Positions 1 to 64,000 of a DNA stretch of 64,000 bases are shown piece after piece; position 1 is the first letter of the stretch, and each line of letters begins with the position of its first letter. The DNA is taken from the NCBI RefSeq assembly GCF_029633865.1, contig NC_079213.1, forward strand, positions 86,701,793 to 86,765,792, in the 5' to 3' direction. A model generated the notes under the pieces. It was not told where the DNA came from. It was given only the letters and a program-made list of their open reading frames with translations, and made no database searches. Position numbers and translations under genes: made by a program. Source of the stretch: Lampris incognitus (Eukaryota; Chordata; Actinopteri; Lampriformes; Lampridae).

Positions 1-693
1 CGATCAACAGCATTCCCTTTTCTTCTCTATAAAAGAATCACTGTAAACATCAAAAGCTGAAAGAGGTCATTTCATTGACAAAATGGAATAAAATATTCAA
101 CAATCTGTTTTCCATGCCAAAAATAATATTGAAACATACCTATGTAAACAAACTATTAGGAAATGTTTTCCTTTGAACTGGTCTGGCTTTGTGGACTGAC
201 GTTTAGAAAAAAAACTTGACAATTTTGAGTTTTTTTTCAAAGTTACTTTCTACTGTGTAAGAGAAGAGTGTGCCTGGTCTTAAATAAAATGGTACATATC
301 AAAAACTACCCACCCATTTGGCACAATAAGGCAAACACATTCAGTCAAACAACTAAAGTATACTTTACCCTGGCCCCACTTAGCCTCATTTCCCAGAAAA
401 CACAGCAATGTGTTGTTATACCTAAACTTTCTCACACCTCACAGAGAGGGAAACTAATCAAAAATAACATTTCATAGTTCAGAGAGAGATTTGAGTGTAG
501 GTTAGCATGGAAAAGGAAAAAAACAAACTACATTTTGTAGTAGCACCCTGGGAATCTAGGACATTGGCTGAGTTTACCGAAAACTGTTCTGTATCCTCAG
601 ATCTTCTCTGTGCTGTTTTAAACCAGCTGAACAAACATCATCATTCTAACATGCTTTTGGTAGAGAAGACCTTCTCAGGTGTGACTTCTCTCC

Positions 694-15603
<14,910 letters not shown>

Positions 15604-16083
15604 AATCAGCTCCAGCACGTGGTCCAGAAGGCAGGTCTCGTGGGAAACTAGTGTAAGGGAGAGAGATAGAAATGATGAAGAAGAAGCTAAAAAGGAGAAA
15701 CATGTAATGTAAAGGATCTCATTTCACTTTTTATGGAGTTGTTCTCAACTGTACTATTTAAGGATAGAAATAAGGTGCTTATTGTTGCTTGTGAAATAAA
15801 TGTATTTTAGTTAATGGAGCATAGAAGTTCTCACAAGGTCTGGTCTAGTGAAAAGACAGTTTTTTCTGCAATTGGTACTGTATAGTCTTTTGCTTGACGC
15901 CATCTAGTTTTCAGTTTGAGTGTATTTTAATTGGGACATTAATGTGTCCAGACAGACACTCATTAACACAAGGCGAGAGGAGCATCCTAATGTAGACCAC
16001 CGTGCATCAGAAATGTATTAATGATCATCACCACCTTGGGGTCTTTTTAATCAGCTGATGAATAAACTTTGTCATCTAGTTTT

Positions 16084-16498
16084 TGTTTTTGTCCCCCTCC
16101 CCTCCTTTTTCTCCCAATTATACTTGGCCAATTACCCTCCACCCCCTCTGCCGATCCGGAGAGGGCTGCAGACTACCACATGCCTCCTCCAATACAAGTG
16201 GAGTCACCAGCCGCTTCTTTTCACCTGACAGTGAGGAGTTTCGCCAGGGGGACATAGCATGCGGGATGATCAAACTACTACCCTCAGCTCCCCCTCCCCA
16301 TGAATAGGCACCCTGACCGACCAGAGGAGGTGCTAGTGCAGCGACCAGGACACATACCCACATCCGGCTTCCCACCCGCAGACACGGCCAATTGTGTCTG
16401 TAGGGACGCCCAACAAAGCCGGAGGTAACATGGGGATTTGAACCGGCAATCCCTGTGTTGGTAGGCAACAGAATAGACTGCCACACTACCCGGACGTG
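16084..16498 (-). repeat. tRNA-derived SINE, second family
   Basis: Same layout as the copy at 11703-12127: tRNA-like head at the high-coordinate end and a body containing acctgacagtgaggagtttc on plus. The flanks share gtcatctrgttt, an imperfect target duplication. Confidence 0.8.
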
Positions 16499-17475
16499 GT
16501 CATCTGGTTTAACACACATGGATCAGATCCAACATCAGATTGGGCACCCACACTTTTGTGTCTGCGCCTGTTCCAACATGCAAATAGACTGAAAAGTTTA
16601 TTCGGGGTAAGGTGTCTGGCTTCACCGCAGGCAGGCTATACCATCTTATGTTACCGCCTACATTGGCAAGTCATTTGTATCCATGTAGTAGGAAGTAGGA
16701 AGACCCAAATAATGTAGGCTATTTGTGCTGGTGCTAAAGACAGTTCGGCGGGAAACTGTGAGGCCCACGTTTTTTTTCAACAAGTATTCAAACTTGTTGC
16801 TTGTATACTTGTAGCCTATGACTCGATATTAACGGAAAGTGAAGCTTTCAATATGTTGCTAGGTTCACTTGTTTGGTGGATGGTCAATCTCACCCACTTA
16901 TCAAACGATGTTTACTTGCGTATATTTTGTCTCATAGCCAGCATGCTTATAGAAAGCCAGGTTCGTCTGCATAATGGTGCATTACAGGATAAATGTGGAT
17001 ACACTTATGCAGCTGACATGGAGTGTGTTTTCTTATCTTTTAATAATGCAGTGGGTCCATATGAAAGTAAGAAGGGCCGATATGTTCTCACGCTGCACGC
17101 AAAACGATGTCACTCAACTGAATGTGCCTGTTCAGTTGATCCCTAGCCTACAAGGGAGGTATTCCATATGTTTATTATGTGTATGCATTTCACTGCATCT
17201 AAATATTACAGCCAAGATAGGTTTGGGATGGCACCCTGATACAAATGGGCCTAATTAGTGATTGTGTCTTTCTAATCCACATGTTGAATCGGGAAATAAT
17301 TTCAAAAATGGAGGTTAAAATTACTTAAATAGGCCCAAGATTTCATTTGAGTCTTGGTTGTAGGGTGGTAGTGTGTTAGCCACCATACATCCCACTGCTG
17401 TTTCACTATGATGCTGTACTGTAGCATTATAGTCAATATTTTTGGGTTTTTGTTGTATATATTGAACTTTCAATA

Positions 17476-17640
17476 TGTTCAATTCAGGATGAAAACCTGA
17501 GAATATTGAGTCAAACCTGAATATATGAAATGAAAACATGAATATATAGGATGAAACCTGAACATATAGACTGAAAATATGAATATATCAAATTAAAAGC
17601 TGAATGTACGAAATGAAACCTTTACAATGAAAACTGACAT
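17476..17640. repeat. Degenerate ~20-bp tandem repeats (cctgaatatatgaaatgaaa type)
   Basis: Several diverged units of about 18-22 bp. Similar units occur in the opposite orientation at 19695-19830, so the two blocks flank the L2/SINE cluster as an inverted pair. Confidence 0.6.
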
Positions 17641-18377
17641 CGATATCACACTGGTGCCATTTTGTCCAACTAAATGATGTCAGTGAGTTATCAACAAAGA
17701 TACGGCTCCGACACTACCTTTGGGTCGTCAGACTTTACAAAGCCACTTAACACTGTGCTGTCCAGAATATTATTCAGCTTTTAGATATTCGGTGCACTTT
17801 CTGAATGAATATTAAAATATTCTCCCTAATTTTATAAGCCAATAAAATAAAGCCATAAAAAACTGCTTTGCCAGAATCTTGTGTCCCCCACCTACTTTCT
17901 TGTTTTGTCTCTCTTCTTCTCTTTGTCGCTTTCTTTTCTCACTCTCAGGACCAAGTTTCTTCTTCTATGGACTGTCTGATCACCACAATATCAGCTTCTC
18001 ACTCGCTCTCTTTCTCTCTCTCGACCACCTGAACTTAAGGATCTTAAATCCTATTTGTATTGCGTCCTGTCTTCCCTTGGCCACAGTCCCATCCTCCTGG
18101 AGATTTAAGCCATAGTTTGTATTGTTCTTGTTTATAATTGCTTTTGCATCATTTGTATTGGCTATGAATAATCTGTATCACCCTCATCACTTCTCTCTTC
18201 CTCTTCTCCCTCGGTGTGAATGCTGTCGAAGTCTGCCTATTGTGTGCATGTGAAATCTGTTCTTCTCTCCAGGGCCCCGCTGGCTTTTGACTGCATCTAT
18301 GGGTTTCCCCGACATCATCTTGGATGGTCACAGAGTCACTGAATATGCCTTGCTCTTGCTCCTTACAATTTTCATTA

Positions 18378-18600
18378 CCCATCCATCCATCCATCCATTA
18401 TCCAAACCGCTTATCCTGTTCTCAGGGTCGCGGGGATGCTGGAGCACCCGGAAGAAACCCACGCAGCCATGGGGAGAACATGCACACTCCACACAGAGGA
18501 TGACCCGGGATGAACCCCAAGGTTGGACTACCCCGGGGCTCGAACCCAGGACCTTCTTGCTGTGAGGCGACTGTGTTAACCACTACCCACTACATTTCAC
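18378..18600 (-). repeat. tRNA-derived SINE (CATCCAT tail), internally deleted
   Basis: It has a catccatccatccatta tail, the ggtcgcggggatgctgg body and, at the other end, the box-B-like ggctcgaacccagg. It is shorter than the 9864-10235 copy. Confidence 0.7.
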
Positions 18601-18642
18601 TACCCAGTACATTTAAATTTGTTTTACCAAATTCTATGTATT

Positions 18643-19080
18643 GGCGTCTGGGTAGTGTGGCGGTCTATTCCATTGCCTACCAACATGGGGATCACTGGTT
18701 CGAATCCTTGTGTTACCTCCAGCTTGATCGGGTGTCCCGGCAGACACAATTGGCCATGTCTGCGGGTGGGAAGCCAGATGTGGATGTGTGTCCTGGTCGC
18801 TGCACTAGTGGCTCCTCTGGTTGGTCGAGGCGCCTGTTTGGGGGGGAGGGGGGACTGGGAGGAATAGCGTGATCCTCCCATGCACTACGTCCCCCTGGTG
18901 AAACTCCTCACTCTCAGGTGAAAAGAAGCAGCTCGCGACTCCACATGTATTGGAGGAGGCATGTGGTAGCCTGCAGCCCTCCCCAGATCAGCAGAGGGGG
19001 TGGAGCAGGGACCGGGACGGCTCGGAAGAGCGGGGTAATTGGCCAAGTATATTTGGGGAGAAAAAGGGGAAAACATTTTC
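18643..19080 (+). repeat. tRNA-derived SINE, second family
   Basis: The head ggcgtctgggtagtgtggcg, box-B-like ggttcgaatcc and an ending in ggggagaaaaaggggaaaa match the family at 11703. atgtatt occurs on both flanks as a possible short duplication. Confidence 0.8.
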
Positions 19081-19694
19081 GATGTATTAATTGTATTCTA
19101 CATTAAGTTTGTGTGTAATCTATGATGGTACATCATAATTCTGTTACTCTTGTCTACTCCATGCATTCAACACCTATTGCATATCTGTCCATCCTGCAGA
19201 GGGATCCCTCCTCTGTCACTCTTCCTGAGGTTTCTCTTTTTCTGATAAGTTTTTTCTTGTAAAGTTTTTCCTCTTTCGAGTCGAGGGTCTAAGGGTAAGG
19301 GTTTGCGTATATTGCTGATTGTTAAGTCCTTTGGGACTACTTTGTGGTTTTGGGCTATACAAATAAACTTGACTTAACTTGATTCTGTTGTCATTAGAAT
19401 CAAGCAATTATAGGAATTCCTAATAGAGGTCGGGATGTGTCACCTGATTAAAATTTTATATGCACAGATTATATGCTCTTTAGATTCTCATCTGAACAGC
19501 TAATTGAGTCCAGCGAGCCTATTAACGAAGAAATCAAAATTTGCTATGTCCTTCTAAAAGTTTTTAATTCAATGAAAAAGAGGAAATCAAAGTACTGAAA
19601 CAAAACAAGTGCATCCTACACAGCAGCAGAGATTGTTAATGTGTGTTCGTGCACAGTAGTGAAATTGCAGCACAATGTCGTGGCAAATAAGGAT

Positions 19695-19830
19695 GATGCT
19701 GAGGTTAGGTTTAATCTTAGATATATTCAGGTTTTCATTCTATATAGTCAGGTCTTCATACAATATATTCAGGTTTCATTTATCCAACAATCTATCTATC
19801 AATATATCAGGATAGATAAATTCCTCTAAT
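19695..19830. repeat. Inverted counterpart of the 17476-17640 repeats
   Basis: Units such as atatattcaggtttcatt are reverse complements of the 17.5-kb units. Confidence 0.55.
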
Positions 19831-19834
19831 GTGT

Positions 19835-21315
19835 AGTTTGTGTAATACATTTTTAAATAAACAATAATCGTTTGTTTTTAAGGCCAACGAACTGTGACTA
19901 GGTGTTGAATTCTGAGTTAGAGTGAATGATATTGAAAATGGGTCTATCAATATGAGTATCACTTGTGTTTAATTAAAAACAATCTGAGTTTCGATACTTA
20001 TTGTCAAATCATTATATACAAATTAGTTGTATGATAATTCTAAAAATGTTAATAGTAACATGTTAATTTGTTGCATCATAAATACAAGTAGTTTCAAATA
20101 AAAACCGCCAAAGAAGGCAAGTTTTCATATGCCTAAGGCATCATTCTGACACAATATCAATAGATCCAGCACTGAAAGATATTCTTTGTGAAGTCCTAAA
20201 CAGATGAATATTGACGCAAGGCAATATAAAGGATCAAAAACAGTGAATTTGAGCATTTGGTATCAACTCCTACAGCATGTTAATTGCACCAAGGTTGGAG
20301 TCCCAGTCTTACCGTGATTGCTCACTTGTCAGTACAAAAATATCCTTTAGCCTGAACTTTATCACACGTGGCTGTTGCTCTGAGTTCTCCTTATCTAAGT
20401 AGGCTACAATCCTTTCCCCTCAATCACCTTCCCTAATCAGACAGCGACCAGCCTCGCTTTTAAGTCTAGTGGTTAAAGAATACAGCATGCAACTAGGGCT
20501 CTCACCTGCATGTGCTCTACTTCCCATATCATCCCTATTAGCCCAACCATCTTTGTATTGACATTCTTCCCACAAGAATTAGTGCTTGTTCTAAGATCCC
20601 TGCACACTCCTGCAAATGTATTTTGCATTATTCTTTACACATTGATTTTTTTTCCATTGTTCTGATGTGTACATTGATCTATGCATCCTACACACAATGT
20701 AGAAGCCTGGTTTATGAATGGGCTCTTGGATGCCCCTGAATGATTTAACCCCTTACATTCAGTTTTTAATACAGATTCCCCATTAAAGGCTGCCCTCGTA
20801 AAGCTTTTCAGACATACAGAGCCAAATGTGTTATTTCACAAATCAAAATCATGGGTCAAAAAAAAAAAGGAAAAAAAGCGCTCTTTAAGCTACTCACCTT
20901 AATTGAAGCTTAAGAAGAAGCATCCACTTGCGGTATTTTACAATAAACTGAAAGGGCTCGGGCTAAGAACACTAAAGAAGACTAAGAACCCTATTCAGAT
21001 TTAAGACACTAAAAACATGTGGCCAGTTAGACAACATTTGCTGGGTATGCAGAGGTATGCAGTCACTCATGAATCTTTACACAGACTGCACAAAATTGAG
21101 CTGCCAACAAATAAGCTGTACACATTGACAAGGCATGTTTTTTCACTGATAACAATGTCACTGGGGTCTCTAAGGAGAAAGATAAAGGAGCAAATGACGC
21201 CTTGTTAACGGAAACCAAACCAGTATAAACAGTAACTGCTACACATGCTGAGCAACAATAGGATTCTTCCTATGCACAAAAGTTATTTTGACCAGCTAGC
21301 TCAACATAGTAACTA
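19835..21315. other. Intergenic or 5' intronic DNA, nothing recognised
   Basis: AT-rich unique-looking sequence. No open frame with a recognisable product was seen on either strand. Confidence 0.45.
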
Positions 21316-21319
21316 AACA

Positions 21320-23490
21320 AAACATGTGGGAAACTTCTCAGTAGCAATGACACACCATCCCATATTCATGGTCTATACCACTGAGACCGTCTCCCTACCC
21401 TGCTGTATTGCTCCCAAGCTCTCCTCTCCTAAATGTGTGAATCACAATAATCTAATCATCATTCCTATCACTGGTGGTAGTGAAATGTGCAACAAAGTAC
21501 CCAATAATCAGAACCAAACATCTAATGTTATCAAAAGTGTGACCACATATCATTCAAAGCGTAGGTCTTCAAAATTGTCGACTAATAATACAAGGTGTCT
21601 AATTCCAATTAATATTTCATCTATTGAAAGCTCTAATATTTTGCCTACTACTGATCACTTCAACAAGACACTTAAATTTGGTTTCATATTAAATCAGCTC
21701 AGTGTCTACCAAAGCCTTACCAATAAATAATCTGATTCTATTTTATCTTTGACCCCCCCCCCCACTTTTCTCCCCAATTTTACTTGGCCAATTACCCCAC
21801 TCTTCTGAGCATCTTGGTCATGGCTCCACCCCCTCTGCTGATCCTGGGAGGGCTGCAGATTACCACATGCCTCCTCCGATATATGGGGAGTTGGCAGCCG
21901 CTTCTTTTCACCTGACAGTGAGGCGTTTCGCCAGGAGGATGTAGCACGTGTGAGGATCACACTATTCCCCCCAGTTCCACCTCCCCCCAAAACAGGTGCT
22001 CCAACCAACCAGAGGAGGCGCCAGTGCAGCGACCAGGACACATACCCACATCAGGCTTCCCACCCACAGACATGGCCAATTGTGTCTGTAGGGATGTCTG
22101 ACCAAGCCGGAGGAAACATGGGGATTCGAACTGCTGATCCTCGTGTTGGTAGGCAATGGAATAGACCACTACGCTACCTGGACGCCAATGATCTGATTAG
22201 TTTTGATATGATTGGATTATGTGAAACATGGCTGAAACCAAATGTTTTCCTCCCCTTAAATGAAGCTTCCCCACCTTAATATACCAATGCCCATGTAGCT
22301 CGGGCAAATAAACAAGGTGGGGGTGTTGCCTTAATATTTAAGTCTATTTTCAATTTAACTTCTAAACTTTAATCTAAATTCCAATCGTTTGAGGCTCTTA
22401 TACTAAGTCATTTCTCTCAGTCATGAACAGACTCTGCTCAGTCCAGATTGTGATACTCTATCGACCAGGACCTTACTCACTATTTCTTGAAGACTGTGGA
22501 GAATTTATCTCAGGTCTTGTTACTCATTCTGGTGAGATTCTAATTCTTGGTGATTTCAATATTCATCTGAATAAGGCTGGTGATCCTCTAAGTAAAGCCT
22601 TTCTGGCACTAGTGGACACTTTTGGGTTTGCTCAGTTTGTTCAAGAGTCGACTCATTGCAGTGGCAACACCCTTGATTTGGTTTTAGCTAAAGGGATAGC
22701 TGTTTGTGATCTGAATGTCTTACCAACTACATCTGCTGTATCAGATCATTTTCTTATCAAATTTGAAGCATTATTGGCCTGTCCAGTTAATGTCAGCACA
22801 GATGTAATTGCCACTCGACACATTGGTCCCTCCACTGTAGCTGCATTTGGCCAGCAACTGCCTGAAGTCTTGGCTCCTTTCACTGTAGAGACTGACTCTT
22901 GAAATTTCACTAGTGACTTACATGTGGCCCTCTCTAGTCCCCTCAATTCAGTTGCACCTCTCATTACAAGAGCTAGGTGACTAAAGAGGCCTACATCCTG
23001 GTTTAACGATTAGACACGTGCTCTTAAGCGGGCCTGCAGGAGAATAGAATGTAAATGGTGAAAATCAGAATTGAAAGTTTTTTACCTATCGTGGCATGAG
23101 GGTTTATTGAAATACAAGCGGCTTTATCTGCTGCGAAAGCAGCATATCTCTCTCGCTTAATCAATATTAACAAACATAACCTCAGATTTCTCTCTGATAC
23201 TATCTAAATTTACTAAAAAGCAGCCATCTATTAGCTGCTCACCATTCACGGCCCATGAGTTTCTAGACTTTTTCTGCAATAAGGTTGATGAGCTCATAAA
23301 CAAAATTAGTTCTTCAACTCCAGCTACTCCTGCAGATCCTGTCTTACCAAATTCGTATCTATACAGTGAGTCACTGATAGTCCCTGTTATTACAGCTTTT
23401 GAGACTATCTCCCTTGATACTTTGACTAAGCTCATGTCAGCTTCTAAACCAACTACTTGCCTACTTGATCTCTTACCAGCAAAACTTATT
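21320..23490 (+). mobile_element. L2-clade LINE fragment: endonuclease part, split by a SINE
   Basis: A second copy of the element at 4432. The start of the endonuclease ORF (LKFGFILNQL) precedes a SINE at 21738-22186. It resumes with MIGLCETWLKPN (22210), then ILGDFNIHLN (about 22543-22572) and SDHFLIKF, which are APE endonuclease motifs. From 22746 to 22964 it is nearly identical to 4555-4773. It breaks off at about 23490, before the reverse transcriptase, and has stops. Confidence 0.8.
21738..22186 (-). repeat. tRNA-derived SINE inserted in an L2 LINE
   Basis: Same family as 11703-12127. The flanks aataatctgatt (21726-21737) and aatgatctgatt (22187-22198) form a 12-bp duplication with one mismatch, and the L2 coding sequence continues across it. 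Confidence 0.85.
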
Positions 23491-23654
23491 CAAACCTGTG
23501 CCCTTCCATGTGCTTCTCTGCCATCCACTGTGACCTCTGAGTTAAACTGGTTTAAGATTAACCATCAGATGGGAACAAGGATTACACAAGACACCAATCC
23601 TCTGTTTCACAACCATGACTGGATAGAGAGGCTCGGGACAGCACCCAGCAGTGG

Positions 23655-23785
23655 ACCATCCATCCATCCATAATACGAACCGCTTATCCTGCTCTCAGGG
23701 TCGCAAGGATGCTGGAGCCTATCCCAGCAGTCATTGGGTGGCAGGTGGGGAGACACCCTGGACAGACCGCCAAAGCCGCAGAGGG
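23655..23785 (-). repeat. SINE fragment (CATCCAT tail half)
   Basis: The tail ccatccatccataatacg and body ggagcctatcccagcagtca match the SINE at 9864; the tRNA-like head is absent. Confidence 0.65.
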
Positions 23786-24018
23786 ACTGAGAGGGTTGGT
23801 AGGGGGAGAGGAGGTCGGTGAGGTATGGGGGAGCCAGTTTATGAAGGGTTTTATATGTAAGAACCAGGATTTTGTAATTGATCCGGTGGGAGATGGGTAG
23901 CCAGTGGAGGTCTTTTAGGACTGGGGTGATGTGGTGCCAGGATTTGATTAAAGTTAAAAGTCAGGAGGATACGTTCTGGACCAATTGGAGTCTCTTGATA
24001 GAGCTAGCACTGATGCCA
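23786..24018 (+). repeat. Dispersed fish repeat (fragment)
   Basis: It contains gaggtatgggggagccag and ggtagccagtggaggtc. From family knowledge this looks like the right part of a dispersed fish repeat whose left part may be the sequence at 59105-59345. No coding content was seen. Confidence 0.4.
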
Positions 24019-26031
24019 TAGAGTAGACTATTAGCCCTCCAGTTAAAACAAAATGAATCCAAATCAGTGATTAATGCTATTTGTACAACAGAAGGTGATG
24101 TTGTTACAGATCCCAGTGCAACCAACGTTTTCAAAGATTTCTACAGCAGTCTCTATACATTAGACTGCTGTGTACACATGGAGAAGTGCACCACGTTTCT
24201 TCAACATTTAGCGTTGCCTTGTCTGGACCACTTAGAGAGCTTAAAACGAGAAAGCCCCATCTCATTAGAAGAGCTTGAAACAGCAGATAAAGCTCTCCAA
24301 AAGGGCAAGAGTCCTGGTTTGGACAGCCTACCTCCGGAACTGTATCTAGCCTTTTGGGATCAGGTAGGACCTCTTATGTTGGGCTCTATAAATTTTGCCA
24401 TTGAACAGGGATTCTTTCATAGGGACCAGAGAAATGCACTCATCGCCATCTTACTCAAGAAAGGTAAAGATCCACTTGAATACTTAAATTATCACCCAAT
24501 TTCACTGATTTGTGGGGATGTGAAGCTCTATGCCAAGGTACTGGTTACTCGCATGGAGGTAATAATTGGGAAGTTAATTCACTTCGGTCAGACGGGATTC
24601 ATGAAAGGGAGAATAGCATCAAATAATGTTAGGAGACTCCTACATGTTATTGAGGTTGCAGATACCATTCCAGAGGACTGTGCTGTTCTCTGTCTTGATA
24701 CTGATAAAGCTTTTGACGGACAGGAATGGAGTTATCTATGGCTGGTCATGGAGAGATTCATATTTGGGCCTAACTTCATCTCCATGATACAAATGCTATA
24801 CAGTCATGCTACAGCATCAGTTCTCACAGGAACATACCAATCACAACCCTTTCCTTTACATCGCAGAACCAGATAGCGTTACCAGCTTTCCCCTCTGCTC
24901 TTTGCCTTGTCCCTAGAACCCCTGGCTCAGCCCATCAGAGACAGTGACACAATATCTCCTATAATCATAGACTAATCCAGACATTACATTTCATTATACA
25001 CAGATGATTGTCTTCTTTTCATATCTAATATTTGGACATGACTACCACAGGTCCTAAAACTCTTTGATCTATTTAAAGGGATGGCAGGATATAAAACCAA
25101 CTGGACTAAATCTGCTCTTCTTCCATTGTATACCGCTGCATTAAATACCAGTTTGACTGCTGACATCCCTAACAGTACATCATTTATATACCTTGGCACA
25201 AAGATTTACCCCAGTCTTAGTAGAATAGTTCAGGACAACTTTTTGGGTGGGGAAAAATAAGATTACAGATGATCTTTATGTGTCTTTACAAGGCAGAGTT
25301 ACAACTATCAAAATGAACATTTTGCCTCGGATTAATTTTTTTTTGTTTTTTTATGATCCCCCTAGCACCACCACCTAAATTTATCACAGAAATGCACTCC
25401 CTCATATCACAGTTCATCTGTGGAGGAAAGTGTGCACGAATCAAACTTACAACCTTACAAAGAGCCAAACTCACTGGACGCTTAGCCGTCCCAAACCTTA
25501 ATTTTTATTATTATGCTTTTTAAACTAGACCACTGCATGTTTGGAGAAACCAGGAATCTGAGGTCCCTTGGAGGGCTATGGAGGCAGCACATGTGAAGCC
25601 ACACCTTCTATGTACAGGCAGGGGGGACAAAAACAATCTACGATATGGGAGCATTGTAACCAATTCTATTGATGTTTGGAAAAAACTGGAACTGCTGATG
25701 GGTAAAATAGATTTCATCAAACATCTCCGCTATGGAATAACTATCACCTTCAATCAGGTGAGCAGCCTTTTACGTTTCCCTCACAGTCATAAAAAGGTGT
25801 CTCCACTCTCAGTGATACTTTTAATAATGCTGGACTCCATTCATTCCAAGATATCAGGGAGGAATATGATTTACTGGGGGCATCTTTCTTTTTTTTTACT
25901 TGAGACTGAGATCTGCAATGGAAACATATGGTGTGCCCTAGAATGGGCCTTTGCCGAAGCACCCTTTGGAGGAATGGATTGGTCCTTGGCGGGGTTCTCG
26001 GGGGACAATGATGCATATATATATATATATA

Positions 26032-27228
26032 CACTACCGTTCAAAAGTTTGGGATCACCCAAACAATTTCGTGTTTTCCATGAAAAGTCACACTTATTCA
26101 CCACCATATGTTGTGAAATGAATAGAAAATAGAGTCAAGACATTGACAAGGTTAGAAATAATGATTTGTATTTGAAATAAGATTTTTTTTACATCAAACT
26201 TTGCTTTCGTCAAAGAATCCTCCATTTGCAGCAATTACAGCATTGCAGACCTTTGGCATTCTAGCTGTTAATTTGTTGAGGTAATCTGGAGAAATTGCAC
26301 CCCACGCTTCCAGAAGCAGCTCCCACAAGTTGGATTGGTTGGATGGGCACTTCTTTGAGCAGATTGAGTTTCCGGAGCATCACATTTGTGGGGTCAATTA
26401 AACGCTCAAAATGGCCAGAAAAAGAGAACTTCCATCTGAAACTCGACAGTCTATTCTTGTTCTTAGAAATGAAGGCTATTCCATGCGAGAAATTGCTAAG
26501 AAATTGAAGATTTCCTACACCGGTGTGTACTACTCCCTTCAGAGGACAGCACAAACAGGCTCTAACAGGTACTATTTAATGAAGATGCCAGTTGGGGACC
26601 TGTGAGGCGTCTGTTTCTCAAACTAGAGACTCTAATGTACTTATCTTCTTGCTCAGTTGTGCAACGCGGCCTCCCACTTCTTTTTCTACTCTGGTTAGAG
26701 CCTGTTTGTGCTGTCCTCTGAAGGGAGTAGTACACACCGGTGTAGGAAATCTTCAATTTCTTAGCAATTTCTCGCATGGAATAGCCTTCATTTCTAAGAA
26801 CAAGAATAGACTGTCGAGTTTCAGATGAAAGTTCTCTTTTTCTGGCCATTCTGAGCGTTTAATTGACCCCACAAATGTGATGCTCCAGAAACTCAATCTG
26901 CTCAAAGAAGTGCCCATCCAACCAATCCAACTTGTGGGAGCTGCTTCTGGAAGCGTGGGGTGCAATTTCTCCAGATTACCTCAACAAATTAACAGCTAGA
27001 ATGCCAAAGGTCTGCAATGCTGTAATTGCTGCAAATGGAGGATTCTTTGACGAAAGCAAAGTTTGATGTAAAAAAAATCTTATTTCAAATACAAATCATT
27101 ATTTCTAACCTCGTCAATGTCTTGACTCTATTTTCTATTCATTTCACAACATATGGTGGTGAATAAGTGTGACTTTTCATGGAAAACACAAAATTGTTTG
27201 GGTGATCCCAAACTTTTGAACGGTAGTG
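26032..27228. mobile_element. Palindromic (fold-back) Tc1-like derivative, copy 1
   Basis: Starts cactaccgttcaaaagtttg and ends in its reverse complement, with TA on both sides as expected for Tc1/mariner. Each ~0.55-kb arm carries the C-terminal tail of a Tc1 transposase reading outward (LTARMPKVCNAVIAANGG region) and its first codons reading inward (MARKRELxSETRQSILVLRN: plus from 26411, minus from 26849). The minus copy extends to about residue 95; the plus copy stops near residue 52. No complete transposase is possible. Its length of 1197 bp equals that of copy 2. Confidence 0.85.
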
Positions 27229-27234
27229 TATATA

Positions 27235-28573
27235 CAATGCATCCAGAAAGTATTCACACCCCTTCACTTTCCCCACATTTTGTTATGTTACAGCCTTATT
27301 CCAAAATGGATTAAATTCCTTTTTTTTCTCATCAATCTACACACAATACCTCATAATGACAAAGTGAAAAAGGTTTTTTAGAATTTTTTGCAAATTTATT
27401 AAAAATAAAAAATTGAAATATTGCATGTACATAAGTATTCACACCCTTTGCTATGACAATCAAAATTGAGCTCAGGTTCATCCTGTTTCCACTGATCATC
27501 CTTGAGATGTTTCTACATCTTGATTGGAGTCCACCTGTAGTAAATTCAATTGATCGGACATGATTTGGAAAGGCACACACCTGTCTATATAAGGTCCCAC
27601 TGTTGACAGTGCATGTCAGAGTAGAAACCAAGCCATGAAGTCAAAGGAATTGTCTGTGGACCTCCGAGACAGGATTGTATCGAGGCACAGATCTGGGGAA
27701 GGGTACAACAAAATTTCTACAGCTTTGAAGGTCCCGAAGAGCACAGTGGTCTCCATCATTCGTAAATGGAAGAAGTTTGGATCCACCAGGACTCTTCCTA
27801 GAGCTGGCCATCCAGCCAAACTGAGCAGTCAGGGGAGAAGGGCCTTGATCACGGAGGTGACCAAGAACCCGATGGTCACTCTGACAGAGTTCCAGCGTTC
27901 CTCTGTGGAGATGGGAGAACCTTCCAGAAGGACAACCATCTCTGCAGCACTCCACCAATCAGGCCTTTATGGTACAGTGGCCAGACAGAAGCCTCTGCTC
28001 AGTAAAAGGCACATGACAGCCCACTTGGAGTTTGCCAGAAAGCACCTAAAGGACTCTCAGACCATGAGAAACAAGATTCTCTGGTCTGATGAAACCAAGA
28101 TTGAACTCTTTGGCCTGAATGCCAAACGTCACGTCTGGAGGAAACCAGGCACCTCTCATCACCTTGCTAATACCAACACTGCAGTGAAGCATGGTGGTGG
28201 CAGCATCATGCTGTGGGGATGTTTTTCAGCGGCAGGAACTGGGAGACTAGTCAGTATCGAGGGAAAGATGAATGGAGCAAAGTACAGAGAGATCCTTGAT
28301 GTAATTAGCCTTCTGAGCCAATGAGCAAACACATTGTACCATTAGAACACTGGAGTGATAGTTGCTTGAAATGGGCCTCTATACACCTATGTAGATATTG
28401 CACCAAAAACCAGACATTTGCAGCTAGAATAGTCATTTACCACATTAGCAATGTATAGAGTGTATTTCTTTAAAGTTAACACTAGTTTAAAGTTATCTTT
28501 ATTGAACAGTACAGTGCTTTTCCTTCAAACATATGGACATTTCAATGTGATCCCAAACTTTTGAACGGTAGTG
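27235..28573 (+). mobile_element. Chimeric Tc1-like element with truncated transposase
   Basis: The left end (caatgcatccagaaagtatt) and ORF 27635-28324 belong to one Tc1 family. The protein has a paired-like HTH N-terminus (MKSKELSVDLRDRIVSRH) and the first catalytic aspartate in ILWSDETKIELFG, but breaks off at KYREILD (about 28302) before the remaining DDE residues. From 28303 to 28573 the sequence is instead the 3' portion of another family and ends with the cactaccgttcaaaag-type terminus. Confidence 0.75.
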
Positions 28574-29519
28574 TATATATATATATAAACTGTCTGCTTG
28601 GTCGCTCTACTAAGACACTGGCAGTTGAAGGGGTGTAGGCCAGGGAACTCCGCATTGTCAGTCTGGAACCAAATTGGGAAACAATATGGTCTAACGTAAG
28701 CGGTATCTCTAAAAAGCTTGTGCATCAACTTATATACTATAAGATGATTCACAGAGCATATGCTACACCCATCAAATGTTTTAAAATTAAACTAATCACC
28801 AGTCCTAACTGTACTCACTCCTGGGCTCAGGGGCCAGGCACAACAATGCATATGTTTTGGGACTGCTCACTGATCAGAGATTTTTGGACAGATTTTGGAC
28901 AGAGTTATTAGGATCAACAATATTGCCTGATCCCTGCCTTTGTCTGCTCAGTGACGATTTGTCTCTGTCTCTCAACTTAAATCAGCGAAGACTAATGATG
29001 GCAGGCCTAACTGCAGCAAAAAAGACCACACTGACACTGTGGTTTAATCCCAAATTTCCTTTAATTAAGTGCTGGATGGTGTCCTACAACAGCATGACTC
29101 AATAGATCCAAGCCTGCCACTGTGAATGCATGGTCAGGCATAGCTGTGTCCATAAGGGACTACTGTAAAAGAAGGGATCTTCCCCTTCTCGCACCCCTTC
29201 ACACCCAGTAACATCAGACCTAGAGCAGGCCAGCTTTGGAAGTTAGTAGAAATGGATGGTTCTATACAATGTATAGTTTTGTTTTGTTTTATTGTTGTTT
29301 TTTTTTCCTTTTCAGTCCACTACTATTTGTTTTCCTTTGGGAAGGTCTGTCTCTTACTCTCAGCTACTATGGATATGTTTTTTTTTATTCTGTAAATTTC
29401 TTTCTTTTCTCCCTTTATTTCAGTCCTTAAACATTGCTACTAATGTGCCGCCCTGTTGTTGTTTGTGTGTTTGTTGTGTCCTGTTTTTTAAAAATAAAAA
29501 TTGTTGATCACAGAAAAAG

Positions 29520-31825
29520 TATTTAGCACTTTTCAAAAGATAAATTGTGCATCACAGCCAGTAAATAAAGGAACAATGCAATACAATACATGCTAATGTG
29601 TCATTAAAATACAATAGTGAAATGTGATGATTCACTGTAACATTGTGTGTCTCTGGTGTAGCATTGGTGGTTGAAGGGTATGCTCCAGCTCAAACTTATT
29701 AAGCCCCACAAAATTTCAGATCTTGGCAGAAAACCTCTTATATTTTATCCAGGGACACAGGATTATTTCAAGCTGCAGATATAATGATTCATAAAGTGTT
29801 TTCCGACATCTGCAATGCCACATTCTTTGATATGTTGTTCCAAAAAGGTAATCGGACAAAATGCATTACCCAACCAACAGTACTGAAACACAATTTCTCT
29901 CCAAGACCATAACACGTGCCCTGCCTTGTGAATTCAAAAAGTGAATAAAACAAATGCTTTCATAAAAGCAGTGTCTTTTACAGAGTGTTTCCCCATAACA
30001 TAGGAACTCTCCCCTTTCTGCACTAACTCTAATCACCTGAATTTTCTTTTTAATCACAAATACATTATTAACACGTAGTTACCTTGAGCTTTACACGCCT
30101 CATGCTCAAGCATAGTGTTTGGACACTGTTGTGGAGATTAATTAATTCCACTCTGACATTAAATGAGGAGCGAGACAGAAATCTCTTACAGTATTGTCAC
30201 ACTTTAATATGTATGAGCAGACACACAAAGCATGGATACTACGTGTGTGTCCTGATCTCAAAGCCCACTCCCTTTATACCTTGCAGCCCAAACAGGCTTA
30301 TTGTCACGATCACAATGGTGTGTACCCAGAGTTTCTCCCTAATCCTGGTTGGAGGAAGTAGCTTATATATTTATTGCCTGGATGGTCATCCCAATGGATA
30401 ACAGAACTTGCTCAATGAGTTCATAGGTCAGGTCTCCCCTCATCCTTATCTTCTAGCTCATAATTCTCCAGGAGTGTTCCTTCAGACCTTGTTACACTGT
30501 AGTGAGTTTCCCCACACAGTCCTCTATCAGCTACCAGTTAACAATAGTCCTCTATTAGTTCACATGGAGAAGACACTTTATAGCACCGCCTTTGTTCTGC
30601 TATCTGCTACACGTGAGCTTTAAGCATCTATCCAAGCAATGTAGACCAAAGTTAAACACAGTATAGGTCACACATGGTCAAGATTAAAAGTAAGCAAACA
30701 TCATATATGATTATACGGCAGACAAATTGCCTTCACAACACTCACCACTCATGTTTCAAAAAGAGCCTCGCTGAACCCGTCTGGTCAGTCGCACCGTATG
30801 GTGTGTGTTATACAGTGATGACAGAGAGAGAGGCAACCCGGTGTGTCCAGAGCTCAGTCAGAGTGGTTGGAGCTGTCACTCCACCTCTCTAAAAATACAT
30901 GAAAAGGCCGCTCATGTCCTCTGACCTCCTCCACACCTCTATGTGCACCCCCCCCACACACACACACACTAGTGACAGACACTAACAGACCAGGTTTACC
31001 AATAAAAACATGGAGACTCATAACACAACACGCACAGACGGGAACACATGAACAAACGACAGCACACAGGCAAGCCCCGTCACAAACAAACACACACCCA
31101 AACTCGCACACCCGCGCGCGCGCACGCACGTACAGCTTCCAAACTCCGTTAAATACTGTGGACAAATCGATCTGGTACCCACTCATATACCCACCTGCCC
31201 CGGTCACCCCGACACGGTAAACCAACCAACCTCCCGCCACAGCGTCGGAACGCGCTTATCCCAACTTCTCTCACGAGACCACACGCTGCGAAAAGCCTCT
31301 CGAAATATTAACATACTGAATTATTTAATAACCGCAACAAACGGATTTCTTCATCCTTTCCCCGGAAACTTGACCAGTAGTAAAAACAACGTTTTGACAT
31401 GCATTCAGACGTCATTATGCTACAGCACGCACGCTTTCTTACAAACGTCCTTACTTTACTTTCACCAAAATAGCTTGAAATGTAAAAAAAATGTAATTAA
31501 AGTTATGAAATATGAAATTATTTGTTTTTTTTCCCGGAGCAACACAAAGACCGTATATAGGTACCCTGACGTGCGTTTGGTTTCTCTCAGGCTGCCATGA
31601 GGAGATCCTGCTGAGAAGCGTGGACCTTCTCCGTACGATAGTCTTCCTCACAACCTGGACAAAAGAAGACACAACATAAGAGGCGAAACTTCACAATCAT
31701 TTCATTCGACTTTCATTCACACCGGCGGCACAGGGACAGCGAGAGGTGGACGTGTAGCCTTTATTGGCGTCTTCTAAAGCTGTATCGCACGTTTACACTG
31801 TTTAAAAGACAAAACAAAATGAATG
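29520..31825. other. Intergenic or 5' region, no gene assigned
   Basis: No coding similarity was seen. 30940-31260 is comparatively CpG-rich (cgcgcgcgcgcacgcacg near 31114), and 31560-31680 has a splice-like cag|gttgtgagg on minus. A non-coding 5' exon or promoter of slc1a3 could lie here, but nothing proves it. Confidence 0.3.
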
Positions 31826-31828
31826 ACC

Positions 31829-31888
31829 ATACATACATACATACATACATACATACATACATACATACATACATACATACATACATAC
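31829..31888. repeat. (ACAT)n microsatellite
   Basis: About 15 perfect acat units. Confidence 0.95.
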
Positions 31889-32188
31889 CTCTGTCAAACC
31901 GTCCTCCTCACACAGCGCCTTGAGTCTTCTGCTTTCTCTTCAACTCACTGAAAGCAAATTCAGTGTTGCCCACACACGGTCTAGCGACACACTTTATCAT
32001 CTCCGCAATTAATTCTCGTTTGCTCATATTTTTCACCCCCCCACATACACACACCCACCCACCCCACACACCACACGGCTGTGCGTGGGAAGAGGTGAAG
32101 GATTCCGCGTACTGCGTGTCCACACCAAGGCGCGTTGTGTGAGAGGAAGATACACTGGTTCATCATGATGGTGGGTGGTTTTTATATA

Positions 32189-33382
32189 CACTACCGTTCA
32201 AAAGTTTGGGATCACCCAAACAATTTTGTGTTTTCCATGAAAAGTCACACTTATTCACCACCATATGTTGTGAAATGAATAGAAAATAGAGTCAAGACAT
32301 TGACAAGGTTAGAAATAATGATTTGTATTTGAAATAAGATTTTTTTTACATCAAACTTTGCTTTCGTCAAAGAATCCTCCATTTGCAGCAATTACAGCAT
32401 TGCAGACCTTTGGCATTCTAGCTGTTAATTTGTTGAGGTAATCTGGAGAAATTGCACCCCACGCTTCCAGAAGCAGCTCCCACAAGTTGGATTGGTTGGA
32501 TGGGCACTTCTTTGAGCAGATTGAGTTTCTGGAGCATCACATTTGTGGGGTCAATTAAACGCTCAAAATGGCCAGAAAAAGAGAACTTTCATCTGAAACT
32601 CGACAGTCTATTCTTGTTCTTAGAAATGAAGGCTATTCCATGCGAGAAATTGCTAAGAAATTGAAGATTTCCTACACCGGTGTGTACTACTCCCTTCAGA
32701 GGACAGCACAAACAGGCTCTAACAGGTACTATTTAATGAAGATGCCAGTTGGGGACCTGTGAGGTGTCTGTTTCTCAAACTAGAGACTCTAATGTACTTA
32801 TCTTCTTGCTCAGTTGTGCAATGCGGCCTCCCACTTCTTTTTCTACTCTGGTTAGAGCCTGTTTGTGCTGTCCTCTGAAGGGAGTAGTACACACCGGTGT
32901 AGGAAATCTTCAATTTCTTAGCAATTTCTCGCATGGAATAGCCTTCATTTCTAAGAACAAGAATAGACTGTCGAGTTTCAGATGAAAGTTCTCTTTTTCT
33001 GGCCATTTTGAGCGTTTAATTGACCTCACAAATGTGATGCTCCAGAAACTCAATCTGCTCAAAGAAGTGCCCATCCAACCAATCCAACTTGTGGGAGCTG
33101 CTTCTGGAAGCGTGGGGTGCAATTTCTCCAGATTACCTCAACAAATTAACAGCTAGAATGCCAAAGGTCTGCAATGCTGTAATTGCTGCAAATGGAGGAT
33201 TCTTTGACGAAAGCAAAGTTTGATGTAAAAAAAATCTTATTTCAAATACAAATCATTATTTCTAACCTTGTCAATGTCTTGACTCTATTTTCTATTCATT
33301 TCACAACATATGGTGGTGAATAAGTGTGACTTTTCATGGAAAACACAAAATTGTTTGGGTGATCCCAAACTTTTGAACGGTA

Positions 33383-33385
<3 letters not shown>
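32189..33385. mobile_element. Palindromic (fold-back) Tc1-like derivative, copy 2
   Basis: Same length (1197 bp), ends, arms and central spacer as copy 1 at 26032-27228, with only scattered substitutions. Inward N-terminal frames start at 32568 (plus) and 33006 (minus). It is flanked by TA within tatata sequence. Confidence 0.85.
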
Positions 33386-33387
<2 letters not shown>

Positions 33388-33439
<52 letters not shown>

Positions 33440-33440
33440 T
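33388..33440. repeat. (TA)n(CA)n microsatellite
   Basis: Compound dinucleotide tract directly abutting the right end of the fold-back element. Confidence 0.9.
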
Positions 33441-33442
33441 CC

Positions 33443-33513
33443 CAACACGGATACAGGAAAAAAGGTTTTAATGCATAGTATACATTAAAACCTTTTTTCC
33501 TGTATCCGTGTTG
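33443..33513. repeat. Perfect 31-bp inverted repeat (hairpin)
   Basis: The arms at 33443-33473 and 33483-33513 are exact reverse complements (beginning caacacggatacagg) with a 9-nt loop catagtata. A smaller hairpin (aaaaaacgct / agcgtttttt) follows at about 33566-33603. Confidence 0.9.
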
Positions 33514-33619
33514 ATATTCCGCTCCACATTAGTCGAGCACTCAACACCATTGACGATTCCGGAAAAAAACGCTCTCTCTCTATATATATAAAGCGTTTTT
33601 TTAAGAGATCTCTTAATGG

Positions 33620-33755
33620 ATATCAGGGTGAGCTGTATTACATATTTAGCAATTTTATTTTTTTAATATGGGTTTGCAAATATCTTGGCCCATTTTTTAA
33701 ATCAGTTAAAACACACTTGAAACAACATGGGTCCCTGGAGAGAAAGAGAGTGAGA

Positions 33756-33796
<41 letters not shown>

Positions 33797-35541
33797 GAGC
33801 CATCACTATGACAACTTGCCTCCCTGCACTTGCTCGGGGTCTAGTGAGAAGCTCTCAGGGGACACGTGTATTAGTGACCCTGGCCATGCAGCATACCCAC
33901 TCTCACACCCACTCCTCATGTTCGAGGCCCTCGCTTGCATGTTTACTGCCGTTACATCCATGTAGATGGAGGAGCAATCACAGACGCCGAACTTTTTTTT
34001 TTTTATCAAATTCGTCATATCCAGGGCATCTTATTCAGAGTAAACACCAGAATTATTTAGTTAAATAGGCAAAAGTTAAAAAAAATCATAAATACACTGC
34101 TTATTTTTTAAGGTTGTAGGGTAGTTCTTTCATTTTTCTCTTCATTGCATTGTCTGTTGAGGTAGTGGGCTAACTATCAGAGGGGACAAAGCTCTGGCAG
34201 GGATCCATCCAAGACAAGCTGTTGCTGCAAGACACAAACCACAGACTTAACTGCTCATCTGTGTCTGAGCACCACAATGCAACGATTAACAGACAAGTGA
34301 TGAAATGTTCTGAAACGTTCACATCTGCTCATCTTGCAAAGGAGATATTCTACACAGCCAGGTCCAGCGTTCATTTTATCTTATTTGTTTTGTTTCTTTT
34401 TTAAAAACAGGGAACGCAGAGAAAAGCTGGAAAAGAGCATCACAAAAGATAAGCTTAGATTAAAATACAGGTGTAAGTAAAAATGCATTTCAATTCCCTC
34501 TCGCCATGGTGTTAAACCAAAAGCGGCAAGACATTTTGAAGTTCTACAGCCTTCCATAGATACTCCAAGAACTGACAATTACAGAGAAGTTACTTCTTAA
34601 ATGTAACAATAAAATTACACCTTTAATGTAACATGCAGTTTTTAGACAGGACTCGGGATACATATCACTTAAATGGTCAGTCACTCAAACACGGGTCTGT
34701 AGTACATTTATTTAAAGACCTCCGACACAAGACCATTTGCAACTTGTTGTACATTTGCCTCTGGAATATAGACAACAATGAACACCTGTGTCAATCCACA
34801 GCTATGCATTCAAGCTGCAGTTCTGCATCTCATCATGCAAACGACTGTAGTTATCCAGCTTTTTGTCCACACAAATAAGCCAGAGAATCTGAGGCCGTAG
34901 AGCTTCTTGTTCCAATCTGGTACAGGTCCAAAGTGATGGAAGAGCAGATTGCATTGCTATGGTAACACAATTACCCTGCGTGGGTGGCATGGATCATGTA
35001 TGATCCACATTTAGATAGTGTAATTATTCACTGGCCAGCAGAAAGAAACACATATAATCTCGGTCATATCTCATGGAAGTCGAGATCGCATCGATTCATC
35101 ATTACAACTAGTGAATTCATGATTCCAGTAATTAATTGTCCCGTTTATGTCACTTAAATGCATAAGCTCATGAGCTAAATAAGAGAATCTAAGTTTATTC
35201 ACTTTGACAATGGCGCGTCAGACCAGATGAGGGGAAATGTTGGTCAGTCTATACAGGAGAACTGACTGAAGCACTTTACCAGATACAGCATTAAACAACC
35301 AACAGGGAAACAGGTTTTCATTATGATCTTCATCAAACCAAGTGTCAGTCACAAGGCGCTGATATCAAAACCCCGAAAAGTACCCGCAGTAAACGCACTC
35401 AACATTAAACTAAACAAGCTGAAGTTGGGTCAAGTCCAAAGCTATCCATCAGTTACTTAGCAACATGTTCATGTTGTGGTGTCAGAGAGAACAGACCCTA
35501 GTTGTGAGCAGCTCCACTGTGAGTGTTGGTTCAAACGTGCA

Positions 35542-35573
<32 letters not shown>

Positions 35574-37117
35574 CATTACCTCTGCTACATAATCTCACAA
35601 TACAGATGTCCTGGCAAGTGGAATGGAGCATACTTCCCTCCACAAATATCAGACCTTGGTCACAGGTATATGCACGCGCGCGTGCGTGTGCATGTGTGTG
35701 TGTCCACACCCACAAAGGGTTTCCTCATCAATTATTTCTCAAAAGGGCAGACTCAAAATCAGCATCACAATAAATCGACCCCCCTCCCTCCCATCAATGT
35801 GACACAGATGCTATTTCAAGAGTAAAAAAAAAAAATGCAATCAAGAGTAACTTTATCTCCACTAAACATCCTCCTCAAAGACCAGAGGACTTACTGGTCT
35901 CATAATACACACATCTGCTCATCATTTAACCGATTCTTACCTGAAGTCCCAAACAATGCTGCCAGGTTTGTAACCTCTGCTGATGATAGCTGTTAACATT
36001 ATCATGCTGAGGTGGACTCAACAATAACGATGGCTGTCATTTGGTTGACCAGGACTTCAGTTTTAGGAGCAAGGGAACCAAATCTGTTTTGCATGTACCC
36101 GCCATTCAGTTTGTGAAATTTTGAATCCAAATTTAGCTCCAATCTGAATGTTTTCTACATTGCCATGTTGTTGTTTTCCTCCCAGTGTGTTGCATCAGGT
36201 GTTGCCCCCGGTCCCCGGCCCAAAGCCAAGTGATTGGCTCCAGAGCCACACACAAGAGATGAAAGTAGAGAAAGCTCTCCGACAGAATGCCTTGGTGAAC
36301 ACAGAAAGGTCACAGAATATAGATTCTTTGCTTGGAAATGCCAGCTGATTATTTTATAATTGTTGACACGAGGCTATTTAAAAGGTCCTGTGTGATAACA
36401 GAGGCTGAGCTTAGGAGGAAATGGGACAGACAGGTCACTATTCTAGATTGCGGTAAAGAAAAAAACACCGTTGATACAATGCAACAGCAGTCATGTGTGT
36501 CTCTGACCGCATGAATATTTAGACATTACACAACATATCATCCAGTACTAAAACGTTGTCCTGTGTTGGTACTTTACATCCCAGTATTTGGAGAGGGAAT
36601 GTATAACTTATTCAAATAGAATGAACCGTATAGGACATTTTTGTTATATTAAGGTATATACAGTTGGCATGGCGGCACGCATCAAGCTGAGATTCATTCA
36701 TTTGCTGAGCCTTTGAGAGGGTCCAGACCCAAATGGTACACAGTGTCATTTATCAGTCCAAACACAAGCATTATTCCATATTTATTAACCAATACTTTGA
36801 AAAGACACAACTGTCTCTTCATGTTAAGAGAACATGTGCTTCGGAAAGTGATTACTTTTAATGACATTCCATAATGTGTTTTCTGTCTTAGATGCAATCA
36901 TTTTTTCCCTTAGCAGTCAATAAATTGCTTTGTAATAAATTCCTTACCAAACTTGGAAATTTGATTATTTAGTGTTATCTCACAACTTAAAGAGTTTTAA
37001 TAGAAAAGTGTGGGGGACCCAAAAGCAACTATGAAACCCCAGCATGGATATTTACTACGTCAGTCACATACAAAATTCCAAAAACATTAGAGATGTTAAG
37101 CTTCAACACACAACAAT
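33620..37117. other. Intergenic region, no gene seen
   Basis: Unique-looking AT-rich sequence with microsatellites: CA at 33764-33794 and GT at 35541-35569, the latter followed by a short cgcgcgcgtgcgtg stretch near 35675. No open frame with recognisable content was found on either strand. Confidence 0.45.
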
Positions 37118-37125
37118 ATCAGTAT

Positions 37126-38833
37126 TAGGGCTGCACAATGTATTGTTTCAGCACAGTCATTGCGATGTGGGCATGTGCAATAGTCACATCGCAGGACGTG
37201 CGATGTGAAGTAAATTAACTCAAACACCTCATGCTAAGAGTGAGGGTAGGATGGAGCGGGAGATTGACAGGCGGATTGGTGCAGCATCAGCAGTAATGCA
37301 GACACTGTACTGGACCATTGTGGTGAAGAGGGAGCTGAGCCGGAAGGCAAAGCTCTCAATTTACCAGTCAATCTTTGTTCCAACCCTCATCTATGGTTAT
37401 GAACTTTGGGCAGTGACCGAAAGGGTAAGATCGCAGATACAAGCGGCTGAAATGAGTTTCCTCCATAGGATGTCTGGGCTTAGCCTTAGAGATAGGGTTA
37501 GGAGCTCGGACATCCGGAGGGACCTCGGATCAGAGCCACTGCTCCTTCGTGTCGAAAGGAGCCAGTTGAGGTGGTTCGGGCATCTGATTAGGACGCCTCC
37601 TGGGCGCCTTCCTTTGCAGGTTTACCGGGCATGGCCAACTGGGGGGAGACCCCGGGGTAGACCCATAACTCGCTGGAGGGACTACATATCCAATCTGGCC
37701 TTGGAACACCTTGGGATCCCCCAGGAGGAGCTGGAGGGCGTTGCTGGGGAGTGGGATGTCTGGAGTGCCCTACTTAGCTCGCTGCCACCGTGACCTGACC
37801 CCGGAGAAGCGGCTGAAGAAGAATGAATGAAATGAACCCCGTGCTACAACTTTTTTGCTGCTTGATACAAAAGGAAAACTCGCACGGTTCTCATTTTCCA
37901 TGACTAATCTACAAGAGAACACCGTCTGATATAACATAATTTACTCCGATTTCGCTCCGTTTGGACAAATGACACATCAATGTGTTCGTCTGCTTCTCGG
38001 CTCGTGATGTGCGGCACCGAAGTTAATCCACGTAATGGGCGGGCCAAGACATAAAAATTAACATTCTGATTTATAGGCTGCAGGTGGGTGAAGTAATACA
38101 TCATTGATGAAAAAAATTTAACCACATTATCTAAAATGTGAACATATTTTAAGCTTCATTTTTCATCAGGCACGAATTAGCAGAGTAGATTCTCACTGTG
38201 CCAACTGCGGCACCCATTTGACCAAAGCAGCAATGGATGCAAAAAAGATCCAAGAGAAATTTAAGTGTAAAATAATTTTTGAAAAAAAAGGAAGGGCAGA
38301 AAAGTCGCATGTGGGAGTGATTTAGTGAAATCCTGAACCATGACGAGTCAAGTGCTGGGTATGTCATATGAAACAGCTGTGAAGCACTGTCTGTACATAT
38401 GATAGCCATAAAACTGGTATCTCAAACATGGTGTAATACGTTACAATATCATCCTGCTTACATAAATCCCACTGAGAAATAACAGTAATGTATGATCGCA
38501 AATAATTCGTATGGGTGGACATGGGAGTTAGATGACGTTTGAGCCAATCCACGCATGACTATTCTCAACCATCGCTTTGCGTCATCCGTCTATCTCCATC
38601 GCCTCCTCTTCCCGTACGAATGGCGAAACAAGGCACCGCTCACGTTTCAGTATTTCATAATTTCCCAACACCTCCCCTACAAAATCATCCCAATCATTCT
38701 AGAATGATTAATTCTTTCCAAATAGAGCTATTCAATCACCTGGTGAAAATTCCTGTATTTTTTTCATATCGTAATATATATCGCAGAAAAACATATCACA
38801 TTGTGAGTTGTTTTGCATTATCGTGCAGCCCTA
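37126..38833. mobile_element. hAT-type element containing a LINE fragment
   Basis: The termini tagggctgcac and gtgcagcccta are inverted; the flanks atcagtat (37118-37125) and atcaatat (38834-38841) are an 8-bp duplication with one mismatch. Subterminal tgcgatgt / catcgca motifs are repeated. No transposase was seen; the interior holds a LINE piece at 37240-37840. The ends are related to those of the 47381-58218 unit. Confidence 0.75.
37240..37840 (+). mobile_element. LINE ORF2 C-terminal fragment with 3' end
   Basis: The frame 37251-37793 reads EIDRRIGAASAVMQTLYW, LIYGYELWAVTERVRSQIQ and RGRPITRWRDYI, the conserved C-terminal region of a fish non-LTR retrotransposon ORF2. The 3' end reads ccccggagaagcggctgaag then gaatgaatgaaatgaa. 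The clade is not certain (RTE/Rex-like is possible). Confidence 0.7.
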
Positions 38834-38841
38834 ATCAATAT

Positions 38842-40580
38842 CATTACACTAAAGCAGCAAATTGTGGTTTTCTGCTGGATCAACAAGGCATTGCTGTGTA
38901 AATGTGTGATTTCTCAAAGACATTGCACAGTTTACATTTCATTGAAAGCATGACAGGAATGGTAAAATAGAATACAAAAAAATGACTGGCATAGTCAGTG
39001 GTATTACTGTTCATTTACGGCTACTGGAGATAAACAGGGCAGTCTCCAAGTTACCCACGTTGCAGCTGAACAGACACCTTTGATCGAGAACTCTGACATC
39101 ACCTTTTCCCCACTGAACACCATCCATTCTTACTTGGTCGAGGCAAGTTCAACTGTCTTTTTTATGTGGCCAGCAAGCTAGTGTATAGAAAAGCTAAGTT
39201 TGAGAGATTTTACAAGAAAATGTAATGTCCGGGACATTCTGAATGCAGCCTAGTCCAGTGTTTAAATTAGATGTGCTTGCATTAAACCCCAAACAACTCC
39301 AAGTTACCCAAGCTACCGGCTTTCGCCATCCTTACATAAAAAAGGCACTTAGTGAACGTAATGGAAAGTACTGTATGTGGATCGTATGATGGGTACCACC
39401 TAAAAAGGGAGAGTCTAGCAGGTAATATATATTTTATGTACAATATAAGTTAGTGTGATAGCAAAGTAAGTATGCAGTTTAGCTGTGTATGTTACTTTGG
39501 CAGAGATTTTATGTGGGTAAGAATGGATGGATAGGACTTTGTTACCACACATTCATTAACCAGCCAAGGAGTGGGAGAAATGGAACAAAACCAACAGACA
39601 GATCCATGAAAGGATAACACATTACAAAAATGTATGTGTATTTTTATGTGTAAAAAAAAAAACAAACTCTGTGATAATTTCAAATGCATGCTGGTGAATA
39701 TGGTTTGGTCTACAAACGTTGTACAGTATACGCAATGAGGGTACACAAATAATATGAGCATCTTTACATCAGTTAGTTTACACTTCCTTGGCATTTTGCT
39801 TTGGCTTTTGAAGACATGAGAATATAAAATTGGCAAAAAAACAACTAACTACAAATGTTAATGGATGCAAAATAAAACTAAGTAAAATTAAATGTGCTGA
39901 ATAATCACTGAATAAGCAGGTTTGTATTTAGCACAAAGACCAGAACTTCTAAGCCTAACGAACAAAGAGTACTGGGCTGATCTTAAAAACAAAAAAAGCA
40001 CAATACAAGTCAAGATAAAACCTTTTCTGATTATTATTGCTCCCAAAGAATTGTTCTCATATATGGTTTATTGAAACCGCTCATTTTTGATATGCTGTTG
40101 GATAGATGATATTGCAGCTACTTTTTACACAACTGTTTAGAAAAGTGTGTTGTGTTAAAGTTCACTTCAGAGTTTGTACTGTGATAACTTGTTCTCTAAA
40201 GTAAAGCAAGAGAGACTCATCACTGAATACGAGTGTCGTCTTACTCTATGAGAATACTCCATTTGATAGAGGATTGTTCTGATGAAACAGAATCCACCTT
40301 TCAACCTTGATCAGTGCGTGTGTGGGACAACATTTTAGCATTCCTATCAACTTTCCAAGGTGTTTTTCTATCCCAGACTAATTGATTCATTTCCCATCTC
40401 AGTCTGTTGGGATTAGATGGGCATATTTCTCAAAAATGATAGAAAAACGTTAAGAGCCGCACATCTGGATATGTCAGCTACCTGTTTAGAAATTACCCAA
40501 ATGCTTTTTGATTCTCAGTACACATCAGTAATCGGTCCTTGGTCATGGTATCAATAAGTAGTATGGAGAGATCCATTATG
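38842..40580. other. Intergenic region downstream of tax1bp3, nothing recognised
   Basis: AT-rich. The tax1bp3 3' UTR probably occupies the part next to 40586, but no clear end was fixed. No other coding sequence was seen. Confidence 0.45.
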
Positions 40581-40586
40581 TTACGG

Positions 40587-41013
40587 TTATTGTTTGGGGT
40601 ATGTAGTCATGGAATGTTTGACAGCCTCCTCCAGTGACTTTCTAGTTACCAGTAGTCGCACCACCTTCTCATTCTTCTTGGTTAGTCTTTTACGTGCCTG
40701 GTCATGGGTCACCATGGTCATATCCCAGCCGTTCACCTAGGGACAAGCGGGAGAAGGAAAACGTACAATGGCTGTATTCATACAGATAGTTAGGATAGTG
40801 ACTTGCACAAATACAACGGAGTCAAATGTTGAGCTTCAAAAAAATTGCAAAACAGCATAAACTAACTGACAAAACCAAGCAATGAAATCCAACTCGTGTA
40901 AGATGCAAACCTCCCCGAATACATGACATGGTCACTAGTTTCATTTGGCCACACTGCCTAGTGGCTGCATCAGCACCTCTGACACTTTACTGCTCAGAGC
41001 CCTGCAGGGCACT

Positions 41014-41112
<99 letters not shown>

Positions 41113-44100
41113 TGTGTGTACCAACCACAATCTGTTGGCCTGTTTGAGCTTTCTAACTGCACCCTATAGAGGCTTACATTCACAGCTGCCATATACTGCA
41201 AGTTGTCACCCTACTGTATTCATCATTTATCAGAATCATAACTAAAAACTGAGTTGTGTCAAGCATGGAAAATCCAACCCTTTTGACTCCCTGAACATTG
41301 ATGACCCACAAACGTACAGCAAAACGCATATCACAAACTTATGCCCAAAGAAAGTATATTTTTGCAAACTAGTGCCCACTATCAAGGTAGGTCTTAAGGT
41401 TTATGTTTCTCATGGGACCTAGCCATCAATGTCATTTGTTTGATTATGAAATTGTATTGTTTTCCAGTATAAAATATTCGTTCAAATGTCTATGCAAAGC
41501 CAAGCTGGTACTGAAATGGTTTTAGAAATAGCCCTTCCTTTATGCTTACCTGCATCTTTGTCATAGAGCAAATAAACAGCAATGACTATGTGTTCCCCTG
41601 TTATGGCACACTTAGACTAAGTGAATGCATTAGGCAATGAATGGAAAAAGACTGAAGTAATTTTGCCCAAATTTGAGTCATTAAACAGTAACTAGCAACT
41701 GGGTGTTTACAAAAAGTAAAATCATGAATTATTAGAGGACAGACTGAAAATGCAAAAGCGGTCATTTTTCATCTAGTTGTGGTGCTGCTGTGGCAGGAAT
41801 GGTGAGTCCTGTGGCACATGTCTGGGTCCCGCCTGATACTCAACAGCACAGGCTAGATGCACAGCGCCATCTGGTGGAAATTATTGTTTTTCAAAGAACA
41901 AGCAAAGATCCATCCCTGTACATACTTGCATTATTTTGTCACCCATCCTCAAATCTGCCACTTCAGCTGGTCCTCCTGGTGTTACCCTGGTTACGTAGAT
42001 ACCCTGTGGGGTACACAGACATGAACATTACCTCCTGTCTACAAAATCACCCAACCAACCTTCGGTAGGAAAAAAAACGAAACATTATTGAATACAATAA
42101 TTGAGACAATTAGCATTTAGAAATGCCAACTGTCATGTCTCCTGTGATGAAAATGTATCAACAAAATGAATTTAGACAAAGATGAAAAACTTGTTGGGGT
42201 TCACTGAATAGAAAAGGCATCTGGGAGTAAATAATTTTGAGCTGAGCTGTATTGCTCCTCTCCATGACACCAACTACCTGTGTCTGGTTTCTTCTTACCT
42301 AAGGCTATACTAGCTGCTGTGCTCAAGCCTGTCCCTCAATGCAACCTAACCTCACCAAACTACTGCTCAACTTTGGCTGCCAGTGAACATGGCATAATGA
42401 ACACAGCAAACAAAGGTAAAGCAAAAAAAAAAAAAAAAAAATCCATCCATCCATTATCCAAACCACTTATCTTGCTCTCAGGGTTGCGGGGATGCTGGAG
42501 CCTTTCTCAGCAGTCATTGGGCAACAGACACCCTGGACAGGCCACCAGGCCATCAAAGGGCCACAAAGCAAAACAAGCAAACAAAAAAATTTAGGTATTA
42601 TACAGTACCAGTCAAAGGTTTAGACACACTTCATCGAATGTTTCTCAAAATCTTGAAGTCGCTGGCTAGTTTTTAGTTTTTTTCCAAAACAATTTTGAAT
42701 TTAACAAAAAAAAGTTTTGAGATGCCCCCCACCCCAACAAGTTGTTTAATTTTTTCACTTTAGTGAAAGTTTGTTCAAATAAAGAAAACCCCTACTATGA
42801 GGAGTTGTGTCCAAACTTTTGACTGGTACCGTATATAGCTAAAATAACTGAAATCCTGGAAAAGCCTGCAAAGTCACATCTTTGACCTGCTGTTTCCCTG
42901 ACTGATGTGACCTACTGATTATTTGGATACATGCAGAATTCAGAATGAAATAGGCCAATGGTAGATTGTCTGTACTAGTAAAAAAAAAAAACGTTTGACC
43001 AGTGTACTAATGCATGCACATAAACACAAGTTCTGTTACACTTTTATGCATAAAGTAAGCAGACCAAGAGGATAATTTTACAGATTTTGCTTGATGAGCA
43101 CTTACCCCAAGTTACACACAAATTATTGAAGTATTGTGGGATGAACCACTTTACTTTAAAGGACTTTAAAGTACAGCAGTAAGTAGTCCCATTGATTTTC
43201 AACCTCAAGATGTAAAGTAACCTCATCAATCTTCAAATTTATATCTGGCCTACTGCCGACTAGGCCTGCGCAAAAAAAAAAAAAAATTGATACAGCTCAG
43301 TATTGCAATTTCTTTTTTCACGACACCATTGATTTTCCAGCCCCTCGTATCTTCTTCTTTCGGCTTGTTCCCTGTTTCTCAGGGGTCACCACAGAGGATT
43401 TTACAGTTTCCATCGGTACGCTGTGAGGGCACAGCACCAATGGTGGTCGTTCTTAACCTGAGCCTTGGCCGATCCAGTATAGTCTTGTCAATCCGCATAA
43501 TGATTTAGCAAAATTTTACATCGGATGCCCTTCCTGACACAACCACTAACCCTATGGACGGAGGCACAGGTAATGCGCTGGATGCCATCCCAGTAGTCAT
43601 GAACTTGTGCCCATGCCTGCAGCCCCTCGGATCGTTGTGTTAAAAAAAATTATTCATGTTTTTAACGTATTTCAGTTCAATTAAACAATAAGAATACTTA
43701 ATGTCCACTTTATTTTATGATGTTATGGCATCTACAATGCGGTTGAGTTCAGTGTGTTCTGTGACACAACAAGAATACTTAATATGCACACTATTTTCAC
43801 ATGATATGGCATCTACATTTCAGTTTAGTGACACAGTGTGCACTGTGCAATGCAAATAACATCCTAATAAATAGGAATGGAAATTTTGAATTAAATGGAG
43901 CTCTAGCGAAAATTCAGTCAGGAAGACTATCTCTTGCATGTATAGGCCTGTAGATATATTTCTTATTTTATCCTGCCATTCGCTCACACATGCCCCCTTG
44001 CTGTCATTGTCTGGGGCTGTTAACTGAGTTATCACCTGATCACGTCACCTGTTCTCATCTATCCAATAGCACAGCGACACACCTGCATGGTTAGCCTATC

Positions 44101-46929
44101 ATTTTGCTATCTTTTTTAAATACGTTTTTCACTCCACCTTTAGGCATTCGTGCTGCAGTTATACACACACACACATCGGTCATTGTGTAGGTCGTGCATG
44201 GCGAGTTTACACTGCTTTTTTTGCTAAACTCATTGAGCAGTCATCTTATTTTCTGAGGTCAGACTCAGAAACTGATCTGATCAATGCTGAATTATTTGAA
44301 ATGGCTTCTATTGCATCGGCGGCAACACAGCACAGTACTTGGATTGCAGCTTGGCAAGGAGAATCAGGTTCAGAAATTCTGGATATGTTAAAGGCCCAGG
44401 GTACTACTCCGGTTCTGGGGTTGGATCTCTCACAGCTTTGGTTAACAAAGTGGTTTGCAAAACACCAGTTCGGGAGGAACCCCCTGAAACCTCTGGCTCT
44501 ACAGTAGCTCCTGGTTGCAAACACACAAAGAAAACTCATCGTGTAGCTCCTCAAGGCAAGCAAAAGAATGTCTCTGCCAGCTATGTGCATCCTGATCAAC
44601 TAAATGCTGCCATTCATCCATCAGATAATGCCCTCAAATCAACTCTCCAGTCTCTGTTAATTAGTATTCATGCAATTGATGCTCACCTCCAGAGTCTGGA
44701 GAACAACCAAACCTCATCCTCTTCCTTTACAATGCTTGTTGCCTCGAAAACCCCTTTGATTCATGCATTGCACCTGTTCCTAAGCCATCAACTTCCACCA
44801 CAAGTGCCCCAGTTATGCCACAGCACTCACTGGCCTCTGCTCCATACAGCTGGGCGGTATACCAGTGGAATTGGCAGACAGGAAGAGTAGGCATATACAC
44901 ATTTTCAAGTTGCACTACAAAAATATTATTATACTGTGATACATCACATTCAACTTTATTTTCATATGCATTTAGAATACAATTAAATTCTTGTGCTTTG
45001 ACTCTCTGCCTTAACACAAGGACACCCCCCCCAAAAAAATAAAACAAAAACAAAACAGACTATATACACAGTGAATTTGTACATTATATACACAATATAC
45101 ATTACATATGAATTCACTGTGTACATAGTCTGTTTTTTATATATAGTAATATATACCATTACTGTATGAAAGCCTTTAACAAAATGAATAAGTTTTTGGC
45201 TATTTTGCCCACCACTAAACACACAAACACACACCTTGTCAGTCTTATCTTCAGAGAAAGGGTTTTGTCCAGGATCTTGGTCTATGCCTCCTCCAATACT
45301 GAATCCCAGGATCAAGTGTTCTCCCTGCCGAAGCTTGTGGATTTCAATCCTTTGCTTTTGAGTAGAAGGAAAAAAAAACATTTATTTTATACTGCAACTA
45401 ACCAACTTCACCACACAGATTGACCCCCCAACCACATTCCATCCAACTTTGTCTATCAAGGAAAACTTAACGTTCCCACATGTCAAATGATGAGAGGTAC
45501 TAGCTTATCTTATGTAGTGCGTCACTCTGAGTATGTTTCTGTACCAAGGTCACCAAAACAAATAACATGCATGTCTTTGGACTATGAGAGGAACCCATGA
45601 GTGTACAGATGAAAGCAATGATATGGGATGAACTAGCAAATGTAAACAGTTGGACTGGCATTAAACCCAGGACCCTCTTGCTATGAGACAAACCATTATG
45701 CAGACTTGTACTCTGTTTTTTTAAAGGCTAGTGAAAACTGATTTATTTTTCATCAAAAACTTTGATTAAAGTGCATCAAAGTCTTATTCTTATTCTCAAC
45801 TTAAAAGATTTGCATTAAGTGTAACCGATGTCCTTATCATTCAAAACCATACATCCTTTAATAGTACTACTCTATCGAGAATAGAGACCTTTTAACAGTG
45901 TGGCTATCTATCTGGAATCCGACTAGCGGCTGAACCAGATGGATGGAAGAATCTGACACTGGACGGGACACAAAGAGTGCCTCTGTGTCTCATGGTGAAT
46001 AACCAGACTGACTCTCAGCGGTGTGACTGATAACTAGAGGCGCGTGCGTGTGTGTGTGTGTGTGTTGAGAGCTTTGTAGTGACTGAGTCAATAAGTCAGC
46101 GACTTGCCACGCTGTCCAGTTTCGTTATCCCAGTTAAAAACCCAGTTAAAAAGGCATCTTATGCTGACTACTCTCCAACTAATACTTTTTAAAGTATTTC
46201 CAAAAATCCTTTGGACACCCAATAACACAGCGTTAGAGGATAGGTCGATTTCTTTGTGAACAAGAAAGTAAGTTGCTGATTGTTTAACGATTAAAACCCT
46301 CTTTTGTGCACACTATTTCCTCTCTAAAGCTTATAATGCTTGTTTTGAAGGTGTACTGCATCTAATAGGAAAACTACTGCGCTAAAGCTGGCCGGTGGTG
46401 GTACAGTAAGGTAAAGCACACTGAAGGTACTCTTGGATCAATGCTAGCAAGCAGAGTGAATGAAGGGGCTACCACGCCCATCGTCTACCTGTGTTAAAAT
46501 CCTCCGGCCAGCACAACTCGGTTAATGTCAAATGTCGATCGTACAAATGTACATTTACCAACACTTGAAAACAAAATTCTATAGCTACTTCACACGCCTT
46601 TTCATTGCCGTTGCCATTGCTGTTTTTCCACAGTTAGTCATACCTTAGCCAGCTAACATTTTGCGACACTAATGTCCGTCTGTTCAGCCACGGAAAAGTA
46701 AACTGTATAATCTACATTTACTGTTGACTATTAATTACTTACTACCGGCTTCATTCGAGAACACTAAAACGAGCTTCAATGTGCCCGTAAGAGAGTCGAG
46801 TTACATTGCCGATGCCGTTCATTGTTAGGCCTGAAGTTTAAACAATGGAGTCCAATCGAATAACAGACACTCCCGACTCTCAAAACTTACCACAACCGCG
46901 GTCACTGGCTGTCCTGGGACAAAATACAT
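40587..46929 (-). CDS. tax1bp3: Tax1-binding protein 3 (TIP-1), single PDZ domain protein, 4 coding exons
   Basis: Small cytosolic protein that is almost entirely one PDZ domain; the family binds C-terminal PDZ ligands (beta-catenin, Kir channels, rhotekin) and acts as a competitive inhibitor of scaffold PDZ binding. Exons on minus: 46891-46929 (MYFVPGQPVTAVV), 45235-45354 (QRIEIHKLRQGEHLILGF..., with the ILGF carboxylate-binding loop), 41926-42003 (GIYVTRVTPGGPAEVADL...) and 40587-40736 (VNGWDMTMVTHDQARKRL..., with the alpha-B histidine). All junctions are phase 0 with GT/AG. The total is 128 aa versus 124 in human, with the four extra residues at the C-terminus. Long introns carry SINE, Tc1-MITE and microsatellite sequence. 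It appears intact. Confidence 0.95.
41015..41110. repeat. (AC)48 microsatellite in tax1bp3 intron 3
   Basis: 96 bp of uninterrupted AC. Apparent long open frames here (poly-TH or poly-VC) come only from the repeat. Confidence 0.97.
41864..41877 (-). promoter_or_regulatory. Candidate CTCF-type site in tax1bp3 intron 3
   Basis: gcgccatctggtgg, read on minus as ccaccagatggcgc, fits the core CTCF consensus CCASYAGRKGGCRS at every position. Single-motif evidence only. Confidence 0.4.
42441..42560 (-). repeat. SINE fragment (CATCCAT tail half)
   Basis: catccatccattatccaaac followed by ggttgcggggatgctggagc matches the SINE at 9864; the head is missing. A poly-A run precedes it. Confidence 0.65.
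42605..42834. mobile_element. Tc1/mariner-type MITE
   Basis: The inverted ends cagtaccagtcaaaggttta and (right end, reverse strand) cggtaccagtcaaaagtttg are flanked by TA. About 230 bp, no coding capacity. It lies in tax1bp3 intron 2. Confidence 0.7.
43322..43640. repeat. Dispersed retroposon-like repeat
   Basis: It contains ctttcggcttgttccctg, gccttggccgatccagta and tcggatgcccttcctgacac, phrases of a widespread fish interspersed repeat. Family and ends are not assigned. Confidence 0.45.
44301..44890 (+). other. Overlapping unrecognised open frames in tax1bp3 intron 2
   Basis: 44301-44507 starts MASIASAATQHSTWIAAW and 44339-44890 overlaps it in another frame (183 aa; a later stretch reads SYVHPDQLNAAIHPSDNAL). 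Together they look like a frameshifted retroelement coding piece (gag-like is a guess). Not recognised. Confidence 0.25.
45050..45138. repeat. Inverted repeat in tax1bp3 intron 2
   Basis: aaacagactatatacacagt and, at the other side, acactgtgtacatagtctgt-type sequence form arms of about 26 bp with one mismatch and a short AT-rich loop. Confidence 0.7.
45567..45695 (-). repeat. Degraded SINE head fragment
   Basis: atgtctttggactatgagag and aaacccaggaccctcttgct match the head half of the SINE at 9864-10235. It lies in tax1bp3 intron 1. Confidence 0.5.
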
Positions 46930-47123
46930 GGTCTATAGGGTCTTGAATAATGCAGTCTCCTGTGAAATGAGTGTCCCTGACAGTGTTACAAGATACAAGA
47001 TAACTTATCGACCATGAGTAACAACAGCCCCCCCTTTTTTTTTAAACAACAGCCCTTATTCCTGGCATCTGCTGCGATGGTGACGTCACCCTAAGGAGCG
47101 TCTACTCCCCATGGAGTAGACGC
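46930..47123 (-). promoter_or_regulatory. tax1bp3 proximal promoter with full CRE
   Basis: The palindromic CRE tgacgtca at 47081-47088 lies about 150 bp upstream of the tax1bp3 ATG. Next to it an 11-bp perfect hairpin gcgtctactcc/ggagtagacgc (47098-47123, loop ccat) and cgcgcgcg sequence suggest a CpG-rich start region. CREB/ATF control is inferred from the motif only. Confidence 0.5.
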
Positions 47124-49079
47124 GCGCGTTATATTGTACGGCGTAGCCAGGAAGGCGGTGGCGTGTAGGCTGTGCGTCAAACACATAACACCACTTTGCG
47201 TCACCGTGAACGCTCCGCCCATTTGTCATACGTTGGGTATCAATACGAGCTCTTCATGGCATTAGGGCTCTTAGTCCTGGGACAAGGTTGGGTGTGTTCC
47301 ATACATGGGGTTTGGCCCCTCTTTAACACGTAACAGTTAGTATGGTCTCACTGTGTAACGCGTTTAATGACGCTTTGGAATAGGGCTGAACGATTTGGGA
47401 AAATAATCTAATTTCGATTTTTTTAGACCAATATTGCGATTGCAATTTAGTATGCGATGTTTTTTTCAAAGTTAGAGTTCACGTCATCTTCTGTGTTATC
47501 CACTAAAACACAGCAGTAAATCATTTTATAGTATGCCCAACACAACATTCAACATATAAACTGCTTTCCTGTAGGCCAGGCCTACGTAGGGTTGCCAACC
47601 GTCCCTTAAAATACGGAATCGTCCCGTATTTGGAAACTAGAAGACGTCTCCCTTATTGAATTGATAAGGGACGCACTTTGTTCCGTATTTTTGAGAATCA
47701 ATGTCAGACCGGGGTGCAGCGCTGCGTCAGTGTTACTGCTACAAGAATGCGGATGAAAAACGCTGTCAGTGTTGCTATGAGAATGCGCCTCTCATTGACC
47801 AATGAGAAGCGCCGCCAGTGTTGCTACGACACGCCTGTGGCCTGCCCCTTCCCGAGACGCGAGTTTCAAAAACATGGTTAACGTTATAGTGCGGTATGCT
47901 ATGTCAAAAAAACAGCTCCCGTAGGATTTTGTGCCAAAATTGATTTTTTTTGTGCTGTTTTGGCTTCTATAGGGACCAAACTAACAGAAAATGAAGGGTG
48001 CCAAATTTTCTGACCCCCACCCCCAATTCTGGGGGGCCATCTATTTTGGGACCTCCCAGAACAGTAAAATAGAAGTCCGCCTGGGACTACTCTTACTAAA
48101 ATGGCTGTAGAATTGTTATGCTTCAGTTGTATAAAACCAAATTTGGAGGAGATGCAGTTGAGAAGTTGTAGAACAGATCCAAATATCTGTGGCCTGCTGG
48201 TAAATGGTATTACTGATGTTATTCACACTCAAATTGTAAGTTTTGTTTAGGCGAACCTAACAAATTGAATTTCTGCTGTAGTTTATCTGCAGTCCTTCTG
48301 TCCTGGTGGATGGTACAACTAAACTTCCACTTGAAGTACATTTTTCCAGGTGTTACCTATACATAGACACCAGAATTGTGCATCTGGGCCCTGTACTTGC
48401 GGAGGTATTAATGAATTATTTTGGGCATGTAATTTCGGGCGAAAATTCAAAAAAATTGCCTGGGGCTGAAGTGGTTTTTAATGTCCAATTTTTATAATAT
48501 TATAGTTGTTTTGTAGGTTTTAAAATATTCTGAGTTGAATTATAACACTATTAAAACAGCTAGAAGAGTATTTGTCTGACTTTTGGTTCCTTACCTGGGA
48601 CACCCCGGACTGACCCTTGTGCCTATCCCATTCATCATTACTCTCCTCTTTCCACTCCTGCTCTTTTCTTGGCCAATATAACTTTTACAATTATTTTTCA
48701 TGGGCATCCAGTGACAATTAATACTTTACTGAAGGTGTTGACCACTCTGAAAGACATTCCTGTTCTGACTCTGAAAAAATAAGGGTTGAAATGTGGCCAT
48801 TGTAGCATAATCCTTGTTAATTTGGTTCATTTCAAACAGGTGAGATCATAATTAAAGCACAGCTGTGTTTGTAGCTGACTGAAAACAAAAAAGAACAGTA
48901 CTCAAGATAAAATAAAATAAAAATAGGCCAATACGAAAACAACAACAACAAAACAAACAAACACCACAATAGATTTGAAGAGTCAACATTTTGAGATTCA
49001 CATTCATGGAATTGCTGAAAGCAACTACCTGGTAAGTGATACTTTTATTTTAATTTTTTATCATTCAGGTGAAATTTAA

Positions 49080-49530
49080 AACAAGCCTGAAAGATTTATA
49101 AGCCAATGTTTACACATATTTTGACATATATTTACATTGTTTTCCCATTATTAGGTCTAATCTTTCAGTCTGACATGCCCTGATCCAACAATTTTGGACT
49201 ACTAACAGTAAGCTAAGGTGGGCTAAATTTAAACCATGCCCGCTAGATTTAAAAGCCAACATTTGCACATATTTATACTTACATTGTTTTCCCATCATTA
49301 GGTTTCATCTGTCTGGCATGCACAGATCCGACAACCTACAACAACGAACTAGAAAGCTAAGCTAAACAGTAAGCTAAGGTGGGCTGAGGAATGATCTGGT
49401 AAATGTGTCATATTTTTCTGATGAAATTTAAACCAAGCCTTCTAATTCAAATATACGTATATTTACATTGTTTTCCCATCATTAGGTTTCATCTGTCTGG
49501 CATCCAACAAATTGGACAACTTGTGAGCTA
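49080..49530 (+). repeat. Three diverged tandem units upstream of the nuclease/CXC gene
   Basis: Each unit of about 150-200 bp has ttacattgttttcccat(c/t)attagg followed by tctgtctggcat-like sequence and gctaaggtggg. The last unit runs directly into the ATG at 49554. Confidence 0.7.
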
Positions 49531-49553
49531 AGGTGGGATGAGATCTGGTCAAT

Positions 49554-52500
49554 ATGGCAGAGGAATGCAACATTTGTGTGATCTGCAAAGAAGGTGCCAC
49601 CCCTGGCAAGCGACTAGTTAAAAATCCAGCCATGATTGATGACCTACTGCAGGCTTGCAGGGACAGAGTTTCTTTAGGTCAAAGTGATTTTGAGGAACTT
49701 TTCGACTACTTATCTGGCCTAAATGACGGGGAACTGAAATTGGTTCATTATCAGAGTGAGTGTCGAAAATCTATTGTAAACAAGAATAAAATTGACCGTC
49801 TCAAGGCTAACCAATCCCGACCTCAGTCACCTGTCTGTTCTAGAAGAGGACCTGGGCACCCTTCAATTACTACAGGATCTGTTAGACCTAAATGGTCGAA
49901 ATCTGTCCCAAAGGAGCAAGTGTGTTTATTCTCACCTTGTGACTTTTGTTCCAAGGGTGATTCAGAGCCACTGCACTGTGTTCTTTCTGATGCAATGGAT
50001 GAAACGCTTCTTGAAATAAAGCAGCAGACCCAAGATGACCAAGTAAGAATCTGTGTAGCAGACCTAATGGATGCTGGTGACGCTTCAGCTCTTGAAAAGT
50101 ACTATCACAGGGATTGCTTGCGGAATGCAAAACGTACCACAACAATAAAGAAAGATCATGATAATGAATCACTCATTCGCTCTTTATGTGACGAACAGTT
50201 AATCCTTGCCATTCAAAATACCGTCACAGACGATGTTACTCTTGACATGGCTCAGGTCAATGATGCTTACTTGTTGATCCTGAAAAGATATCCCATGGAT
50301 GTCTTTGAGACTACAAACTATCGCAAGCATCTGAAAAAGATCATTGGTGAGCGACTTCCAGATGTCCAGTTCGTAAGCTCACTGCAATGAAATGAGCCAG
50401 ACAAGCTTGTTAAATCAACTGTAGTTAGCAAAGCTATTGATTGCAGTATTTCCACTATGAATGATGGTCAGGTTATTGGCAACCTGAAGAAAGTTGCTAA
50501 CCTACTGCGGGCAGAGATCATGCAAAAGCGCAGCTGGTCATTTGCCGGGATATTTGATAACTTTAAGAATCCCTCTTTACTCCAATTCTTCCTAAGTCAC
50601 CTCCTCTTTGGCAGTCATGTTGTCAAAGTGTTTGGAATGCGGGATGAAGAAGTAGACAAACTGTTGATGTTGCATGCCAGTTTCTAGTACAGAACACTCG
50701 CACTGATCGTCAGGTGAAACATCAGCCAAAGAAAGATGATGCCTTTCGGCAAAATGTCCAAACACCCCTCTCAATCGGACTGCCCCTTGCTATCCACTCT
50801 AGCGTGCGTGACAAAATCCTTGTCCAGAACCTCTCAGATGTCTACATTGGAAGTGACTACTTGAAGATCCTTGACTTAGAAAAAAGTGTGGAGCAGTCTG
50901 TTCTTCAACGAATGAAGGATACTGGCGGATTTTGTCTCCCTGACTTTGTGAAGAAGGGTGTGAACATCTGGTTTGCTATTGACAATATTGATCTTTTGGA
51001 AGACACAGCCACTGGGCAAGAAACCTTCCATGGCACAGTGGTTGTAATCAACCAGCAGGATGAAGATGGAGACCTGATGAACCAACCACTTGTTATAACA
51101 GAAAAACCTCTCACGGCATCACCTCTGGCATTTGATATAAACTTGCTGCAGGAGCCAATGATCAAAACCACTCCATTGAGATTTGAGTCTGTGATAGGAA
51201 ACTGAAACAATCTCATTTCCCAAGACTTCACTCACACCTGGGCATTCACAAACTACCTTGCAACTGATGATAACAGGGGGGCAACCTCAACTGAACCGCA
51301 GCTGGCAAGCAAACAGGCCCAGAACAGTGAAGAAGAGAGAAGCCATGCTGAATCTAATAACGACAGAAATCAAGATGACTCTACTGTGTCGATCAAAGAA
51401 CAAAGGCGTAAATCAGTGAAATTGAAGAAGGAAGATGTGACGCCAACTTGGGCTGCAACTAAATCTCTACTGTTATCTCAGTCCTCTAACAGTTGCACCT
51501 CAACAAACACACGGGTGATTGCTCCACTGTTTAAGACCTTGCCAACAGATTATGCTACCCTCTATACCGCTTTGAAGTTAACCCAGAGTATCTCTGCCAC
51601 TGTCATTGGCCCTCACAGAAAAACACTGACAACTCTAGATCTTGACCTTTACTCCCGTGCATTGAAGATTCAGCAGTCAGTTGGAAACACCAACTGGATC
51701 CTAAGAGCTGGAACTCTTCACATTGCATTTGCTGTGTTGCATGGTCTAGGTAAAACAGTTGATGGAAGTGGCCTTGACATATGTGCTATTGAAAGTGGTG
51801 CATACACATCAGCAGCTCTTCGTGGTATCTTTGGTGGCAAAGTTTACAAATGAGGCCTTGAGTACCACATCACTACGAGCCTTGCAATTTTGATGTTGCG
51901 ATTTGATGCCATCTTGTCAAAACTTCCAAATTGTCCAATTCAGATGCAATGCATTGCTCTCAAGGACAAACTCCATGAACGTAACCCACTGATGGTAGAG
52001 ATATTTGAAGAAATCCAATCCTGGTACACAGAAAATGTCAAGCCACTCGAAGATGAAAAAGACATTGGTGAGTTCACTCAATTCTTAACCCAGTATCTTC
52101 ACCAGGTAGAGAGTCTTCTTAATCTCATCAGCTCTTGCCGCTCAGGTGACTGGGAGGGATACTTGTCTTCATTAGAGAATCGCATCAAGTATTTCTTTGC
52201 TCATGATCTCCTCAACTATGCCCGCTTGATGCCAATCAATCTTGCTCAAATGAATGCTGTTGAAAAAGATGACCCAGAAACATGGGATGCACTGAAGTCT
52301 GGTGCATTTGTGGTGGCAAAGTCAGAGATACCCTTTACTCATCTCTTCACTGATCAAGCCCTCGAGCAGGAAATCAAGAAGCTAAAGGGACATGGTGGGA
52401 TGGTAGGACTCAGTAGAGATGAAGCAGCTCTGGACCGGCTGATCATTGCCACACCTAATCTTGCTGATCTAGTGAATCAGTACCTCAAGAGCTTCCCAAA

Positions 52501-55162
52501 AGATTCCAGATCTACTTCAAGGACAGAGCATTATCATCTCTCAGGAGAGATTGCATTGAGGTCAAGAACAAATGCACTGAAGCTACGTGACTTGATTGAG
52601 TTGCACTGTGGAGGCAATCCATTCAAAGAAAAAACACCAATAAAGAGTCTTGTTTCATCAGCGCTTGTGACAGATGCGGCAAAGCATGATATTCTCCAGT
52701 TTACAGAAAAGGGTCAGAAGCACTTTGAGGAGTTTGTTTCTGAACGTTTGATCGCTACGTCAACACTCTCAGTGTGGGACAAAATGAAGAAACTCAAGTT
52801 GAAGACCTTTTCAAACTGGATGGAAAAAACAAAGGTACGTGTTGGAGACAAAGTCATCAAGTTGCGTGAGGAACGTGAACTGCTTGGAAGATTTTGTTGT
52901 GGTTACACCGCCCCGAGCTGCCTCCCCGGCACGTTCAAGCCACTCCCCCAGCTCGGACGTGCCGGAAACATCCGAGCGCTCGGCTCGCGCTCTGAGACGA
53001 GCGCTGCACTGCACCGGGTGTTTGCCATCATCCATCAGGCACACCTGTGGCAATCAGGCAGCCTTCTACAAAAAGCCTCCCAGAACGTCTCTCAGTGCTT
53101 CGACGTACTGAACCCTGCGGTGAAGTTCTGATAAGCCCTCCAGCGTTCCTTGCTTTCTGTTTATTCCCCAGTGTTATATCTTCGTGTCTCTGTTTCCTCC
53201 CAAGACTCTCCCTCCGCGATTTCCGCGTCTCCCTCGTCCCCAGCGACCTTCACGTTTCTCCCCGGACCTCTCCTGCGATCTCCCCCCTTGTCCCTCTACC
53301 TGGACCCCTCCTTTCGGACTCGACTTCCCGGATCTCGGACCTGGACTTTCTCGGACAACCCCTCTTGGATCACGGACTGGACTTTCTCGCCAGGTGCACG
53401 CACATTTCTTCAACACCTCCTGGTCATTTACATACCGCACCACACATTGGCTAAAAACACTCACACATAGTTATACACGCAAACCACGGGACACCACACA
53501 TAGTTTATTCACACATCCCACTAACAGAACGCCTTTTTTCACCATACATTTCCCTCCCACAATAAACCCCCCATTGTAGACTTAGAAGTCATCTCGTGTC
53601 TGTCTGTCTTGGGTTTCGCCACACGGGTCAGGTTCTGGTGCGCGAGCATAACAGATTTCTCATCATCCAAGGCAGTCGACCAAGTCTAGTTCCCAAACTT
53701 GAGGAGACAATTGGAGACTATGAAATGTTAATGGTTCCCCGCTCTCTGTGTGCTGTGGATGGAACCTTGTACATCCCTACAGACAAAGCTAGTCTCATGC
53801 ATGCAATTGAAGATGCCAAGGCAGAGCTCCTTGAAGCTGTCCCAAAGCCTGATCCAATGCAAGAAGATCCTCCAGGTGTCCCTATCAAAGTTCTAATAGT
53901 TGATGCCATTGGTGTGCTTCAGAGCATGAAAAAGACACCAACCATGCGGAAGCTGTCAGACCTTCAGGACGCATTTAACAAACGCATCAAAACAATGATG
54001 GCTGGTTATCATGAGGGTCGAGTTGTCTTTGATCGATATATGGATGAGTCATTAAAGAAGAAAACTCGACAGAAGAGAGCAACTACTTCTGTAGAATACG
54101 GAATCCATCCAGAGATGAAGTTCACTATGTCGATCAAGAATCTCCTCTCTGCATCATTGACCAAGAAGAAGCTGACATGTGAGTTGGGCCAGGGACTGCT
54201 ATAGTATTTCTCAAAGGACAGTTCTTTCCTACTGGTTGTCATCTATGACACCATCAAGAGACGTGATTTTGTGGAAGCACACACACATGAAGAGGCTGAT
54301 ACCCTAATACCCCATCAAGTCCTTGCCTCTGTTGCCAATGGTGCCTCACGAGACATATGTGTTTGGTCACCCGACACTGATGTCCTCTTACTGCTACTTG
54401 ATTTAGTATGTGAATGCATTGCAACTCCAACTTCTCTGACATTTTCAACAGGCAAAGGTGCAAAGAAACGGGAAATAAATGTTTTTGAGCGTGTTCAAGT
54501 TATTGGACGTCAGAAATGTCAGGGATTACTTGGCCTGCACAATTTTTCTGGTGCTGACTGGGGAGGAAAATTTGTTGGAATCTCCAAAAAGACGTGGATC
54601 AACGCATACCTGAAGCTTGATGATGATGATCCTGCCATTGACTGCTTCAAGGCCCTTGGCAAGGGTTCCATTCCCCCTGAGCTTATCAGTGGTGAGCTCC
54701 CATCACTGGTGAAGGCATTAGAGAATTTTGTGTGCTGTGTTTACAGCTCAAAAGGGCCACACAAAACTGCCATCACTCAGATGGGAACTATTCCGATCCA
54801 AGAACCTGGAGGGTGAGATGCTACCTCCAACTCGTGCTGCATTGCTACCCCATATCCTACGTTCCAATTATGTCACAATGCGAGATAAGTCATACAAGAC
54901 GAATTGCCCTGAGCTTCCACCAATCGAACAGAATGGATGGAGTTCAGTGAGTGGCGGATATGTTCCAGTCAGGTGTCTTGCCCTCCCTGCACCACAGGCA
55001 GTACTTGAGCTAATCAAATGTGGCTGCAAAGTAGGTTGCAAGGGACAGTGCAGCTGCTCAAAGAATCACCTGCCTTGCACTCCTCTCTGCAAATGTTATG
55101 GTGGAGACTGTGCAAACACAACAAGTGAGTACATTCCAGAAGAGGACAATGCTGATGAATAG
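49554..55162 (+). pseudogene. Degraded ~1600-codon gene: paired zinc-knuckle modules, XPG/PIN-like nuclease, CXC domain
   Basis: Mobile-element-type protein, not a known host gene. Two N-terminal modules are seen: C5/C8/C11...H65/C70, and C129/C132...H185/C188. After a long helical middle come VLIVDAIGVLQ (about 53887), HEEADT (54286-54303) and SPDTDV (54367-54384), spaced like the acidic active-site motifs of XPG/FEN-type PIN nucleases. A CXC-like cysteine cluster (CGCKVGC...CSCSK...PCTPLCKC) follows at 55019-55115. Lesions: stops at 50388, 51203, 51851 and 54202, frameshifts near 50690 and 54780, and a 759-bp LTR. Frames otherwise agree across the whole length. Long XPG-bearing proteins are known in Academ DNA transposons; that placement is an inference. 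Confidence 0.7.
52895..53653 (+). mobile_element. Solo LTR inserted in the nuclease/CXC gene
   Basis: It begins tgttgtgg and ends cataaca (TG...CA) and is flanked by gattt on both sides (52890-52894, 53654-53658), a 5-bp duplication typical of Ty3/gypsy-like elements. A polyadenylation signal aataaa lies near 53562. LTR plus duplication (764 bp) interrupts a reading frame that matches exactly on both sides. No internal retroelement genes remain. Confidence 0.85.
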
Positions 55163-55559
55163 ATCAAGTATTATTTAAATTCCTTTATCATCACCTGTAT
55201 TTGTTTTGTTTTGTTGTAGATGTTTTTGGGGAATTTAGCAGCTTTTTCTTACTCTCTATTTACCTACTGGCGCAACATAGAGTAACTTTTTTTTCAATTG
55301 GATACATCATATATAAGGTTCATATAATCTAACAGTAATAATATTTACTATTTTATTTTTAAAAATAAATACTATATACATATATACAACCTTTTACACA
55401 CATCTTACAAGTTCAAACAGCTCATATACATACTATACAAACACTATACATACATATATGCAGTGAAATTGCATTTTTTTTTACAGGTGACTGCTGCTGA
55501 ACTACCACGTCTATTAAATTTTGAAGCACAACTTGAGCTACAGTTCTGACTGTACGATT

Positions 55560-57060
55560 AAGCTGACTCTCCGAACACTGAGTAACTCCAGCATCCCCAA
55601 GAAGATGTCCAGTGGGAGGACAAAAGCCAAGGCAGTGGTCACAGATGTCCTTTCTCCAAAGGCAGTGAGGTGATCAACAAATTAAAAAGTGCTGAGAATC
55701 CACTCCCATTCCCCTACAGACGGATGCCTCTAATAAGGGCAATCGCAAGATGTTTCCCTTGGCCATACAGTTTTTCACTCCAGAGAATGGGATCACCAAC
55801 AAGTTAATTGATTCTGTTGAAAATCCAGATGAGTCTGCTGAAGGAATAGTCAATGCCATCGAGCTCTCTTGAAAACCTGGGCCTGACTTTGGATCATGTG
55901 TCTGCATTCAGTGCAGATAATACCAATGTCAGCTATGGCATTCACAATTCAGTCTTCACAAAATTGAAGCAGTCCAACAGTGACCTCCTCTAAGGCAACT
56001 GCCATGTGCGTATTGTCCATAACACTGAAACATGCCCTGGATCAGCTCTTAGTTCAAGGTGTACAGTTTCTTTTCCACCTCTGCCAAAAGGAGAGAGTCC
56101 CTGAAGGAGTTCTGTGCCTTTTGTGACGTCGAGTTCCATGAAATCCTGTGCCACGTGGTGACCAGATGTCTGTCACTCAACCCTGCAATCACCTGCCTGC
56201 TGCTGAACTGGACTCCTCTGAAGTCGTATTTCATCTGCATTGGTGAGGAATGTCCAAGGCATCTGCAAGCATTGCTGAGGTTGACAGAGGATGCTGCTGG
56301 GTTTGAGGAGGCTGATCTTGTGGAAGTGTACCTCCTCTTCTGCAATAACGTCCTGTACCTCTTTGAAAAGGTGGTCAAAAAGCTGGCGAAGGATGCCACC
56401 ACATCAGCTGACCTCTATGTTCTATGGACTCTTTTCTGGGAAGAGTAATTCAGAGAAGTGATGATGGGTTCTATGGGTTCCTAACAAGTCATCAGCTTCA
56501 GCCTCTCTCGCCATCTGATGCTGATGTTGCCAGGCAGGAGTTTACAGCCTTCTTAAACACTGCCATCAGTTATGTCCAGAAGTGGTTCAACTTTTCAGAG
56601 GACAACTGGCTCTTTCACCTACAGCCCCTCTCTCTGGCATCTGGGAAGATCTCCTATGATGACATGGAGAAGATCACTGAGCGGCTTCACCTGGTGTGCA
56701 GGCTTAACATCTCTATGGATGAGCTATATGATGAATGTATTACTGCCAACAGCATTCTAGAGCACCTCACAGAGCATCAGGAGTGGGTGTCCAAGGGAAC
56801 GGCTGAGAGGTGGATGGCAATTCTCCAGGCAGCTGACCTTCCAAACATCCTGGCTGTGGTGTCCTTTGTCCTCAGCATCCCATCCTCTATGTGGTGAGGA
56901 TTACCTCTTCAATGAAAAATAAATGGACAGATGTGCGGAAAAAATGTTCTGCTGCACTAATGAATGAAGAGTGAGCTGATCGTCACTCTGAATTATGAAA
57001 TGTCTTGCTCAGAGTTTTAAACTGCAGCTGTGGAGGATAAATGACTGCTTACTGCTGCAA
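55560..57060 (+). pseudogene. hAT-superfamily transposase, multiply broken
   Basis: Pieces in different frames: GNRKMFPLAIQFFTPENG (from about 55730), then 56059-56448 (FHEILCHVVTRCLSLNPAI, where hAT proteins have TRW) and 56424-56897 (WVSKGTAERWMAILQAADLP and ending LSIPSS). The usual C-terminal dimerisation segment (after IPSSNA) is frameshifted and partly deleted at 56890-56960. Stops lie at about 55870 and 55992. The N-terminal BED finger was not found on this strand. Confidence 0.6.
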
Positions 57061-57843
57061 GAGATCAAAAAAAGTACAAGTGGAAAAAGTAGGCCTTCAC
57101 CAAACTCAGAGCTAACACTGTAACTGGAGGTAACACTCTGACTGGAGCTATAGCACTGTAGCTGAATTTAGCAAATTCAGAGCTGCTTGTGGTTCTGGAG
57201 CTGCTTGACAAATTTTTGTGTGATGTCTTCCATGGTTCATTGTTTATGAAATACATACATTTTCAATTATTAATTGTTCCTTTGTTCAGAAGATGTCTTG
57301 ATGTGTACAGTACAAAGTACTGTTGGTAGGCTACACAAGTGAAATCTATATAACTATTGATATAATTGTTATTGGTATGAAGTGTAGTCATGGCCTTTGA
57401 CCTTTGAAGCACAAAAAAGTGCTTTTGTTTGCAGTATATTCAGCCATGAACCTTTGTGGAATAATTTAAAGATCTGAAATCGAAAATAGTTTTGCACTAA
57501 TGATTGTTTTATTCCAAAGAATATGTGAAATTGCTGTTTTGCGTGCCTGCAAAACATGTTGCATGTTAAAAAGTTATTTAATAAGATTTTTTTTCAATTC
57601 TAAAGAACAAGAAAATACAGTTTTGCACCGTTAAAAGAGTTGTTTGCACTACTGAAGAACATGTTACATGTTAAAAGAAAGTTCTTGAATAAATACATGC
57701 CAATGTGAAGATTGAACAGTTGAACTGTTATTTTGCGCTGACCAAATACAATTCTTTAATGGCAATCAGTTACACATGTATTTCTATGGCTCAAAAATAG
57801 GAAACTGATCAAATTCAGGTTTGTGTGTTTGTCTGCACAATAC

Positions 57844-57948
57844 CTGACGGTGTAGCATCTTCTTTCCAAAATAGGTCCACACAACCGACATACTGCTCCT
57901 CTTTGACACTAAAGTCACCTCTTCAGTGTTCGGTTCTGCCGAGGCCAT
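57844..57948 (-). pseudogene. First exon of a BED-finger hAT transposase (remnant)
   Basis: The minus frame of 35 codons starts MASAEPNTEEVTLVSKRS and reads SVVWTYFG, the N-terminal signature of ZBED1-like hAT transposases. A GT donor-like gtattg follows. It lies about 270 bp inside the right end of the 47381-58218 unit and points inward; no matching downstream exon was found. Confidence 0.5.
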
Positions 57949-58283
57949 GTTCACAATATACTGCTAGAATCAAAGCATAGCATGGCAAGTTGTTTTCTTC
58001 ATTTACTGCTCTCACTCGCATGTCTCATGAGCATAGGGTAGCGTGTGTGAATGTGAACTCCACATGGCCTGGTGTTTCCGACCGTCTGATTAGTTAGATT
58101 ATATGTAACATAAAACATTTTTTTTAAAAACTTATTTTAATCGCAGTCTTTGCGATTTGAAAATTGTGCTCTACTACATTGCGATGTCGGTTTGAATTCG
58201 ATTAATTGTTCAGCCCTACTCTGGAATCTGATTTGTAATCATGAGTTTTAGCAAACGAGTTTCAAAACGTTATACATCAAGTT

Positions 58284-58461
58284 TATGGGGCTAGAACAGT
58301 GACATTAAATTTTGGCAACAAAAGTAAAATTTGGCATTGAAAACAAAACCTGAATTGAAAAGGGTAACAGCATTGAAACAGTTGAATTGGAAAAAGTTGT
58401 ATTAGTACTGCCAAATTTTATTTTTGATGCCAAAATTTAATGTCACTGTTCCAGCCCCATA
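58284..58461. mobile_element. Long inverted repeat, MITE-like
   Basis: Arms of about 55 bp (tatggggctagaacagtgac... and its reverse complement ending ...cagccccata) surround a 68-bp spacer. It lies just outside the right end of the hAT unit. Confidence 0.6.
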
Positions 58462-58487
58462 CAGGACCAGCAGACATGCAGTCCCTG

Positions 58488-58490
<3 letters not shown>

Positions 58491-58546
<56 letters not shown>
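58491..58546. repeat. (AT)n microsatellite
   Basis: About 28 AT units. A second compound (GT)n/(AT)n tract follows at 59040-59103. Confidence 0.95.
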
Positions 58547-58548
<2 letters not shown>

Positions 58549-59104
58549 CATTTCAAATTCCTGCAATAAACTCATCTGATCTCATGAACATTCACTACCA
58601 CAAGACAGCAGCTGTTCTTAGGACAAAGTCTGCTTTTGGTGCCTCTGTACTCAAATGTGAAAAATGAAATGCATACTTGAGAGCATTTCACAACAAAACC
58701 TGGCATCCTAAAATCCACCACATATCAAAGTGAAAAGAGAGAAATGAAGGGAAGAGAGGAGGAAACGGAACAGGGGAGTAGGAGAGAAAATTACACGAGA
58801 GGTGGCTTGAAAGTGAGGGTAGCCTGAAGATGAACAGTGCTAAAAATGAGTGTTTGGTGTAACCAGTGGTTTAGCTCTAATTTTAATAACAGGCAATATC
58901 TCGCAGTAAGCCCCTTGTTTAATTATGCAGCCAACATTTTTTCATGCAGCTGCTCTAAAGGTCAAACCAGACATTAAGTGAACAGGCTTTTTTTAATAGG
59001 TCGTTAGCTCAAAGTTATTACATAAAACTGTATGCTGGCATATTATATATATATGCGTGTGTGTGTGTGTATGTATATGTGTATATATACATATATATAT
59101 ATAA

Positions 59105-59345
59105 AATACATTTTATTTGTGGGCACCTTTCAGAGCACTCAAGGACACCTTACGGAACACAGTTTAAAAAACAAGCAGCACTGTATCAGACAGCATAAAA
59201 TCAAAACAAAGTAGGGTAGACATAAAAAGTTAATACAACTTATAAGTATAAAATCATCATCTGCACAAAACTCAATGAAGTGTGGATCAGACTGAATATG
59301 CCAGTTTGAAAAGGTACATTTTGAGATGGGGTTTGAAGGTAGAGT
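59105..59345 (+). repeat. Dispersed fish repeat (left fragment)
   Basis: tttcagagcactcaaggaca and cattttgagatggggtttga are phrases of the dispersed repeat whose right part may be at 23786-24018. This rests on family knowledge; no coding content was seen. Confidence 0.4.
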
Positions 59346-59811
59346 CAATGTATATATAATTTAATATCACTGCTAATACGTATTTTAAAATGTGCTTTAA
59401 GCTGCAATCTTAAAGTAAATGTTAAAATGATGTTATGACAGTGACAGTGATATGTTAGGACAGTGAAAACTGTGATAAGGACAGTTCCACCGGTTATGTT
59501 AAATGCTGTTTTACAATGAATTTGGCAATTTTTTATCAGTCTGCCACTCCCTCTCTCCCATCACTCATTATCTTATTCTCTCTCTCTCTGTCACTCTCTC
59601 TCTGTCCCTTATACACTCTTGATAAATAGTCGAGATCTAATGATATAGAAACCATTCCCAGAGCGGCTAGCATCAAGAACATGCCGTGTCCCACTCTTCC
59701 CTTTTCAATTTTATTATTGTTCCTTTATTGAATGGTGCTACTCCCAGAAACTTGTCTAGTGTAATTGAGTCACATTTGATAACATCCAGGCATTAGCACA
59801 ACCTTCTTGGC

Positions 59812-60190
59812 ACGGTGGCCCAGTGGTTAGTGCTGTCGCCTCGCAGCAAGAAGGTCCTGGGTTTGAATCCCGGGTTTGTCCAACTTTAGGGGGGAGGGGT
59901 CAGCCCAGCCCAGCCCAGGTTGTCCTCTGTGTGGAGTTGCATGTTCTCCCCATGTCTGTGGTGGGGTTTCTGCACATGCTCCAGTTTCCCCCACCATCAA
60001 AAGAAACATGCATAGGGGTTATACTCCTGTCTGTGCCCCTGAGCAAGGCAATGGGAAAAGAACTGGAGTTAGTCCCTGGGCACAGCATCAAGGCGGCAGC
60101 CTACTGCTCCTAGCTACACAGATCAGCACTAGGATGGGTTAATTTGCAGTAACTGAATTTCCCCAGGGGCGTTAATAAATGAGACTTAAT
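59812..60190 (+). repeat. Near full-length tRNA-derived SINE
   Basis: The head ggcccagtggttagtgctgt (box A region), box-B-like gggtttgaatccc, body tgttctccccatgtctgtgg and tail ttccccaggggcgttaataa. It is oriented opposite to the hsh2d-like gene and lies just past its stop codon. Confidence 0.75.
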
Positions 60191-60357
60191 TCTCCCACTC
60201 AGAGTTGTTTATTTAAAGTAGCTCCATGTACCCCACCTTTTGGTAATTTTTTTTTTTTGTCGAGCTACTTCCTATAGGACCTGACAGACATACATAAAGA
60301 TATAAACAGGAAACACACACACATCAATCCAAAATTTTTTAGAACGACAGATGTGTA

Positions 60358-61595
60358 TCAGTAGCCAGGGGCAAAAGGTGGAGGTGGCAGGTACTCCTGT
60401 GGTAGCACCTTCTTAGTCAGTCCCATGGTTGTACCAGTGCAGGAAATTGGCTCAACGCCGACAGTCTGCTCCCATGGAACTTTCTGGTACTCATGCTCGG
60501 TATTTCCCTCCCTATCCCCTGCTGTGACTCTTGCCTGCCCCTTCAGCCTCTCCTCAGCCTCCTCGTGGATCTCAACGGACAAATGTTCCTGCGATGTGCT
60601 CCTCCTCTTCTGGAACTTCCTCTTGAAGGTCAAAAGGCTCGAGACGACTGATGGCTTCACATCTGGGTTTCCTCCTGACTGACTTTTGGTGTTGTGGGAG
60701 TGACCATCCTCCCACCCAGTTGACTGTGTGACTAGTTGTTCTATGTTGCAGACTGTTCCAGATGCAGAGCTAGTTCTGGTGCAAGCCTCGTTCTTCTGTA
60801 GAAAGAGAAAACTTCTTGCAGGCAATTCAGGAGGCTGGTCTGGTTGGGGGATGTGGGCAATTAATTTCCTCCTGGGCAATGGCACCGGCTTGACTGCCTC
60901 AACCTGAAAAATGACAAACAATCTTATCCTACATTATACAACTATACTGTAAATTGATAGGAGAGAACCCAGTGCTACAATAAAACTGACCTCAGGCCAA
61001 GCCCATATTTAACCAAACTAAGATTTCTGAATTTTAGGGAAAAGCGTTTTTTAGAAGCTTTTTTTAGCTCCTGTTACAGATATTTAAGAAGCTTTCATGT
61101 CTGAGTTTTTGATTCTAAAAAAAAAAGAAAAAAGAAAAGAGACACCATTCTGGTTTTGCATTGATATAAAAACCTTTACATTGACTTGGGAAGGTTGTTG
61201 ATTGGTGATGAGAATTGTAAGATCAGGAAAATGTTACAATCATCCTTTCACAGAATATTGCCCAAGACCATTACCAAAGATATTTTATTTACCGTGGCTT
61301 GGATTTGGGAGCTGAAGTGTGATAGTTCATCTTCCAGACAGGGGTAAAGTGGTGTGCTTGCTTGGCCTTTACATGCAGCAGTGTGCTGGGTCATGTTTGG
61401 CAATGAAATTTGAGAGTCCCTTGGTGTAGTGGATCGGTGAGGGAGGGCAGGCACAACATTTTCCTGTGCTTTCAAATTATTCAGAGAGCTGTTTAGCAGT
61501 GGATTGGTATGGGGGGACATTGGTTGATTATGGGGTAACAGCAGCTCCGCATAATCAGCCTTATCCTTTGAGATCTTTAAAAAGAAGGGGGGGGG

Positions 61596-61659
<64 letters not shown>

Positions 61660-61977
61660 CCGTAGAGTGACAGCAGATGCAGTCAGATTTGTTGGTTTAA
61701 TGAAACAGATAAGTCATATTCAATAGGTCCCCTCTTTGGTTGTATAATAAGACTTCACGTGGATGTATGAAAAAAACATCACACAATTAAAATCATGGAG
61801 CATTTTCTCACTTGTCCACATGGGAAAGTCAGCACTTCCTTGAAAGGCATGATGGGAGTCCTTCTGTGAAAGTCCACCAGGTCCTGCAGACTCTGGTGAT
61901 GTGCACTCTCACCTACAATGACATAGCGTCCGTTCTGCAGCACATCAATCATGAAGTGTCTGCAGCGGTCCTGGGCT
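60358..61977 (-). CDS. hsh2d: hsh2d-like SH2 adaptor protein, 3' part (three exons)
   Basis: Exons on minus: 61812-61977 (second half of an SH2 domain, CRHFMIDVLQNGRYVIVGE then LVDFHRRTPI and TFPCGQ), 61293-61565 (DKADYAELLLP, a possible phosphotyrosine site) and 60358-60903 (proline- and lysine-rich tail ending LPPPPFAPGY-stop). Junctions are GT/AG, the two downstream ones phase 0. The C-terminal PPFAPGY and the DYxxL segment after the SH2 match the haematopoietic adaptor HSH2D (ALX), which acts in lymphocyte receptor signalling; SH2D7 or SH2D2A-type relatives are the alternative. The N-terminal SH2 half (FLxR motif) must lie on exons beyond 62 kb; none was found up to 64000. Confidence 0.75.
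61588..61657. repeat. (G)n(GA)n tract next to an hsh2d splice acceptor
   Basis: About 12 G followed by about 29 GA units. Read in gene sense it is (TC)n(C)n ending about 20 bp before the acceptor of exon 61293-61565. Confidence 0.9.
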
Positions 61978-62299
61978 CTAAAAGTCAACACCGAGTTCAA
62001 GTTTTATCCACTGCCAAGAAAGTTTGAACATACTCGTAATTTGCCTTGGTGGAACAGTCAACATTAAAGCAAAAGCACATAAACACAACGTCACAACATT
62101 TTACAGTTGAACAAAAGATGATCTGATAATATTTATGAAAGAGTATAAACCATCCAAATAATATTGAAATGAAATTCTGTAACTTGGTGATTAAGGAAAT
62201 AGGAATGATAGGAGTCATTCTGTACAGAATGCCAAAAACAAGGACTAGCAATCACAGGTGAATGTAAAGTTCACATAGCAGGACGCTGCTATACAGTGT

Positions 62300-62990
62300 C
62301 TTTATGCATGCTCAATAATCCAGGTAAGGACATCAAAGAAGGTTGAATCAGTTCATCTGGACACAATGTTTAGTGGGAAAAAAATTTCACCACTCATCCA
62401 AGACTCAAGAAGCCTAGCGTCCAAGAACAACAGTCGGTCACTAACGGCTCCAACGACTCTCATGACCACTGAATAATGAAGTCAAAACTAACACCCTCAA
62501 CGACCGTCGCTGCTAAACAAATGCAAATTGCACGGTTGGACATCGGAGCACAGGAGAGCCACGCATATAAATAGCTCCGATAACGATGGGCGCGGCCAAA
62601 CATCGGTACACAAAAGAGCCACTCATATCTATGGCTCTGTTAGCGACGGGCATTGGTAAACATCGGGACACAAAGAGCCATGGACATCTATAGCTCTGAT
62701 AACGACTCCAAAGAGGATAAATTCTGAGTCTCATCACCAGCCAGTCAGACTAGTCTGGTCTAGTCAGAAAGGCACGAACTGAGGAAGCCTCTTGGATGAG
62801 AGGCGAAACGTCTTCACAGATATATACCAAGTCCGGTTGCACTTGGTTCAACTCCTTTGGATAACCATGACCTGGATGAATGAGAACATTCACAGTCATC
62901 CAAGTGACCTCTTCAGTCTCAAATGACTGTAGGTATCCCTACCCTACCCTTATAAACAATAGAGGTTTCATATGCAAATTGCCGTGACCA
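62300..62990 (+). mobile_element. Penelope-like terminal region with hammerhead-like motifs
   Basis: It contains gctcaataatccaggtaagg (62309) and, at 62776-62815, CTGAGGA-stem II-GAAAC-GTC, with stem II GCCTCT paired to AGAGGC and short GAA/TTC flanks. A degenerate inverted relative lies at 62881-62920. Assigned as a Penelope-like terminal repeat from the linked reverse transcriptase and family knowledge. Confidence 0.55.
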
Positions 62991-63352
62991 TTAACTAGAG
63001 TTACAATGGCCACGTGTACTATTCACAGAGGATTTGGGAATAGTTGCAGTCACAGCATTGTAAGATGGTGACAAATGTACTCTTAGCCCCCCCCCTCCGG
63101 TTCGGAGATGGTCGTTCCCTCTTCACATTGATGGCCTCTTTGACTTCCCGTTCAAACCAGTGTTCCTCCCTATCAAGGATGTGCTCATCCTCATTTTTTT
63201 TTAAGTATAGTATTTATTGATTTCCACAGGGTTAAACAGTCAAGGATGAAACAACATGGTAAAAATATATATCCTTTTTCCAAATTATATATGCATACAC
63301 ACATACATCACACACGTTATCTATCGATCTATCTATCTATATATATACACAT

Positions 63353-63355
<3 letters not shown>

Positions 63356-63412
<57 letters not shown>
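63356..63412. repeat. (GT)n microsatellite
   Basis: About 28 GT units directly before the Penelope-like coding remnant. Confidence 0.95.
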
Positions 63413-63414
<2 letters not shown>

Positions 63415-64000
63415 ATAACGTGAGGGACATCATTATGGAGGCAGATGAAACAATGGTCTCTTATGTTACATCTCTTCTCATGTGCGTTCCTGTTGATGAA
63501 GCAGTGGAGGTGGTCTACGTAAAATTACAAGATGACCCTTAGCAATAGGACCACCCTTAACACTGACTAAGTGTGCTTGCTCCTGAAGCTGTGTCTTCAG
63601 TCCACGTACTTCACAAACAGGAGGCAGTACAATAGGCAGAGGTATGGGTGTGCTATGGGTTCCCCAGTCTCACCTGTAGTGGCCAACTTGTATATGGAGG
63701 AAGTGGAAAAGAGGGCTCTGATGTCCTATCCAGGAACACCACCTAGCCATTGGTTCAGATTTGTGGACGACACCTGGGTTAAAATTTAATCTCAGGGTGT
63801 AACACATTTCACCGACCACATTAACTCTGTGGACAACCACATCAAGTTCACCAGGAAGGATGTGAAAAATGACAGCTCAGCTTTCTTAGACTGAAATTGC
63901 AATTGGTGATGGGGACATTTGATTGTTGATGTTTACCGCAAACCAACACATACTGATCAGTTCTTAAGGGTTGACTCTCATCACTGGAGCACAAACTAGG
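63413..64000 (+). mobile_element. Penelope-like reverse transcriptase remnant (runs off the window)
   Basis: Frame pieces: IIMEADETMVSYVTSLL (63430), then GCAMGSPVSPVVANLYMEEV and FRFVDDTWVKI (63640-63789), which carry the RT B/C motifs with the VDD catalytic pair. A later piece reads VYRKPTHTDQ (63930). Stops at 63539, 63787 and 63892 and frame changes show it is dead. A GIY-YIG domain would lie beyond the window. Confidence 0.75.

Follow-up and report, generated by a model that had tools for sequence, protein, structure and literature searches.

A dead, 3'-truncated transposon, probably of the Academ kind and with a likely XPG-like nuclease gene, nested in hAT elements of Lampris incognitus

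Within a 64,000-nucleotide stretch of the Lampris incognitus genome (the window; contig NC_079213.1, positions 86,701,793 to 86,765,792), the segment 47887-55305 is most probably a dead copy, truncated at its 3' end, of a recently amplified, independent DNA transposon of Academ type (AcademX lineage), lodged in a hAT element that we call hAT-B. We observe the copy number of this transposon, its fixed ends, inverted termini and 3-bp target duplications, together with one long gene and a domain order shared by three diverged families. The elements, the gene and its domains located below lie on the plus strand of the window, with no strand assigned to the target duplications of hAT-A.

Results

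A nest of four elements

The first-pass annotation had read 47381-58218 as a single large unit with hAT ends around a nuclease gene. It is instead a nest made of an outer hAT element (hAT-A), hAT-B, the nuclease-gene transposon and a solo LTR. The outer boundaries had been drawn correctly: hAT-type inverted termini stand at 47381 (TAGGGCTGAAC...) and 58218 (...GTTCAGCCCTA), with 11 bp identical in inverted orientation, and they are flanked by the target duplications CTTTGGAA (47373-47380) and CTCTGGAA (58219-58226), equal in 7 of 8 bases. Short inverted termini with an 8-bp duplication, here 7/8, are those of a hAT element. The left end of hAT-A occupies 47381-47586 and recurs in the genome, where 34 of the 42 listed matches to 47381-47886 span only about positions 1-207 of that query. 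At L046, the sole such locus examined at both ends, matches to 57832-58218 (the right end of hAT-A) and to 47362-47587 lie about 550 bp apart, too close for the gene to fit between them. An inverted repeat with 66-nt arms, 86% complementary and 46 nt apart, is found at 58284-58461, just beyond the right hAT end.

hAT-B is represented by a left part at 47587-47886 (TAGGGTTGCCAACCG...), which matches L043, L044 and L050 at 84% and looks as if it reaches the apparent start of a predicted first exon, and by a remainder at 55306-57831, which matches other copies at 79-92% (matches over 500 bp) and whose right boundary is approximate, being taken from L046. The remainder holds two broken frames, 56053-56448 and 56412-56897, which by resemblance we take to be hAT transposase; a Pfam search of these frames gave zero matches.

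Copies with their own ends and 3-bp duplications

Searching the genome (1.48 Gb) with window positions 50000-51000, we scored 40 of 65 candidates, the window's own copy among them, and found at least 39 other copies at 97-98%, of which 20 were fetched. A common 5' start, with the letters TAGTGCGGTATG at 47887, is seen in 19 of these 20 (BLAST starts 47880-47887), and in the twentieth, L016, similarity begins inside the element; no cross-matches occur among the 300-bp 5' flanks of the 19. At the other end, 14 of the 20 get to or nearly to 55305, and all of these except L013 continue beyond it in common sequence that is absent from the window and measures about 720 bp in L015. Once short extra stretches had been added to the fetched copies, the 3' end could be read as ...CATACTGCACTA or a close variant in 13 of the 14 copies processed (L025 lacks it).

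Both ends are readable in 12 copies, 11 of them 7.3-7.6 kb long and one, the internally deleted L015, 6.2 kb. An exact 3-bp target duplication flanks 11 of the 12 (TAT, TTC, TAT, TAT, TAA, TAA, ATA, TGA, CTG, TAA and TTA; L021 has none). All 12 have inverted termini, which are imperfect: the alignable part is about 85-155 bp long, is 83-93% identical and starts at base 1 in eight copies and at base 29-41 in the other four. The window keeps the 5' terminal inverted repeat, at 47887-48031, whose partner is the 3' end seen in other copies.

These copies bear directly on a reading that the first-pass annotation had put forward, that a hAT element carries the nuclease gene as cargo. In the window the gene is indeed bracketed by hAT ends and their 7/8 duplication. 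The copies, however, begin at a fixed internal boundary and have separate ends of their own, with a duplication of 3 bp and not 8. No match to window 47381-47886 or 55306-58218 exists within the 20 fetched loci or the 13 extra 3' stretches, so that hAT ends do not recur around the gene in the flanks covered (2.0-3.1 kb on the 5' side of 19 copies and 199-818 bp on the 3' side of 13), and two hAT-B copies, L050 and L051, continue through the insertion site without the gene. Within these flanks none of the other gene copies proved to sit between hAT ends with 8-bp duplications, hAT cargo is refuted for the nuclease gene family, and we regard it as exceedingly improbable that a hAT moved the gene. 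Fixed ends, 3-bp duplications and hAT-free fetched flanks together argue for an independent transposon that landed in hAT-B, itself in hAT-A, and the anatomy agrees with the other suggestion of the first-pass annotation, a separate large DNA transposon nested inside.

Across 3.3 kb of coding sequence, 15 copies including the window's differ pairwise by 2.2% on average (1.4-3.3%), or by 1.6% with CpG columns masked, and this low divergence points to a recent spread of the family. When the genome was searched with the 5' terminal repeat, there were 128 first-look candidates; the 40 scored all match over the full 154 bases at 94-100% and so do not point to a vast population of short non-autonomous derivatives. 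A further copy (L005/L012, G000:C3:86785939-86786940) lies beyond the window, about 34 kb downstream of the copy described here.

How the window copy came to be

The hAT-B copy L050 is uninterrupted at the insertion site and reads CATGGCTAACGTTACCCAGTC, where the window reads CATGGTTAACGTTA followed by TAGTGC. Since L050 reads through where the window passes into the transposon, the insertion happened there, with TTA on the transposon's left as the expected 3-bp duplication. The 5' end of the window copy is intact. On the right, transposon sequence breaks off at 55305 and hAT-B resumes about 650 bp beyond the insertion site, as judged against L050 and L051. This jump implies a deletion in which the transposon lost about 720 bp from its end and hAT-B lost about 650 bp.

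The gene is further interrupted by a 759-bp solo LTR (52895-53653; TG...CA, AATAAA) between copies of a 5-bp duplication, GATTT, at 52890-52894 and 53654-53658. This LTR is missing from all 16 fetched copies that cover its site. A genome search with it gave 1950 first-look candidates and 40 full-length matches at 97-100%, the window's own included, and its matches include two pairs about 5.2 kb apart. The window copy of the transposon is dead. In the history that we propose, the transposon would have entered a hAT-B element already sitting inside hAT-A, the solo LTR would later have inserted into the transposon gene, and a deletion would have stripped the 3' end of the transposon along with the adjoining hAT-B sequence.

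One long gene with a candidate DDE core

The long broken frame described earlier, from 49557 to about 55162 and, without the 759-bp insert and its duplication, of about 1610 codons, is borne out, as are the features noted in it: two N-terminal C..C/H..C modules, the motifs HEEADT and SPDTDV, and a C-terminal CXC cluster. As a broken transposon gene (49557-55162, from its open reading frames) it comprises the two modules, a DDE-like core, an XPG-like nuclease part and the CXC tail. In the window the frames run 49542-50390, 50648-51205, 51206-51853, 51854-53131, 53566-54204, 54205-54816 and 54722-55162. Other copies have open frames over parts of the gene (1240 codons in L016, 1101 in L024 and 1037 in L026), and in none of the copies examined in the window's own family (family A) did we see the whole frame intact. 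A composite reading of the copies gives the succession two C..C/H..C modules, DDE-like core, a middle stretch, nuclease-like part and CXC cluster.

A candidate DDE core lies at 50970-51850 in the alignment of families A, B and C, with DNID.LEDT.. (D1), LDLDLY (D2), R.G..H and IESG (E). The blocks DNID, xDxxLY, R.G..H and IESG are conserved in that alignment, in which family B is without some stretches, and the D/D/E residues are putatively assigned from these blocks. The CXC cluster, CGCKVGCKGQCSCSKNHLPCTPLCKC at 55017-55112, has seven cysteines that are invariant in four rows of alignment A1, and against Pfam it has zero matches.

Just upstream of the gene start, at 49059-49539, a unit of about 150-180 bp is repeated three times in tandem, in diverged form. 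These repeats occur in most fetched copies too and are possibly regulatory. At L018 (G000:C10:41498716-41499279) a frame is reported open for 2204 codons, longer than the gene; this locus stops matching the window at 54817, and its frame therefore continues into other sequence.

A likely XPG/FEN-like nuclease domain

Judged from its sequence, the nuclease-like domain (53880-54620) is likely XPG/FEN-like. It shows the succession IVDA, VFD..SLK..R, HEEADT, SPDTDV and GAD..GISK in two alignments that also served as profiles, A1, built from the first four sequences, and A4, built from five families. The EEAD block, which reads HEEADT or QEEADT, and the DTD and GxD blocks are invariant in all five families of A4, the V(F/W)D block in the four rows that reach it and the D(G/A) block in three of three. 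The motif order of FEN/XPG nucleases (N-terminal D, VFD..K..R, E-A-E/D, DxD, GxD) is found in both A1 and A4, and by eye the archaeal FEN1 counterparts come in the same order: IDG, VFDG..P.LK..TR, EGEA, DYD and GTD..GIG. Residues that are catalytic in FEN1 are among those compared.

The earlier XPG/PIN call rests on these ordered motifs, kept in diverged families, and on EXO1 as the best, non-significant PDB match of A4; it did not gain a significant FEN/XPG profile match. Searches of Pfam, NCBIfam and PDB with single sequences and profiles returned nothing significant, and no helicase match was seen in the protein. The best PDB matches of the single sequences and of A1 are unrelated proteins; against A1, designed TIM barrels come out on top and FEN nucleases are not ranked. 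With A4 the top of 177,635 PDB sequences is EXO1, in four entries of one protein, at non-significant E values of 0.52-0.95 and over two collinear stretches. Comparison with FEN1 alignments by hhalign gave non-significant probabilities of 0.16-0.41%, one run putting the motifs in register and another aligning 18 unrelated columns.

A shuffle test used 3000 shuffles each. Against a FEN profile the five transposon rows ranked 6, 7, 211, 230 and 1203 of 1633 scored sequences, so that two of the five stand out and three do not, and against the transposon profile three FEN1s ranked 13, 20 and 104 of 2068. A motif pattern built from the transposon rows and run on shuffles as well matched three of the five rows and none of the three archaeal FEN1s; a self-built pattern that misses all three FEN1s is silent on homology.

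The Pfam XPG_I model found five places in the whole genome, none of them a transposon place among those listed by nucleotide or protein search; the four that we excised are, by our own reading, presumably exons of host XPG, GEN1, EXO1 and FEN1. Beyond the fish, no relatives of the gene were established in IMG/VR, prokaryote genomes or phages. A phage family of unknown function, phrog_11481, matches family B at E 0.0058 over HEEADT..SPDTDV, and one of the five A4 members at E 0.04; the eight phage tblastn matches displayed are all at E of at least 2.

An alternative is that the transposon is real and its 'XPG' part has another PIN/NYN-like or unrelated fold, FEN-like in motif only. The lack of a significant profile match, the hhalign values, the failure of A1 to rank any FEN nuclease and a single-sequence AlphaFold model of the window protein that is too poor for fold use (mean pLDDT 32.4) speak for it. 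Five motif blocks in FEN order, with core blocks that do not vary across the five families, and the four EXO1 sequences heading the A4 list speak against it, and we consider a merely FEN-like motif set rather unlikely. We continue with an XPG/FEN-like domain as the likely reading.

Diverged relatives and a young family

Searching the genome at the protein level, we obtained 1807 first-look candidates, and the 150 scored comprise the window's family, mostly at 90-97%, one family at 38-41% and further families at 28-35%. Families A, B, C, D and E are represented by L024, L053, L052, L063 and L064, respectively. All five share the XPG/FEN-like motifs, the others being 26-33% identical to L052 over both alignments and 27-33% in A4, and the cysteine-rich tail is common to the three families read far enough. 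L052 (G000:C3:76660000-76666400) has a frame open for 1560 codons with the domain order of the window's family, L053 has the same order in broken pieces with the N end absent, and L054, L063 and L064 are additional relatives seen in part. The frame upstream in L053 (L053:3318-4331) opens with a stretch that looks like LTR-retrotransposon integrase, perhaps a further nested insertion.

A search with the L052 protein gave 2963 first-look candidates, the best-scoring 97 of which, L052 included, are all at 98-100% protein identity; 94 of these 97 are stop-free over the matched stretch and 26 have a stop-free open frame of exactly 1560 amino acids. From such sequences, family C looks like a very recent burst. 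The frame at L052 is flanked by a 274-nt inverted repeat (L052:1-274 and 5989-6262, 99%) that reaches the edge of the fetched stretch. As a terminus of family C this repeat was not borne out: in a search that skips very common words, the adjoining outward DNA had a single match of 209 bases elsewhere and otherwise matched only over its last 50 or so bases.

Discussion

AcademX is the best filing for this transposon, one made from its anatomy and a published description. The nuclease of AcademX is XPG, a domain that the first-pass annotation likewise places in Academ. AcademX is a lineage of the Academ superfamily, for which PMC10045372 cites Kojima 2020. Our family has the inverted repeats with fixed ends of such an element (a common 5' end for 19 of 20 copies, inverted termini for all 12 read at both ends) and, in 11 of 12 copies, exact duplications of a length within its range: PMC10045372 gives 3 or 4 bp for AcademX and 9 or 10 bp for AcademH, and relates this difference to the nuclease and the helicase that they encode. 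Academ itself is a DDE/D superfamily, abundant in bivalves, where curated elements average 5565 bp (PMC10294476). For zebrafish, medaka and stickleback, PMC4746887 lists it at 0.01-0.02% of the genome; the figures in PMC4705583 for three Xiphophorus genomes are 0.02-0.21%.

The same reliance on description leaves some weight for an independent DNA transposon of a non-Academ or undescribed superfamily that carries its own XPG-like nuclease. No part of the protein is named by any profile library, and the termini start with TAGTG, the reverse complement of the terminus motif CACTA, so terminus look-alikes exist. On the other side, nuclease, transposase and 3-bp duplication form the combination published for AcademX (PMC10045372), and Academ is among the superfamilies that PMC4746887 reports from zebrafish, medaka and stickleback. 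We judge a non-Academ origin improbable and retain AcademX.

How would such a protein work? We propose that DNA is bound by the zinc modules at the N end and by the CXC tail, that the DDE-like core makes its cuts at the inverted termini and inserts these into the target with a 3-bp stagger, and that a flap, hairpin or gap arising in excision or repair is trimmed by the XPG/FEN-like domain. Tentatively, and at well under even confidence, we suggest that this genome holds a freshly expanded and probably still mobile AcademX-type family whose DDE transposase and FEN/XPG-type nuclease share one polypeptide, with the nuclease carrying out an obligatory cutting or trimming step. In the open-licence literature on Academ with XPG we found no text describing the nuclease, and to our knowledge, which extends to open-licence papers, its role in Academ transposition is unstudied. 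The intact frames of family C are natural material for asking what that role is. That several families of a transposon with an XPG-like nuclease, one of them young and with intact frames, occur in this fish contrasts with the low Academ share in the teleosts listed above, and the nested elements of 47381-58218 need no longer be misread as one.

Compared with known systems, the element resembles AcademX in joining a candidate transposase to a likely nuclease, in its 3-bp duplication, in its large size and in its teleost host, Academ being reported from teleosts, and it differs in length, at 7.3 kb against the 5565-bp mean of curated bivalve Academ (PMC10294476). With AcademH it would share the Academ superfamily, whereas AcademH has 9-10 bp duplications and a helicase, of which there is no match here. 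The hAT elements are its neighbours in the window, but the outer hAT has an 8-bp duplication and ends of its own, where the nuclease element has 3 bp and other ends. To FEN1, EXO1, GEN1 and XPG the likeness is in the order of acidic motifs and the GxD..GxG(K) block; the similarity is sub-significant in every profile test, and here, unlike in those nucleases, the domain is fused to a transposon protein.
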